DNA of 64,000 nucleotides from Anaerolineaceae bacterium (lineage in GTDB: Bacteria > Chloroflexota > Anaerolineae > Anaerolineales > Anaerolineaceae), in the NCBI GenBank assembly GCA_016927865.1, contig JAFGLU010000118.1, positions 24,634 to 88,633 of the forward strand, written 5' to 3'. Position 1 is the first letter of the stretch, and each line of letters opens with the position of its first letter. Shown piece by piece: positions 1 through 64,000 of this stretch. Position numbers and translations under genes: made by a program. A model generated the notes under the pieces. The model worked only from the letters and a program-made list of their open reading frames with translations. It was not told the DNA's origin and made no database searches.

Positions 1-1058
1 ATGGTCAGGCCGACGCCGAAGACCATGCCAACCTGCTTGTCGGTCTTGAGCAGCGAGATGAGGAAGATGCCCATGCTGGTGGCGACCAGGGCTGTGCCCA
101 GGATGGTCAAGGCCACCTCGGGCAGCGCGCCCCAGCGGATGTTGAAGATCAAGCGTCCGCAGACCAGCAAGACGATCATCTGCACCAGCACGGTCAGGCC
201 GGTGGCCAGGTACTTTCCGCCCAGCACGGTGGGGATGGTGACGGGGGTGGTGAACAGGCGCTGGAGGGTGCCATGCTCTTGTTCGGTCATGATGGTCTGG
301 GCCGAGGTGGCGCCGGTGTAGAATGCGTAGAACACGGTCATGCCGCCCATGATCAGACCCAACATGGCAGCCAGCGGGTCGGCGGTGGGGGCCTCGCCCT
401 CCGACGCGCGCAACGTCACCAGTTCAGCGGGGGCGCCGCTGGTATCGCCGATCAGGCGCATGGCCAGGGACTGCTGCTGGGCGGCGTCCGGGCTCAGGCC
501 GGCGGCTTCCATCTGTTTGACGATCACGCCCAAACCGAGCTTGGGGCCGGCTGCGCTGTCGATGGCGCGTTCCACCAGGGTGCGCACGATGCCGGGAGAG
601 AGGGTGAGGGTGGGGTCGTGGTACAACTCTACTTCCGCTACGGCTTGCGGCTCGATCATGGCGCGGGTGAAGTTGGCCGGAATGACCAGGGCAATACCCG
701 CTTCTTGCCGGTCCACGGCCGCGCGAGCCGACAGCGCGTCGCTGGCGAAGGTTACCTCGATCAACTCGGCCAATTGCGGCCCGCTCAACATGTGCGTCAG
801 GATGTCGCCCATATCTTGCAGATCCTCGGCGTTGTCCCCGTCCATCTGGAAGTAAGGGCTGCCTTCGTCCAGGTCGGCGACCACCACGCGGGTACGAGGC
901 AGGGTGAAGGCCGCGCCTTCACTGCCAACACTGCCGCCAAACATAAGGTAGAACATTCCGGTGACCAGGAGTGGCACGCCAAACATGAAGGCCAGCGCGA
1001 AGACGCTGCGGAAAGAGCGGGTCATATCTTTGAGGGTAATGGCAAGTAGTTTCATCAT
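1..1058 (-). CDS. ABC-2 type transporter permease, runs off the left window edge
   Basis: Minus-strand reading MMKLLAITLKDMTRSFRSVFALAFMFGVPLLVTGMFYLMFGG... open to position 1; ends with TM-like segments; directly downstream of the ABC ATPase gene. Confidence 0.85.
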   Translation of the reverse strand, partial: MMKLLAITLKDMTRSFRSVFALAFMFGVPLLVTGMFYLMFGGSVGSEGAAFTLPRTRVVVADLDEGSPYFQMDGDNAEDLQDMGDILTHMLSGPQLAELIEVTFASDALSARAAVDRQEAGIALVIPANFTRAMIEPQAVAEVELYHDPTLTLSPGIVRTLVERAIDSAAGPKLGLGVIVKQMEAAGLSPDAAQQQSLAMRLIGDTSGAPAELVTLRASEGEAPTADPLAAMLGLIMGGMTVFYAFYTGATSAQTIMTEQEHGTLQRLFTTPVTIPTVLGGKYLATGLTVLVQMIVLLVCGRLIFNIRWGALPEVALTILGTALVATSMGIFLISLLKTDKQVGMVFGVGLT

Positions 1059-1063
1059 TCCTC

Positions 1064-2011
1064 CTATCCGTCGCGCAGGGCGCGTCCGGTGAGGTGCAGG
1101 AAGACCGCTTCCAGGTTGGGCTCTTTGATGTCGATGCCGGTGATGCGCGCGTCGACGGTGGTAGCGGCTTCAAAGAGGTGCGGCAGAACGGCATTGCTAT
1201 CGTTGACCAGCACGCTTAGGTGTCCGTCCTCGGCATAGACCTGACTCACCCCGTCCACCTGCTGCCAGGCAGGCAGCACGGCGGGGTTCTCAGCGTTGAG
1301 GGTCAGGTCGATGCGAGTTTGCTGGCCTACCAGGCGGATGAGTTCCGCGTGCGTGCCGAGGGCGATGAGGTGGCCGTGATCCATGATGGCGATGTGATTG
1401 GACAGTTCTTCGGCTTCTTCCATGTAGTGGGTGGTGTAGAGCACGGTGGCGCCTTCGCGGTTGAGGGCGCGCACACCGTCCAGAATGCTGCGGCGAGACT
1501 GTGGGTCGATGCCCACGGTGGGCTCGTCCATGATGATAACCTGGGGATGGTGCAGCAGGGCGATGCCGATGTTCAGGCGGCGCTTCATGCCACCCGAGAA
1601 TTTGCCCGAGCGGCGGGCGGCGTGTTCGGTAAGGCCGATCAGCTCGAGGACTTCATCCACGCGTTGCTTGAGCATCCCGCCGCGCATGCCGTACATCTTG
1701 CCCCAAAAGGTCAGGTTCTCGCGTGCCGAAAGGTCTTCGTACAGGGCGATTTCCTGGGGAACCACGCCAATGGCGGCTTTGACCTGCTGAGCCGCGCTGC
1801 GGGTGGAATGGCCCATCACCAGCACCTCGCCCGAGTCCGGCTGCAGGAGGCAGCTAATCATCGAGATGGTGGTGGTTTTGCCGGCCCCGTTGGGACCCAA
1901 AAGGCTGAAGATTTCGCCTTGCTGAACCTTGAAGTCGATCCCGTCCACGGCTTTGACCGGGCCGAAATACTTTTTCAAGTCGCGAACTTCGATGGATGTG
2001 TTGGTTGTCAT
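1064..2011 (-). CDS. ABC transporter ATP-binding protein (DrrA/CcmA-like multidrug family)
   Basis: Walker A GPNGAGKTTT, signature FSGGMKRRL, Walker B IIMDEPTVGID; start at MTTNTSIEVRDLKKYFG preceded by a GGAG-type RBS. Confidence 0.92.
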   Translation of the reverse strand: MTTNTSIEVRDLKKYFGPVKAVDGIDFKVQQGEIFSLLGPNGAGKTTTISMISCLLQPDSGEVLVMGHSTRSAAQQVKAAIGVVPQEIALYEDLSARENLTFWGKMYGMRGGMLKQRVDEVLELIGLTEHAARRSGKFSGGMKRRLNIGIALLHHPQVIIMDEPTVGIDPQSRRSILDGVRALNREGATVLYTTHYMEEAEELSNHIAIMDHGHLIALGTHAELIRLVGQQTRIDLTLNAENPAVLPAWQQVDGVSQVYAEDGHLSVLVNDSNAVLPHLFEAATTVDARITGIDIKEPNLEAVFLHLTGRALRDG

Positions 2012-2189
2012 AAACTCCTCCAAAAGATGGCAGTCATTTGCCATAGATTTCAACAATTTGGGTGTTGCAGTCAAATCATAGCGCCTTGTTGAAAGGTTGA
2101 CATCGGCCATGTGGGTAGGAGAGTATGGTCAAGCGGACAGTGTCCGTTTGGACAATGGTGTACTGGCCGATTCTGGGTAAAATGGAGCT

Positions 2190-3449
2190 ATGAAATCCAT
2201 ACTTAATACCATTCAGAGCTGGTTCCCGTCGCCTTCAGCGGTAGACAAAGAAGAGGTTCGCCAGGTGCGGCCTTTTTTCTGGCTGGTGGTCATTGGGTTG
2301 ATATTTGTCTACACCTTTTCCCTGCGCGGAGACCCCGGTTTGCGCGAGCCAGCCCGGCTGATTCCCTTTACTGCGTTAATTCTGGTACATGGTGTTATCC
2401 ACTGGAACATGCTGCGTTTTGCGAAGACCCGTCCTGCAACCATTGTCTACCTCATTGTGCAAGGCGCGTTAGGGATGGCGATCATTGTCATTGGCAATAA
2501 TATCGGCCTGACCTATGGAATCTTTATGAGCCTGATTGGCGAAGTGTTGGGCCTGCTAGGGTTGACGCCCTTTGGCCTGGCTTCGGCGGCCTATTTCATT
2601 CTCCTCTCGGGGATCGGTTTCCTGCTGACCAGTGAGATGGATCAATTTTGGATTTGGGCCGCGACGGCTTTGGGCATCCTGCCGGTGGTGGTGATCTACG
2701 TGTGGATGCTGAGGCGGCAGATGGATGCGCGTGAAAAGGCCCAGACACTGCTGGCCGAATTGGAAACCGCTCACCGCCAGTTGAGCGAGTACGCTGTGCA
2801 GGTGGAAGACCTGACCCTGGCGGCTGAGCGGCGGCGCATGGCCCGCGAGCTGCACGACACCCTCTCGCAGGGGCTGGCCGGGTTGATCTTGCAAATTGAG
2901 GCCGCGGGCGCGCACCTGGACAATCAAAATACAGACAAAGCCCAGGCGGTGCTGCGGCAAGCCCTGACCCGCGCCCGCGAGACGCTGGCCGATGCGCGCC
3001 GCGCCATCGGCGACCTGCGCGAGATTCCTGGAGTCGACCCCGACCTGGTCACCGCGCTCGAAGAGGAGATCGAGCGCTTTCAAGGACTGACCGGCATCTC
3101 CTGCCAGGCCGACCTGGACGTGCGCTGCGAGGTTCCTGAGGCGCTGCGCGAGACCGTGGCGCGGGTTGCGGCAGAGGGCTTGTTCAACATTGCCATGCAC
3201 GCCCAGGCCAGTCAAGCTTCCCTGAAGTTGTCCTGCGGCGGGGAAGAACTATTCCTGTCATTGCGGGACGACGGCATTGGATTTGACCCGGGCAGCGCCG
3301 TGGGGGCCAGCGGCCATTACGGGCTGCTGGGGCTGCGCGAACGCTGCCGGTTGGCTGGGGGCACGCTGGAAATTTCCAGCCGCCCAGGAGAGGGGTCGCA
3401 ATTGACGGTCCGCCTGCCGCTGAACTTCAGCGCGGGGGAGGCAGCGTGA
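2190..3449 (+). CDS. NarL-type sensor histidine kinase (HisKA_3 + HATPase)
   Basis: N-terminal TM helices; RRRMARELHDTLSQGLAGLILQIEAA H-box; DDGIGFDPG and GHYGLLGLRER ATPase motifs. Confidence 0.93.
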   Translation: MKSILNTIQSWFPSPSAVDKEEVRQVRPFFWLVVIGLIFVYTFSLRGDPGLREPARLIPFTALILVHGVIHWNMLRFAKTRPATIVYLIVQGALGMAIIVIGNNIGLTYGIFMSLIGEVLGLLGLTPFGLASAAYFILLSGIGFLLTSEMDQFWIWAATALGILPVVVIYVWMLRRQMDAREKAQTLLAELETAHRQLSEYAVQVEDLTLAAERRRMARELHDTLSQGLAGLILQIEAAGAHLDNQNTDKAQAVLRQALTRARETLADARRAIGDLREIPGVDPDLVTALEEEIERFQGLTGISCQADLDVRCEVPEALRETVARVAAEGLFNIAMHAQASQASLKLSCGGEELFLSLRDDGIGFDPGSAVGASGHYGLLGLRERCRLAGGTLEISSRPGEGSQLTVRLPLNFSAGEAA

Positions 3450-4081
3450 GCGGCCCGTTGCGTATCTTGATCGCCGACGACCACCTGATTGTGCGCGAGG
3501 GCTTACGCATGATCCTGGAAACGGCGGATGATTTTCAACTGGTGGGCGAGGCTGCCGACGGGGCCGAGGCCCTGCGCCTGTGCGCCGAACTGCACCCAGA
3601 TGTGGTGCTGATGGACCTGCGCATGCCCAATATGGACGGGCTAACCGCCATTGGACGCTTGAGTCGCGAGCAGCCCGAGGTGGCCGTGGTCATTTTGACC
3701 ACCTTCAACGAGGATGATTTGATGCGCCGCGGTTTGAAGGCCGGGGCGCGCGGCTATTTGCTGAAGGACACTGACCGGCGCACCCTGTTTGACAGTATCC
3801 GCGCCGCGGGCAGGGGCGAAACTCTGCTCAAGCCGGAGGTGTTGGCACGTTTGCTGGCGACTCCTGCGCCTGTCGCTTCCGGCGGGTTGGACCTGACCGA
3901 GCGCGAGATGGAAGTCCTGCGAGCCGTGGCGCAGGGCGAGCGCAGCAAGGAAATTGCCTTCCGCCTGGGAATCACCGAGCGTACCGTCAAAGCGCACCTG
4001 GCGGGGATATACAATAAGCTGGGCGTCGATTCGCGGGCCGCGGCCATCGCCGTGGCGGCGCAAAAAGGATTGTTGAGCTAG
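3446..4081 (+). CDS. LuxR/NarL family response regulator
   Basis: [14 protein letters not shown] receiver, [12 protein letters not shown]-terminal [36 protein letters not shown]; overlaps the kinase stop codon. Confidence 0.95.
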
Positions 4082-5070
4082 TTTTCTCCCTTTTGCTCGT
4101 AGACGGCTTCGCGCAGGCCTTTGATGTAGCCAATGGCAAACAAGCGGCCCACCGATGAGTAGGAGGGGTTGTCGTTGCTGTCGCCTTCCATGGTAGGAAC
4201 ATGGTCGGGTCGCAGGACGCCCTCGAAGCCGATATCCTTATAGGCACGCATGGCGGCCAGCATGTCGGTTTTACCTTCGTCATGGAAGGTCTCGACGAAC
4301 TTCTCCGGCGTGCCGCGCACGTCACGGAAGTGGGCGAAGAAGATTTTGCCTTGCTTGCCAAAGTGGCGGATAACGCCAGGCAGGTCGTCGGTCATCAGGG
4401 TGAAGTTGCCCTGGCAGAAGGCAATGCCGTTGACCGGGCTGGGGTAGAGGTCCAGCAGGCGCTGGTAGTTGTCGATGCTGCACATAATGCGCGCCAGCCC
4501 GCGGATGGGGGAGAGGGGCGGGTCGTCGGGGTGCATGGCCAGTTGCACCCCGGCCTGTTCGGCCTCGGGCACCACGATCTTGAGGAAGGCTTCCAGGTTG
4601 GCCCACAGCACATCCTCGCCCACCTCGCCGTACTCGGTGAGCGGGGCGTTTTTCATTAACTCGTGGTCGTAAGCGGTGGCCAGTGCGCCGCCGCGGGCGG
4701 GGGCTGTGGTGGAAGTGCGCATCCAGTTCATCACCGGCATCCATTCGTAGCACCACACCGGCACGCCCAGCTTGCCCAGGTTGCGGATGAGGGTAATGAC
4801 CCATTCGATCTCTTCGTCTTTTCCGGGCAGCCCCAGTTTGATCTTGTTCATCGGCGGGCGCGATTCGAGCACGGCAAATTTGAACCCGGCATCCTCGTAG
4901 GCGGTTTTGATGCGTAGGAGGGACATGTAACTCCAGGGCAGCTCGTCTTTGGAGACGTTGAATCCGCGGCGCATGTCCATACCGCCAACCACATACTCGA
5001 TGCCACACTGCTTGACCATTTTCCACAGCGGGCTGGGGTGGGGCGAAAGCACTTCAGCGATCTTGATCAT
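4078..5070 (-). CDS. uxuA: Mannonate dehydratase (UxuA family)
   Basis: [30 protein letters not shown]...[56 protein letters not shown] upstream. Confidence 0.88.
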
Positions 5071-5478
5071 TGGGTCACCTCGGGGAGCAGAGTAGGGGGA
5101 ACAGATAAATATATTATACCGTTTCCCGTGTTCGTCTGAAGACCAGGCACTCATTTGTGGTAGAGGCAGGTCTTTAACGCAGGCTGCGCCATCTGGTTGC
5201 ACGATTTATCGGCGGGCAAGGCGACTGGGCATTCGCGCAAGACCTGCCTTATTTGCACGACCCGGCGGGTCTGCCGGGTGGGCAAACAACCCCTGCCCGC
5301 CAGGACATTTTCCACCCATCCCCGCCTGGCCTGACTTAAAGACCCGCTGCTACGCAGAGAGTTTACCCAAATTCGGTGAGTAGATACGAGGTTTTGGAAT
5401 AAAAACCCGTGATGCGTTTACCTTGGCATAGGGTGCAAATTTGGGCGCCGTCGATTCAATTTGTGCTACAATTTTTTT

Positions 5479-6654
5479 ATGCCTGAGATCGTGTTTTCTG
5501 TGTTTGTGAACCGCGAGCAACCCACGGATGATCTGCTGAACCTGATCAAACCTGTTCAGCCTGGCATTCGGATTCACCCGGTGCTGTGGGGTCAGGAATG
5601 GACCTGGCTGACCAACATGACCGTGCAGCGCCAGGGAGCAGACATCTCGCAGATCGGCTCATCCACCGTCAGCGCCCTGGCGGCGATGAACGTGGTGCGG
5701 CCTTTCTCCGACCGAGAGTTGTCCTACATTGGCGGGCAAAACATCTTTGCGCCGGTAGCCTGGCAGAGTGCTTACCGGGTGAGCAGCAGCCAGGTGGTGG
5801 GGCTGCCCTGGCTGGCCGATTCGCGGGCGGTGTTTTATTGGCGCGACATGCTTAAAAAGGCCGGGGTGGATGAAGACCGGGCTTTCCTCAACCCTGAAGT
5901 GATGGAAGAAACGCTTGAGCGCCTGCAATTCAGCGGAGTCACTGCGCCCTGGACCATTCCAACCAGTATTGGCGTGGCGGTGCTGCAGTTGGCGGTCACG
6001 TGGGTGTGGAGCAACGGTGGCGAGTTCATCGACCCGGGCGGGCGCCGGACGTTGTTCACCGAACCGCGGGCGTTGGAAGGCCTCAAGCGCTTTTTCCGGC
6101 TGTACCGCTTCTTGTCTCAGGGAGAATTGCATGATGACGAAGCCAGCGCCGGGCTTTTCGCTTCGCGCCAGGCGGCCGTGACCATGGGCAGCCCCTTCCT
6201 GGGCACGCGCATCTATCAGTTGGTTCCGCCCGACCAACACGCCAACATTGGCATCGCCCTGCCGCCTGGACCTTCTTTTGTGGGTGGGTCCAGTCTCATC
6301 ATCTGGAAACACTGTCACCACGAGCACGAGGCGGTGGAAGTGGTGCGCTTTTTGCTCGGTGCGCAGGCCCAACGCGAATATTGCCAGCGGACGGGCTATC
6401 TGCCGGTACGCAAGGATGTGCTGGTTGAGCCGCCATTCTCCACCGACCGGCGCTTTCGCGTCTTTGCCCTGGCGCTTTCGACAGGCAAGCCTTTCTCGGT
6501 GGTCAAATCTGCGGGGCTACTTGAAAGCCGCATGAACGCCACCCTGACGAAGACCTTTCAGGAGATCATCAGCGGGCAGGAGATTGATGCCTGTGTGACC
6601 AACAATCTCGAACAGTTGGCCCACCGCCTGGATGTGACCCTGGGATTGTATTAG
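5479..6654 (+). CDS. Sugar-ABC extracellular solute-binding-like protein without an evident signal peptide
   Basis: SBP family 1-like composition (VVGLPWLADSRAVFYWRDMLKKAGVD, NGGEFIDPGGRR, AAVTMGSPF, GGSSLIIWKH); N-terminus MPEIVFSVFVNREQPTDDLLN. Confidence 0.7.
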   Translation: MPEIVFSVFVNREQPTDDLLNLIKPVQPGIRIHPVLWGQEWTWLTNMTVQRQGADISQIGSSTVSALAAMNVVRPFSDRELSYIGGQNIFAPVAWQSAYRVSSSQVVGLPWLADSRAVFYWRDMLKKAGVDEDRAFLNPEVMEETLERLQFSGVTAPWTIPTSIGVAVLQLAVTWVWSNGGEFIDPGGRRTLFTEPRALEGLKRFFRLYRFLSQGELHDDEASAGLFASRQAAVTMGSPFLGTRIYQLVPPDQHANIGIALPPGPSFVGGSSLIIWKHCHHEHEAVEVVRFLLGAQAQREYCQRTGYLPVRKDVLVEPPFSTDRRFRVFALALSTGKPFSVVKSAGLLESRMNATLTKTFQEIISGQEIDACVTNNLEQLAHRLDVTLGLY

Positions 6655-6679
6655 AGAAAAAGAGACCCGAATCTGAATT

Positions 6680-7681
6680 TCACCGCCGGATGAAGGGCAG
6701 GTAGGCTTGCGGCGGGCCGTCGAGCAAGATGCTTTGACGCCAAGAATATTCCTGGAGCGCATTTGCCCGGTATGTTTCCAGAATGAGCCATTCCGGGTAA
6801 ATTTTTACCCGTAAAAAGGTGCTAGCTGCGCGCAAATCGCCCAAACCACGGGCGTGCCCGGCATCAATTTGCCAGACGTCTTGAATTGAAACCGCGCTGA
6901 ATGTATGCGTATGGCCGGTTAAATAGGTCGTGACCCCTCTCTCATGCAGCAAACTCCAAAACCGGTCGCGATGATCGGGGTATTGGTCCAGACTGTTACC
7001 TAGATGGTTGATGAAGCCGTTGTCGAGGTCTGGCTGAGGGAAAGCGGGCTCATGGCCAATGACAAAGATATAAGGCTGGGTTGTGGCTGCCAGGTCTTGA
7101 GCCAGCCAATCGTAGAGAATGTTGGTGATGTCACCGTCGGTGACATCCGGGCCGGCGGAGTCGCAGTACACGTTCAAGACAGCGAAATGGGCCGGGGGCC
7201 GATCGAACGAGTAGGTGGTGGCGGGACAGGGGGCTGGGCCGGGATTCACTGATCCAAGCGGGTAGGCCTGCAGCCAGGCCAGATTGGCGCCCGAAGTTGT
7301 TTCATTGCCCTGCCCGGGCAGCTCGTGGTTCCCGATGACCGGATACCAGGGAAAATCCGCGCCCAGCGTTTGGTCGATAGTCCAGTCCACGCCGGTGGTA
7401 GGATCCAGGTCGCCGGGTACGATCATGAAATCCGCGCCGCCGGCTGCTTGCAGGGCTTGCAAGGCTCCGCGATAGTACAACGCTGAATCATATAACCCTT
7501 CCCCGGCGAAGTTGCGCATATCCGCGGTGATGGCGAAAGTGTACAACGGGGGAAGGGTCTCTGCCGGTAAGGCGGGCGCAGGTGTTCCGACCATCGGCGA
7601 GGATGCGGTTTGTAAGGATAGAATCACCAGGCACATCGCGCCGATGCGGAGGATGCGGTTTTGGAGATGGTGTAAAGACAT
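6680..7681 (-). CDS. Secreted calcineurin-like metallophosphoesterase
   Basis: Signal peptide-like N-terminus; PGDLDP, VIGNHELPG, VIGHEPAF, LTGHTHTFS motifs. Confidence 0.88.
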   Translation of the reverse strand: MSLHHLQNRILRIGAMCLVILSLQTASSPMVGTPAPALPAETLPPLYTFAITADMRNFAGEGLYDSALYYRGALQALQAAGGADFMIVPGDLDPTTGVDWTIDQTLGADFPWYPVIGNHELPGQGNETTSGANLAWLQAYPLGSVNPGPAPCPATTYSFDRPPAHFAVLNVYCDSAGPDVTDGDITNILYDWLAQDLAATTQPYIFVIGHEPAFPQPDLDNGFINHLGNSLDQYPDHRDRFWSLLHERGVTTYLTGHTHTFSAVSIQDVWQIDAGHARGLGDLRAASTFLRVKIYPEWLILETYRANALQEYSWRQSILLDGPPQAYLPFIRR

Positions 7682-7771
7682 ATTTTGATTTTAACGTGGG
7701 TTTGCGTCTTTTTCACCTCTTGGTGAGGTGATATACAGAAAGTCAAGAACGGATATGTTAAAATCGAGGGC

Positions 7772-8644
7772 ATGGAAGCAGACCCTCCGCGCCCTTCTTT
7801 AGCCCGCCGCCTGGGTTGGAACCGCACCAGCTATGTGCTGATGAGCGGCTTTATCCTGCTGCTGGGGGTAATCGCCTATGTGTGGTGGCCGCTGGTCACG
7901 GAATACCTGGCCACCTACAACCCGGCCTATCCCTGGTGGATGCAGGTGGATTGGCTGCTGCTGGGCATCTTTGCAGCCATGTCTCTTCTGCTCATGGCAG
8001 GGGCTGATGTGCGTCTGGACCTGCCAATCGTGGTGGTGGGATTGGTGGGCGGGCTGGTGATTGAAGCCTGGGGAACCCAAACCTTGTTATGGACCTACTA
8101 CACCAACGAGCGCCCGCCGCTGTGGATCATCCCGGCCTGGCCGATTGCCAGCCTGGCTATCGACCGGCTGTACCGCATGCTGGCAAAGAGGTCCCAGGTC
8201 ATTCCTCAGCGCTGGATGGATGGACTGTATTGGGGAATTTTTGGAATCTTTGCTGTGTTGATGGTGGTTTTTATTTGGCCCACCCGCCACCTTTCACTGA
8301 CCTGGATGGCGGCTGGGCTGTGCGCATTCCTTATCTTCACGCCGGTAGACCGGCGCGCCATGCTCCTGGAATTCGCCGCGGGCAGCGCCCTGGGGTACTT
8401 TTTGGAGTACTGGGGCACTACCCGCGAATGTTGGACGTACTATACGTTGCAGACGCCGCCTTTGTTTGCGGTGCTGGCGCACGGCATGGCGGCGGTGGCT
8501 TTCTGGCGCGCGGTGCGAGCTTTGCGCTTTGTGCTTAGCCCTGTTTGGCGCCGCATTCAGGACAGAATTTGGCTCCGTTGGTCTGCGCGCCGCAGCTTGA
8601 ACACACTCCAGCGGGCTTCGTCTCCATCTTCGTCCCGCAATTAG
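7772..8644 (+). CDS. Integral membrane protein with an internal repeat
   Basis: Multiple hydrophobic segments; repeated EaWGTqtllWTYYTneRPPL / EYWGTtreCWTYYTlqtPPL motif. Confidence 0.7.
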   Translation: MEADPPRPSLARRLGWNRTSYVLMSGFILLLGVIAYVWWPLVTEYLATYNPAYPWWMQVDWLLLGIFAAMSLLLMAGADVRLDLPIVVVGLVGGLVIEAWGTQTLLWTYYTNERPPLWIIPAWPIASLAIDRLYRMLAKRSQVIPQRWMDGLYWGIFGIFAVLMVVFIWPTRHLSLTWMAAGLCAFLIFTPVDRRAMLLEFAAGSALGYFLEYWGTTRECWTYYTLQTPPLFAVLAHGMAAVAFWRAVRALRFVLSPVWRRIQDRIWLRWSARRSLNTLQRASSPSSSRN

Positions 8645-9302
8645 GGCAGAATTTGGCGCCCTTGGTGTCGGTGCCACAATTGGGGCAGGTGGCAGCCACA
8701 GGCTGGATCATCTGCGTGCCGCATTCCGGGCAGAACTTGGTGCCGGCGGCGGCCAGAGTGCCGTCGTTGGGGCAGCGAGCCATCTGAGTAGCGGCCTGCT
8801 GGGCAGCCTGGCCTACCTGCTTGACGGAATCGCCTACTTGTTTGAAGGTATCGCCCAGACCGAAGGCGCTGGCCAGCCCCTTGAGGGCGGCCCCGGCCTG
8901 CTCGCCACGCGCCTCTGAAATCTCATTGGTGCGCGGGCTGTCATCATTGCAGGTATCCGACTGGGTGTCGAAATCGGTCAGACAGCAGATGCGGCTGCAA
9001 ACGGGGCATTCACGGAAGCGGTCCTTGACCTGGTTCCAGTGCGAATTGAGCTGGTCAGCGGTGAGGGTGGTGACGTAGCGAGGATCCTCGCCGGTCACGC
9101 TGCGGGCCAGCTCGCCACCGAACAGCGGCACCTTGCGCAGCAGTTTGCTGGCAGCCTGGCGGCCAATGTCCTGCACCACGGCGCCTTTCACATCCGGCTG
9201 AGTGCGGTATTCGCGCCCGCAGATCTCGCAGTAAAAAATGGCATAAGGGCCCATTCCGTCGTTGCGCACGTCGTAATTGGGCATTCGGCTGGGTAGTGGC
9301 AT
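8535..9302 (-). CDS. Protein with C-terminal zinc-ribbon array
   Basis: Repeated GTKFCPECG, CPNCGTDTKGAKFCPNCGTKM, CSSCGAQTNGAKFCPECG; N-terminal FYCEICGREYRT and CPVCSRICCLTD. Confidence 0.8.
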   Translation of the reverse strand: MPLPSRMPNYDVRNDGMGPYAIFYCEICGREYRTQPDVKGAVVQDIGRQAASKLLRKVPLFGGELARSVTGEDPRYVTTLTADQLNSHWNQVKDRFRECPVCSRICCLTDFDTQSDTCNDDSPRTNEISEARGEQAGAALKGLASAFGLGDTFKQVGDSVKQVGQAAQQAATQMARCPNDGTLAAAGTKFCPECGTQMIQPVAATCPNCGTDTKGAKFCPNCGTKMETKPAGVCSSCGAQTNGAKFCPECGAKQG

Positions 9303-9486
9303 GTTAATTCTCCCTGAATGAGTGGTGGTGATATAAACGGAGTTTCTGATCGACTTCATCCATGATTATATACTATTTGAAAAGAGGTCACGACTCCAAT
9401 AGTGGGGAAAGCCAAGTTTCTAGGGTAAGCGCATCATGTGTCGGGCATTTGTCAAATTTGACAAAAAAAGCATATCAAGGCATGTC

Positions 9487-9526
9487 GTCGCGAGCTTTCC
9501 GATGCTTTGTGAGGAAAGCTCGCGAC
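9487..9526. repeat. 14-bp perfect inverted repeat
   Basis: GTCGCGAGCTTTCC (9487-9500) and GGAAAGCTCGCGAC (9513-9526). Confidence 0.9.
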
Positions 9527-9679
9527 CTCCAAGTGTGCTTACCAGCCGAATCGGAGGTTGCTTCGCCAGCAAAGCCTGGCTCGCAACGACACATTCGAAA
9601 TGATTGTAGAACAAATACTCTTAATTCGTTTACCCTAATCAAGTTTCTTCTACCTCTGGCTGAGTGTTTATGAATCCGG

Positions 9680-9812
9680 TATAATCAATTCGTTGGCGGC
9701 GCCGGGTCGGGTTGGAGGCCTGGTTGTCAAAGACAGGGCGAGCCGGCGCCCTCACGTATCGATATGGCGGACCTTTGCGCGAGCGCAAACGGGTCTGCCT
9801 GTTGTGTTTTTT
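9680..9812 (+). ncRNA. Candidate small RNA or structured leader upstream of mutS2
   Basis: TATAAT at 9680-9685; hairpin GGCGCCGG(9698)...CCGGCGCC(9750); second hairpin GGCGGACC-TTTGCGC-GA-GCGCAAA-C-GGTCTGCC (9766-9799); T6 tract 9807-9812. Confidence 0.35.
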
Positions 9813-9854
9813 AGGACTGAACTGCGCGGCTGCGCCGACAGCCGATGATGTGGG

Positions 9855-12290
9855 ATGAGCATGGATGAGAAGACTTTAGGTACCCTGGAATTTCCCAAGG
9901 TGCTGGAACGGCTGGCGAATTACGCCGCTTTCAGCGCCTCGGCTGAGTTAGCGCGCGCCCTGCGCCCGGCTGAAACCCTTGAGGAAGCCCTCAAGCGGCA
10001 GCAAATCACCAGCGAAGCGCGCCTGCTGCTGGACCTGAACGTGGATGTGACCGTGGGCGGGGCCACCGATGTGCGCGAGTTGGTCGAGCGAGCGGCCCGG
10101 CGGGGCACGCTGGAACCTGCTGAGCTGCTGGCGGTCAAGGATACGCTTACCTCGGCGCGCAATTTAGCGCGCTACTTTGAGCGCTCAGGGGCCCAATTCC
10201 CCGCGCTGGCCGAGATCGCCGAGGCTTTTCCGCCCCCGGTGGGTGTCATCGATGCCATCTCGCGAGCCATTTCGGATCGTGGTGAGATCATGGACCAGGC
10301 CTCTGATAAGCTGGCCCGCGTCCGCCGTGAGATGAAGATTTCTTACGACCGCCTGATGTCCCGCCTGCAAAAGATGGTGGCCGACCCCAACGTGGTACCC
10401 ATGCTGCAGGAAGCGCTTATCACCCAGCGCAGCGGCCGGTACGTGATCCCGCTGCGGGCCGAGTTCAAGGGGCGGGTGCGCTCCATTGTCCACGACCAGT
10501 CCTCTTCGGGGGCTACGCTGTTTGTCGAGCCGCTGGTGATTGTGGACCTCAACAACGAGTGGCACGCGGCGCAACTGGCCGAGCGGGATGAAGAGCGGCG
10601 CATTCTGGCTGAACTTTCGGACCTGGTAGGGAATAACTATGAACGCATCAACCTGCTGGTGCAGGCCCTGGCGCGCTTTGATATGGCTTTGAGCTGTGCC
10701 AAGTATGCCGACGACCTGCGCGCCAACGCGCCGGTTTTGAGCAAATATCATTCCGCTCCGGCGGGCGTTCAGCACCCCGGCAGCACGATTCGCCTTATGC
10801 GCGCGCGGCATCCGCTGCTTGACCCCAACAGCGTGGTGGCCATCGACGTGGAGCTGGACGATACCACCTTTGGGGTGGTGATCACCGGCCCCAACACCGG
10901 CGGCAAGACCGTGACGCTCAAAACGGTAGGCCTGATGGTGCTGATGGCTCAATCGGGCCTGCACATTCCGGCGCAATCGGGCTCGGAGTTGAGCATTTTC
11001 CAAAACATCTACGCCGACATCGGCGACGAGCAGTCGATCGAGCAGTCGCTTTCGACCTTCTCTGGGCACATCAAGAACATTGTGCGGGTGCTGCGTAAGG
11101 CCGATGAGCACACGCTGGTGCTCTTTGACGAGTTGGGCGCGGGCACCGACCCGCAGGAAGGAGCCGCCCTGGCGCGGGCCATTCTGGCAGATTTGGTGCA
11201 GCGGCGCATTCCACACATGGTCGCGACGCACTACCCCGAGTTGAAGGTGTATGCCCACAACACGCCGGGAATTGTCAACGCCAGCATGGAGTTCGACTTG
11301 CGCACGCTGCGCCCCACCTATCACCTGACCATTGGCCTGCCGGGACGTTCCAACGCGCTGGCCATTGCCGAGCGGCTGGGGCTGCCCAAGAAAATCATCG
11401 AAGATGCGCGCTCCGAGATCAACCCGGACGAATTGCGGGCCGAGGATTTGCTGAACGAAATTCATCGCCAGCGCGATCTGACCCGCAAAGCGCGTCAGGA
11501 AGCCGAAAACGCCCAAAGCGACGCGAAAAAATTGAAGGCCGATTTGACCGTTCGCCTGGAAAAGATCGAGGACGAGCGGCGCTCGCTGCTGGAAAAGGCC
11601 CGCGCCGAAGCCGAAGAGGAAGCCGACGGTCTGCGGCGGGAAATGGAAGAGGTGCGGCGGGCATTGGCCCGCGCACGGCAACCCCTGGAAGCACTGCGCC
11701 CGGTGCAGGAACAGGTAGAGCAGATTGCCCAGACGGCCCAAAAGGCTGTGCAGCGCCGCGAGGATCCTGAGGTGGAAAAGCGCCCGCTGCGGCTGGGTGA
11801 GAAGGTGCGCGTGCGCTCGATTAAGATGGAGGGCGTGATCACGGCGCTGGGTGAGAGCGATGTGGAAGTGCAGGTGGGCAATTTGCGCGTGCGCGCCCGG
11901 CTGGGCGATCTGCAGCGCCGAGGCGAAGAAGTGGTGGATGAAATTAAACAGCCCACAATCGGGCGAACAACGCTTACCAGCGCGCCTGTCGCTAGCAAAA
12001 ATTCCTCTGCGGCGGGTCCTGCCGAGCCATTCTACCCTTCTCCGGGGATGGAGATTGATTTGCGCGGGCAGCGGGCGGAAGAGGGGCTGGAGGCTTTGGA
12101 ACGCTATCTCGAGTCGGCTTACCTGGCCGGGCTGCCCTTTGTGCGCATCATCCACGGCAAGGGCACCGGCAAGCTGCGCCAGGTGATTCGTGAGGCGCTG
12201 CACGCTTCGCCGCACATCAAGACCTTTCAATCCGGTGAGGATCGCGAAGGCGGTGACGGCGTCACGGTGGCGAAATTGGCAGTCGATTAA
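9855..12290 (+). CDS. mutS2: Endonuclease MutS2
   Basis: ITGPNTGGKTVTLKTVGL Walker A, STFSGHIKNI, VLFDELGAGTDPQEGAALA Walker B, coiled coil, C-terminal Smr domain (IDLRGQRAEEGLEALERYL...RIIHGKGTGKLR). Confidence 0.97.
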   Translation: MSMDEKTLGTLEFPKVLERLANYAAFSASAELARALRPAETLEEALKRQQITSEARLLLDLNVDVTVGGATDVRELVERAARRGTLEPAELLAVKDTLTSARNLARYFERSGAQFPALAEIAEAFPPPVGVIDAISRAISDRGEIMDQASDKLARVRREMKISYDRLMSRLQKMVADPNVVPMLQEALITQRSGRYVIPLRAEFKGRVRSIVHDQSSSGATLFVEPLVIVDLNNEWHAAQLAERDEERRILAELSDLVGNNYERINLLVQALARFDMALSCAKYADDLRANAPVLSKYHSAPAGVQHPGSTIRLMRARHPLLDPNSVVAIDVELDDTTFGVVITGPNTGGKTVTLKTVGLMVLMAQSGLHIPAQSGSELSIFQNIYADIGDEQSIEQSLSTFSGHIKNIVRVLRKADEHTLVLFDELGAGTDPQEGAALARAILADLVQRRIPHMVATHYPELKVYAHNTPGIVNASMEFDLRTLRPTYHLTIGLPGRSNALAIAERLGLPKKIIEDARSEINPDELRAEDLLNEIHRQRDLTRKARQEAENAQSDAKKLKADLTVRLEKIEDERRSLLEKARAEAEEEADGLRREMEEVRRALARARQPLEALRPVQEQVEQIAQTAQKAVQRREDPEVEKRPLRLGEKVRVRSIKMEGVITALGESDVEVQVGNLRVRARLGDLQRRGEEVVDEIKQPTIGRTTLTSAPVASKNSSAAGPAEPFYPSPGMEIDLRGQRAEEGLEALERYLESAYLAGLPFVRIIHGKGTGKLRQVIREALHASPHIKTFQSGEDREGGDGVTVAKLAVD

Positions 12291-12324
12291 AATCTAGACA
12301 ATCAAGGGGTGAAGAAAGCGCCCA

Positions 12325-12373
12325 AATTTAAGGTATTTGCGGGGTGCATAGCACCCCGCAAATACCTTAAATT
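12325..12373. repeat. Palindromic element family A, copy 1
   Basis: 23-bp arms AATTTAAGGTATTTGCGGGGTGC / GCACCCCGCAAATACCTTAAATT, loop ATA; right flank caggcctcttccatctccggctgag. Confidence 0.95.
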
Positions 12374-12401
12374 CAGGCCTCTTCCATCTCCGGCTGAGTC
12401 T

Positions 12402-12472
12402 TTGCGCAATAAATTAGAAAGCCCATCGCGTAAGTCCCCCAAACACGATCGGCCTTCTAATGTATTGCGCAA
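12402..12472. repeat. Imperfect ~21-bp inverted repeat
   Basis: TTGCGCAATAAATTAGAAAG... / ...CCTTCTAATGTATTGCGCAA. Confidence 0.85.
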
Positions 12473-12519
12473 GACCCCTGTCGCTTGCGCCCATATGTTT
12501 TACTCTAAGATGAGTATAA

Positions 12520-12558
12520 AATGTGAGCGTTGACAAACCGTTGCCAAACGCTCACATT
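12520..12558. terminator. Hairpin between convergent genes
   Basis: AATGTGAGCGTT / AACGCTCACATT 12-bp arms, 15-nt loop. Confidence 0.6.
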
Positions 12559-12574
12559 ACATTGAAGACAATTT

Positions 12575-12629
12575 CTGAATTTGAGGTGTATGTGGGGTGC
12601 GAAGCACCCCACATACACCTCAAATTCAG
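12575..12629. repeat. Palindromic element family A, copy 2
   Basis: 26-bp perfect arms CTGAATTTGAGGTGTATGTGGGGTGC / GCACCCCACATACACCTCAAATTCAG, loop GAA. Confidence 0.97.
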
Positions 12630-12681
12630 GCCTCTTCTGCCTCTGGCTGAGGAATTACAATTCGAGAAGAAATTGCAAGCA

Positions 12682-15600
12682 TCAGTTCATTATGCGAAGC
12701 CGAGTGTTGAATCGCTCTACCAGGTGTTGTAATTCTGGCGAGCGGGTGTGCTGCCTGAGGTGACCGAACAATGCCTGGGTGCGGGTTGCGCTGGTTTCTT
12801 CCACGCGGCCAAGGTTTTTTTCTGCTTCGATCACGACATCGAGGGTTAGCAACTCGTAGATAGGATGTTGCAAATCGCGGAAGATTTGGGCGGCTGCCAG
12901 GGCCTTTTGCCGGGCTTCGTCGAAGCGCCCGGTATGAAAAGCTGAGCGCGCAATTTGCCAGTAAGATATTCCCCGGATACGGCTTAAACCCATGCTGGAC
13001 GCTTTCATGGCGTTTTCCTCGGCCAGGTGGGCGGCTTGCTCATATTGTTCGAGGGTGAGCAAGGCGCAAGCTCGACCGGCAAGAATACCCAGGCTATGAA
13101 TTAGCATCCCGGAACGCTGGCAAAATTCCAGACTTTCCTGCGCCAATGCCTGTCCTTCTTGAATTCGCCCCGTTTGCACCATGAGGTAGGCCAGGCGGGG
13201 CATGATCCCAGCGGTTTGATACCCCGGCGGGGAGGCAGCCAGGCCGGCGTGGTACATTTCTTCAGCCGTGGTGACATGCTCGAGCAGCGATTCAATATCG
13301 CCCAGAATGCGGTAAGCCTGGCTGGCAATGCGAGGTAGCTTAAACTGGTTGGCGCTCTCCTGGGCCTGTTGGGCGTGGGCCAGTGCGTCGTCTAGCAGCC
13401 CCAGACTTAACTCGGCCTGTGCCTGGTGCACCAGGAATGTGCTGAACAAGCGGGCGTTATGGATGGCTTCGGCAATGTGCGTGCCATCCTGGGCCTGGAT
13501 GAGCGATACCTGATCGTGTCCGATACTGTAATTGGCCATGCTCAAAACGGCCAGGGCGCGGGCAATACTGACCTGGTCCAGGGTCGCGCGGCTGTGGCTG
13601 AGCAGTTCTTCGGCAAGCGAAATACTTCGGTTTGTCTGACCGTTCAGCAAGAATGCAAAGGCCAGGCGGTATTCCAGGCCTGCTTGCAGAGCCTCGCCAT
13701 AAGAAGATGACTGTAAAGATAAGAGCTTGTGCGCATGTTCCAATTCGTTGATTGCTTCTGGAATCCGGTTTTGTAAACCAAAAAAACCTGCCAGCCGGTA
13801 GCGTAACAGAATTTCCATCTCGGGTCGGTTCAACTCACCGAGAAAAACCCTGGCTTCTTCCACGTGACGCAAGCCCTCATCGACCTGATCGAGTAGATCG
13901 TTGAGGCTGGCCAGCCCCAGGTGCCCCGCGGCGATGAGTAGTTTGCTGCCCCGCGCCGAGCCTAATTGTAGTAGTTCATTGTAAATGTGTTGAGCCAGGG
14001 GGGCGTTAGCGGTGTCAAAGGCCAGGGTCCCCCAGGCGATGTATACCCTGTATACATCTTCATCTGATATTGCGGCGCCGCGATCCAGCAGGATTCGTTC
14101 GGCGGATTGAAAGGCTGCGCCCGCTTCTGTGTTGGAATACAACCGGCGGGCATGTTGGGCAGCTTTGAACCAATACTGAAAGGCTTTTTGCGCTTCACCG
14201 GCTTGCTCAAAATGACCAGCTAAAACTGCTGCGGGAACATTGGGCTGCGCCTCAAGCACTCGGGCCACTCGCATGTGGGTCATCTGCCGCCGGGCCAGGC
14301 CTAATTCCATCAGCACCAATTCACGAATTTTCTCGTGGATAAAGCTGTAGCCCCCGTTGGGCGGAATTTGGTTGTCGGATTGCAGCAGGCGCGCGCGTTC
14401 CAGTTCTTCGAGGGAGTCTACAAGTTGCTCCGGCGAGCCGTTGACTGTGCGTTGCAGAAGTTGTAAAGACACATGGCTGCCGATGACCGCGGCCAGATAA
14501 AGGACCTGGCGGGAATGATCCGAAAGGAGCCGGGTTCGCTCGCGGAGCAGCGCTTGTATGCTCCCGGCGACGGGCAAATGCTCGGCAGTTTCAATTTGCT
14601 CAGGACGAATATTGTACTCCAGAAGCGCGCGCAGGGTTTCGAGCAGGAAGAAGGGGTTTCCTCCTGTTTCGTGGCTCAAGCGTTGCGTGAGAGCCGGAGA
14701 AGGGCTGAAGCCCAGGACAAAGCGCACAATTTCGATGATCGCATCGGGGTCTAGGCTGTCCAGCTGAATATGGGCCGGGGCGGGCGATTGGGGTAGATAG
14801 GTGATGAAGGAGCTTAACTCTGGGTTGGGCTCTTCGATTCGCGCCGCGAGGATCAGGGAGGCTTGCGGGCCAAAGAAGCGCCGTTCCATCAGGTAGGCCA
14901 GCGCTTCGAGCGTGGTTTTGTCGCACCACTGCGCATCGTCCAAAACAATTGACAGGCGCTGCCGGTTGCGCATGAGGAGCAGTAATTGGTGCAACGCGTC
15001 GAACAGCAGCGGGCGCGATAGCGCCGCCGGGGCAGCGGGTGGCTGCACGTTCAAAGATTGGGCCAATTCGGGGAGCATGAGCGCCAGTGCCGACTGGTGG
15101 CTGCGCGATAGTTCGCGCCACTCGGCTGCCGTGACATTCTGGCGGAGCATATCCATGAGCGGCTGAAAGGGGAGATGGCCTTCGAGGGGGCGAGCCGCAG
15201 CAGCCAGAAGACGCGGAGCGGGGTCCAGGGTGGGGAGTAGTTCTTGAATCAGGCGGGTTTTGCCGCTGCCGGCTTCACCAAAGATCAGCAGCGGGGCGCT
15301 GCGCTGCCAGGCGGCCTGGGCTTGCTTCAGTTCAGCAGCTCGCCCGGTCATAGGTACGCGCACAGAGGGACGCCCCGGCCAGCGAGCGTCCGGGTTGTCA
15401 GGGGCCAGCGCGGCGCGTTCTCGCACGCGCAGTGCCAGATCCTCCAGCGCAGGTGTTAGTTCGAACAGCCCGTCTTCGGAAGACCTTTCAATGTGCTGGA
15501 TGTGGCTGAGGGCTTCGCTCCAGCGGTTTTGTCGCTCCAACAGGCCAATCAGGCGGGCATGCAGCGCATCGTTATAAGGGTCACATTCAAGAGCCTTTTT

Positions 15601-16185
15601 TAACCAGCCGGCGGCAGCCGAATAATTACCCAGAAGGGTGTCATGTTCAGCCAGCCGCTCCAGCAGGTGCAAGTATTGCCCCTCCATTTGATGTCGGGAT
15701 GACCGCAGCCAGGTTTCTAGGCCCTCCGACTCGGGCAGGTCCACCCCTTCCATGAAATGCGGCGAGCGCCACAACCGTACCGCCTCGGTCATCTTGGCGC
15801 GCAGGTTTTCCAGCAGGGGCGCGGAGGGGAGCAACTGCACCAGTAAGCGTTCGGATTCTTCGGCCAGGATCTGGAAGCGAAGCGCATCAATCTCGAAGCT
15901 GTCTGCTCGAAGAGAGACCGCGTCTCGGTCGGCATCGAGCAGGTCTTCGGCGGGCAGTTCCTTGCGGATGCGGGCCAGTGTCTCGCGCAGGCGGGAACGG
16001 CCGGCGGTATCGGATGAAGCATCCTGCCACAACAGGCTGATGAGGATGGATCGCGGTACCGGTTGCCGTTGCAGGGCGAGATAATACAGCAGCGCGCGAT
16101 GGGTGCGGCGCGACATTTTCAGCGGCGCATCGGCGTAGGTAATGGCGGGAGGACCTAGGAGCAGGATGCGGACCGGTTCGGACAT
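12682..16185 (-). CDS. Large SARP-type BTAD / AAA ATPase / TPR transcriptional regulator
   Basis: N-terminal winged-helix/BTAD (RTHRALLYYLALQRQPVPRSILISLLW...), ATPase IFGEAGSGKTRLIQELL and SIVLDDAQWCDKTTLEAL, long TPR-like C-terminus. Confidence 0.88.
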   Translation of the reverse strand: MSEPVRILLLGPPAITYADAPLKMSRRTHRALLYYLALQRQPVPRSILISLLWQDASSDTAGRSRLRETLARIRKELPAEDLLDADRDAVSLRADSFEIDALRFQILAEESERLLVQLLPSAPLLENLRAKMTEAVRLWRSPHFMEGVDLPESEGLETWLRSSRHQMEGQYLHLLERLAEHDTLLGNYSAAAGWLKKALECDPYNDALHARLIGLLERQNRWSEALSHIQHIERSSEDGLFELTPALEDLALRVRERAALAPDNPDARWPGRPSVRVPMTGRAAELKQAQAAWQRSAPLLIFGEAGSGKTRLIQELLPTLDPAPRLLAAAARPLEGHLPFQPLMDMLRQNVTAAEWRELSRSHQSALALMLPELAQSLNVQPPAAPAALSRPLLFDALHQLLLLMRNRQRLSIVLDDAQWCDKTTLEALAYLMERRFFGPQASLILAARIEEPNPELSSFITYLPQSPAPAHIQLDSLDPDAIIEIVRFVLGFSPSPALTQRLSHETGGNPFFLLETLRALLEYNIRPEQIETAEHLPVAGSIQALLRERTRLLSDHSRQVLYLAAVIGSHVSLQLLQRTVNGSPEQLVDSLEELERARLLQSDNQIPPNGGYSFIHEKIRELVLMELGLARRQMTHMRVARVLEAQPNVPAAVLAGHFEQAGEAQKAFQYWFKAAQHARRLYSNTEAGAAFQSAERILLDRGAAISDEDVYRVYIAWGTLAFDTANAPLAQHIYNELLQLGSARGSKLLIAAGHLGLASLNDLLDQVDEGLRHVEEARVFLGELNRPEMEILLRYRLAGFFGLQNRIPEAINELEHAHKLLSLQSSSYGEALQAGLEYRLAFAFLLNGQTNRSISLAEELLSHSRATLDQVSIARALAVLSMANYSIGHDQVSLIQAQDGTHIAEAIHNARLFSTFLVHQAQAELSLGLLDDALAHAQQAQESANQFKLPRIASQAYRILGDIESLLEHVTTAEEMYHAGLAASPPGYQTAGIMPRLAYLMVQTGRIQEGQALAQESLEFCQRSGMLIHSLGILAGRACALLTLEQYEQAAHLAEENAMKASSMGLSRIRGISYWQIARSAFHTGRFDEARQKALAAAQIFRDLQHPIYELLTLDVVIEAEKNLGRVEETSATRTQALFGHLRQHTRSPELQHLVERFNTRLRIMN

Positions 16186-16194
16186 ATCAGCAGG

Positions 16195-17940
16195 CTACCC
16201 GGTGGATTGGTTGAGTTGAGAAGCCCGCTTTCGCGCGGCGGAGAGCGTCTCGCGGGCGGCGGTGCGACTGGCCTCGCTCAGGCTGCCCATCATTTGGGCC
16301 AGTTCTTCAAGGCGCTGGTTGTCATTCAGCAAGCAGACCTGAGTGGAGGTGCGGCCTTCTTGCACTTCTTTGCGCACGCTGTAGTGCTGGTCGCCAAAGG
16401 CAGCCAGTTGGGGCAGATGTGTGACGCACAGCACCTCGTGGCGGCGTCCCAACTGCCACAGCTTTTCGCCTACCACCACGCCCACGCGCCCGCCAATGCC
16501 CTGGTCAATTTCGTCGAAGATGAGGGTGGGCACAAAATCGGCCTGGGTGAGCACGTTTTTGAGGGCCAGCATCAGGCGTGAGGTCTCGCCGCCCGAGGCA
16601 ATTTTTACCAGGGGTTTTAAGCCCTCGCCAGGGTTGGGCGCAATAAGAAATTCAACCCTGTCGAAGCCGGTGGCGTCGAAAGCAACCGGCTGCCCGTCTT
16701 CCAGGGGCAGGCCACGTGGGTCCGGCTCGGTGGCAAAATGCACCGAGAAGCGCGCCCCGGCCATGCTCAGGTCGTTCAACTCGCCTTCCACGCCTTTTTC
16801 CAGCTTTTCGGCAGCCTTGTGGCGGATGCGCGAGAGAGCCGAGGCCAGGCGGGCGGTTTCTTTGAGGGCGGTTTGCTCGCTGGTTTCCAGTTCGGCAATG
16901 CGCTCGGTGGCGTGGGCAATAGCTTCCAGGTCCTGGCGGGCCTTCTCGGCAAAGGTCAGGGCGCTTTCCACGCTGCCGCCGTACTTGCGCTGGATACGGT
17001 GGATAAGGTCCAGGCGTTCTTCGGCCTGTTCGAGTCGGCGGGGATTGAACTCGATGCTTTCGAGGTAGTTGCGCAGTTCCAGGGCCAGGTCGGTGCTCAA
17101 CTCGGCCAGGGTGCGGGCCTGTTCGGCCAGCGTCTTGCGGCTTGCGTCGATGCGCTCTACGCCCGAGAGGTGCTGGGCAATTTGCCCCAGTAGATCGGCG
17201 GCGGCAGGGGCTTCCACGCCGCCTTCGTCCAGCAGGTTGAGGGCCTGTTGGGCCAGGGTAGCCAGGTTCTCGGCGTTTGCCAGGCGGTCACGCTCCTGGC
17301 GCAGGTCGTTTTCCTCGTCGGGCTTCAGGGCCGCCGAGTCAATTTCATCCAACTGGTAGCTGAGCAAGTCGGTGCGGCGGCCGGCGTCCTGTTCAGCCTG
17401 GCGCAGTTCCGCCAGCTCGCGGCGCACGTCCAGCAGACGCTGGTAAGCAGCCTTATAGGCTTCCTGGGCTTCCTGGGCGGCGGCGTAGCGGTCTAGCAGG
17501 TTGAGGTGCTGGCGCACGGTGAGTAGCGAGAGATGCTCCGATTGCCCGTGGATATCCACCAGGTAGCTGCCCAGTTCGCGGGCCAGGCTCAGGCTGGTAG
17601 TGCGCCCGTTGACACGGGCCGTGCTGCGCCCCTCCTTGCGGATCTCGCGGCTGAGGGTCAGGTAATCGGGGTCGTCGAGCAGGTCCTCGCGCTGGAGGAT
17701 TTCGTGGATGGCGGGTTTGCTTTCGGGCGGCAGGCGGAAGGTGGCCTCGACCAGGGCGCGCTCGGCGCCGCTGCGCACAAAGGTCGCATCAGCTTTGCCG
17801 CCCACCACCGCGGTGATGGCATCCAGAATGATGGATTTGCCCGCGCCGGTTTCGCCGGTGAAGGCTGCCAGCCCGGGTTGCAGGCTTAGTTCAAGGCGTT
17901 GGATGATGGCAAAGTTTTCAATGCGCAGATCGGTCAGCAT
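16195..17940 (-). CDS. recN: DNA repair protein RecN
   Basis: MLTDLRIENFAIIQRLELSLQPGLAAFTGETGAGKSIILDAI; IFDEIDQGIGGRVGVVVGEKL; CVTHLPQLAAFGDQHY. Confidence 0.97.
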   Translation of the reverse strand: MLTDLRIENFAIIQRLELSLQPGLAAFTGETGAGKSIILDAITAVVGGKADATFVRSGAERALVEATFRLPPESKPAIHEILQREDLLDDPDYLTLSREIRKEGRSTARVNGRTTSLSLARELGSYLVDIHGQSEHLSLLTVRQHLNLLDRYAAAQEAQEAYKAAYQRLLDVRRELAELRQAEQDAGRRTDLLSYQLDEIDSAALKPDEENDLRQERDRLANAENLATLAQQALNLLDEGGVEAPAAADLLGQIAQHLSGVERIDASRKTLAEQARTLAELSTDLALELRNYLESIEFNPRRLEQAEERLDLIHRIQRKYGGSVESALTFAEKARQDLEAIAHATERIAELETSEQTALKETARLASALSRIRHKAAEKLEKGVEGELNDLSMAGARFSVHFATEPDPRGLPLEDGQPVAFDATGFDRVEFLIAPNPGEGLKPLVKIASGGETSRLMLALKNVLTQADFVPTLIFDEIDQGIGGRVGVVVGEKLWQLGRRHEVLCVTHLPQLAAFGDQHYSVRKEVQEGRTSTQVCLLNDNQRLEELAQMMGSLSEASRTAARETLSAARKRASQLNQSTG

Positions 17941-17947
17941 AGGCGGG

Positions 17948-18490
17948 TCACCGTTTGATTTGGATGCCGGTCAGGCGATAATAGGTGGTAGTGGTGGCAA
18001 AGAATGTATAAACGCCCAACCAGATTAAGTTGAAGAAGCCTCCGGCTCCCGATCCGGCGATCAAACCCCAAATGCCGATAAAGAGGGTGTAGAGGATGAG
18101 CGGCAGGCAGCCCACAATGACCGCGCCAACGGTGGACTTGAACAGGGTGGGGGAGCGGCGCTTTTTCACGACCAGGCGCACCGCTTCGGCAATGATGACG
18201 CCGGCAAACGGGGCGACGAAGATGGTCCAGAAGCCCAACATGCTGGCCGCGACGCTGCCGATGAAGGCCAAAACAGCCGCAATGATCATCGCCAGGGGGT
18301 AGTCGCTCCAACGGGCGGTGTCGAACACCTTCTGGCCTTTTTTGACGCACTCTTTGCAGCGGTAGCCGGTGGGGGTTTGTACCGCGCAGGAGGGGCAAAT
18401 GGGCCGCTCGCAGCGCGAGCAGCGCAGGCCGGTTTCGCGGTCGGGGTGGTTATAACAATAGAGCGGGGTGTAGTCGGGGTCAGCGGTCAT
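17948..18490 (-). CDS. B-box zinc-finger-like membrane protein
   Basis: CYNHPDRETGLRCSRCERPICPSCAVQTPTGYRCKECVKKGQ followed by TM helices. Confidence 0.8.
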   Translation of the reverse strand: MTADPDYTPLYCYNHPDRETGLRCSRCERPICPSCAVQTPTGYRCKECVKKGQKVFDTARWSDYPLAMIIAAVLAFIGSVAASMLGFWTIFVAPFAGVIIAEAVRLVVKKRRSPTLFKSTVGAVIVGCLPLILYTLFIGIWGLIAGSGAGGFFNLIWLGVYTFFATTTTYYRLTGIQIKR

Positions 18491-19350
18491 TTAACGTTTC
18501 CTGCCGAAGGGTTTTGTTCCATATAGGCACTAATATTGCGGTAAAAATAGCCGGGATCCTGAAAACGCACAAAGCGGATGAGCCGGTTGGAGGCGGATAC
18601 GCGGACGGAGTCGCCATCCAGAAGGGGCAGCGGGGTGTGACCGTCCACGCTCATCACGGCCTCGTGGTCGGTATAGGCGGTCAACTCCACACACGCGCCT
18701 TCAGAAAGAATGACGGCGCGGTCCAGGCTGAGATGGGGGGCCACAGGGATGATGAGCATGTTGCGCAGCTCGGGTGGCATGATCGGCCCGCCGGCAGCCA
18801 GGGCGTAGGCGGTGGAGCCGGTGGCGGTGGCGGCAATGACCCCGTCGGCGACAATTGAAGCCATGGTGTAGCCGTCTACGCAGGCTTTGACGCGGATGGG
18901 GCGCACAAACTGCCCCCGGCAAATGACCACTTCGTTGACAACCAGCCAACTCCCCAGACTCTTCTGGCGGCGGACGTGCTCGGCTTGCAGCAACATGCGT
19001 TCTTCGATACGGAAGTTTCCGCCCAGAAGCTGATCCAGGCGGTTGCCCCACTCGCCGCGTTGAATTTCGGTGAGAAAGCCAAAGCGCCCCAGGTTGATGC
19101 CCAGGATGGGGGTGCCCGAAGGTGCGCACAGATGCCCTGCGCGCAGCATGGTGCCGTCGCCGCCCAGGGTGACCACCATGTCAAAATCGCCCTCCTCAAC
19201 TCGTTGGGCCAGAGTGGAGTCTTGCAGCGTTCCAGGAACAACTTCATCAACACCGGTCTGGCGCAGGAAGTTGGCCACTGCCTCAGCTTGAGAGGGGCCG
19301 TTCTGCAAGCCCACATAGGTGAGCACGGCGATTCGTTTGGGGGCATCCAT
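18487..19350 (-). CDS. nadK: NAD kinase
   Basis: VVTLGGDGTMLRAGHLCAPSGTPILGINLGRFGFLTEI; ATATGSTAYALAAGGPIM; overlaps the next gene by 4 bp. Confidence 0.95.
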   Translation of the reverse strand: MDAPKRIAVLTYVGLQNGPSQAEAVANFLRQTGVDEVVPGTLQDSTLAQRVEEGDFDMVVTLGGDGTMLRAGHLCAPSGTPILGINLGRFGFLTEIQRGEWGNRLDQLLGGNFRIEERMLLQAEHVRRQKSLGSWLVVNEVVICRGQFVRPIRVKACVDGYTMASIVADGVIAATATGSTAYALAAGGPIMPPELRNMLIIPVAPHLSLDRAVILSEGACVELTAYTDHEAVMSVDGHTPLPLLDGDSVRVSASNRLIRFVRFQDPGYFYRNISAYMEQNPSAGNVK

Positions 19351-19396
19351 AGTGGAATAATTATACTCTGGCTTATCCAGATTAATGGAAGTTTCT

Positions 19397-19445
19397 GAAT
19401 TTGCGGTGCATGCGCGGGCGCTTCGCCCGCATGCACCGCAAATTC
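19397..19445. repeat. Palindromic element family A, copy 3 (2-nt bulge)
   Basis: GAATTTGCGGTGCATG(CG)CGGGCG-CTT-CGCCCGCATGCACCGCAAATTC. Confidence 0.92.
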
Positions 19446-19569
19446 GGGTTTTCTTCACACCGGTAGGCGGGTGCGGATTTAGGGGGCGGGAGCGGGGCGT
19501 CAGGAATGGGGTCGGGCAAGAGGGTATAATGGAGGCAACCTACTTCTTGGACCCATCGAGGCTGCTTTC

Positions 19570-20865
19570 ATGCACAAGTCCGTTTTTCGCGATACATTTC
19601 GCGCGCTTCGGCACCGGAATTACCGCCTGTGGTTTGTCGGCCAGGGGGTGTCGCTGGTTGGAACCTGGATGCAGACCGTGGCGCAGCAGGTGCTTGTTTA
19701 CAGCCTGACCGGATCGGCCGCCGCGTTAGGCATCGTCAATTTTATCGGTTTCATCCCCCTGATTCCTTTTTCCATCTGGAGCGGCTCGCTCTCCGACCGC
19801 TACTCCAAACGCACCATCATCCTCATTTGTCAGGTATTGATGATGGTGGAAGCGTTTGTGTTGGGTATCCTGGCCTGGACGGGCGCGGTGCAAACCTGGC
19901 ATGTGTATGTGCTGTCCTTCTTCGTTGGCGCGGTTACCGCGGTGGACCTGCCGGCGCGGCAGGCTTTCACCGTGGATTTGGTAGAGGGTAGGGAAGATCT
20001 AACCAACGCTATCGGTTTGAACTCGGCCATGTTCAACTTGGCGCGCGCGCTGGGCCCGGCGCTGGCGGGGGTGCTGGTGGCGCTGACTGGAGCCGGCCCA
20101 GCTTTTGTTTTCAACGGATTGACCTTTGTGGCAGTGATCATCAGCCTGGTGCTCATGCGCGATCTGCCCCAATCCTCTCGCCCGGTCGGAAAAGAAACGC
20201 GCATGATCCAGCACATGGCCGAAGGTTTCCGCTATGTGCGATCAAAGCCGGTGCTGGTGCTGCTGTTCAGCCTGATCGCGGTGAGTGCTTTCTTGAGCAT
20301 GCCATACAGCACCTTGATGCCCATCTTTGCTGAAGAGATTTTGGCGGAAAGCGCCCAACCGGTGATTGCGTTTGTGTGCGAGGGGCCTACGCGCCTGTTC
20401 ACCTGCCAATCGCCCCAGGCGCTGCCGCTGGGCATATTGTTCACGGCGGTGGGCATCGGCGCGCTGGTGGGGGCCTTGTTGGTGGCGGCGCTGCCCGATA
20501 ACAGCCGCCGGGGCGTGTGGCTGACGATCGGCAACCTGGGCTTTCCGCTGACGTTGGTGCTGCTGGCTATCTCTAAGTCGTTTGTGTTCTCGCTGCTGTT
20601 GGTGACGGCGGCAGGGTGGTTATTTGTCTGGCAGAATGCCTTGGCGAACACCTTGCTGCAAATGACCACACCCGACGAGGTGCGCGGGCGGGTGATGGCC
20701 CTCTACACGATGGTTTTCCAGAGCATGATGCGCATGGGGGCATTGCAGGCGGGTTTCACTGCCGATTGGATCGGCGCGCCGCTGGCCCTGGCGGCCGGTT
20801 CAGTGCTGGCGCTGATCTATGGAGCCTGGGTGGCGGTGTTCAAACCGGCGGTGCGAAAGCTTTAA
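19570..20865 (+). CDS. MFS transporter (EntS-like)
   Basis: RALRHRNYRLWFVGQGVSLVGTWMQTVAQQVLVYSLTGSA; 10-12 TM-like segments; TPDEVRGRVMALYTMVF. Confidence 0.9.
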   Translation: MHKSVFRDTFRALRHRNYRLWFVGQGVSLVGTWMQTVAQQVLVYSLTGSAAALGIVNFIGFIPLIPFSIWSGSLSDRYSKRTIILICQVLMMVEAFVLGILAWTGAVQTWHVYVLSFFVGAVTAVDLPARQAFTVDLVEGREDLTNAIGLNSAMFNLARALGPALAGVLVALTGAGPAFVFNGLTFVAVIISLVLMRDLPQSSRPVGKETRMIQHMAEGFRYVRSKPVLVLLFSLIAVSAFLSMPYSTLMPIFAEEILAESAQPVIAFVCEGPTRLFTCQSPQALPLGILFTAVGIGALVGALLVAALPDNSRRGVWLTIGNLGFPLTLVLLAISKSFVFSLLLVTAAGWLFVWQNALANTLLQMTTPDEVRGRVMALYTMVFQSMMRMGALQAGFTADWIGAPLALAAGSVLALIYGAWVAVFKPAVRKL

Positions 20866-20957
20866 GCTCTGCGGTAAAACAAGACCTGACGGGTCTCTTG
20901 GTTGCAGGCGGTTTTTGCGGGTAAGAAACCCGTGCTACAGAAGATGCGGTAAAACAA

Positions 20958-20988
20958 AACGTGACAGGTTTTTAAAACCTGTCACGTT
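20958..20988. terminator. Intrinsic terminator-like hairpin
   Basis: AACGTGACAGGTTTT-t-AAAACCTGTCACGTT. Confidence 0.75.
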
Positions 20989-21027
20989 TCTCGGTAGTAA
21001 GCGACTTTCGCAGGGATGGAACCCGCG

Positions 21028-22068
21028 CTACGCGGCGCTGACAATGCTAACCAATTCTTCGCTGGCCGTTTCGCCGTTGGCCCATACCAGGGCAAAGTTC
21101 ATTTCTTTGTAAGACCACACCGCGCGGCCGATGTTGTGCTGGCGCAGCAAGCCCACAAACTCGCGGTGCCAGTTGAGGCGCGAGGAGATTTCGGCGTGAT
21201 CGATGGCCCCGTACTCGCCGCAGTACAGCGGCAGCCCCGTCTGCTGGATGAAGTCCACGGCAGGTTGGAGTTTCTCTTTGACGAAGTTCACGTCCATTGG
21301 GCGCGTTTCCCAGCTTTGGAGCTTGTCGGTGAACTCGGGACGGGCCTGCAAGAACTCCTTCACGCCGGGCACCATGCCTGGATAGGGAGTGACTTGATTC
21401 AGAGCTTTCAATTCCGGCACCCAGAAGGCGCGCTGGTGGGTGAAGGGCATGGGATGGTAAAAGTGGAAGGTGTAGACAATGTGGGGGTCGTCCACCAGGG
21501 CAATGTTCTTGAGTTCGGAGGCGGCGTTGTAATGGTTGCCGCCGTACATGATCCAGCGCTCGGGGTCGATGGCGCGGATGCGCTGGATGGTGCGGTGGGC
21601 CAGGTCGTTCCAGGGGGCGCTGTCGGGCAGCACCATCTCGTTGAGCAGTTCCAAGACGATTTTTACTCTGGTGCGCTGGCGATAGCGCCAGGCAATGGTT
21701 TCCCATAGCTGGATGAAGCGCTCCTGGGCCTGCGCGTCGCTGAACAGCGCGTTCTCCTCCAGCGTGTAGAAGGCATAGCCGGGGGCACGGTGCAGATCGA
21801 GGATCAGGTTGAGCCCGGCGGCCTCGCACCAATCCACGCACGAGTCCAGGTAGCCCCAACCCGATTCCTTATATTGGAAGGGGGTGTCGTCGTCTTCCAG
21901 CACGGGGTAGTCAAAGGGCAGGCGCACATGATCCATGCCCCAGGAGGCAATGCGTTGAATATCGGCCTGAGTGATGAAGGTCTTGAAATGCTCGTGGTTA
22001 TAGCGGCCATATTGCGAAATCCAGCCGCCCAGGTTGACGCCTGCTTGAAAACCGGTGAATTGGTCCAT
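21028..22068 (-). CDS. Glycoside hydrolase family 5-like (cellulase/mannanase superfamily)
   Basis: GVNLGGWISQYGRYNHEHF...MDHVRLPFDYPVL...LNLILDLHRAPG...VLELLNEMV...LPLYCGEYGAI. Confidence 0.85.
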   Translation of the reverse strand: MDQFTGFQAGVNLGGWISQYGRYNHEHFKTFITQADIQRIASWGMDHVRLPFDYPVLEDDDTPFQYKESGWGYLDSCVDWCEAAGLNLILDLHRAPGYAFYTLEENALFSDAQAQERFIQLWETIAWRYRQRTRVKIVLELLNEMVLPDSAPWNDLAHRTIQRIRAIDPERWIMYGGNHYNAASELKNIALVDDPHIVYTFHFYHPMPFTHQRAFWVPELKALNQVTPYPGMVPGVKEFLQARPEFTDKLQSWETRPMDVNFVKEKLQPAVDFIQQTGLPLYCGEYGAIDHAEISSRLNWHREFVGLLRQHNIGRAVWSYKEMNFALVWANGETASEELVSIVSAA

Positions 22069-22081
22069 GTTTGCCTCCAGA

Positions 22082-24040
22082 TTAATGTTGTTCGCGGAAA
22101 ACGGCCCGCAGCGCAATGGCGGCGGGTTTGGGGTTGCCCTCAAAGTCAATGACCGAAGTGTTGGCTGTGCACGAGAAGGAGTCGTGTCCCATCCAGAAAA
22201 TGACGCCGCCGCAGCGAGGGAACTTGGATTTGAGGCTGCGGGCCACCACTACCAGCGCATCGGCCTGGCGAGCCTGGCTCCAGGAGACGAACTCTTCGAG
22301 GTTAGCAGGTTCAAGCCCCTTTTCCTGCACAAATTCGTTCCACTCAATCCACCAGGCGGTGCGCCGCCAAAGGGGGTTGTCGGCATTGGCCGGCATTTCG
22401 TCGTACTCGCCTTTGTAGCGGCGGATGACTTCAACCGGGCTGGCGCCTGGGGCGCCGACTTCGGAATGGAACAGGGCATCCACGTTGGCCCAATATTCCT
22501 GCCAATCCATTTTGATCTCAGCGATCTTCCAGGGGCCGTGTACGTCCCAGTGCAAGCCCTTGCCAAAGTCGGCGGGGTCGGCGGAGAAGCGCGGGCCCGA
22601 GGAGGAGGAGGGCAGGAAGCGCCGCCCGGGGTCTTCGCGTGCCACCACCTGGGCCAGGCGGCGGATGAGGGGGTGGTGGGTATCGACGGGTTTGCCGCCG
22701 CCGGCTTTGCGCCCGTCCAGTCCGCCTTGCAGCTCGTTTCCGCCGCACCAGCACAACAGGCTGGCGTGGTGCTGCCGCCGGGCGATGTAGGACTCGGCGA
22801 TGGCGCCCAGGGCTTGAATGCTGGCGGCGTCTTCGGGGGGCCAGTTGTCCATGCCGGAGGAGGATAGGGGGAACTCTTGCCAGACCAGCAAGCCCAGTTC
22901 GTCGCACAGGCGGTAGAAGATATCTTTTTCCAGGTAGGCCCCGCCCCACACGCGCAGCACATTGCAGCCCAGGTCGCGGTACAACTCGAGGCGTTTGCGA
23001 TATTCTTCGTTGGGCACATCGGCGAAGTTGGGGCGGATGGGCGTCCAGTTGAAGCCCTGCAGGAATAAGGGTACGCCGTTGATCGTGCAGATCCAGGGGT
23101 CGGCTTCGGGAGCGGCGCCTTCGCAGGGCAGCCAGCCCACGCGTTTGAAGCCCACCCGGCGTTGGGTCTCGTCATGAACCGTTCCGGCGGCATCCACCAG
23201 GCGGCAGGTGAGGGTATACAGCGGTTGGGCGCCCGATCCGTTGGGCCACCAGGCCTGGACGGGCAGGCCCAACCATTCGACACCGGCGGCGAAGACGGCC
23301 GGGTCGATTTGCGCAGCGCGCACCTCGCCATCCGAGCCGGTCAGGGAGAGTTGCACCTGGGTGTCTTCTGTGCCGGATGCCAGGCCGCGAATTTGCAGGC
23401 TGCCGCTGTTGCTGCCGGGGTCAAAATCGGCGATGCAGCGCAGCGTTTCGATCTCCAGCCCGTCGCTGACTTCCAGATAGATTTCATCCCAAATGCCCAT
23501 CTGCACCAGACGCGAGGTCCAGTCCCAGGTGTAGTAGTAGCGGGGTTTCCAATCGGTCATCCGCGAGGTGTAGCCGAACTGGCCCAACCAGCGGGCCGGT
23601 GGCTGGAACACAATTTGCAGGCGGTTGTTCCCCGGTTGGATGAAGGGTGTCAGGTCAAAGACGTGGGGCAGGAAGGCGTTTTCAAAGTGGGCCACTTCTT
23701 GCCCATTCAGGCGCACCAGCCCGCGATCATCCAGGCCCTGGCAGTGCAGGCGGATGCGCTTGCCGGGCTCAACCCACGGCGCGGGCAGTTCGGCCTGGAA
23801 AATCCAGTCGCGGTTTTCCACCCACTCGCACTGGCGAGCGTTGAGACCAATGTTCCAATCTGGAAGAATGCCGGCTTTGTGCAGGGCACTTTGCACCGAT
23901 CCGGGAACGCGGGTGGAAATGGAAGGAAATTCGGCGGCGACGGCGGTACGCACATCCCTCGCGGGAGAGAACAGCCATTGATAGGGTGGAAATCCGGCCA
24001 GTTCCCAATCCACCCACGAAAGACTGTAGCGTTGGATCAT
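22082..24040 (-). CDS. Glycoside hydrolase family 2, beta-mannosidase-like
   Basis: RIRLHCQGLDDRGLVRLNGQEVAHFENAFLPHVFDLT; PIRPNFADVPNEEYRKRLELYRDLGCNVLRVWGGAYLEKDIFYRLCDELGLLVWQEF; CWCGGNELQ. Confidence 0.9.
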   Translation of the reverse strand: MIQRYSLSWVDWELAGFPPYQWLFSPARDVRTAVAAEFPSISTRVPGSVQSALHKAGILPDWNIGLNARQCEWVENRDWIFQAELPAPWVEPGKRIRLHCQGLDDRGLVRLNGQEVAHFENAFLPHVFDLTPFIQPGNNRLQIVFQPPARWLGQFGYTSRMTDWKPRYYYTWDWTSRLVQMGIWDEIYLEVSDGLEIETLRCIADFDPGSNSGSLQIRGLASGTEDTQVQLSLTGSDGEVRAAQIDPAVFAAGVEWLGLPVQAWWPNGSGAQPLYTLTCRLVDAAGTVHDETQRRVGFKRVGWLPCEGAAPEADPWICTINGVPLFLQGFNWTPIRPNFADVPNEEYRKRLELYRDLGCNVLRVWGGAYLEKDIFYRLCDELGLLVWQEFPLSSSGMDNWPPEDAASIQALGAIAESYIARRQHHASLLCWCGGNELQGGLDGRKAGGGKPVDTHHPLIRRLAQVVAREDPGRRFLPSSSSGPRFSADPADFGKGLHWDVHGPWKIAEIKMDWQEYWANVDALFHSEVGAPGASPVEVIRRYKGEYDEMPANADNPLWRRTAWWIEWNEFVQEKGLEPANLEEFVSWSQARQADALVVVARSLKSKFPRCGGVIFWMGHDSFSCTANTSVIDFEGNPKPAAIALRAVFREQH

Positions 24041-24131
24041 AAAAACTTCCTTTCTGCATGAGGAATACCTGCTGGGTACGTTCACTGCCAGTATAGCACA
24101 GGAAAGCCGGGGGAAAACCAGTCCATTCTTG

Positions 24132-24179
24132 GCTCTCAAGGAGTTGCCGTGGTGAACCCCGCCAATTCCCAATGACCCG
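24132..24179 (+). repeat. Palindromic element family B, internally deleted copy
   Basis: aggagttgccgtggtgaaccccgccaattcccaatgaccc, sharing ends with 25366-25440 and 26424-26535. Confidence 0.7.
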
Positions 24180-24243
24180 TTTACTTTGGGTAGTTCTGCT
24201 GTTCTGTTGTCGTTTGGTAACTACTCACAGTTGGGGTGAAAAA

Positions 24244-24300
24244 ACCTGAATTTGAGGTGTTTATGGGGGCTTCGCCCCCATAAACACCTCAAATTCAGGT
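24244..24300. repeat. Palindromic element family A, copy 4
   Basis: 27-bp perfect arms ACCTGAATTTGAGGTGTTTATGGGGGC / GCCCCCATAAACACCTCAAATTCAGGT, loop TTC. Confidence 0.97.
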
Positions 24301-25271
24301 ACTTCCCCAACCCCGGTGAGTAGATACGTCGTTTGCAACTCTTGAATTACGCGAAGAATCGCCTCGCGCAATTCCGGTGGATCAACGATGGCTGCCTGGT
24401 TTCCAAGGCCAAAAACCAACATTTTCGCCAGGTCCATTGATTCGACTTGAAAACGAAGCGTTTTCCATCCATTTTGTGGGTCCGTCCAGGTGATTTGAAA
24501 ACGCCCCGGCATCAGCGATTGCACAAATCCCAGCCGGTCGGGATGAATCCGCAGGGTGAAGGTGTATTCCGCAATGGATTCGCGAAATTCCTTCAGGTGC
24601 TCGTGCCAAAACTTTATCAGGTCAAAGCCGTTTTCCCGCTCAAAATGCGTATTCTGGATTTGGATCGAGTGGAAGCGGGCGATGCGATACATCCGGTAAG
24701 CACTATCCCGCTTTGCGATCAGGTACCATTGAGAGGCTTTTGCGACCAGGCTGTAAGGCTCTAGAAGCCGTTCGGCAACCTCCCCATTGAAATTCTCGTA
24801 CGTTGCCTGGATCCGGTAATCTTCGAACACCGCCTTCTGTAGATCGCTCCAGAACGGCAAGGGAGTATCATCTTGCCACCACCAGACCGGATCAAGATAA
24901 ATACGCTGCCGCACCTGCTCCGCAATCGACTGCTGTTCGAGGGGGAGAGCCGCTGAGAGCTTGTGCTGAAGGCGTTTGGTTGCTTCCCCCAGGCCAATAT
25001 CATTCATCAGTTGCGTGTTTTCGGAGATAAACAATACCCGAATCTCCGCCTCATTCAGCCCGGTAAGGGTCGTGCGGTAATTTTCGTCTAGAGCTATGCC
25101 GCCCCCATGCCCACCATCCGCGTATATCGGGACCCCAGCGTACGATAGTGCATCGATATCGCGCAAAATGGTCCGCCGGGAAACGCCCAGTTCCTCGGCC
25201 AGGGTTTGCGCGGTTAGTTTCCCCCTGGTTTGCAGCAGTAGCATAATTGAAAGCAGCCGGTCAGCGCGCAT
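24261..25271 (-). CDS. WYL-domain HTH transcriptional regulator (DeoR/YafY-like)
   Basis: MRADRLLSIMLLLQTRGKLTAQTLAEELGVSRRTILRDIDALSYAGVPIYADGGHGGGIAL; WYLIAKRDSAYRMYRIARF. Confidence 0.93.
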   Translation of the reverse strand: MRADRLLSIMLLLQTRGKLTAQTLAEELGVSRRTILRDIDALSYAGVPIYADGGHGGGIALDENYRTTLTGLNEAEIRVLFISENTQLMNDIGLGEATKRLQHKLSAALPLEQQSIAEQVRQRIYLDPVWWWQDDTPLPFWSDLQKAVFEDYRIQATYENFNGEVAERLLEPYSLVAKASQWYLIAKRDSAYRMYRIARFHSIQIQNTHFERENGFDLIKFWHEHLKEFRESIAEYTFTLRIHPDRLGFVQSLMPGRFQITWTDPQNGWKTLRFQVESMDLAKMLVFGLGNQAAIVDPPELREAILRVIQELQTTYLLTGVGEVPEFEVFMGAKPP

Positions 25272-25365
25272 AAGCTCCTCTAATTCTTTCTAGTTCAGCT
25301 TGGGTGACAATAGGTGTCACCCAAGATAGTTTATCATGATCCTGAAAGAATGATCCTAATTGGAG

Positions 25366-25440
25366 GGTCATTGGGAATTGGCATGGTGCCCCCCGCATTT
25401 TGGGGTGTGAGAGCGGCAGCTACCACGGCAACTCCAAGAG
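25366..25440 (-). repeat. Palindromic element family B, inverted copy
   Basis: Reverse complement reads ctcttggagttgccgtggtagctgccgctctcacaccccaaaatgcggggggcaccatgccaattcccaatgaccc. Confidence 0.7.
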
Positions 25441-25467
25441 AACCTAATTGGATGGAGGATAAACGTA

Positions 25468-26289
25468 ATGGGAAAGACAACGAAAGATTATATGACCTTG
25501 GACGGCGCAAAAATCTACTATGAGACCGCTGGCCAGGGAGATGCTGTGCTGTTCGCGCATGCTGGTTTCGTTGATAGCCGCATGTGGGATGCGCAGTTTG
25601 AATACTTCGCGCGATATTACCAGGTGATCCGCTTCGACATGCGCGGATATGGCAAGTCGGACCCTACGCAAGAACCGGTAGTCCGCCGGAAGGAAATTTA
25701 TTCTTTGATGAGGCATCTGAGCATCCAAAAAGCAGCGCTGGTGGGCTGTTCCATGGGCGGAGCAACCGTCCTCGACTTTGCCCTGGAGCACCCCGATATG
25801 GCACAGGCGCTGGTTCTGGTCTCAACAGTTCCGGGTGGTTTTGAAATGCAAGGGGAACCGCCGCCGGGGCTGTTTGAAATGATCGCCGCGCTCCAGCAAA
25901 ATGATTTGCAGCGAGCGTCTGAACTGCAAATTCAACTATGGGTAGATGGCATGTTCCGGAAACCCGAGCAGGTCGATCCCCGGGTGAGGCGGCGCGCGGC
26001 AGAGATGAACCGTACAGCGGTGGCAAACCAAACCTACCTGAGGGCAGACATGCAGCTTTTGCAGCCGCTTGATCCCCCGGCGGCGAACCGGCTCAAGGAA
26101 GTACAGATTCCTACAATGGTCATCGCGGGTGAGTTGGATCATCCGGAGATTTTGCGAGCAGCGGCATTCATGGCGCAAGAGATTCCCTCTGCAAAAATAC
26201 GGATCTTGTCGAATGGTGCGCACATGCTCAATATGGAGCTGCCGGATGCATTTAACCAGGCCGGGTTTGACTTTTTACAAGGAGAATAG
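25468..26289 (+). CDS. Alpha/beta hydrolase
   Basis: VLFAHAGFVDSRMWDAQ...VIRFDMRGYGKSD...AALVGCSMGGATVLDFAL...VIAGELDHP...SNGAHMLNME. Confidence 0.93.
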   Translation: MGKTTKDYMTLDGAKIYYETAGQGDAVLFAHAGFVDSRMWDAQFEYFARYYQVIRFDMRGYGKSDPTQEPVVRRKEIYSLMRHLSIQKAALVGCSMGGATVLDFALEHPDMAQALVLVSTVPGGFEMQGEPPPGLFEMIAALQQNDLQRASELQIQLWVDGMFRKPEQVDPRVRRRAAEMNRTAVANQTYLRADMQLLQPLDPPAANRLKEVQIPTMVIAGELDHPEILRAAAFMAQEIPSAKIRILSNGAHMLNMELPDAFNQAGFDFLQGE

Positions 26290-26423
26290 CAGATTTGCGG
26301 ATATAAACTCAGGGCTATAAGAACCTCAAAATCGCTTTCCTTCCGAATTTTCGGACAGATTCTAGGGAAAAATCCTATCAGCTTAGGGCGATTGCCCTGC
26401 TCTCGTTCTACAAGCGGCACAGG

Positions 26424-26535
26424 GCTCTCTAGGAGTTGCCGTGGTAGGTACCGCATTTAGGGGTGTGTGGGTGGCGAAGCCACTCAAACACCCCTAAAAA
26501 TGCGGATTTCGCCACGCCAATTTCCAATGAACCCG
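26424..26535 (+). repeat. Palindromic element family B, full copy
   Basis: ccgcatttaggggtgtgtgggtggc-gaa-gccactcaaacacccctaaaaatgcgg core at 26451-26505, within aggagttgccgtggtag...cacgccaatttccaatgaaccc. Confidence 0.8.
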
Positions 26536-26659
26536 GCACCAGCCACAAGCGCAATTGGTAGAGATACGAGTATAATAGGATGGCGCCGGGCTGGAAGGCA
26601 TCCTTTCTTTTTGGCTCCGGTAGTTTTATAGAATGCACCGAACACGCATTGAGGTTGTT

Positions 26660-27184
26660 ATGGTCGTTATCCGCCCCGCCACCCCCGCTGATTGTCAAGC
26701 CCTGGCTCACGTTCAAGTCGACAGCTACCGCTGTGCCTATGCCGGGCAATTCCCCCAACCTTACCTGGATCATTTTTCCTATGAAGAGCAGGAAAAAGAT
26801 TGGGTCGATTGGTTTGCGTCTGGCAAGGGCGATATATTACTGGTCGCCGAGCATCCCCAGGAAGGCGTGATCGGTTACCTGCTGGCGTTCAAACAGGCCG
26901 GGCTGCCAGGTTATGACGCGGAAATTGCCGCCATGCACGTGCGCCAGGACCACCAAAAACACGGGGTGGGCAGCGCACTGCTGCGCAAGTCGGTTGAGAT
27001 GTTGATTGAGTACGGCGCGAAGTCGGTGATGCTGTGGACGCTGCGCGGCAACCCGGCCCGAGCCTGGTATGAGAGTTTGCAGGGCAAGTTCATCAGCGGC
27101 AAGACTTATCCCGTGTACGACCAGGATATCGTTGAGGTGTCCTATGGTTGGAGCGATATTCGGGTGCTGTTGAGCGAGGAGTGA
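26660..27184 (+). CDS. GNAT family N-acetyltransferase
   Basis: VVIRPATPADCQALAHVQVDSYR...AAMHVRQDHQKHGVGSALLRKSVEML...ARAWYESLQGKFI. Confidence 0.9.
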   Translation: MVVIRPATPADCQALAHVQVDSYRCAYAGQFPQPYLDHFSYEEQEKDWVDWFASGKGDILLVAEHPQEGVIGYLLAFKQAGLPGYDAEIAAMHVRQDHQKHGVGSALLRKSVEMLIEYGAKSVMLWTLRGNPARAWYESLQGKFISGKTYPVYDQDIVEVSYGWSDIRVLLSEE

Positions 27185-27188
27185 GTGC

Positions 27189-27404
27189 ATGGGCCGTATC
27201 TTGAAGCGCTGCGACGTGTGCAAACGCTTCCATGCGGCCTATGTTGTGGATGACCCGCTCTATCCGGGCGGCAAGGCGAATTATTGTTTCAAATGCTGGA
27301 AGAAAAAGTTTGGCGATGCGCCTCCACCGAAAGAACAGAGCGGGGAGACGCTAGCGCGAAACGAGTCCGAATCTTCAGATCCTAAGGGTCTTAAAGACCA
27401 TTAG
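27189..27404 (+). CDS. Small cysteine-containing protein, unknown function
   Basis: MGRILKRCDVCKRFHAAYVVDDPLYPGGKANYCFKCWKKKFGD; CxxC...CxxC pattern; directly follows the GNAT gene. Confidence 0.65.
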   Translation: MGRILKRCDVCKRFHAAYVVDDPLYPGGKANYCFKCWKKKFGDAPPPKEQSGETLARNESESSDPKGLKDH

Positions 27405-27409
27405 GATCT
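27377..27409. terminator. Terminator-like hairpin between convergent genes
   Basis: AGATCCTAAGGGTCT / AGACCATTAGGATCT (one mismatch). Confidence 0.75.
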
Positions 27410-27417
27410 AATTGGTT

Positions 27418-28245
27418 CTACGATTGTGTGGCAGCCACCAGCCTGCGCCGCGCGTTTTTGCGCTCGTGGGCCAGCCGCCAGCGCTCGCCAACGATCCAAG
27501 CGATTAACGGGGCGGGCACAACGCTGCCCAGCGCTTGCAAAATGCGGTTGAGCGTACCGGGAATGTAGACGGCTTTGCCCTTGAGGGCGCTGTCGATGGT
27601 CCCGGCGGCGACCGAGCCGGTGTTCTGGGTGGTGAGCTTGCCCATCAAGCCCTGGGCCTCGATGGACTCGATGCATTCGGGCGTGGTGGGCATGCCCGCC
27701 GGGCACAGCGCCGTGATGCTGACACCGACGTCGCGCAGTTCTTCGCGCAGGGCCAGTGAGAAGTCTAGTAAAAAGCGCTTGGAGGCGGCGTAAGTGGCTT
27801 TGACGGGCATGGGGTAAAAGGCCGCCAGGCTGGCAACATTGATGATGCGGAAGGTGCGTACCGGGTCGCGCTGCTGGATGAGGGCGTGGGTCACCTCCAG
27901 GGTGCCTTCGATGTTCAGGCGGATGATGGTGCGGATTTTCTCGAAGGGCTGCTCGTAGAAGGAGCCTTCGAAATCCAACCCAGCAACGTTAATTACCATC
28001 CAAAAGCGCATCCGCTCGCCGGTGAAGGTGTCGAATAACTGCGCCCGAGAGGCCGGGTTGGTCAGGTCGCTGGTGTAGCAGCGCACATCCACGTTATAGG
28101 CTTTTTGCAGCCCGCCGGCCAACGTTTCGAGCGGGGCGGGCTTGAGGTCGGTTAGCACCAGGTTCCAGCCTCGGGAGGCACATTCGGTGGCGAAAGCCTT
28201 TCCCAATCCGCCGGTTGCTCCAGTAATCAATACCCAACTGTTCAT
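27418..28245 (-). CDS. Short-chain dehydrogenase/reductase
   Basis: MNSWVLITGATGGLGKAFATECASRGWNLVLTDL; VINVAGL; YAASKRFLLDFSLALREEL. Confidence 0.92.
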   Translation of the reverse strand: MNSWVLITGATGGLGKAFATECASRGWNLVLTDLKPAPLETLAGGLQKAYNVDVRCYTSDLTNPASRAQLFDTFTGERMRFWMVINVAGLDFEGSFYEQPFEKIRTIIRLNIEGTLEVTHALIQQRDPVRTFRIINVASLAAFYPMPVKATYAASKRFLLDFSLALREELRDVGVSITALCPAGMPTTPECIESIEAQGLMGKLTTQNTGSVAAGTIDSALKGKAVYIPGTLNRILQALGSVVPAPLIAWIVGERWRLAHERKNARRRLVAATQS

Positions 28246-28297
28246 TATTTTCTCCTCGTCCAAATTCGTCCCGCTTGGGGCGGGAAGGTGTATCTGC

Positions 28298-28411
28298 AGT
28301 AACTGCTCAGAGGGTGAGGAAAGTTCCCGAATTTGAGGTATGTGTGGGGCGCGAAGCGCCCCACACATACCTCAAATTCGGGCTTCTTCCACTTCTAGCT
28401 GAGTAGTTACC
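28298..28411. repeat. Palindromic element family A, copy 6, full-length form
   Basis: 27-bp perfect core arms CCCGAATTTGAGGTATGTGTGGGGCGC-GAA-GCGCCCCACACATACCTCAAATTCGGG (28327-28383); outer arms agtaactgctcag... / ...ctgagtagttacc. Confidence 0.95.
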
Positions 28412-28481
28412 ATCTGCAATGAGTATAGCCAGGAATCTTGGAAAAGTCAATCGTTTGTTTGAAACTAATGTATAAATCATA

Positions 28482-28510
28482 TTGACAAAACGTTTGTTTG
28501 AAACTATAAT
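28482..28510 (+). promoter_or_regulatory. Sigma70-type promoter of the SDR-TetR operon
   Basis: TTGACA (28482-28487), 17-nt spacer, TATAAT (28505-28510); 16-bp direct repeat cgtttgtttgaaacta at 28452-28467 and 28491-28506. Confidence 0.85.
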
Positions 28511-28573
28511 CATCCTAACATCAATCGGTCTAGGGCTTCCCTGCCCATAACGGGCACATCAAGGAGCGGAATC

Positions 28574-29461
28574 ATGGAAAATGCACTTTCAGGCAAAACG
28601 TTTGTCGTCACCGGAGCGACCTCGGGCATTGGGCAGGCCGCGGCAGCGCAATTAGCATCGCAAGGTGCTTTTGTCATCGGCGTGGGGCGCTCGGCAGAGC
28701 GCAACCAGGCCGCCGAGCGGCAGCTGCGCGAAGCCTATCCTGACGCGCGGGTAGAGTTCTGCCTGGCGGATTTGACCTTGCAAAGCGAGGTGCACCAGTT
28801 GGCCGATGCCATCCAGAAAAAGCTGGCGGAAGCGGGTATACCTGCGCTGGACGGGCTGATCAACAACGCTGGGATGTTCAGCGCATGGTACACGCAGACG
28901 GCCGAGGGCTTTCAGGTGGTGTGGGCGCTCAATCACCTGGCACCCTTCCTGCTCACCTATCGCTTACTGCCATTGCTCAAAGCGGCGCCGATGGGGCGGG
29001 TGGTGACGGTCAGCTCGTATTCGCACAACCTGGCGCGCTTCCGTTGGAATGACGTGCAACTGCGGCGCTTCTACAACGGGCTGTCCTCATACAAGCAGAG
29101 CAAGATGGCCAATGTGCTGTTCACCGCCGAACTGAACCGCCGGCTGGGGGCGCAATCTGCGCTGCGGGCCTTTGCCGCCGACCCGGGGTTGGTGAAAACC
29201 GACATAGCCTTCAAGGGTACGCCGGGTTTTGTGCAATTGATCTGGAAGTTCCGGCGCAACGCGGGCATCAGCTCCGAAGAATCGGCCCGCGGGGTGGTGT
29301 TCCTGGCCACTGAGCCGTCCATCCAAAACCGGACGGAGGTCTACTGGAAGCACAGCGTTCCCAAGAAACCGGACGGATACGCTTTGAAGGAGGCTAACGG
29401 CAAACGCCTGTGGGCCATCTCTGAGCAGCAGTGCGGGATTAAGACCGAGGGGCAGCTATGA
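28574..29461 (+). CDS. Short-chain dehydrogenase (retinol dehydrogenase-like)
   Basis: KTFVVTGATSGIGQAAAAQLASQGAFVIGVGR; INNAGMFS; YKQSKMANVLFTAEL. Confidence 0.92.
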   Translation: MENALSGKTFVVTGATSGIGQAAAAQLASQGAFVIGVGRSAERNQAAERQLREAYPDARVEFCLADLTLQSEVHQLADAIQKKLAEAGIPALDGLINNAGMFSAWYTQTAEGFQVVWALNHLAPFLLTYRLLPLLKAAPMGRVVTVSSYSHNLARFRWNDVQLRRFYNGLSSYKQSKMANVLFTAELNRRLGAQSALRAFAADPGLVKTDIAFKGTPGFVQLIWKFRRNAGISSEESARGVVFLATEPSIQNRTEVYWKHSVPKKPDGYALKEANGKRLWAISEQQCGIKTEGQL

Positions 29462-30057
29462 CTGCGCTGCCGCCGGAGAAACGCATTCTGGAAGCTACCA
29501 TTACTTGCATCGAGCAGGATGGAATTGATAACCTGACCACGCGCAAGATTGCTGAGCAGGCTGAGGTGAATATTGCTGCTATCAATTACTACTTCCGCAG
29601 CAAGGAACGTCTGGTGGAAGAAGCCAAGCAAATGACCCTGGAGCACATGCGGGGAGATTTGCTGGAGATTGTTGAGCAGGCTGAAACGCCTTTCCAGCAG
29701 CGCTTGGAGGAAGTGGTGGCGTACCTGATCGATGGGGGCAAGCGCTTTCCAAAGATCGTGATGGCGCACATGTACGCGATATTGGTGGAAAAGCGCCACG
29801 ATACGCCTGCACTATATATGTTTCGCGATATTTTTGAGCGCATCAACCGCCAGGCGGTGGCGGCTTACCCCCAGTTTTCGGAAGTAAATGTGCGCGCAGC
29901 CCTGGCTCAGGTAATGTCGGCGGCGTTTTTCACCATGCTCGCGCCGGATTTTTTCCAGGAGAAGAATTTCCTGGTGGCGGAGGATGAGGCCAGCACCGGG
30001 CGATTGGCTGGATACACGGCGCGAATGTTTGAGCGCTGTATGCACATCGAGCCGTAA
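29458..30057 (+). CDS. TetR family transcriptional regulator
   Basis: KRILEATITCIEQDGIDNLTTRKIAEQAEVNIAAINYYFRSKERLVEEA. Confidence 0.94.
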   Translation: MTALPPEKRILEATITCIEQDGIDNLTTRKIAEQAEVNIAAINYYFRSKERLVEEAKQMTLEHMRGDLLEIVEQAETPFQQRLEEVVAYLIDGGKRFPKIVMAHMYAILVEKRHDTPALYMFRDIFERINRQAVAAYPQFSEVNVRAALAQVMSAAFFTMLAPDFFQEKNFLVAEDEASTGRLAGYTARMFERCMHIEP

Positions 30058-30063
30058 GCTGAG

Positions 30064-30103
30064 ATCGTAGTAGGGGTAATTCATGAATTCCCCCTACTAC
30101 GAT
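30064..30103. terminator. 40-nt palindrome, probable terminator
   Basis: ATCGTAGTAGGGGtAATTCATGAATTcCCCCTACTACGAT. Confidence 0.65.
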
Positions 30104-30191
30104 TCTTGCGGCCATTGTAGAGATTCCGTGGGCTTTTCTACGATATAATGACCCTGTCCCACATTTTATTCATTGCAAAAGAGACCCCTCC

Positions 30192-31406
30192 ATGACTGCT
30201 CTATCGTCACGCCTATCCAAAGCTCCCCGCGAGTTAAAACTCTTCGTCGCTGCCTCCCTGGTAATGGGGATGGGTTACAGTTTATTCGACTCCATTTTCA
30301 ACAATTTTCTCAACGAGAATTATGCCCTAACCGGGTTCCAGCGTTCCTTCCTTGAGTTTCCCCGCGAACTGCCCGGCTTTTTGACCATTTTCATCACAGC
30401 CTTGTTCTGGTTTTTGTGCAGCCGCCGTCTGGGGGGCATGGCGCTGTTGTTTAGCGCGGCCGGCGTGTTATTAATCGCTTATGTCTCTCCCAGCTATGGC
30501 ATCATGGTGCTGTGGCTGTTCCTGTACAGCGCCGGGCAGCACGTCTTCATGCCGATTGCTTCCACCATTGGCATGGAATTGGCTCGAGAGGGGCAGGCTG
30601 GTCGCCGCCTGGGGCAGCTCAACGCGGTGCGCAACTTCGCCGCCATTTTTGGCAGCGCGCTGGTTTTTGTGGGCTTCCGCTACCTGGGCATGACCTTTCA
30701 GTTGACCTTCACCCTGGCGGCGGTGGGGTTTGTGATTGCCGCTGTGCTGCTCTTTTCCATGCAGCGCGGGCGGCCCCAGCCGTCGGGCGAAATCCTCAAA
30801 CTGAAGAAAGAATACCGCCTGTATTACATCCTGGCGGTGCTATACGGCTCGCGCAAGCAGTTGTTCATCACCTTTGCACCGTGGGTGCTGGTGACAGTGT
30901 TCAACCAGCCCACCCAAACCCTGGCAACGCTCATCACCGTGGGCGGGATCATCGGCATCATCTTCCAGCCCATCCTGGGGCGGGCCATCGACCGCTTTGG
31001 CGAGCGCACGGTGTTGATCAGCGAGGCTGTACTGTTGGTGTTTGTGTGCTTTGGGTATGGGTTTGCGCGCTCATTTTTACCCGAAGGCACGGCCTTCCTG
31101 GTGGTGTGCGGGTGCTATCTGCTGGATCAGATGCTCATGTCGGTGAGCATGGCTCGCTCGACCTATATGAAGAAGATTGCGCTCAAGCCGGATGATATCC
31201 AACCGGCCCTGGCGGCGGGTGTGAGCATTGACCACATCTTTTCGATCTCGCTGGCCCTGCTGGGCGGCGTGATCTGGAATCAATTTGGCTACCAGTATGT
31301 GTTCTTGATGGGCGTGGTGATTGCCGCTATTAATATCTTTGCCGCCTCGCATATTCGCCTGCCCAAACAACTCGTTGCCATTCAAGCTGAACCGGAGGTT
31401 GCATAA
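30192..31406 (+). CDS. MFS transporter
   Basis: Multiple TM segments; FLNENYALTGFQRSFLEFPRELPGFL; EGQAGRRLGQLNAVRNFAAIFGS. Confidence 0.88.
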   Translation: MTALSSRLSKAPRELKLFVAASLVMGMGYSLFDSIFNNFLNENYALTGFQRSFLEFPRELPGFLTIFITALFWFLCSRRLGGMALLFSAAGVLLIAYVSPSYGIMVLWLFLYSAGQHVFMPIASTIGMELAREGQAGRRLGQLNAVRNFAAIFGSALVFVGFRYLGMTFQLTFTLAAVGFVIAAVLLFSMQRGRPQPSGEILKLKKEYRLYYILAVLYGSRKQLFITFAPWVLVTVFNQPTQTLATLITVGGIIGIIFQPILGRAIDRFGERTVLISEAVLLVFVCFGYGFARSFLPEGTAFLVVCGCYLLDQMLMSVSMARSTYMKKIALKPDDIQPALAAGVSIDHIFSISLALLGGVIWNQFGYQYVFLMGVVIAAINIFAASHIRLPKQLVAIQAEPEVA

Positions 31407-31664
31407 ACGACGAGCGGTAATGTCAAAGAGGCTTTGATCGAGACGCTGTGGAACAGCTGGCAAGCGAAGCGGTTCCGCGCGCAGCGCCGCAATGGGCCTT
31501 TTGCAGTGTGCTACCGCGGTGGGGCCAAGTACATGGGTGAGATGGCGTAGGAGAAAGAAGAGGGACCTGCCACGGTAAATCCTGGAGAACCAATTTCCTC
31601 TTTGACACTCCCTTGATGATTGGGCCCTCTGGTTTCATGTATAATGAAATCGGAGGGCCGAACT

Positions 31665-32276
31665 ATGAGCTTCTTCTTCGATCCAAATGTAGCGTATGTA
31701 TTGTTAGTAGGGGGCGCTGTGATGGCCATTCTGGCCTTGTTCGCGCCGGGCACGGGCATTCTGGAGGTGGGCGCGGTGCTCATCCTGGCTCTGGCCGGGT
31801 ACAGCATTGCCAATCTGCCGGTGAACGTTTGGGCGCTGGTGTTGTTGGCTGTCAGCTTGATACCCTTCTTCGTTGCGGTGCGGGTGCGCAAAAACAGTTG
31901 GATGTATCTGCTGGGGGCGCTGGTTGCCATGACCCTGGGCTCGGTGTTCGCTTTTCGCACCACCGAGAGCGGCCTAAGGCTGAATCCCATCCTGGCGATC
32001 ATTGTTTCGGGTCTGTCGGCGGGTTTGCTGTGGCTGATGGCTCGCAAGAGCTTAGCGGCTTTTCAAATGACCCCCAACCACAGCCTTGAAGGGCTGATTG
32101 GGCAGATTGGCACAGCCAAGACCGACCTGCGGCCGCAAGGCGCAATTTTTGTCGGCGGCGAACAATGGACCGCCAATAGCGAGGAGTATATTCCAGCAGG
32201 AAGCGCGGTGCGCGTGGTGCGCAGAAGCGGCCTGGTGTTGGATGTCGAACCTGTTTCAACCCCTGAATCCAAATAG
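31665..32276 (+). CDS. NfeD-family membrane protein
   Basis: TM segments then a C-terminal OB-like region (GLIGQIGTAKTDLRPQGAIFVGGEQWTANSEEYIPAGSAVRVVRRSGLVLDVEPV); precedes the SPFH gene. Confidence 0.9.
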   Translation: MSFFFDPNVAYVLLVGGAVMAILALFAPGTGILEVGAVLILALAGYSIANLPVNVWALVLLAVSLIPFFVAVRVRKNSWMYLLGALVAMTLGSVFAFRTTESGLRLNPILAIIVSGLSAGLLWLMARKSLAAFQMTPNHSLEGLIGQIGTAKTDLRPQGAIFVGGEQWTANSEEYIPAGSAVRVVRRSGLVLDVEPVSTPESK

Positions 32277-32288
32277 GAGGAGAACGAT

Positions 32289-33197
32289 ATGTTAGGAAAT
32301 GGTGAATTCTTCACCCTGTTGTGCCTAATCGGAGGCATCGTTGTTGTCTTGCTGATCTTCCTGGCCAACGCCATTAAGGTTGTTCCTGAATACCAGCGAC
32401 TGGTGGTGTTCCGCCTGGGCCGCAGCCTGGGAGATAAGGGCCCGGGTTTGATTATCCTTATCCCGGTCATCGATCGCGCAGTGCGCGTGGATTTGCGCGA
32501 GCAGGTTCGCGAGATCCCGCAGCAGACCTCCATTACCAAGGATAACGCGCCGATCTCGATTGACTTCATCTGGTACTATAAGGTGCTCTCTCCTACCGAT
32601 TCTGTGCTGCAGGTGGGGAACTTTGAACTGGCTGCGCAAGGTATGGCAACCACCACGCTGCGCTCGGTCATCGGCGGCATTTTGCTGGACGATGTGCTTT
32701 CGGAGCGTGAGACCATCAATAACATCCTGCGCACCCGCCTGGACGAAGTGACCGGGCGCTGGGGTGTAAAGGTGACCAACGTAGAAATCCGCGAGATCAT
32801 CCCGCCGCGGGACGTTCAGGACGCGATGAACCGCCAGATGTCCGCCGAGCGCATCCGCCGCGCGGTGGTGACCGAATCGAACGGTACGCGCGAAGCTGCC
32901 ATCAATGTGGCAGACGGCGAGCGCCAGTCAGAGGTGCTGCGCGCCGAAGGCGAGAAGCAGGCCAACATCCTGCGCGCCGAGGGCGAAAAGCAAGCGCAGC
33001 TACTGCGCGCCGAAGGTTACACGGCGGCGCTTGAGAAGATCAATGGCGTTGCTTCCACGCTCGATCAGCGCAGCATCACCATTCAGTACTTTGAGACGCT
33101 CAAGAGCATGGCGGAAAAACCGTCCACCAAGTACATCTTCCCGATGGAGTTCACCAGCATGATGGGCAGCTTCATCAAAGGCCAGTCGGAAAAGTAA
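32289..33197 (+). CDS. SPFH/band 7 (stomatin-like) protein
   Basis: KVVPEYQRLVVFRLGRSLGDKGPGLIILIPVIDRAVRVDLREQVREIPQQTSITKDNAPISIDFIWYYKV; EGEKQANILRAEGEKQAQLLRAEG. Confidence 0.95.
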   Translation: MLGNGEFFTLLCLIGGIVVVLLIFLANAIKVVPEYQRLVVFRLGRSLGDKGPGLIILIPVIDRAVRVDLREQVREIPQQTSITKDNAPISIDFIWYYKVLSPTDSVLQVGNFELAAQGMATTTLRSVIGGILLDDVLSERETINNILRTRLDEVTGRWGVKVTNVEIREIIPPRDVQDAMNRQMSAERIRRAVVTESNGTREAAINVADGERQSEVLRAEGEKQANILRAEGEKQAQLLRAEGYTAALEKINGVASTLDQRSITIQYFETLKSMAEKPSTKYIFPMEFTSMMGSFIKGQSEK

Positions 33198-33200
33198 GTT

Positions 33201-33656
33201 TTGATTTTGGGCGATAACGGGAACTATCAGATTGAGGGCGCCGGCCTGAAGGATTTCAACGCGCTGCGCGCGCTGGAGCAGGTATGCTTCGGAGGTGATG
33301 CGTGGCCGTGGTTGGACCTGGCCGGCGTCCTCGTCTTGCCCGGACTGGTGCGCTGGAAGGCCAGCATGGATGGGCGTATGGTAGGCTTTGTGGGGGGCGA
33401 CCCGCACCCCAGCGAAGGCGTGGGGTGGATTGCCACGTTGGGGGTGCTGCCGGAATTCCGGCGCATGGGCATTGCCACGGCCCTGCTGCAAGTCTGTGAG
33501 ACACGCATGGGCTTGCCTGTTGTGCGATTGAGCGTGCGCCGCTCGAATGAGGCTGCCATCAAGCTGTACCACGCCCAGGGCTATCGCCCGGTGGATGTGT
33601 GGGTCAAGTATTATTTTGATCAAGAAGATGCCCTGGTGTTGGAGAAGAAGAGGTGA
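33201..33656 (+). CDS. GNAT family N-acetyltransferase (TTG start)
   Basis: GWIATLGVLPEFRRMGIATALLQVCETRM...RRSNEAAIKLYHAQGYRPV. Confidence 0.88.
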   Translation: MILGDNGNYQIEGAGLKDFNALRALEQVCFGGDAWPWLDLAGVLVLPGLVRWKASMDGRMVGFVGGDPHPSEGVGWIATLGVLPEFRRMGIATALLQVCETRMGLPVVRLSVRRSNEAAIKLYHAQGYRPVDVWVKYYFDQEDALVLEKKR

Positions 33657-33715
33657 AATTTTCCGGGAGCCTCTTGGAAAAATCACCTGGCGGTGAATTG
33701 CAAGGTGCGTACGCG

Positions 33716-33744
33716 TTGACTTTCCCAGGGACTCGATATATACT
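33716..33744 (+). promoter_or_regulatory. Sigma70-type promoter in the 33656-33869 intergenic region
   Basis: TTGACT (33716-33721), 17-nt spacer, TATACT (33739-33744). Confidence 0.7.
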
Positions 33745-33750
33745 GAATTT

Positions 33751-33828
33751 AGTGAAAAGTATATCTACACCCATTTACCGTTTCAAAAGAATAGGGGTTC
33801 CCGAGCACGCAATGTTGCGTGCTTTTTT
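33751..33828 (+). ncRNA. Candidate ~78-nt small RNA or attenuated leader
   Basis: Predicted start just after the promoter at 33716-33744; ends at hairpin AGCACGCA-atgt-TGCGTGCT + TTTTT (33804-33828). Confidence 0.5.
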
Positions 33829-33868
33829 GCATTCTGTGGGATTCTGTCGATAAAGGAGTCTTTAAAAT

Positions 33869-34096
33869 ATGGATTCAGGTATGATCGGCAAGATTGATAA
33901 AGCGAAGCGTTACGCTCAAGAGCGCAAACGGGTTCATTTCACGGAATTTACGGTTACGTTTGACGGCGAGAACAACCCTCATACAGTAAATTATGGACAA
34001 GGTGAATGGAAATGCGACTGCGATTTCTTCCGCACGCGCGGACGATGCAGCCACACCATGGCGCTGGAGATGATCCTTGAGGGGATGATCGGCTAA
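33869..34096 (+). CDS. Small SWIM zinc-finger-like protein
   Basis: WKCDCDFFRTRGRCSHTMALEMIL (CxC...CxH pattern). Confidence 0.8.
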   Translation: MDSGMIGKIDKAKRYAQERKRVHFTEFTVTFDGENNPHTVNYGQGEWKCDCDFFRTRGRCSHTMALEMILEGMIG

Positions 34097-34156
34097 GTTG
34101 GGTTGGTGTGGGGGAAATTCCCCACGTTCTATATCTCCCCCAAGAAGGGGGAATGA

Positions 34157-34212
34157 ACCGCAAACAAAAAATCATGCGGCGCATTCGCGCCGCATGATTT
34201 TTTGTTTGCGGT
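34157..34212. terminator. Bidirectional terminator, 26-bp perfect stem
   Basis: ACCGCAAACAAAAAATCATGCGGCGC-attc-GCGCCGCATGATTTTTTGTTTGCGGT between convergent genes. Confidence 0.9.
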
Positions 34213-34238
34213 CTCTAAGTCGATGGAGAAGCGCTCGG

Positions 34239-35006
34239 TCAAACTTGCAGGTCGCGGCGGGCAAAGCCCACAGCCGAGGCGAAGGCTGCGGCCAAGGCGA
34301 TCCCTGCCAGCAGCGCCCACCCCCAGGACCACGCGCCGCCGCCCAACCGCGGCCCGCCGTACCATCCATAGGGAGAGGCGTAGTGAAGGAAACCCAGGCC
34401 GGGGATGGCCGCGGAGAACCGGTCGAGCAGCAGGCTGAGCCCCAGAGCCAGTCCGCCGGCCAGCCAGGCCACGCGCACGCGCCCGCTGAGACAGCCGCCC
34501 AACAAGGCGGCGCTGCCGCAGAAGACTCCTATCAGCCACAGCGAGAGCAACGTTCCCATCAGGCTGCCGCCGGGCCAGCCGTGCCAGCCCAGCGCGCCGC
34601 CGAGGAGCAGCGCCAACCCCAGGGCCGCAACGGGCGCCAGGCTGAGGGCCAGCAAAACGCTCCAGCGGATCCAAACCAGTTGGGCGGGGCGGACGATGCC
34701 CACCAGCAACAAGGCCAGTGCGCCGCGCTCTTCTTCTCCAGCAATCAGCGCAGCGCCCTGGCGGATGGCAAACCAGCCCAAAAGGAGCGGGAAGACCCAG
34801 CCGAACCCGGCCATGCCCAGCCAGCCGTGAGGCAATCCTAAAAAGGCCTGCCAGAAAGATGGCAGACCAGAAACCCATTGCTGCAAAGTAGACCACTGAC
34901 CCAATCCTAGCAGGATGAACCCGGCAGCGGCCAGCGCAACCGAAACCCACAGTGGCTGTTTTTTGCGCGCAGCCAGGGTTTGGCGGAAGAGGCTAATCCA
35001 CTCCAT
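34239..35006 (-). CDS. ABC-2 type transporter permease
   Basis: MEWISLFRQTLAARKKQPLWVSVALAAAGFILLGLG...; TM-rich; overlaps the ATPase gene end. Confidence 0.8.
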   Translation of the reverse strand: MEWISLFRQTLAARKKQPLWVSVALAAAGFILLGLGQWSTLQQWVSGLPSFWQAFLGLPHGWLGMAGFGWVFPLLLGWFAIRQGAALIAGEEERGALALLLVGIVRPAQLVWIRWSVLLALSLAPVAALGLALLLGGALGWHGWPGGSLMGTLLSLWLIGVFCGSAALLGGCLSGRVRVAWLAGGLALGLSLLLDRFSAAIPGLGFLHYASPYGWYGGPRLGGGAWSWGWALLAGIALAAAFASAVGFARRDLQV

Positions 35007-35895
35007 CGGAGAGCCCGTAATAGCGGTGATAAGCCTCTGCAAGGGTCGGCTGCTGGCAGATCATATCGGTAACGCGGTACTGGCTGGCGATCTTGATGAG
35101 CGAATCGGGGTCGCCTTGCACGGTGCAGCGCAGTTGGTTGTCTTCCAGGCGCACATCTTCCAGGTTGGTCAGGTTGGCGAAGGCGTCCACGGGCACGGCA
35201 CAGCCGAAGCGCATTTCTACCTTGCGCAGCGAGCGGCTGCGCAGGCGCACAGCCCTTACTACTTCGATGAGGTGACCCTGGTGCAGCACACCCACCCGGT
35301 CACAGGAGCGCTCTACTTCGGGGAGAGAAGCGCTGGTGAAAAAGACCGTGCTGCCTTGGGCGCGTACTTCGATCATCAACTGTCCGAAAGCCTTTTGGGC
35401 CTCGGCGTCCAGATTGCGAGTCGGTTCATCCAGGATGAGCAGTTCAGGGTGGTGCATGAAAGCCTGCACCAGGCCAATCTTCTGGCGGTCAGCGGGCGAA
35501 AGGCGGGCCGCGGGGAGCTTGAGATCGACACCCAGGCGGTCTGCCAGTTGGCGAGCGTAGGTCAAATCGGCGCCGCGGCGCAGCCCCGCCAGGAAGGAGA
35601 GGGTGCCCAGGCCGTTGAACTGGTCGAACATGGAGAAGCTGGCGGGGAGGAAGCCCACCTGCGAGCGGATTTCTTGCGGGTTGCGGCGGACGTCTTGTCC
35701 AAAGATCAGGGCGCGGCCACTGGTGGGGCGGGCAAAATCGAGCAGGAGGCGGACAACGGTCGATTTGCCAGCGTTTTGCGGTCCAAGCAAGCCAAAAATC
35801 TCGCCCGGCTCCACCTGGAAGGTTAATTCCTCGACCCCTCGGTGAACGCCGTAGAACTTGCTTAAATTTTCTGTGCGAATAACGACGTAATACAT
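34993..35895 (-). CDS. ABC transporter ATP-binding protein
   Basis: GLLGPQNAGKSTVVRLL Walker A-like; RLSPADRQKIGLVQAFMHHPELLILDEPTRNLD. Confidence 0.9.
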   Translation of the reverse strand: MYYVVIRTENLSKFYGVHRGVEELTFQVEPGEIFGLLGPQNAGKSTVVRLLLDFARPTSGRALIFGQDVRRNPQEIRSQVGFLPASFSMFDQFNGLGTLSFLAGLRRGADLTYARQLADRLGVDLKLPAARLSPADRQKIGLVQAFMHHPELLILDEPTRNLDAEAQKAFGQLMIEVRAQGSTVFFTSASLPEVERSCDRVGVLHQGHLIEVVRAVRLRSRSLRKVEMRFGCAVPVDAFANLTNLEDVRLEDNQLRCTVQGDPDSLIKIASQYRVTDMICQQPTLAEAYHRYYGLSDGVD

Positions 35896-35932
35896 CTCAG
35901 CCTCCTTGCGTGTGCTTTTTGCGGCAACAAAA

Positions 35933-35965
35933 CGCCGGTTGGTCCTGGGAGGGAACCAACCGGCG
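35933..35965. terminator. Hairpin between the regulator and ABC genes
   Basis: CGCCGGTTGGT...ACCAACCGGCG. Confidence 0.5.
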
Positions 35966-35992
35966 CGGCTTAAATTACGTCGCAAAGCGGTC

Positions 35993-36526
35993 TTAGGCGG
36001 TTTCCTCCACCCGAGATTGCCACGAGTCGATCATTTTACGGTACGAGTCTTCTACCATGTCCGCCCAAGCTTTCATTTCCACCAGGCGGTGGCGAGCGGG
36101 ATGATCTTCTTCCAGCCCCGTCAATCCGGTTTCGGCCAGCTCTTTGAACGCGGTGATGCCATCAAGCCGCATTTCCAGGGTGCTTTGCCAGGCGGTTTCA
36201 GAAATGACGTAGTAGTCGTAGCGCTCTCCGGGGAGGGAGACTTTTTCGATGAGGTCGGCCATTTGCAGGGTTCGCAAATTAGTTGAAACGCTGCTGCGGC
36301 TAACCTGGATCGTCTCCGCCATTTCTTCGGCTGCCAGGGGGCGGTTGGAGATCATTAGAAGACCCAACAAACGCCCTCCGATGCGGGGAACGCCGTAAGC
36401 CTCGTAATGCAACCCCATATTTTCAATGAACTGGGATAACTCAGGTCTGTCCTCTAGGGGACTATCTCCAGAATTATCCGGACTATCAACCTCCATCAGT
36501 TCTCCTTGTGAATCGAACACGTACAC
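35993..36526 (-). CDS. GbsR/MarR-type winged-helix regulator
   Basis: FIENMGLHYEAYGVPRIGGRLLGLLMISNRPLAAEEMAETIQVSRSSVSTNLRTLQMADLIEKVSLPGERYDYYVI. Confidence 0.88.
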   Translation of the reverse strand: MYVFDSQGELMEVDSPDNSGDSPLEDRPELSQFIENMGLHYEAYGVPRIGGRLLGLLMISNRPLAAEEMAETIQVSRSSVSTNLRTLQMADLIEKVSLPGERYDYYVISETAWQSTLEMRLDGITAFKELAETGLTGLEEDHPARHRLVEMKAWADMVEDSYRKMIDSWQSRVEETA

Positions 36527-36619
36527 ATGAAAAGCCAGCTTTCGCGGCTACCGTGATTATAGTTCTTTCGGTTATTTTTGTCAAGACTGAAATGACTGTA
36601 AAGATGATTGCCACAAAAA

Positions 36620-36651
36620 GACCCTAAGGGTTTCAGAAAACCCTTAGGGTC
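36620..36651. terminator. Intrinsic terminator
   Basis: GACCCTAAGGGTTT-tcaga-AAACCCTTAGGGTC. Confidence 0.8.
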
Positions 36652-36663
36652 TGATCAGGTCGA

Positions 36664-37356
36664 CTAAATCAAATGGGCGATGTGCCCGATGTGGTCCATT
36701 TCGTGCCACAGGGCGCGGCGCAGCACCTTGCGCGGGCTCCAGAACTCGCCGCGCAGCCCGACCACCTGTTTGACCCCCTCCAACTCTGGCAGCACCGTCA
36801 CCAAACGCGCGCGCACGAAAGCCAGCCGCTCAAAGGCTTCCTCGGGCAGTTCGCTGCGCTCGCCGCCCAGGCCCAGGCGATCCAGGTACCACCACTCTGC
36901 CCCGGCGATGTGCCCCAAAATGCCACGGATGCTCCAGCGCTCGCCGGGAACCTCGCGGTCCAACAGATCGGCGGGTAGATGCTGCGCAATGGCCAGCAAA
37001 TCGGCGCGAGTCCAGGAAAGTAGTTCCAACCCGCATTGAACGTCGTCTTCGTCCAGCGGACGACAGTCATCCCGAAACCATGCGTTGACTAAGTAGCCCT
37101 TCTCAGCGGGTTCGAAGTTATCATCGATGGTGTAGACGTCGAAAGACTCCACCGTGCGCAAGTCGAAATCGCCCAGCTCAATGTACTCGCGCCCGGCGTG
37201 CTTTTCGGCCCAATCGCGGTAGTTCAACAATGCGCGGGGAACCTTGAGCAGGGCGCTGGCGGCGTCCTCACCGTAGGCAAAACAGCCGGGATAATCTAAA
37301 GCCCAGGCCACTGAGCGGCCCTCGTACCCGTTTTCCATTCCAATCCGAATGCGCAT
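36664..37356 (-). CDS. Hypothetical protein with DinB-like C-terminal half
   Basis: N-terminal HicB-like stretch (YEGRSVAWALDYPGCFAYGEDAASALLKVPRAL); WSIRGILGHIAGAEWWYLDRLGL...LWHEMDHIGHI. Confidence 0.65.
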   Translation of the reverse strand: MRIRIGMENGYEGRSVAWALDYPGCFAYGEDAASALLKVPRALLNYRDWAEKHAGREYIELGDFDLRTVESFDVYTIDDNFEPAEKGYLVNAWFRDDCRPLDEDDVQCGLELLSWTRADLLAIAQHLPADLLDREVPGERWSIRGILGHIAGAEWWYLDRLGLGGERSELPEEAFERLAFVRARLVTVLPELEGVKQVVGLRGEFWSPRKVLRRALWHEMDHIGHIAHLI

Positions 37357-37425
37357 AGAATAACTCCCTTAATGATGTGGCCCGGAATAAGTCTTGCACT
37401 TTTGCTAAAAGCGGGCTGACGTAGA

Positions 37426-38925
37426 TTAAATTTTGGTCGTGTGAAACTTAACTTTGTCTTTCTTGCAGATATCGGTGATGGCTCGCCGCCCCGACATGAC
37501 CCCGCCCGGCAAACCACCGCCCGGCTGCACCCATTGCCCTGCCATATAGAAGTTTTGCAGGCCGGGCAGGGTGTTGTCCATTTTCATCATCAAAGCCTTG
37601 GGAGTGATCATCCAACCCTCAAAGCTGCCCTGCCAGTTGCCGGTGTAGCGTTCAAAGGTCAGCGGCGTGGCCACATCGATCATTTCTACCTGGCTTCCAA
37701 TTCCGGGCCAGCGCTGCTCCAGGCCGTCAAGCACGGCTTCGGACACGGCGTGTTTCTCGGCCTGATAAGCTGCCGGGTCGGCAGCCAGTGTCTTCCAGTA
37801 ATTATAGTCGCTGTCGAACATGATGGTGAGTACGCTCTTGCCCTCTGGGGCCAGGGTTGGGTCGAAGTTGTACAGGTGCGCAGAGAGAATCTCGTGAGAT
37901 TTTCCGCCGATGACGATGGGGGTCTTCAACGCGTATTTTACCCCCGAAACACTTTGAGTTTCATCAGCAAAACTGCGATTGACGCCCAGACCGACAAACA
38001 CCAGGCCGGGGAAGATGAGCATATTGTCGTAGTAACCGCGGATGGTGTCATTCACATAACGGCCTTCCAGCATCTTAAAAATGGTGGCGTGACCATCGGC
38101 AGCCGATATGACCACGTCGGCGCGGTGTTCGCTGCCATCTTTGAGGCGCACACCGACAGCTCGGTTATCTTCCACCAAAATTTTTTCGACCGGGGAACTG
38201 TAGTGGATCGTTCCGCCCAGATCCAGATAGCGTTTCTCGATGGCTTGTGCCAGCGGCATGGATCCCCCCAGCGGGTATCCGGCGGTTTTGCTGTCCAGAA
38301 AGGCCAGGGTCATTACCAAGCCCAGCGCTGCCATGTCTGGGAAAAGCGAATCTTTAATGCTCTTACGTAGCAAGGGATCCTGGAAATGGTTGCCAAGGTC
38401 GCCCAGGGACAGATTCGTCCATTTCTTCATCTGTGGAATGACCGAGAGCATTCCCGCGAAAAATCCGGCCTTTTGTAACAGCCCCGCCAGGCCGCCTTTA
38501 AAGGCAGGTTGGCCCATCTTCTTGCATAACCGGATTCCGTCGGTCAACTCGCGAATTGCGCCTGCGTCCTGGGGAGCTAGCTCAAGCATATGCTTTTCTA
38601 GACGGTCAGGATTGACGTACATGTTGAACGCGCGCCCTTGTTCGTCTTCGACGACCATAAAGATTTCGTGATCGACGAATTGGCGATCTTTTAGCAGGCC
38701 TACCTCCTGCCAAAAGGTGAATATCGAGTTGGCCGGAGAGGAGCCAACCAGCCAGTGGATGCAACCGTCGATGGTGTAACCTTTTCTCTTCCAACTGGCG
38801 CACAGTCCACCGGGTAGGTTGTGAAGTTCAAAAACTTGGGTGGTGTAACCGTTCATTTGACCGTAGATGCCGGCGGAGATTCCGGCGAACCCGGCGCCGA
38901 TGATGGCAATCGATTTTGGTGACAT
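37426..38925 (-). CDS. Phytoene desaturase-like FAD-dependent oxidoreductase
   Basis: SIAIIGAGFAGISAGIYGQMNGYTTQVFELHNLPGGLCASWKRKGYTIDGCIHWLVGSSP; C-terminal MAGQWVQPGGGLPGGVMSGR. Confidence 0.92.
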   Translation of the reverse strand: MSPKSIAIIGAGFAGISAGIYGQMNGYTTQVFELHNLPGGLCASWKRKGYTIDGCIHWLVGSSPANSIFTFWQEVGLLKDRQFVDHEIFMVVEDEQGRAFNMYVNPDRLEKHMLELAPQDAGAIRELTDGIRLCKKMGQPAFKGGLAGLLQKAGFFAGMLSVIPQMKKWTNLSLGDLGNHFQDPLLRKSIKDSLFPDMAALGLVMTLAFLDSKTAGYPLGGSMPLAQAIEKRYLDLGGTIHYSSPVEKILVEDNRAVGVRLKDGSEHRADVVISAADGHATIFKMLEGRYVNDTIRGYYDNMLIFPGLVFVGLGVNRSFADETQSVSGVKYALKTPIVIGGKSHEILSAHLYNFDPTLAPEGKSVLTIMFDSDYNYWKTLAADPAAYQAEKHAVSEAVLDGLEQRWPGIGSQVEMIDVATPLTFERYTGNWQGSFEGWMITPKALMMKMDNTLPGLQNFYMAGQWVQPGGGLPGGVMSGRRAITDICKKDKVKFHTTKI

Positions 38926-39312
38926 AGGGGACTCCTGGCAAGAATATGAATCAGTCTGGGGTGAAGCCTGGTTGATTATACAAAGCAAACATATAAATTA
39001 ATGTCAGTTCGGGTTAGGAAGAAGGAATCGCTTTTTGGGGCATTATGAGCGGCTTGTCCCGAACTCACGTTAGATTATACAAAAATATACGTGAATCAGA
39101 GGCGTAAGGTTGCGGGTTTCATCACGTCAACTCCCAGAGAGCCAGGTTGTAGAGATCTTAAAAGTGGAAGTTGGAATCGCTTTTTTGAAACCATGTAAAG
39201 TTCCAAATTGTGGGGATGCGTTATACTTAATAGTGCGTTTCTGTCGGAACTTCTTGACGGTCAAATGCGTCTAAATATCATTCGATTCACACTGACTGGA
39301 AAGCGAGAGACT

Positions 39313-40107
39313 ATGTCCGAAACCGTCATTGAAGAAAATGATCTCCCCGAAAAACCCCCTCGCCGGATGCGCTTTGATTTGATCCTGCCGGTGTTGTTCC
39401 GCCCGCGGCGCGGCTTGCAGGCGGTTGCCGAGGCTGAAAACGGTGTGTGGCTGGTTCCGCTGCTGATGCTCAGCCTGCTGGTGATCGTGCAGGTGCTGGT
39501 GGCAGGCCCCCTGCGCACTCAAGAGATCCTCAACCAACCCATCGACCTGCCGGAGGACTTCCAGTATTATTCGCCCGACGCGCAGGAAAAGATGCTGCAG
39601 GCTGCCCAGCCGAAGGCCGATGCCACACGGGTATATGTCTTCCCGGCGCTGGGCGCGCTTCTGGGCGTGTGGGCGAGCTGGTTCATCCTGGGCGGATTGC
39701 TGCACCTGGCGCTAACGCTGGCGGGAGGGCGTGGCTCGCGGCACGCCGACTTCAACCTGGCAGCCTGGGCCAGTTTGCCGCTGGCTGTGCGCGCGCTGGT
39801 GCAGATTTTGGCCATGCTCTTTTCGCGCAAGCTCATCGCCGGCGCGGGCCTGTCGGGTTTCGTGGCGGGCGAAGGCGGCGGGGCGGCTTTCTTAACGGCG
39901 CTGATGGCTCTCATCGATATTTATCTGATCTGGCAAATTGTGTTGCTGATTATTGGGGCAAAGCCTGCTTCGGGTTTGAGCCGCGGCAAGGTGATTGGCG
40001 CGGTGCTGGTGGCGGTGCTGATTTTGCTGGCGCTTCAGGTGCTGCCGCAATTTGCCGGTTCGCTGCTCAGCGGCCTGAACACGGAGGGCGCTTATTTTTA
40101 CTTCTAG
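39313..40107 (+). CDS. Yip1-like membrane protein
   Basis: MRFDLILPVLFRPRRGLQAVAEAENGVWLVPLLMLSLLVIVQVLVAGP; TM-rich. Confidence 0.65.
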   Translation: MSETVIEENDLPEKPPRRMRFDLILPVLFRPRRGLQAVAEAENGVWLVPLLMLSLLVIVQVLVAGPLRTQEILNQPIDLPEDFQYYSPDAQEKMLQAAQPKADATRVYVFPALGALLGVWASWFILGGLLHLALTLAGGRGSRHADFNLAAWASLPLAVRALVQILAMLFSRKLIAGAGLSGFVAGEGGGAAFLTALMALIDIYLIWQIVLLIIGAKPASGLSRGKVIGAVLVAVLILLALQVLPQFAGSLLSGLNTEGAYFYF

Positions 40108-40108
40108 C

Positions 40109-40858
40109 ATGACCATCCAAGCTGATTCGGTTGAAACGCTTTCTTTGCGCAAGGTTTTCACTATGGGGCGGAATAAAATCCAGGCCCTGGCAGGTGTTGA
40201 TCTGGTGATTCCGCCTGGGTCGTTTACGGTCATCATGGGGCCGTCTGGCTCGGGGAAGAGCACCCTGCTGTACCTGATCGGCGGGCTGGACCGCCCCACC
40301 AGCGGTTCGATTCGCATCTCGGGCGACGATATCAGCAGCATGGATGAGAATGCTCTGGCGGTCTATAGGCGCAAGAAGATGGGCTTCATCTTCCAGCAGT
40401 TCAACCTGGTCTCCAGTATGACCGCGCTGGAAAACGTGGCCTTTCCCATGCGCTTTGCCGGGGTGCCCGGCAAGCAGCGCCTGCAGCGTGCCCGCGAACT
40501 GCTGGCCAAGGTTGGCCTGGATAAGCATGCCCGGCACCGCCCGACCGAGATGTCGGGCGGGCAGCAGCAGCGCGTGGCTATTGCGCGGGCTTTGATTAAC
40601 GAACCCGGCTTGATCCTGGCAGACGAGCCGACCGGCAACCTGGATACCGTCACCGGCTACACCATTATGCAGTTGCTGTCTGAACTGCATACGGCTGGGC
40701 GCACGGTGATGGTTGTGACCCACGATGTGCGTATGACGCGCTTTGCGACCCATGTAATTTACTTGCTGGATGGGAAGCTGGTGGAACGTGAGCAGTTTGA
40801 AGCCGCCAGCCAGATCCCCGAAGCTGCAACTCAACCCTCGGAGGGAACGACTCTATGA
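40109..40858 (+). CDS. ABC transporter ATP-binding protein (MacB/LolD type)
   Basis: [56 protein letters not shown]. Confidence 0.95.
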
Positions 40859-42654
40859 AGCGAACATTTATCATCCTGTTTGCCTGCCTGTCCATGTTGA
40901 CCTTGCTGGTGCTGCCCCCCAGCGCCGCGCTGGCCGCGCCCCAGTCGCAGGGCAGCACCCTGTCGGTTTCGCCTGACAGAAGCGCCAAATCAGGCCAGGC
41001 TGGGACTTCGGTGATCTACACGGTGACGATTAACAACAGCGCTGCAGCAGATGATTCGGTGGAGATCACTGCCACTTCAGGATACTCGGTGGGTGTAGCG
41101 CCCAACCCGGTGTTGGTGCCCGCGGGCAGCTCGGCTTCTGTTCAGGTGGCAGTAGCTATTCCAGATTCGGCGACTTCCGGCAACAACAACGTGACCACGC
41201 TTAACTTCGTCGGTACACCTTCGGGGGCGACTGCCGGCTTGACGCTGACCACCTCGGTGGATGCGGCGCCCTCCTCCTTACCCCAGCGCCCGGTGGTGAT
41301 CATCAAGAGCTATTACGCCGGAACGAACACCCCCAAGCCGGGCACTTCCTTCAACCTGTTTTTGGAACTGGAAAACAAGGGCGGTGAGGAAGCCCGTGAT
41401 GTCAAGTTGACTTTCATGAGCGACACCTTACTCCCCGAAGGCACCGGCGGCGTGCTCTACGCGGCTGAGATGAATTCGGGCGGCAAGAAGACGGTCTCGC
41501 AGCAGATTTACGTCAGCACCTCGTTGATCGGGCTTTCGGTGGCCTCGCTGCCGGTGCAGATGAGCTACACCGACGTCAGCGGCGCGCCTTATACTGAGGC
41601 TTTCAACCTGACCATCACCCTGGGGGCTTATGCCTTTGGGCCGACCTCCACGCCTACGCCCACGCCGACTGCGCAGGCGGTGGTGCGCCCGCAGTTGGTA
41701 GTAGGCGCCTACGTTACCGATGTGGACCCTTTGCAACCGGGCTCGTTGTTTGCGCTGGAAATGGAAGTTCACAACCTGGGCAACGATGATGCCGATTCGG
41801 TGACGGTGGTGCTGGGTGGCGGGGCCACCGTGGACAACAGTGGCACGCCTCAACCCGGCGGCACCTCGGGTGGCAGCGCCGATTTGACCGTGTTTGCGCC
41901 GGTGGGGTCCTCCAACCTGCTTTTCCTGGGAGATCTCGATTCCGGGTCTTCGACCAAGGTGAACTCGCGCCTGATCGTTAACGTTTCGGCCAACCCCGGA
42001 GCCTATCAGCTCAAACTGTCCTTTGTTTATTCGAATTCGAAGGGCCTACGCATGGTGGATGACCAGGTGATTACCCTGCTCATCTACCGGCTTCCGCAAT
42101 TGGAGATCAACTTTTACATGGACCCCAACCCGCTGATGTCGGGGCAGCCCAACGTTTTGCCGGTGCAGATTACCAACTTGGGGCGCAGCAGCGCGGTGCT
42201 GGGTAACATGGTGGTCACCTCCGAGGCGGGCGACACGCAGAATAACATTAGCCTGGTGGGTCTGCTCGACCCGGGCGGCTCATACCCCTGGGATGTGACC
42301 TTTATTCCTTTCCAGGCGGGTGAATCGACGGTGAACGTGACGATTAACTACACCGATGATTTCAACCAGCCGCGCCAAATCAACCAGTCCATTCCGATCA
42401 GTATCATCGAAGGCGCCCCGGTGAATGGCGGCGGCGAGGGGGAATATTTCCCCGGCGAGGGCGGCGAGATGCCCCCGGTGTTCGAGCCGGTGCAGGAGAC
42501 TGTCTGGCAGAAGGTAGTGCGCTTCTTCAAAGGTTTGTTCGGGTTGGGAAGCGATACGCCCGACGAATCGATGCCGGTGATGCCTGAGGGGGAAATTCCT
42601 ATGGACAGCGAAATTATCGTGGTGCCTCAGGGCGGCGGCGGGAAGGCCCCCTAG
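40855..42654 (+). CDS. Exported protein with CARDB/NEW3-like repeats
   Basis: Signal peptide [28 protein letters not shown]; repeated Ig-like segments (YTVTINNSAAADDSVEITATSG; FNLFLELENKGGEEARDVKLTF; FALEMEVHNLGNDDADSVTVVLGGG). Confidence 0.75.
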   Translation: MKRTFIILFACLSMLTLLVLPPSAALAAPQSQGSTLSVSPDRSAKSGQAGTSVIYTVTINNSAAADDSVEITATSGYSVGVAPNPVLVPAGSSASVQVAVAIPDSATSGNNNVTTLNFVGTPSGATAGLTLTTSVDAAPSSLPQRPVVIIKSYYAGTNTPKPGTSFNLFLELENKGGEEARDVKLTFMSDTLLPEGTGGVLYAAEMNSGGKKTVSQQIYVSTSLIGLSVASLPVQMSYTDVSGAPYTEAFNLTITLGAYAFGPTSTPTPTPTAQAVVRPQLVVGAYVTDVDPLQPGSLFALEMEVHNLGNDDADSVTVVLGGGATVDNSGTPQPGGTSGGSADLTVFAPVGSSNLLFLGDLDSGSSTKVNSRLIVNVSANPGAYQLKLSFVYSNSKGLRMVDDQVITLLIYRLPQLEINFYMDPNPLMSGQPNVLPVQITNLGRSSAVLGNMVVTSEAGDTQNNISLVGLLDPGGSYPWDVTFIPFQAGESTVNVTINYTDDFNQPRQINQSIPISIIEGAPVNGGGEGEYFPGEGGEMPPVFEPVQETVWQKVVRFFKGLFGLGSDTPDESMPVMPEGEIPMDSEIIVVPQGGGGKAP

Positions 42655-42663
42655 AGGAGCGGT

Positions 42664-43998
42664 ATGCGATTCTTTGATTTAGTCAGCCTGATCGCTTATA
42701 ACCTCTCGCGCCGCAAAGGCCGCGTGGCGTTGACGGCCATCGGTGTGGTGATTGGCACGGCTGCGGTGGTGTTGCTGGTGGCGCTGGCCAGCGGTTTGCA
42801 GCGCAATGCTACCAACCAGTTCGCGGGCGTGGCGGATTTGACGATCATCTCGGTCTACCCCAAGTGGGAAGAGGCCATGATGGTAGAAAAAGTCGGCGGT
42901 GGAGGTGGAGGCGGATCGACGACCTCTACGGTTCAGCAGCTAACCACGCCGGTGTTGAAAGATCTGGCTGCCCTGGAAGGGGTGGAAGCGGTGATTGCCC
43001 GCGACAGCCTGCGTACGATGGGTGTGCTCAAGTATGGCCGTCTGGAAAATTACGCCTACATCTTTTCCGCCGACACACCCGATTATTCGGTCCTGGGCTA
43101 TGAGCTGGCTTTCCCTGAGGGCAGCCTGGCGTTGAAGAAAGGCGAGCTGCTCATCGGCGAATCGGCCATGCAGCAGTTCATGGACCCTAACTGGCGACCG
43201 GGGCGCCCTGAGGTGAAGCAGCCCGAGAATCTGACCGGTCAGCAGGTCAAGCTACAACTGACGCGCTGGACCAACGAAGGCGAGACGATCAATAAGACGG
43301 TCTATATGCGCGTGGCGGGGGTTTTGAAAGCCAAGAATGGTGAAACGGATTATGCGGTGGTGGTGCGCATGGATGATTTGACCACCTGGAATGAGTGGGC
43401 GATGGGCACGCGCATCAACCGCAACAAGGAAGGCTATGAGTACGTGATGGTCAAGGCCGTGGATACGCGCGTGACCACCACGCTGGCGGAGAAGATCAAC
43501 GAGATGGGCTTCAATGCCTATACCCCGCAGTCATTTGTGGAAGGGATCAACAACTTTTACACCATCATACAGATTGTATTTGGTGGGATTGGCGCGATTG
43601 CCCTGCTGGTGGCGGCAATCGGCATTGCCAACACCATGACGATGGCGATTCTGGAGCGCACCCGTGAGATTGGACTGATGAAAGCGGTGGGCGCTACCAA
43701 CCGCAATGTGCTTAGCATTTTCCTGGGCGAAGCGGCCGGGATTGGCTTGATTGGTGGGCTGGGCGGAATTGGCCTGGCCTGGCTGGCGGCGCAATTGGTC
43801 AACGTGCTGGCGGCAGCTTACCTGGAGAGCCAGGCGGCGCAGATGGGCGGTAATGCCGCCGGTCCGGCAGCTTATATTGCACCCTGGCTGCCCATCTTTG
43901 CACTGCTCTTTTCGACCCTGGTGGGTTTGATTTCGGGGCTGTACCCGGCCCTGCGCGCTGCGACGATGATTCCGGTGCTGGCATTGAAGTACGAATAA
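42664..43998 (+). CDS. MacB/FtsX-type ABC transporter permease
   Basis: NLSRRKGRVALTAIGVVIGTAAVVLLVALASG; IANTMTMAILERTREIGLMKAVGATNRNVLSIFLGEA; LYPALRAATMIPVLALKYE. Confidence 0.93.
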   Translation: MRFFDLVSLIAYNLSRRKGRVALTAIGVVIGTAAVVLLVALASGLQRNATNQFAGVADLTIISVYPKWEEAMMVEKVGGGGGGGSTTSTVQQLTTPVLKDLAALEGVEAVIARDSLRTMGVLKYGRLENYAYIFSADTPDYSVLGYELAFPEGSLALKKGELLIGESAMQQFMDPNWRPGRPEVKQPENLTGQQVKLQLTRWTNEGETINKTVYMRVAGVLKAKNGETDYAVVVRMDDLTTWNEWAMGTRINRNKEGYEYVMVKAVDTRVTTTLAEKINEMGFNAYTPQSFVEGINNFYTIIQIVFGGIGAIALLVAAIGIANTMTMAILERTREIGLMKAVGATNRNVLSIFLGEAAGIGLIGGLGGIGLAWLAAQLVNVLAAAYLESQAAQMGGNAAGPAAYIAPWLPIFALLFSTLVGLISGLYPALRAATMIPVLALKYE

Positions 43999-44050
43999 AG
44001 ATCTGCACAAATAAACGAGTGCGGTGTTATTCAGCCAGAGGTGGAAGAGG

Positions 44051-44107
44051 CCCGAATTTAAGGTGTATGTGGGGCGCGAAGCGCCCCACATACACCTTAA
44101 ATTCGGG
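44051..44107. repeat. Palindromic element family A, copy 7
   Basis: 27-bp perfect arms CCCGAATTTAAGGTGTATGTGGGGCGC-GAA-GCGCCCCACATACACCTTAAATTCGGG; left flank ttattcagccagaggtggaagagg. Confidence 0.97.
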
Positions 44108-44137
44108 AACTTCCTTTGGCCTCTGAGAGTTGCCTCT

Positions 44138-44887
44138 GTGGTAAGATTCACTACCGTGAACGGATTCGCAATTGCCGTTGGAATTGGAGCCGCGTTAGGA
44201 CTGTACCGCGTTAGCCGGCAGCAGTCCGGCCAGTGGCTGGATTCTGCCCTGTTCACGCTGGCGTTTTCTTTGGTGGGCGCGCGCCTGGGTTATGCCTGGC
44301 TGAACCAGGCTTATTTTGCGGCGCATCCGGGCGAAATCATGCAGATCTGGTTAGGGGGGCTGAACGATGGTGGGGCGCTGGCTGGCGGCGTGGTGGGGAT
44401 TCTCATCGCCGCGCGCATCCGCAGATATTCCCCCGGCCGCCTGGCTGACCTGCTCTATCCGCTGCTGCCGCCACTGGCGGTGGGTGTGTGGTTGGGCTGC
44501 TGGCTTTCTGGAACGGCCTATGGGCTGGAGATGCCTGCGGGAACCTGGTGGGCGGTGCCGGTGCAGGATGAGAGCGGCCTGGTGAGTGGGCGGGTGCCGG
44601 TGCAATTGATTGCGGCGGTGGCATTGTTGATCTTCTACTGGCTGCTCGAATTGCTCACGCCCATGCCGCGCCCGGCCGGCTGGCTGTTCAGCCTGGCGGC
44701 GAGTTGGCTGTCCCTGGTCAGTCTGGTGGCCTCTTTGCTGCGCGCCGACCCGGCTCCCCGCTGGGGGCAGTTGCGGGCGGACACGTGGCTAAATCTGGTC
44801 TTGGTGTTATTATTCTTCACGTTATTTGTGTGGGCGCAATTTTTGGCCCGCCGACAACCGAAAGGAAGCGAAATCACTGCCCTATGA
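44138..44887 (+). CDS. Lgt-like (prolipoprotein diacylglyceryl transferase-related) membrane protein
   Basis: VGARLGYAWLNQAYFAAHPGEIMQIWLGGLNDGGALAGGVVGILIAARI; GTG start preferred over the ORF-track start that crosses the palindrome. Confidence 0.7.
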   Translation: MVRFTTVNGFAIAVGIGAALGLYRVSRQQSGQWLDSALFTLAFSLVGARLGYAWLNQAYFAAHPGEIMQIWLGGLNDGGALAGGVVGILIAARIRRYSPGRLADLLYPLLPPLAVGVWLGCWLSGTAYGLEMPAGTWWAVPVQDESGLVSGRVPVQLIAAVALLIFYWLLELLTPMPRPAGWLFSLAASWLSLVSLVASLLRADPAPRWGQLRADTWLNLVLVLLFFTLFVWAQFLARRQPKGSEITAL

Positions 44888-45753
44888 AGCTCAAGATTGC
44901 CTTGGCCCAAATCAGCACCCGTCTGGGGAATGTGCAGTTGAACCTGGAAAAGCATCTTGCCTATCTGGGTGAGGCCCATTCCAAAGGAGCCGACCTGGTG
45001 GTTTTTCCGGAGCTGTCCCTGACCGGCTACGGGCTGCAAGACCTGACCCCGGCGGTGGCTTGCCGACCCAACGCCGATGACCCGTTATTCCGGCCGCTGC
45101 TTGCAGCCAGCCAGCAGTTGGACCTGGTGGTGGGGTTTGTGGAAGAAGATGTGCGCAACCGCTTCTTCATTTCATCAGCCTATCTCTCGCGCGGGCAGGT
45201 GCTGCACGTGCACCGTAAGGTGTACCTGCCGACCTACGGCATGTTTGACGAAGGGCGCTTCTTCGCCTGGGGCGACAGCGTGCGTGCTTTTGATACACGC
45301 TTCGGGCGGATGGGAATGCTGATCTGTGAGGATTTTTGGCACGCTTCACCGTCTTACCTGTTGTGGCTGGATGGCGCGGATGTGATGTTGTTCATGTCAT
45401 CCTCTCCCAGCCGAGGCTTGGGCACGGCTGCGCAACTGGGCTCGGCTCGCTGGGTCAACCACATTCTGCGTGCCTATGCCAGCCAGTACACCAGTTTTGT
45501 GCTGCACACCAACCGCGTGGGCTTTGAAGATGGGCTCAACTTTTGGGGTGGGGCCACGGTCTACGACCCCAACGGGGATTTGCTGGGCGAAGGGCCCGCT
45601 TTGGAAGAGGCGCTGACCCTAGTGAACATCGATTTGAACCAACTTCACCGCACCCGCGCCCGCTTGCCCTTGCTGCGGGATGAGCGTACCGCGCTGGTAC
45701 AGCGCGAGCTCAACCGCATTCTCAGCGACAGCAGCAATTCATCTGGGAGGTAG
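44884..45753 (+). CDS. Carbon-nitrogen hydrolase (glutaminase-like domain of NAD synthetase)
   Basis: KIALAQISTRLGNVQLNLEKHL; DLVVFPELSLTGYGLQDL; VHRKVYLPTYGMFDEGRFF; GMLICEDFWH. Confidence 0.9.
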   Translation: MKLKIALAQISTRLGNVQLNLEKHLAYLGEAHSKGADLVVFPELSLTGYGLQDLTPAVACRPNADDPLFRPLLAASQQLDLVVGFVEEDVRNRFFISSAYLSRGQVLHVHRKVYLPTYGMFDEGRFFAWGDSVRAFDTRFGRMGMLICEDFWHASPSYLLWLDGADVMLFMSSSPSRGLGTAAQLGSARWVNHILRAYASQYTSFVLHTNRVGFEDGLNFWGGATVYDPNGDLLGEGPALEEALTLVNIDLNQLHRTRARLPLLRDERTALVQRELNRILSDSSNSSGR

Positions 45754-45755
45754 CC

Positions 45756-46586
45756 GTGAGTGATTTTCCCGATCTTAATATCAACACCGACCTGGCTCGC
45801 CAGATCTTGACCGGTTTCATCCGCTCCGAGATCACGCGCATGGGTTTCACTCGCGCTGTGATCAACCTCTCTGGTGGGCTGGATTCGGCGCTCTCACTCT
45901 ACCTGGCAGCCGAAGCGCTGGGGCCGAAGAATGTGCTGGCGCTGCGCCTGCCCTACAAAACCTCCTCGCCCGATTCGTTGGAGCACGCTCAGATGGTGAT
46001 TGACGACACCGGGGTGCAGTCGCTGACTCTGGAGATCACGCCGATGGTGGACCCGTTGATTGCGGCTTTTCCCGACATGCCCAACTTGCGCAAGGGCAAC
46101 ATCATGGCGCGCATGCGCATGATTGTTCTTTATGACCAGACGGCGGCATTCAACGGGCTGGCGGTGGGCACGGGCAACAAAACCGAGATCCTGTTGGGGT
46201 ATTCGACCTTGTATGGTGACTCGGCCTGCGCGATCAACCCCATCGGCGATCTGTACAAGACCCAGGCGCGCCAGCTTTCGCGGGCCGTGGGGGTTCCCAG
46301 CGCGATCATCGACAAGCCCCCTTCGGCGGACTTGTGGATTGGGCAGACCGATGAAGGCGAACTGGGCTATACCTACGCTGAGGTAGACCGGCTGCTGTTT
46401 TTGCTGGTGGATGAGCGCTATACCCCGGAGGAGTGCATCGAGGCAGGGTTCGCCGCCGGATTTGTAAACGGCGTGGTGGAGCGCATCCGGCGCAACCAAT
46501 TCAAGCGGGTGCTGCCGCCGATTGCCAAGCTGAGCAACCGCACGATTGGGTATGATTTCCTCTATCTACGGGATTGGGGAACATAG
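45756..46586 (+). CDS. nadE: NAD(+) synthase
   Basis: INLSGGLDSALSLYLAAEALG; RKGNIMARMRMIVLYDQ; VGTGNKTEILLGYSTLYGDSACAINPIGDLYKTQ. Confidence 0.95.
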   Translation: MSDFPDLNINTDLARQILTGFIRSEITRMGFTRAVINLSGGLDSALSLYLAAEALGPKNVLALRLPYKTSSPDSLEHAQMVIDDTGVQSLTLEITPMVDPLIAAFPDMPNLRKGNIMARMRMIVLYDQTAAFNGLAVGTGNKTEILLGYSTLYGDSACAINPIGDLYKTQARQLSRAVGVPSAIIDKPPSADLWIGQTDEGELGYTYAEVDRLLFLLVDERYTPEECIEAGFAAGFVNGVVERIRRNQFKRVLPPIAKLSNRTIGYDFLYLRDWGT

Positions 46587-46588
46587 AC

Positions 46589-46649
46589 AACAGTACATCA
46601 ACAAAAAAAAACGACGCAAACGCGTCGTTTTTTTTGTTGATGTACTGTT
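46589..46649. terminator. Bidirectional terminator with a very long stem
   Basis: AACAGTACATCAACAAAAAAAAACGACG...CGTCGTTTTTTTTGTTGATGTACTGTT between convergent genes. Confidence 0.93.
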
Positions 46650-46651
46650 AT

Positions 46652-48064
46652 TTAACCCAAGCGGGCCAGCACCATCAAGGTTAGGATAATGCCGATGCCG
46701 AGGCCGCCCAGGATCAGCCCGGCGATGGCGGCGCCCTTGAAGCGGTGGCGAGCCAGCAGCGAGCCCAGCCCGGTGGAGAAACCCAGCAGGCAGAAGTCGA
46801 TGGCTACGCCCGTTAGAAAACCGATCATTTGCTCCGAGATGTTGGCCGCCTGGACAAAAATTCCTTGAAAGATGCTAAAACTCAACAGGGCCACCAGCGA
46901 GAATAAGCCAAAGAAGCCCATCGCCAGGCTCAGCCAGGTGAAGGCCGAGGCGTTGGGGTCAGGTTTGATCAACGGTCGTTCGAGGGTGGCTCTGGCGGCT
47001 TCAAGGGCCTCTTGCGTGACGACCTGCTCGGTCGGGTCGGGCTGCGCTTGCGCATCGAGTTCCGTGCTTTCAGACGCTGCACCCTGGTACTCAAGTTTGG
47101 CTTCTTGCACAAGCACAGCTTCCGCCGGCTCTTGGGCAGTCTTGCGCTGCCCGGCCTGGTAGGCCTGGTTGAATTTGCGGAACTGGCCAAAGGTTTGCAC
47201 TGCCATCACCAACTGGACCAGGGCAAACACTGCCCATGTGCCGCTGCTTCCCAGGGCGTTGTTGACGGCTGCCCAAACCAGGGTGACCCCGTAGACGATG
47301 TAGAGGGCCGGGGTGCGGAAGATGAGCGAGCCGAGCCCCACCACCACCAGCAAGATGCCCCAGGCGGAATCGAGGAAACCGGCTGAGACGAAAGAGATGA
47401 TGCCCATGACGATCATCCAGCTGCCCCACGAGCGAATGTCACGGCGCATGGCCATCTCGAGGAGGGAGGCATCGGGCTGCCGGAAGGGGGCCGCGGGCAG
47501 GTCTTTGATCACGCTGCCCAGCGGCTTGCGGATGGGGCGGCGGGTGAGGGGCCGGACCGCGCCAATGCCGAGCATACCGCCGATTGCGCCGCCCATCCAA
47601 AAAGCGGCGGGGGTTTCAAATAACATGCGCGATAAGGTGCCGCCCAGGACGATGCAGAAGACAATCACCAGCCCGATGAGCAGGCGGCGCATGACCACGG
47701 ATTGGGCGTAGTTTTTCAGGTCTTTTAAATCGACCATTCTGCCGGTGAGCGCTTTTTCCAGCGTGTCCAGTTCGGCAGACCAGTATTCGATTTCGGGGAC
47801 GATGAGTCCCATGCCGCGACCGCCGACGTTAATACGCGTGTCTACATTTAATTGCCAGTCATCTGGGTCTCGCCGCCAGGTAACATTGAGTTCGGTGGGC
47901 GTATTGCGAGGATAGGCGGCCAATAAGTTTCCCACGCCTATCCCGCGGCGGTACGTGCGCCCGTCCTGGCTGGTGAACCCGGCCTGCCCGGCATAGGCGG
48001 CCAGGCGGCGCTGAAGTTCTCCCTCATCTACATTTACTTTAAAACTGCGTTCTAACTGAGCCAT
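46652..48064 (-). CDS. Hypothetical multi-pass membrane protein
   Basis: Soluble N-terminus then multiple hydrophobic segments; no confident family. Confidence 0.6.
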   Translation of the reverse strand: MAQLERSFKVNVDEGELQRRLAAYAGQAGFTSQDGRTYRRGIGVGNLLAAYPRNTPTELNVTWRRDPDDWQLNVDTRINVGGRGMGLIVPEIEYWSAELDTLEKALTGRMVDLKDLKNYAQSVVMRRLLIGLVIVFCIVLGGTLSRMLFETPAAFWMGGAIGGMLGIGAVRPLTRRPIRKPLGSVIKDLPAAPFRQPDASLLEMAMRRDIRSWGSWMIVMGIISFVSAGFLDSAWGILLVVVGLGSLIFRTPALYIVYGVTLVWAAVNNALGSSGTWAVFALVQLVMAVQTFGQFRKFNQAYQAGQRKTAQEPAEAVLVQEAKLEYQGAASESTELDAQAQPDPTEQVVTQEALEAARATLERPLIKPDPNASAFTWLSLAMGFFGLFSLVALLSFSIFQGIFVQAANISEQMIGFLTGVAIDFCLLGFSTGLGSLLARHRFKGAAIAGLILGGLGIGIILTLMVLARLG

Positions 48065-48178
48065 TCGTTTCTCCCTGGCCGAACCCTAGCTTTCATCCTT
48101 GAAGGTGAGCTGGGTGCGGGTGTTTCGTAAAACCTGGTAATTCTGCCGGTACCTACTCGGAGGTGGAAGAAAGTTCTC

Positions 48179-48229
48179 GAATTTGAGGTGTATGTGGGGT
48201 GCGAAGCACCCCACATACACCTCAAATTC
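48179..48229. repeat. Palindromic element family A, copy 8
   Basis: 24-bp perfect arms GAATTTGAGGTGTATGTGGGGTGC-GAA-GCACCCCACATACACCTCAAATTC; left flank tacctactcggaggtggaagaaagtt. Confidence 0.97.
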
Positions 48230-48264
48230 AGGCCTTTTTTAGCTTTGAGGAGTTACCACTGTTG

Positions 48265-50166
48265 CTATTCTACCATCTCCGCCCACTGATTCATCTTCTG
48301 ATCCAGGAGTTGCTGGGCGTGCAGGTAATCCTGTCCCATTTTTTGCACTTTGGCGGGGTCGGTGGGCGGGTTTTCGAGCGCCTTCTCAATGGAGGCCAGT
48401 TTCGCTTCCAGGGCGGCGATCTCATCCTCGAGGTGCTTGATCTGTTGCAGCCGCTGGCGCTGTTTGTTGGTGGAGGGCCCGCTGGGGCGCGGAGCGTCTT
48501 CGCTGGGGCGGGCGGCAGGGCGGGGAGCGGTTTCACGCAGGGCGGCTTCGCGGGCAGCCTCGGCAGCCAGCATCTGCTTGTACTCGGAGTAGTCGCCGTC
48601 GAAGATGCGCAGCGTGGCCTCCTCGGGGAGCACTTCCCAGATTTGCGTGCCAAGGGCGTCGATCAGGTAGCGGTCATGCGAGACCAGCAAGATGGTGCCG
48701 TGGTAATTGGACAGGACAGCTTGCAGCACTTCCTGCGAAGGCAGATCGAGGTGGTTGGTGGGCTCGTCCAACAGGAGCAGGTTGGCGCTGCTGAGGGCCA
48801 GCACCGCCAGGGCCAGTCTGCCGCGCTCGCCGCCCGAAAGCATGCCCACCGTTTTGAAGACGTCTTCGCCGGTGAACAAGAATTTGGCCAGGTAGTCGCG
48901 AATTTCGCCCACGCGCATGTTCGGCGCGGCGGTTTCAATCTCTTGGATCAGGGTGTTGTTTCCGTGCAGGCCCTCGTGCGCCTGGGCAAAGTAGCCCACG
49001 TTCAGGTTAGCGCCCAGCTCGGTGCGCCCTTGCAGGGGCGGAATGAGTTCGAGAATGGTCTTGAGAAAGGTGGTTTTGCCCGCGCCGTTGGGACCCATAA
49101 TGGCGGCGCATTCGCCGCGGCGCAGAACCAGGTTGGGGACGGTGAACAGCACCCGACCCTCGTCCTGATAGCCTACGCCCAGATCGTAGGTGCGCAGCAC
49201 CAGGTCACCGGAACGCAGGGCCGGGGTCAGGCGGAAGCGCAGGTGGCGCGAATCGACGGGCGGGGTGATGACGGCCGTTTCCAGCAGGCGCTCCAGGCGC
49301 TTGAGCCGCCCTTGAGCCTGGCGCGTGTTCTGCCCGGCCATGTTGCGGCGGATGTATTCGTCTTCCTTTTCAATGAAAGCCTGCTGCGCTTCATATTCTT
49401 CCAGGCGGCGGCGGTAGCGCTCTTCGCGCTGGCGCAGGTAGGCGGAATAGTTGCCGCGGTAGGATTCCAGGCCGGGGGTCATTTCCCAGGTCTCTTCTAC
49501 CACCTGATCGAGGAAGTAGCGGTCGTGCGAGACGATTAGCGCGGCGCCGGGCCAATCTTTGAAGTATTTTTCCAGCCATTCGATGGCGGAAATATCCAGG
49601 TGATTGGTAGGCTCGTCCAGCAGGAGCAGGTCGGGGTCGGTGAGCAGGAGGCGGGCCAGAAAGGCGCGCGTTTGCTGCCCGCCAGATATCTGGTTGAGCG
49701 GGCGGTGATAATCGGCGGGGTCAAATCCCAGCCCCGCCAGGGTTTGGCGGATGCGGGTTTCATAAGCATAACCGCCGCGCAGCTCAAAAAGATGCTGCAA
49801 GCGACCGTAGCGCTCCAGGGTGTCGGGGTCGTGCCCGGCGCTCATGGTGTGCTCCAACTGGTGCAGCTCGGCCTGCATCTCGATCAGGTCGCCGAAGGCT
49901 CCCAGGCATTCTTCCCAAATCGAACGATGCGTGTCCAGGTTGGGGCGCTGGGGCAGATAACCCACGCGGATGCCGCGGGCCACGCGCACATCCCCGGCGG
50001 AAGCCTCTTCCAACCCGACCAGTACCTTGAGTAGGGTAGTTTTGCCCACGCCGTTGGCGCCAACCAGACCAATGCGCGCGCGCTGCGGAATGGCAAAACT
50101 CAAATCGCGGAAGATGTCTTCGGGGCCGTAGGATTTACTCAGGCCGCTGGCGGTCAACAGGGACAT
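48265..50166 (-). CDS. ABC-F family ATP-binding protein
   Basis: Two ATPase domains (GANGVGKTTLLKVL; GPNGAGKTTFLKTIL), ISGGQQTRAFLARLLL, LSGGERGRLALAVLAL, C-terminal coiled coil. Confidence 0.95.
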   Translation of the reverse strand: MSLLTASGLSKSYGPEDIFRDLSFAIPQRARIGLVGANGVGKTTLLKVLVGLEEASAGDVRVARGIRVGYLPQRPNLDTHRSIWEECLGAFGDLIEMQAELHQLEHTMSAGHDPDTLERYGRLQHLFELRGGYAYETRIRQTLAGLGFDPADYHRPLNQISGGQQTRAFLARLLLTDPDLLLLDEPTNHLDISAIEWLEKYFKDWPGAALIVSHDRYFLDQVVEETWEMTPGLESYRGNYSAYLRQREERYRRRLEEYEAQQAFIEKEDEYIRRNMAGQNTRQAQGRLKRLERLLETAVITPPVDSRHLRFRLTPALRSGDLVLRTYDLGVGYQDEGRVLFTVPNLVLRRGECAAIMGPNGAGKTTFLKTILELIPPLQGRTELGANLNVGYFAQAHEGLHGNNTLIQEIETAAPNMRVGEIRDYLAKFLFTGEDVFKTVGMLSGGERGRLALAVLALSSANLLLLDEPTNHLDLPSQEVLQAVLSNYHGTILLVSHDRYLIDALGTQIWEVLPEEATLRIFDGDYSEYKQMLAAEAAREAALRETAPRPAARPSEDAPRPSGPSTNKQRQRLQQIKHLEDEIAALEAKLASIEKALENPPTDPAKVQKMGQDYLHAQQLLDQKMNQWAEMVE

Positions 50167-50214
50167 GACGCTCTCTTTCTGGCGGGTAATTGCTCAGCCA
50201 GAGGTTGAAGGTTG

Positions 50215-50265
50215 CCAATTTGAGGTATTTGCGGGGGCTTTGCCCCCGCAAATACCTCAAATTGG
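50215..50265. repeat. Palindromic element family A, copy 9
   Basis: 24-bp perfect arms CCAATTTGAGGTATTTGCGGGGGC-TTT-GCCCCCGCAAATACCTCAAATTGG; left flank ggtaattgctcagccagaggttgaagg. Confidence 0.97.
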
Positions 50266-50417
50266 GTAACCATAGTTACTCTGGCGGGTAGTATACCAGA
50301 GCAGAGAAGAAAGAGTAACTGTAAAGAACACGAAAGGCGCAAGGTGTCCTGAAAAGGCCTGTATAATTACCTCAACCATGCGCCTATTTGTTTAAATTGG
50401 CTTTTGCGAGGTGAGAT

Positions 50418-51512
50418 TTGAATATTACACGGCACCGTTGTGGTTTGCAGCGCACGTTGCGCGCCTTGGAAAAGGGTGTTGTGACCCTTGGTTTTATCGG
50501 TGGCTCGATCACCGATGGGCGTCCGGAATGGAACTGGCCGGAGCCGGTGGTGGCCTGGTTCTGCGAGCATTTCCCTGGCGTGCGGGTGAAGGTTGAAAAC
50601 GCCGCCATCGGCGCCACGGGCAGCGATCTGGCGGTGTTCCGCGCCCAGCGCGATCTCATCGACCGCGGCTGTGATTTGGTGTTCATTGAGTTTGCGGTGA
50701 ACGACGAGGGCGAGCCCGCCGAAAAGCGCATGCGCTCGCGCGAGGGACTGGTGCGCAAGCTGCTGGGCGGCGAGGGCCGCGACCTGATTTTCACCTATAC
50801 CTATATGCAATCGATGTATGCCGACATGCTGGCCGGGCGCGTGCCCCCTTCTATCGCCGAGTTCGAGCAGCTTGCCGAACATTATGGGATCGGCTCGGTA
50901 TGGATGGGACTGCACGCGTTTGAAGAAGTGCGCAAGGGGCGTATGTGCTGGGAAGAGTGGCTGCCCGACGGCTTGCACCCCCAATTCCGCGGCAGTTTGA
51001 GTTACGCCCAGGCGGTGACGGGCTTTTTGGAGCACGAGTTGTTGGGCGAAGGCGGCCCTGCTTTGCCAACGGTGCCGGCGCCGCTTAACCCCCACAACTG
51101 GGAGAACGGCTATCTGCTGCCCTTTGACCAGGTGCGCCTGGAAGGACCCTGGACGCTGCGCCGCTGGGTGAAGCTGGTGTGGATCGACCAGGTGCTGCGC
51201 ACTTCGGCGGTGGGCGCGCGGCTGGCCTTTGATTTCGAGGGGCGCGGATTGCTGCTGGCGCTTGATTTTGGCAAGGCCGCCGCCGAATTCCGCTACAGCC
51301 TGGATGGCGGCGAGTGGAAGCTCTCTGGTTTTGACCGCCCCGATTGGGTCGGCCCGGACGGCTGGTACCGGCCTTTGACCGTGGCGGATGACCTGCCGGA
51401 GGGTAAGCACACATTCGCACTGGAAGTGCTGCATGCCGATCCTAAGGGGGACGGGAGCGTGCCCAGCCAGGGAACGAACTTTAATTTGGGGTTGATTGGA
51501 ATTTTACCCTAA
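50418..51512 (+). CDS. SGNH/GDSL hydrolase family protein
   Basis: VVTLGFIGGSITDG; NAAIGATGSDLAVFRAQRDL; DLVFIEFAVND; LPDGLHPQFRGSLSYA. Confidence 0.88.
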   Translation: MNITRHRCGLQRTLRALEKGVVTLGFIGGSITDGRPEWNWPEPVVAWFCEHFPGVRVKVENAAIGATGSDLAVFRAQRDLIDRGCDLVFIEFAVNDEGEPAEKRMRSREGLVRKLLGGEGRDLIFTYTYMQSMYADMLAGRVPPSIAEFEQLAEHYGIGSVWMGLHAFEEVRKGRMCWEEWLPDGLHPQFRGSLSYAQAVTGFLEHELLGEGGPALPTVPAPLNPHNWENGYLLPFDQVRLEGPWTLRRWVKLVWIDQVLRTSAVGARLAFDFEGRGLLLALDFGKAAAEFRYSLDGGEWKLSGFDRPDWVGPDGWYRPLTVADDLPEGKHTFALEVLHADPKGDGSVPSQGTNFNLGLIGILP

Positions 51513-52330
51513 TCGGATAGAACAACTTCCATGCCATCGTAAGCCGCTTCTGCGCCGTGGGGAGCAAAGAAGGCATGGAGTTCATCGTGCAAGGGGTTGC
51601 CGGAATGGGAGAAATGGTGGGCCAGAACCCGCCCGCCGGGGCGCAACAGGCCCGAGTCGCGGATACGCTCCAGCACCTGCAGGAAGGTATCGAAGCTGAG
51701 GTGCTGGTTGTAGCTGCCCTTGCCTACAGTTTCTTCGAGGATGATTGCATCGAACGAGTGCCCCTGCAGCGCCTGCCAGGTTTCTTCAGGAAAGTAACCG
51801 GTATCCGTGGCGTAGAGGATGGCGTGAGGGCCGGCTTCGATGCTGTAAAACAGCGCTTCCAAGTGGTCAATGGCATGGTAGGCGCGGAAGGCGGTGAAGT
51901 TGTAATCGTTATCCTGCCAGCTTTCAAAGGCGCTAACTGTCTGAATTTCGAGGCGCGCCTTTTCCAGGTCCAAGCCTTTTGCGGCCAGCTCCACAGCCAC
52001 GTCCTTCGGCCCATATAAGCGCATGACCGGGATGTTTGGCCCTCCGCCAAAGGGTTGGGGGCGTAGAAAGAAATTATCGGGGTTGAAGTGATCTTCGTGG
52101 GTGTGCGTGATCAAGCCTGTGCGCACTTTCCATAAGTTGAGGTTGAGGCGCTGCGCGGCTGCCAGCAGGTCGGGGCCAAAGTCGACCAATAAATCATCGT
52201 TGACCAGCAGCGCGCTGCGCAGGCGCAAATTCTTGCCGCCCAGGCGGCGTGCTTCGCTGCACACAGTGCAATTACAAAAAAGGGCGGGAAAACCTTCGGA
52301 TGCGCCGGTACCCAAGAATTGAAACCGCAT
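51509..52330 (-). CDS. MBL-fold metallohydrolase (PhnP-like)
   Basis: MRFQFLGTGASEGFPALFCNCTVCSEARRLGGKNLRLRSALLVNDDLLVDFGPD; LITHTHEDHFNPDN; LAHHFSHSGN. Confidence 0.9.
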   Translation of the reverse strand: MRFQFLGTGASEGFPALFCNCTVCSEARRLGGKNLRLRSALLVNDDLLVDFGPDLLAAAQRLNLNLWKVRTGLITHTHEDHFNPDNFFLRPQPFGGGPNIPVMRLYGPKDVAVELAAKGLDLEKARLEIQTVSAFESWQDNDYNFTAFRAYHAIDHLEALFYSIEAGPHAILYATDTGYFPEETWQALQGHSFDAIILEETVGKGSYNQHLSFDTFLQVLERIRDSGLLRPGGRVLAHHFSHSGNPLHDELHAFFAPHGAEAAYDGMEVVLSD

Positions 52331-52395
52331 GGTGGAATTCCTCCATAAAGTGGATGATAGAAAAGTGAAAACTACTCGGAAAGCGAAGAAAAAGG

Positions 52396-52447
52396 CCGAA
52401 TTTGAACTATTTGCGGGGCTTCACCCCCGCAAATAGTTCAAATTCGG
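52396..52447. repeat. Palindromic element family A, copy 10
   Basis: CCGAATTTGAACTATTTGCGGGG / CCCCCGCAAATAGTTCAAATTCGG; flanks aaaactactcgg... / ...ctggctgagtagtcg. Confidence 0.95.
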
Positions 52448-52610
52448 GTCTCACCACTGGCTGAGTAGTCGCGAAAAGGGATTGTAACACGAAGGTGTTC
52501 TGGAGTTTTATGTTAATGATCGGTAAAGAATACCCATTTGTAGCTTGCCCGAATCACAATAATGGATTATTATCAAAATCTGGTAATCCAATTTTTTTGG
52601 AGGAGAAAAA

Positions 52611-53774
52611 ATGAAACGCAGTATGTCTTTGATTTTGGCAGTGACGGTCATCGCTACGATGCTCCTGGCTGCTTGCGCGCCGGCTGCTACGCCTGCGCCT
52701 ACCGCGGTACCCACCGCCGTTCCCGCCACCGAGGTCCCCACTGAAGCCCCCACCGCTGTGCCCCCGACCGAGGTTCCGACCGAGGTTCCTGAGCCTGCCG
52801 TAGGTTCTCCGGAACACCCCATCAAAGTTTTGTTCGTTCCGTCGGTGGATGCTAACATCATCACCACGGGCGGCCAGGTAATGGCCGAGGCGTTGAACAA
52901 AGCCACCGGCTTGACCTTCGAGGTCAGCGTGCCTACCTCTTACGCCGCTACGATTGAAGAGATGTGCGCTTCCCCGACAGACACCATGGCCTTCATCCCC
53001 GGCCTGGGCTATGCCCTCGCCAGCCAGTTGTGCGGTGTGGACGTTGCCTTCAAGGCCGTTCGCTATGGTTATCCTGTGTACTGGGCCGAGTTCATCGTGG
53101 CCCGTGACAGCGAATACCAGACTCTGGCTGACCTGGAAGGCGCCAAGTGGGGTTACGGCGATGTCGGCTCCACCTCTGGTTACATGGTCCCGCTCGTGAT
53201 GTTCCAGGAACAGGGCATCACCCCCGGTGAAGAAGTTCAGACCGGCGGCCACAACCAGACCGTCACCGCCGTCTATAACGGCGAAGTTGACTTCGGCACC
53301 GTCTTCTACAGCGTTCCGCTGACCCCCGAAGGCGCCCCTGTCTTCAGCTTCGAGGATTACGAAGCCGGCACGGTCACCGATGACATGTACGAAATTCCGG
53401 AAGAATCCATCCCCAACTGCGCCCCCGATGCTGAAGGCAAGAAACTGCTGTGCGACGGCTGGCGTGTTTTGGATGCCCGCGCCAACATCCGTGCGGAAGC
53501 CCCGGATGTGATGCAGAAAGTGCGCATCCTGGCCATCTCGCCTGCCATCCCCAACGACACCATGGCCTTTGGGCCCGAGTTCCCCGCTGACGTTCGCACT
53601 CTGATCGAAGACGCTTTGATTTCCTTCGCAGAGACGGAAGACTGGGCGAATTCGATTGGCTCAAATGACTTCTATGGTTGGTCTGGCATTCTGCCCGCCA
53701 CCGACGCGGAATTTGATTTTGTCCGCGCGATGATTGAAGCCACCGGCCTTACGCTTGAAGGCCTGGGCCAGTAA
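52611..53774 (+). CDS. phnD: Phosphate/phosphonate ABC transporter substrate-binding lipoprotein (PhnD-like)
   Basis: Lipobox LLAACAP, Pro/Thr/Val linker, HPIKVLFVPSVDANIITTGGQVMAEALNKATGL, DVGSTSGYMVPLVMF. Confidence 0.92.
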   Translation: MKRSMSLILAVTVIATMLLAACAPAATPAPTAVPTAVPATEVPTEAPTAVPPTEVPTEVPEPAVGSPEHPIKVLFVPSVDANIITTGGQVMAEALNKATGLTFEVSVPTSYAATIEEMCASPTDTMAFIPGLGYALASQLCGVDVAFKAVRYGYPVYWAEFIVARDSEYQTLADLEGAKWGYGDVGSTSGYMVPLVMFQEQGITPGEEVQTGGHNQTVTAVYNGEVDFGTVFYSVPLTPEGAPVFSFEDYEAGTVTDDMYEIPEESIPNCAPDAEGKKLLCDGWRVLDARANIRAEAPDVMQKVRILAISPAIPNDTMAFGPEFPADVRTLIEDALISFAETEDWANSIGSNDFYGWSGILPATDAEFDFVRAMIEATGLTLEGLGQ

Positions 53775-53794
53775 TCCGACGTTCTACCGTTTTT

Positions 53795-53820
53795 CTGGGC
53801 AGGGAGCAATCCCTGCCCAG
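53795..53820. terminator. Hairpin between phnD and phnC
   Basis: CTGGGCAGGGA-gcaa-TCCCTGCCCAG. Confidence 0.7.
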
Positions 53821-53914
53821 ATTTTCAAATCAACCCACCGGTTCGGATTAGTGGTTCAAAGCCGCTTATCCGAACTTGTGTTATATAGACAGCTCCTTCT
53901 GGTATCAATGAATT

Positions 53915-54670
53915 ATGCTTAAAATCCAAAATCTGACCAAGGTGTATATGCCAGCGAACGTGAGAGCGCTGGAGGATGTAACTTTTGACGTGCCCAAGGG
54001 CCAGTTTCTGGCAGTCATTGGATTGAGCGGTTCAGGAAAATCCACGCTGCTGCGCTGCATAAACCGGCTGGTTGAACCGACCTCGGGAAAGATCTTCCTG
54101 GACGGCCAGGATGTGACGGTGGCGAACGCCGAGGAACTGCGCCGCGTCCGGCGCAAAATCGGCATGGTTTTCCAGCACTTCAACCTGGTTCACCGCTCCA
54201 GTGTGCTGACCAATGTCCTGGCGGGCCGGTTGGGGTATACCAACCCGGCCTGGAGTCTGATCAACCGGTTCCCCAAGGCGGATATTGAAAAGGCCAGGTA
54301 CCAGTTGGAACGGGTTGGAATTGGGGATAAGACTCACCAGCGGGCCGATGCCCTTTCGGGTGGCCAGCAGCAGCGGGTGGGCATTGCCCGTGCTTTGATG
54401 CAGGACCCCGAGATCATTCTGGCTGATGAACCGGTGGCCAGCCTCGACCCGGTGCTGGCGCACAGTATCATGCAGTATCTGGAAAAGATCAATGCGGAAG
54501 ACGGCGTGACAGTGATTTGCAGCTTGCATTTCCTGGACCTGGTACATCGTTACGCACACCGTGCTATTGCTCTCAATGCGGGGCGCGTGGTGTTCGACGG
54601 GCTGCCAAAAGAGATCGATGACGAGCGGTTCAAAGAAATCTATGGGCAAGAAGCAGAACGCGTCGGCTAA
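53915..54670 (+). CDS. phnC: Phosphonate ABC transporter ATP-binding protein
   Basis: [91 protein letters not shown]. Confidence 0.95.
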
Positions 54671-54682
54671 GGAGATCCGTCC

Positions 54683-56494
54683 ATGAAAACACCGAAAATT
54701 CTCAAATCTATTCTCCTGGGGCTGGCCATCCTGCTGGCGTTGGTCATTTATGCTTATGGCTTCCAGGTGACGAAAGTGAACCTGGAGGAGACTCGCGAGC
54801 CGCGCCGCCAGATGCAATTGACGCGCATTTTGCGTGCGCTGGTCCGGCCCGATATTTTTACCTACGAAAAAGAAGAATTCACAGTTTCTCTACCGATCTA
54901 TACCCCCTGCTCCGCCGAGGCTGAAGCACTGCCGGAACCAATCGCAGACAGCCCGTACATGGTGATGTCTCCAACGTGCGCCGACCCGTCCACCGAGGTG
55001 ACGGTAGAGGGATTTAATTTTGAGCCGAATACAACCGGGCCGCTGAATTTCATTCCCCCCAGCGGCGTTTCACTGCAAATGGGCACCATCACCACGGACA
55101 ATGATGGGCATTTTGTGGCCACCGTGAAACTGCCCAAGCGCCCCGATACGGTTGCGCAGGAAATCCGCGCCATTACTCGCCGAAATGTCGGCGGGCCGAT
55201 GTTTAGCAAGAATGCCAAAGACACCTGGGAAAAGATTATTGAGACGGTTTTCCTGGCGTTGTTGGCGACAACTTTCGGCGTGGCCATTGCCATTCCGATC
55301 AGTTTTGTTGCCGCGCGCAACATCATGACTCCGATTACCAGCCCGTTTACCAGTATCGCGATTTCGATCTTACTCATCCCGGTGGGTATCGTTGCGGGTG
55401 GATTTGTGGCTGGGAAGCTACACACGCTGGCAGACCTGATGACGGGCAGTATCTGGGGGGCGCTGGCCGGCGTGATTGGCACGCCTGTATTGATGTGGTT
55501 CATTTTCCGTTGGGCCGTGCCTCCGATTGAGGATGAGCCGCCGACCCGCTTTGAGCGAATTGCTCGCCCAATTGCGATATTCTTCACGTCATTGCTGGGC
55601 ATCTTGTTCCTTTACCTGGTGTCCAGTCTGGCCATCCAATTTGGGAAAGCCTTGATCGTGCCTTTGGGCGGGTTGGGCTTTCTGGGAAAGTTCATCGCCA
55701 GCCTGGGTGATATTTTGATGACCCTGATCCCGGTCGTGACCGCTCTGGCGGGCGCGGGCGTGCTGGGTGGTTTCGCTGGACGGGTTGGGCAGTGGGTGGT
55801 GGAGCACAGCTCTCATTCAGCGAACCGGATCACCAACCTGGTGTTGGGCGGGTTGGCCGGCGCGGCTTTGTTTGCCATCATTGGCGCGGGAATCAACTGG
55901 CTGTATCAGATCGATAACGCCTGGACCACCTTTGGTATCCCGGCCATTGTGGGAGCGATCGGCGGAGTTATCCTGGCAGGCTTCCTCTCGCGGACCGCCA
56001 CGCTGCCGATTGGCTTTTTTATCTACTCGCTGACTCGCACGCTGTTGAACGGCATGCGCTCGATCGAGTCGCTGGTCATGGTGATTATCTTCGCCGTGTG
56101 GGTGGGCATTGGACCCTTCGCGGGTGTGCTGGCGCTGGCTTTGCATACCATTGCTTCGAATGCCAAGCTGTATTCGGAGCAGGTTGAAGGCATTATGGCC
56201 GGGCCGCTGGAGGCGATCACCGCTACCGGCGCCAACCGTTTGCAGACGATTATCTACGCGGTTATCCCGCAGATTGTCCCGCCGTATATTTCGTACACCA
56301 TGTACCGCTGGGACATCAACGTGCGTATGTCTACGATCATCGGGTTCGCGGGCGGTGGTGGCATCGGCTTCTTGCTGCAGCAGAACATCAACCTGCTCAA
56401 CTACCGCGCCGCCAGCACGCAGATGCTCGCCATCGCCATCGTGGTTGCTTCGATGGACTATTTGAGCTCGAAGCTGCGCGAAAAAGCGATCTAG
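54683..56494 (+). CDS. phnE: Phosphonate ABC transporter permease, PhnE-like with large extra regions
   Basis: C-terminal PhnE signature TRTLLNGMRSIESLVMVIIFAVWVGIGPFAGVLALALHTIASNAKLYSEQVEGI...ISYTMYRWDINVRMSTIIGFAGGGGIGFLL; 603 aa. Confidence 0.88.
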   Translation: MKTPKILKSILLGLAILLALVIYAYGFQVTKVNLEETREPRRQMQLTRILRALVRPDIFTYEKEEFTVSLPIYTPCSAEAEALPEPIADSPYMVMSPTCADPSTEVTVEGFNFEPNTTGPLNFIPPSGVSLQMGTITTDNDGHFVATVKLPKRPDTVAQEIRAITRRNVGGPMFSKNAKDTWEKIIETVFLALLATTFGVAIAIPISFVAARNIMTPITSPFTSIAISILLIPVGIVAGGFVAGKLHTLADLMTGSIWGALAGVIGTPVLMWFIFRWAVPPIEDEPPTRFERIARPIAIFFTSLLGILFLYLVSSLAIQFGKALIVPLGGLGFLGKFIASLGDILMTLIPVVTALAGAGVLGGFAGRVGQWVVEHSSHSANRITNLVLGGLAGAALFAIIGAGINWLYQIDNAWTTFGIPAIVGAIGGVILAGFLSRTATLPIGFFIYSLTRTLLNGMRSIESLVMVIIFAVWVGIGPFAGVLALALHTIASNAKLYSEQVEGIMAGPLEAITATGANRLQTIIYAVIPQIVPPYISYTMYRWDINVRMSTIIGFAGGGGIGFLLQQNINLLNYRAASTQMLAIAIVVASMDYLSSKLREKAI

Positions 56495-56517
56495 TAATCG
56501 ATTGCTGGTTGCTGAAT

Positions 56518-56552
56518 ACTACACACCGGGTGCACAGCGCCCGGTGTGTAGT
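56518..56552. terminator. Terminator after phnE
   Basis: ACTACACACCGGG...CCCGGTGTGTAGT. Confidence 0.75.
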
Positions 56553-56580
56553 TTAACGAATGAACTCTCGTCTCATTGCC

Positions 56581-56620
56581 GCTGCGGGGTTGAAACCCCT
56601 TGCTCAGGTCATGGAAGCCC
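56581..56620 (+). repeat. Repeat family C, copy 1
   Basis: gctgcggggttgaaaccccttgctcaggtcatggaagccc, similar to 57701-57743. Confidence 0.65.
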
Positions 56621-56683
56621 TTTGGGCTAAAGACAGGGTTTTCGGCCCGAAGGCAAAGGCGATTTGAGCCTGTTGGCAAACGG

Positions 56684-57598
56684 TTACATCGTCCAGGGTT
56701 CGGCGTGGATGTCGGTTTCGTCGGACCACTGGCGCTGCAATTGGCTGATTTCGGCGACGATATCGGCGGGCAGCGGCTGGATGTCAGATGCGGCGCGCAG
56801 GAACTCGGCCAGGTTTTTGGGGCGGCTGGTGGAGCCGACGGTAGCGCGTACCTGGGGGAAGCTGTGGGCAAAGCGCACGCAGAACTCGGTCCAACTGGGG
56901 ATGCCGGAACGCTCGAAGATTGGCGCTACCTGCACGGCACGCTTTTGCAGGTAATCCTTCCAGGCGGCGCCGGGTACATCGCGCAGGCGGTGGACGTTGC
57001 CACCGGAGACCGTGCGCATGGCGACGATGGGCTCGTTGCGCGCAACCAGTTCATCCCAAAGGTCGTTGGAGGCGAAGCGCTGCAGCGGGTTGAGGTAGAA
57101 GATATGGCCGTCCACAATACCTTGCGGGTATCCGCCGCGCAGCGCCTTGAGCGGATTGGCAGAAGTCCAGGGGAAGACCTCGACCACGAAGCGCTTGACC
57201 AGCCCTTCGGCCTTGATGCGCTCGAATTCGGCATAGCAGGGCCCGCCGTTGGCGTATTCTTCGGCCAGATCGCCGCCCAGGCACAACTGGCCCAGTTCTA
57301 TGCTCTCCAGGCCCAACGGCTCCAGGTTTTGGCGGATCACGTTGCGCAGCTCGGGGATATTGCTCCAGCCGATTTTGATGATCAGCTTGGGGGTGCGGGC
57401 GCGGTCCTGGTCAAAGGCGGCGCGCAGCACGCTGAGAGCGGTGTTGTAGGTGTGGCTGGTGTGGAACCACACCCCGGCGTCCATGGCGGCGCGGGCCACA
57501 CGCACGCGCTCTTCAAAGGGGATTTTGTCATCGCCCAGTCGGGTGGTGCCATAGACAAAGGGGGACAGGTCGGAGAGTAGATTAGTAGGGTTTACCAT
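56684..57598 (-). CDS. Aldo/keto reductase superfamily-like protein
   Basis: FVYGTTRLGDDKIPFEERVRVARAAMDAGVWFHTSHTYN...IIKIGW...RFAHSFPQVRATVGSTSRPKNLAEFLRA. Confidence 0.78.
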   Translation of the reverse strand: MVNPTNLLSDLSPFVYGTTRLGDDKIPFEERVRVARAAMDAGVWFHTSHTYNTALSVLRAAFDQDRARTPKLIIKIGWSNIPELRNVIRQNLEPLGLESIELGQLCLGGDLAEEYANGGPCYAEFERIKAEGLVKRFVVEVFPWTSANPLKALRGGYPQGIVDGHIFYLNPLQRFASNDLWDELVARNEPIVAMRTVSGGNVHRLRDVPGAAWKDYLQKRAVQVAPIFERSGIPSWTEFCVRFAHSFPQVRATVGSTSRPKNLAEFLRAASDIQPLPADIVAEISQLQRQWSDETDIHAEPWTM

Positions 57599-57680
57599 TG
57601 AAGTGTCCTTTCAGAAAATGGTTTTTCTTAAGCCATTTTACCGTTTTTGCAGTGGGATTTCCAATGCGAGCAATGTGTGT

Positions 57681-57768
57681 CAAAAGTTGTCAGGGTTTTC
57701 TGCGGTCGCGCGGGCTTAAGCCCTTGCTCAGCTCACGGAAGCCAATTCATTTTTGGAGACAACTTTTG
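57681..57768 (+). repeat. Repeat family C, copy 2, bounded by 11-bp inverted repeats
   Basis: CAAAAGTTGTC (57681-57691) and GACAACTTTTG (57758-57768) around tgcggtcgcgcgggcttaagcccttgctcagctcacggaagcc. Confidence 0.65.
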
Positions 57769-57792
57769 GGTGCGCTCAGTCGAGCATCCCTT

Positions 57793-58320
57793 CTATAACT
57801 CATTTAAGAGATTGATAAACCATTGTTTTGCCGCGGCGTGGGCCATCTGTCCGTAATCGAGGGTCTTCCAGTGGAATTTGAGGATGGGGCGGTAATCTGC
57901 GGGGATCTCGGCGCGCTCGATTTCATCCTCAATGGTGTGCATATAGGCCTCAACCATCTCAATTTTTTGGATGATGTCGCGAAGGATGGCCTTGCGCTGT
58001 TCGGTATCCTGAATGAGGCCCAGGAAATAGACCTTGGAAAGGGCCGTCACTTCCAGCTTGTTCACGGGGGTTTCGGCCAGCATCCAGTCGAAAAAGGCCT
58101 CCTTACCGCGCGGGGTGATGGAGTAGACCTTCTTGTTGCGCCCGCGATCCACCCTCTCTTCAAAAACAACCAACTCTTTGGCCAGGAGGTTTTTGATTGC
58201 AATTTGCAGGCTGCCGTAGCTGGCGCTGTAAAACATGGAGATGCCCTGTTTGAAGACCTGGTTGATCTCGTAGAGGGTCAAGTTTTGAATGAGTAGCAGT
58301 CCCAAAACAACGAATTCCAT
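57793..58320 (-). CDS. PadR family transcriptional regulator
   Basis: MEFVVLGLLLIQNLTLYEINQVFKQGISMFYSASYGSLQIAIKNLLAKELVVFEERVDRGRNKKVYSITPRGKEAFFDWM. Confidence 0.92.
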   Translation of the reverse strand: MEFVVLGLLLIQNLTLYEINQVFKQGISMFYSASYGSLQIAIKNLLAKELVVFEERVDRGRNKKVYSITPRGKEAFFDWMLAETPVNKLEVTALSKVYFLGLIQDTEQRKAILRDIIQKIEMVEAYMHTIEDEIERAEIPADYRPILKFHWKTLDYGQMAHAAAKQWFINLLNEL

Positions 58321-58424
58321 AAGAGTGTCCTTTCGGATCTTGACAAGTATCGCGGTTTATATTACTATTAGATATATAACTAAGAGTAATATAATTCTAT
58401 CATGGATTGGCAAGGAGAAACGCA

Positions 58425-59501
58425 ATGAATCGACAGCAAGTTGAAAGCCATTTTGACCGAACTTTTCAAAAACTGCAAGCCAAAAGCAGCCCCAAGCCCA
58501 CCCAAATCCGGGTGGCTTCTGAACGCCTGGGTCTGGACTATACCTTCCCGGGGGGATCGGGGGAGCGGCCTTTTCATCTGGCCAGCATTGGCAAGATGTT
58601 CACGGCGGTGCTGGTGCAAAGGCTGGCTGAGCGGGGAGCGTTCACTATTCAGGACCCACTGGTAAAGTTCTTTGCCCCGGCAGAGTTGGAGCGGCTGTTT
58701 GTCTTCAAGGGTGTCGATTACGCGCCGCAGGTGACGATTGAACACTTGCTGGGGCACACTTCGGGGATCGCCGATTACTTTGAGGGCAAGACCAAGGATG
58801 GGAGGACGCTGATCAAGGACGTGCTGGAGAATACCGATACGCACTGGACCCCTCAGGCACTGGTGGCGTTCACCCGGCAAAATCAACAAGCCGTGGGCGT
58901 GCCGGGAAAAGTAGACAACTATTCCGACACTGGGTACATCTTGTTGGGGCAGCTCGTCGAGAAGATCAGCGGGAAAAGTTTTGACCAAAACCTGGCCGAT
59001 GAGATCTTCCTGCCTTTGGACATGCGCGATTCGTACCTGATGTTTTACTCGGAACCGGCCAACCCTAAGCAGCCGATCCAACCGATTTATTTCGGCAAGC
59101 AGGAAGTGAGCGGGTATGAGAGCCTGAGCTGCGACTGGGCGGGCGGGGGGATTGTGTCGACGACGGATGATCTGCTCAAGTTCAGCCGGGCGCTGCGCGA
59201 GGGGCGGTTGATTCGGCCGGAGACGCTGGCGAGGATGGATGTGTGCCCACACAAGTTCCAGCCGGGGATTTATTATGGCCTGGGCATGATGGAGATTCGC
59301 TTCAAGGACTTCTTCTTTCTGTTGGGCGGATTGCCAAAAGTGAAAGGGCATATTGGGATCCTTTCGACGCATCTGTTTTATGATCCGACTACGGAAACGC
59401 ATATCGTTATGAATTTTGGGGACACGGCGCGGATGGTGGAAAGCTTTAAGGCTTTAATCGAGATTGTGAGTGTGCTTTCGAAGCTGAAGGGGCCTGCTTG
59501 A
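58425..59501 (+). CDS. Serine hydrolase (beta-lactamase class C-like)
   Basis: FHLASIGKMFTAVLVQRLAERG (SxxK), LLGHTSGIADYF, NYSDTGYILLGQLVEKISGKSF. Confidence 0.92.
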   Translation: MNRQQVESHFDRTFQKLQAKSSPKPTQIRVASERLGLDYTFPGGSGERPFHLASIGKMFTAVLVQRLAERGAFTIQDPLVKFFAPAELERLFVFKGVDYAPQVTIEHLLGHTSGIADYFEGKTKDGRTLIKDVLENTDTHWTPQALVAFTRQNQQAVGVPGKVDNYSDTGYILLGQLVEKISGKSFDQNLADEIFLPLDMRDSYLMFYSEPANPKQPIQPIYFGKQEVSGYESLSCDWAGGGIVSTTDDLLKFSRALREGRLIRPETLARMDVCPHKFQPGIYYGLGMMEIRFKDFFFLLGGLPKVKGHIGILSTHLFYDPTTETHIVMNFGDTARMVESFKALIEIVSVLSKLKGPA

Positions 59502-59532
59502 GGTATGCTTGGCCCCTTGAAGGTTAAATGAA

Positions 59533-59771
59533 GTGTACACTATGATGGTGGCGGAGGGAAATTTTCGGGCACAGGTCAACCTGGGCCTGAGGGCGTGCAG
59601 ACAGCGTTGGGCATGGGCCTGGGAAACAACGCCCGCCAGGCGATTGATGCGGCCATGCCGTATCCCGAGGGGCGCTGGCTGTTCATCGCCGTGGATTCGC
59701 CCGGCGATTTGGAGGACGTCAAAAAGCTTTTGGCGCTGCGTGTGAAGGAAAAACGCCTGGTGAAGGTTTGA
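59533..59771 (+). pseudogene. Frameshifted remnant, DUF3788-like
   Basis: Frame 1 YTMMVAEGNFRAQVNLG then +1 frame PEGVQTALGMGLGNNARQAIDAAMPYPEGRWLFIAVDSPGDLEDVKKLLALRVKEKRLVKV*. Confidence 0.55.
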
Positions 59772-59936
59772 GCGCGGGCCGACGCGTTTTGACAACTGAG
59801 ATGTGTGGGGGCGTTTAAATTGGATAATTAAGATGATATATAGTAAAATTTTGCTGCGAGTAAATATAAATCAAGGCACAATCACAGCGCGCGCCGCGGC
59901 CCGTGCCCCCCGTTGGCGGATAAAAAGAGGAAAAAC

Positions 59937-61574
59937 ATGCCTTCGACCCTCAGCGTGAGTGAATATTTGATTGAGTGCTTGCAGGAAATGGGCGTGCGCC
60001 ACGTGTTTGGCGTGCCGGGGGATTATGTGCTGAGCTTTTTCAAGAAGCTCTCCGAAAGCCCGCTGCAGGTGGTGAACACCTGCGATGAACAGGGGGCGGG
60101 TTTTGCCGCAGACGCCTATGCCCGCCTGAACGGGCTGGGCGTGGCATGCGTGACCTACGGGGTGGGTGGTTTGAAGGTGGCAAACACCACCGGCGGGGCC
60201 TTTGCTGAGATGGTGCCGGTTTTGGTCATCAGTGGTGCTCCTGGCAGGCAAGAGCGGTTGAACAATCCGCTGCTTCACCACCGCTCCAATCAATTTGACA
60301 CCCAGAAGAAGATCTTCGAACAAATCACGGTCGCATCCGCCGAGTTGAATGATCCAGCCACGGCAATGGCGGAAATCGACCGTGTTCTGGATGCGATTAT
60401 GCGCTTTAAGCGACCAGGATACCTGGAACTGCCGCGCGATATGGTGAATACGCCGGTCGAGCTTCAGCCCAGACCGGCCGCACTGGCGCAGCGCAGCGCT
60501 CCAGAGGCGCTGGCCGAGGCGCTGTGCGAGGCAACAGAGAAAATCGCCGCGGCCGAATGCCCGGTGATTATGGTTGGTGAGGAGGTTCACCGTTTTGGGC
60601 TGCAAGACCTGGTCTTGCGCCTGGCTGAGAAGACTCGTATCCCCATGGCGGTTTCCATCCTGGGAAAATCGGCTGTTCCAGAGACGCACCCGTTGTACAT
60701 GGGGGTGTATGCAGGCGGGTTGGGGGACGCCTCGGTGCGCGAATACTTTGAAAACAGTGACTGCCAGATTCTGCTGGGGGTGCTGATGACCGACATGAAC
60801 ATGGGAGTCTACAGCGCCCAATTGGAACAGCGCAAGATCATTTCCGTCTCTAGCGAACAGATTGAGATTGAGCATCACTTCTATGACCAGGTGACCGCCC
60901 AGGATTTTCTGGATGGGCTTGCCAACGGGATTCTGTCCAAGCACATCTATCCCTGGGTGAAGCCACCACTATTTTCTACCGAGCTGGACCAGACCCCGCC
61001 TGACCAGAAAATCACCGTGCAGCGCCTGTTCCAGCACATCAACGCTTTTCTGAACTGCGATATGGTGGTGATTTCGGATGTGGGTGATGCGCTCTTTGGG
61101 GCGATCGACCTGGTGACCTGCCGTTCGGCCCAGTTTCTCTCTCCTGCCTATTACACTTCGCTGGGATTTGCAGTCCCAGCCTGCATCGGCGCGCAGATCA
61201 ATCATCCCGGCTTGCGCCCGCTGGTGCTGGTGGGTGATGGCGCCTTCCAAATGACCGGATTAGAGCTTTCGACCGTGGCACGCTATCATCTGAACCCGAT
61301 TGTGGTGGTTTTGAATAACGGCGGATACGGTACTGAGCGCCCCATGATCGACGGCCCGTTCAACGATGTGCTGAATTGGAATTATTCCCGTTTGCCGGAG
61401 TTGTTGGGCGCGGGCAAAGGGTTCCGCGTGGAGACGGAGCAGGAGCTGGTCGAGGCGTTGGAAGCGGCACGCGAGAACACGGATTCGTATTCGATCCTGG
61501 ACGTCCGGCTTGCTCAGAACGATATATCGCCGGCACTGCAGCGCCTGACCTCGTCGCTGGGGCAGAGGGCGTAG
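59937..61574 (+). CDS. Thiamine pyrophosphate-dependent 2-keto acid decarboxylase
   Basis: VSEYLIECLQEMGVRHVFGVPGDYVLSFFKKL; NTCDEQGAGFAADAYARLNGLGVACVTYGVGGL; VGDGAFQMTGLELSTVARYHLNPIVVVLNNGGYGTER. Confidence 0.93.
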   Translation: MPSTLSVSEYLIECLQEMGVRHVFGVPGDYVLSFFKKLSESPLQVVNTCDEQGAGFAADAYARLNGLGVACVTYGVGGLKVANTTGGAFAEMVPVLVISGAPGRQERLNNPLLHHRSNQFDTQKKIFEQITVASAELNDPATAMAEIDRVLDAIMRFKRPGYLELPRDMVNTPVELQPRPAALAQRSAPEALAEALCEATEKIAAAECPVIMVGEEVHRFGLQDLVLRLAEKTRIPMAVSILGKSAVPETHPLYMGVYAGGLGDASVREYFENSDCQILLGVLMTDMNMGVYSAQLEQRKIISVSSEQIEIEHHFYDQVTAQDFLDGLANGILSKHIYPWVKPPLFSTELDQTPPDQKITVQRLFQHINAFLNCDMVVISDVGDALFGAIDLVTCRSAQFLSPAYYTSLGFAVPACIGAQINHPGLRPLVLVGDGAFQMTGLELSTVARYHLNPIVVVLNNGGYGTERPMIDGPFNDVLNWNYSRLPELLGAGKGFRVETEQELVEALEAARENTDSYSILDVRLAQNDISPALQRLTSSLGQRA

Positions 61575-61593
61575 ACGGGAAGGGAAGCGATTT

Positions 61594-61648
61594 GAATGAA
61601 TCACTACGTGTCCCTCACAATCTTTGTGGGGGACACGTGTTTTTTAGT
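61594..61648 (+). terminator. Terminator-like direct repeat, copy 1
   Basis: gaatgaatcactacgtgtccctcacaatctttgtgggggacacgtgttttttagt; CGTGTCCC/GGGGACACG stem plus T6. Confidence 0.9.
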
Positions 61649-61682
61649 CACCTCGGTTATTTCAGCCATTTCCATTATCATT

Positions 61683-62935
61683 TTACCTAGTTCTTGACAT
61701 GATCTTTTTCAAAAAGCCAATCAATCCGAGGTGTTTTAAAGCAATCATCCCTCTAGTCAATAAATTTGCTAGTCTTTTGAATAAAAGCTTACTTTTTCCA
61801 ATTTGCTTTTCGGCAATTTTGGAATTTTCAGCTATCGTATTTCCCGCTGAGAAGCCTATTGCGCCGAAACTAGGTTCAACAATATCAAGGGAATATATAT
61901 ATCTTCTGTTTTGCTCGATCTCTTTACCGCGCTTGTTAAAAGGTGTTATTGAAGTAATATATTCATCTATCGCGCCATTTTTTAGTCTTCCTTCACCTTT
62001 TGCCCACAGCAATACATTATTTGTAGTCGTTAAATTCTCATAGGCGGGAAATCTTTTCTGTAAATCAGGGCTTTGCAGCCATTCTTCAATTATTAGCCTA
62101 GGAATTACTGTGGCGTTGGGCGTCGTTTGTTTAATCCCTGAAAAATACGTGCCAGCCGATAAATTGAGCGCTTGTTCTTCAGTAAAATAGATATCGAATT
62201 GTGAAAGATTTTCCTTCAATAGATTTTGGATTTTCTCTACGATAATATTTCCATGCAAGTACTGCTTAGCTTGAGAATGGTGCAAATAAGATCTTAAGAC
62301 CATATCTAAAGCAAATGAGGGCATTTGATATGGGGCGATTCCTTTGCAAAGAGGTTTGAAGTCGGCAAACACGCTCTCCATTCCTTGTAGTGTCGCGTTA
62401 AAATAGTGGTGAGGGTAACCGTGGTAGGCATAGATAAAATTACACTCGTGATAAATATATCCCCCATTTTTTAACGTCTCAAAAATCGAACGGGCGGCCA
62501 AGAACGGGTTTTTAAGGTGTTCAAAAACAGCTAAAGAAAAAATATAGTCAAATGTTTCTGGTAAGAAGGGCAGATAGTGCGCATCTCCAACGACATCAAC
62601 GAAAGGACTTAGTCCTACATCCATACGGATAATACACGGATCATCAACCCCCATATTTCCGGAACCAATATCCAATACAATCTGATCATCAAGTAAAGAT
62701 TGGAGAATAACCCGATGAACCCAAGGGTCATACGACTGTCGTACAAGGAGTCCACTTTCATGCTGAATGGAGGGAACAATTCCATCTGGGAATAGAACAG
62801 GTACTCCATTAATAATTGGATAAGTTGTCTTGCAAGTTTTGCAAATTAATTGTTCGGTTCCAACTTTTTGAACCGAAGTTTTACACGTAGGGCATGCTAA
62901 TATCTCATACAAATCGATTGGATTTTTCATCATAT
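61683..62935 (-). CDS. Methyltransferase type 11 with N-terminal Trm112-like zinc ribbon
   Basis: LYEILACPTCKTSVQKVGTEQLICKTCKTTYPIINGVPVLFPDG; VLDIGSGNMGVDDPCIIRMDVGLSPFVDVVGDAHYLPFLPETFDYIFSLAVFEHLKNP. Confidence 0.88.
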
Positions 62936-63134
62936 CATTCACCTCTTTTCTTAAAGGAAAGATGTTATTGCTGAACATCGGTGCGAAAGGAATATGGAAA
63001 TATACAAAGTCCCCCAAAGTATATTTCCACAGTATATATTTCCAAGTGATCGACAACCAACACTTCCAGGCAAATCCACAGTTACCCGAGGAATAGCTAT
63101 CATTATAGCTAAAAATTTTGCAAGAATTGATCTC

Positions 63135-63525
63135 AACCACCCCGGCCCCACGCCGCAAATCCCGCCATGCATCTTGTCTCCCCAGGTGGACAGTAGCCCG
63201 ATACGGAGGCTCTTTTGCGCGACCAGACGGATGACGATGTCTACGCGCCTGAAGTCAAATGCGTTGGGAAGGGTTGGGGCGTCGCTGCATAGCATGATGT
63301 GCTTGCTGGCATTCGACATGCGCAGCCCAGCCAATTCGGCCAGGACCACTGCTTGGATGAAACTGAACTCTTGAGTACGACACACATCCAGGTGGTTTTA
63401 GCCTCTGCCAGGTTCATGCGGTGGAGCAGCTTCCAGGCGGTATCGCCCTGCCGGAAAAACGGTCTGACCGTCTCGGTTATGAGGATGCGGCGGTTCTCGG
63501 AAACTTGAATTCTGGGAAGGGTCAT
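63135..63525 (-). pseudogene. Truncated, frameshifted DUF4038/apiosidase-like (GH140-type) gene fragment
   Basis: [46 protein letters not shown] then, after a frame change at a GTGTGT tract (~63382), [19 protein letters not shown]...[24 protein letters not shown]. Confidence 0.65.
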
Positions 63526-63863
63526 GGCGGTTCTCTTTTCCAGGTGCGGGAGATTGGATTAATTATAGCTGGGAATGGGTTTATAGCAGTCCAAGCAGTG
63601 TTTGTCCGAGAGTTAGTATCTGCCTTGACGAGGTGGATGCAAGTTTTATTGGCGGAGAGGGCCGCTTGCGCCCTCGGAGTGAATGATTCATAAAAGCAAA
63701 AAGCTGACTGCCATAAGCAATCAGCTTTACTGCGGAGAGGGTGGGCGTGACTCACCAACTTACCACTTAATCTATCTCCCATCTATATTCACGAAACAAG
63801 AATGCATGGCGATTATCAAGCGAACATTGGATAGCGGAGACATATCGCTTGATCGTTAGAAAA

Positions 63864-63918
63864 GAATGAATCGCAACGTGTCCCTCACAATCTTTGTGGG
63901 GGACACGTGTTTTTTAGT
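63864..63918 (+). terminator. Terminator-like direct repeat, copy 2
   Basis: gaatgaatcgcaacgtgtccctcacaatctttgtgggggacacgtgttttttagt; 2 mismatches in 55 bp to 61594-61648. Confidence 0.9.
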
Positions 63919-64000
63919 AGCCGTGTAAAAATAACTTCCGGTTTTTGATGATGAAGGAAAAGGCGAGTAGAATAAAAAAAGCCAATCTTCTAATTTACTA

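Follow-up and report, generated by a model that had tools for sequence, protein, structure and literature searches.

MITEs are short (about 70–300 bp), non-autonomous DNA transposons that have no transposase coding capacity and share terminal inverted repeats (TIRs) among their dispersed copies. Rewriting of a gene end by a mobile palindrome is an already known kind of event. In the gene for the amidase ECA3499, an RU-1 element at the 3′ terminus abolished the normal stop codon and supplied a new C-terminus and a new stop beyond the conserved domain (Delihas 2007, PMC2759123). GTAG/CGTC REP palindromes often supply the TAG stop codon of neighbouring ORFs (PMC3733652). Rickettsia palindromic elements (RPEs), which are palindromic repeats of ~150 bp, are translated within host proteins (PMC10969869). 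Members of the IS66 family carry GTAA at their ends and duplicate 8 bp of target DNA (PMC11946415).

We analyzed a stretch of 64,000 nt from an Anaerolineaceae bacterium (the window; its genome is named G000). In it, a WYL-family transcriptional regulator gene ends inside a palindromic element. Very probably, a MITE with IS66-type ends inserted near the end of this gene, duplicated 8 bp of its target, exchanged the tail of the predicted protein and was tolerated. As in the RU-1/ECA3499 case, a MITE-like repeat remade the end of a conserved gene. The element family and the host are different. Moreover, it was protein lengths that pointed to the RU-1 fusion; at the WYL gene, an empty site and an 8-bp target-site duplication (TSD) are seen directly. 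REPs are also short genomic palindromes whose ends give stop codons; however, they are 20–40 bp long and associated with tyrosine (RAYT) transposases, whereas the WYL-locus element has 8-bp TSDs and IS66-type ends. RPEs lie in frame within proteins and are read through, and their peptides have host sequence on both sides. The WYL-locus element instead ends the protein: the frame stops in the element, and host codons come only after the stop.

Results

The element and its boundaries

The WYL regulator gene (24261–25271, minus strand) encodes 336 aa, of which the last 21, together with the stop codon, are supplied by the element. The protein had the N-terminal HTH, the WYL domain and the C-terminal WCX of WYL-domain regulators. 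HTH_11, WYL and WCX (residues 235–312) were all above Pfam cut-offs (1.8e-17, 1.3e-14 and 2.4e-10, respectively). NCBIfam gave weak HTH matches, all below cut-off. The translated C-terminus reads ...QTTYLLTGVGEVPEFEVFMGAKPP*.

The element is a complete MITE copy of 111 bp at 24217–24327, with TIRs GTAACTACTCA / TGAGTAGATAC. Its ends were fixed from 68 copies read in G000 and from the corresponding empty site in G003, a genome of the same genus. One end has GTAA; the other, which faces the gene, has a variant, GTAT. In its center is a palindrome (24244–24300) consisting of two 27-nt arms (24244–24270 and 24274–24300) and a 3-nt loop. The arms were 100% complementary, whereas the longest arm in first-order Markov copies of the window was ≤10 bp. 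Folded as RNA, the palindrome gave −49.3 kcal/mol, and the folding z was −11.7 for 24210–24335. The 111-bp size, the shared TIRs, the 8-bp TSD and the G003 empty site are all as expected of a MITE. A preliminary description had placed the element at 24244–24330; the palindrome stands, but that interval covers only part of the element.

The ancestral gene end

Among 151 genomes searched for orthologs, G003 alone had a close one (L032). It was 93% identical to the WYL regulator over residues 1–315. Other WYL orthologs were at most 53% identical, and the empty site is known from this one same-genus genome. The upstream divergent hydrolase gene was also alignable between the window and G003. The G003 gene has no element and ends ...LQTTTQQQDDPK, i.e. 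...QTTTQQQDDPK. The insertion was absent from all orthologs examined.

In the window, the element is flanked by the 8-bp repeat GTCGTTTG (CAAACGAC in gene sense), which occurs once in G003. The left copy (24209–24216) and the right copy (24328–24335) are identical at 8 of 8 positions. The order in gene sense is CAAACGAC, the element, CAAACGAC again and then AACAGAACAGCAGAACTACCCAAAGTAA. With the target restored, the window gene would read ...LQTTTEQQNYPK*. The insertion point was thereby resolved to the base, eight codons ahead of the old stop. The displaced ancestral end (CAAACGACAACAGAACAGCAGAACTACCCAAAGTAA, 24181–24216, minus strand) reads QTTTEQQNYPK* together with the flank and matches the end of the G003 gene. 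The old tail TEQQNYPK* is kept just downstream of the element.

These results decided between two events that the preliminary description had named together, insertion at the gene end and its replacement. The element was inserted, and the old end was not deleted, as its tail and stop persist at 24181–24216. The ortholog alignment that the same description had set as its test gave a close ortholog that has no palindrome and a different C-terminus (...TTTQQQDDPK*).

A misjoin of the repeat into the gene end could be imagined in this fragmented assembly, as contigs C42, C92, C101, C112, C50 and C51 stop inside element copies. At the WYL locus, however, both flanks follow the ortholog continuously beside an exact 8-bp TSD, which a misjoin would not make. 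This copy also has its own variant ends and is near only a few other copies. An assembly artefact was rejected because of the exact TSD, and we consider it extremely unlikely.

The reading frame through the element

The frame crosses into the element one base past its edge. The T315 codon spans the junction: its AC is host sequence and its G belongs to the element. A GTAA end would put TAA in frame at once. Here GTAT gives TAT (Tyr), so the frame stays open over 21 codons until it meets a TAA in the second arm. The element-derived coding sequence (24264–24326, minus strand) corresponds to residues 316–336, YLLTGVGEVPEFEVFMGAKPP, and all 21 aa lie within the element. The new stop codon TAA (24261–24263, minus strand) is part of the hairpin's 3′ arm. 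It was correctly recognized from the start that the WYL ORF ends inside a palindromic element and that its stop is in the far arm of the 27-bp palindrome. Judging from the reading frame and its sequence, the new tail would be translated.

The new tail and the conserved domains

The 336-aa protein was modeled using AlphaFold2. The last helix covers residues 299–319, and most of the new tail had pLDDT <50, with about 40–50 for the last ~16 residues. The model suggests that the element-encoded tail, which lies beyond the WCX domain, is probably disordered. Native C-termini past residue 312 also differ in length and sequence among WYL orthologs. Compared with the G003 ortholog, residues 1–315 had a dN of 0.033, a dS of 0.232 and a dN/dS of 0.14, a low ratio that mostly dates from the time before the insertion.

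Eight ancestral residues were exchanged for 21 element-encoded ones. An altered end of this kind might harm the protein, and the insertion would then be an early step in the decay of the regulator. We regard this as improbable. The HTH–WYL–WCX region is whole and under constraint, the ortholog C-termini after residue 312 are variable, and the tail is modeled as unstructured. The most likely reading of the WYL locus is that a MITE entered a gene end that tolerates change, with a near-neutral outcome.

The hairpin and the transcript end

In gene sense, the hairpin is directly followed by TTTTTT (24239–24244, minus strand), which starts 16 nt past the stop codon. A terminator scan and the fold indicated that the WYL gene end has the pattern of an intrinsic (Rho-independent) terminator, a stable hairpin followed by a U-tract, as a match to the consensus. 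The hairpin and TTTTTT may possibly act as a transcription terminator.

The captured end might even be functional, with the hairpin and U-tract serving as a terminator or mRNA stabilizer and the fusion being kept by selection. A ribosome stopping at UAA would then mask most of the 3′ arm of the hairpin, and termination would be coupled to translation. The 27-bp stem (−49 kcal/mol) with its T-run, the stop 16 nt ahead of it and a downstream gene on the same strand (22082–24172) agree with this reading. However, the hairpin is constant in the family wherever it is inserted, so its presence needs no selection. Moreover, a long T-run after the hairpin is missing in most other copies, and no ortholog has the insertion. 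Selection for a functional end is thus unlikely, and near-neutral insertion is the reading that we follow below.

Copies of the element in the genome

The 68 complete copies read were mostly 108–112 bp. GTAACTACTCA-type ends bound the copies on both sides across the genome, and most copies had GTAA ends. In 45 of the 68 copies, the flanking 8-mers matched at 7 or 8 of 8 positions, whereas 0.74 copies were expected when flanks were shuffled. The WYL-locus element is a member of this family.

In 61 copies the arms were perfect over 20 bp or more, with 44 different arm sequences, indicating that the palindrome remains perfect as its sequence changes. Arm homogenization or core inversion would explain arms that are perfect yet variable. 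The 44 sequences are distinct 22-nt inner arms, and the loops GAA and TTC were about equally frequent in the 61 copies.

A covariance model built from 21 copies picked up scores of copies in G000, in a list that entered many copies once per strand and with at most 150 candidates scored. Beyond this genome, it detected relatives of the element in further genera and families of the order, G110, G005, G097, G095 and G103 being the most notable. The exact half-element pattern was not found in seven near relatives. A 19-nt end pattern had two matches in 85,000 genomes, L125 (an Anaerolineales MAG) and L126 (Alishewanella). L125 bears just one end, lacks a palindrome and was rejected as a further element. 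Such elements seem to be little described in the literature for this lineage.

Several side observations were made on related sequences. Minimal elements of ~44–57 bp, with terminal repeats and without a long palindrome, were found in L082 (1456–1512) and L090 (1210–1253). A sequence at 5363–5394 of the window, TTACCCAAATTCGGTGAGTAGATACGAGGTTT, resembles the right end of the element plus flank at 24303–24334 and is possibly a relict half copy. Where contigs of G000 break inside element copies (the starts of C42, C92, C101 and C112 and the ends of C50 and C51), 87 bases are kept each, suggesting that the hairpin or the repeat halts assembly there.

The window also contains other repeats. Short inverted repeats of a second family (GGTTCTCTTGGAGTTGCCGTGG / GGGTCATTGGGAATTGGC) are located at 24130–24178, 25362–25447 and 26400–26470. 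The copy at ~25362–25447 separates the WYL gene from the divergent hydrolase gene; it is missing from the G003 ortholog and is flanked by the repeat CCAATTAG. Two 55-nt copies of another sequence, at 61594–61648 and 63864–63918, are 96% identical and 2270 bp apart; each contains a ACGTGTCCC...GGGACACGT hairpin with a T-run after it.

The likely mobilizer

The MITE family shares GTAA ends (in most copies) and 8-bp target duplications with the IS66 family, but has no transposase. Of the published IS66 signature GTAAGCG, the MITE matches GTAA only; IS66 elements of relatives share the local ends. In G045, a genome of the same taxonomic family, a 1571-bp element (L098) has GTAACTACTCAGCC at both ends and an IS66 transposase (PF03050, 1.5e-41). 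Over 14 nt these ends do not differ from the common MITE end, and only 3 of 8 positions agree between the flanks of L098 itself. L097, L122 and L099 of relatives are IS66-transposase elements with similar ends. L122 has a TSD matching at 7 of 8 positions, and L099 has the ends GTAACCGTTCAG and an 8/8 TSD. When 11-mers were shuffled, 0 of 1000 trials gave an inverted pair like those of IS66 elements.

PF03050 was not found in G000, which is 84.5% complete and fragmented at repeats. On contig C7 (L064), an isolated terminal repeat had no recognizable transposase-length gene beside it among the listed ORFs, and it was rejected as an autonomous partner. We infer the mobilizer from relatives because G000 yielded no IS66 transposase. 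As the MITE ends match both ends of an IS66 element of the same taxonomic family, IS66-type mobilization of the MITE family is likely.

Other genes closed by copies

Apart from the WYL gene, ten ORFs that are 100 aa or longer run into copies. Three of the ten had Pfam support: a NUDIX hydrolase (L131, 1010–1504), a PadR regulator (L154, 890–1504) and an LGT-family lipoprotein transferase (L179, 1313–2119). The stop codon of each is the TAA of the element's terminal GTAA. The copies at all three have 8-bp duplications, and all three stops are downstream of the matched domain. Same-genus NUDIX orthologs run a few variable residues longer. The remaining seven ORFs lacked any Pfam match and are unlikely to be genes.

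The family might repeatedly provide a ready-made gene end, with GTAA giving UAA in one frame and the core giving a strong hairpin, so that insertions close to 3′ ends, of which the WYL, NUDIX, PadR and LGT genes give examples, would preferentially be tolerated or even favoured. We hold this wider proposal to be doubtful. Cases as few as these do not show that gene ends are favoured targets.

Discussion

We propose the following course of events. A non-autonomous palindromic MITE with IS66-type ends landed eight codons before the WYL stop and duplicated 8 bp. The frame passes from the target duplication into the element, and past the terminal repeat only thanks to GTAT. Translation would proceed across the first palindrome arm and halt at the TAA in the second. 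The product would exchange eight variable residues for a 21-residue, probably unstructured tail. The insertion was probably tolerated because its site is beyond the WCX domain. The hairpin and U-tract may also terminate the transcript. In this course, the sequences directly show the insertion, the TSD, the ancestral end, the frame and the membership in the MITE family; translation, near-neutrality, terminator activity and IS66-type mobilization are inferences.

The WYL case establishes no new principle. It is clearly documented, with an unusually clear empty site, and gives a base-resolved before-and-after case of a mobile palindrome altering the C-terminus and stop codon of a conserved regulator. 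The GTAA ends of an IS66-type MITE are able to give stop codons to several genes. If the proposal of a ready-made gene end were true, the MITE family would remodel C-termini and transcript ends genome-wide.
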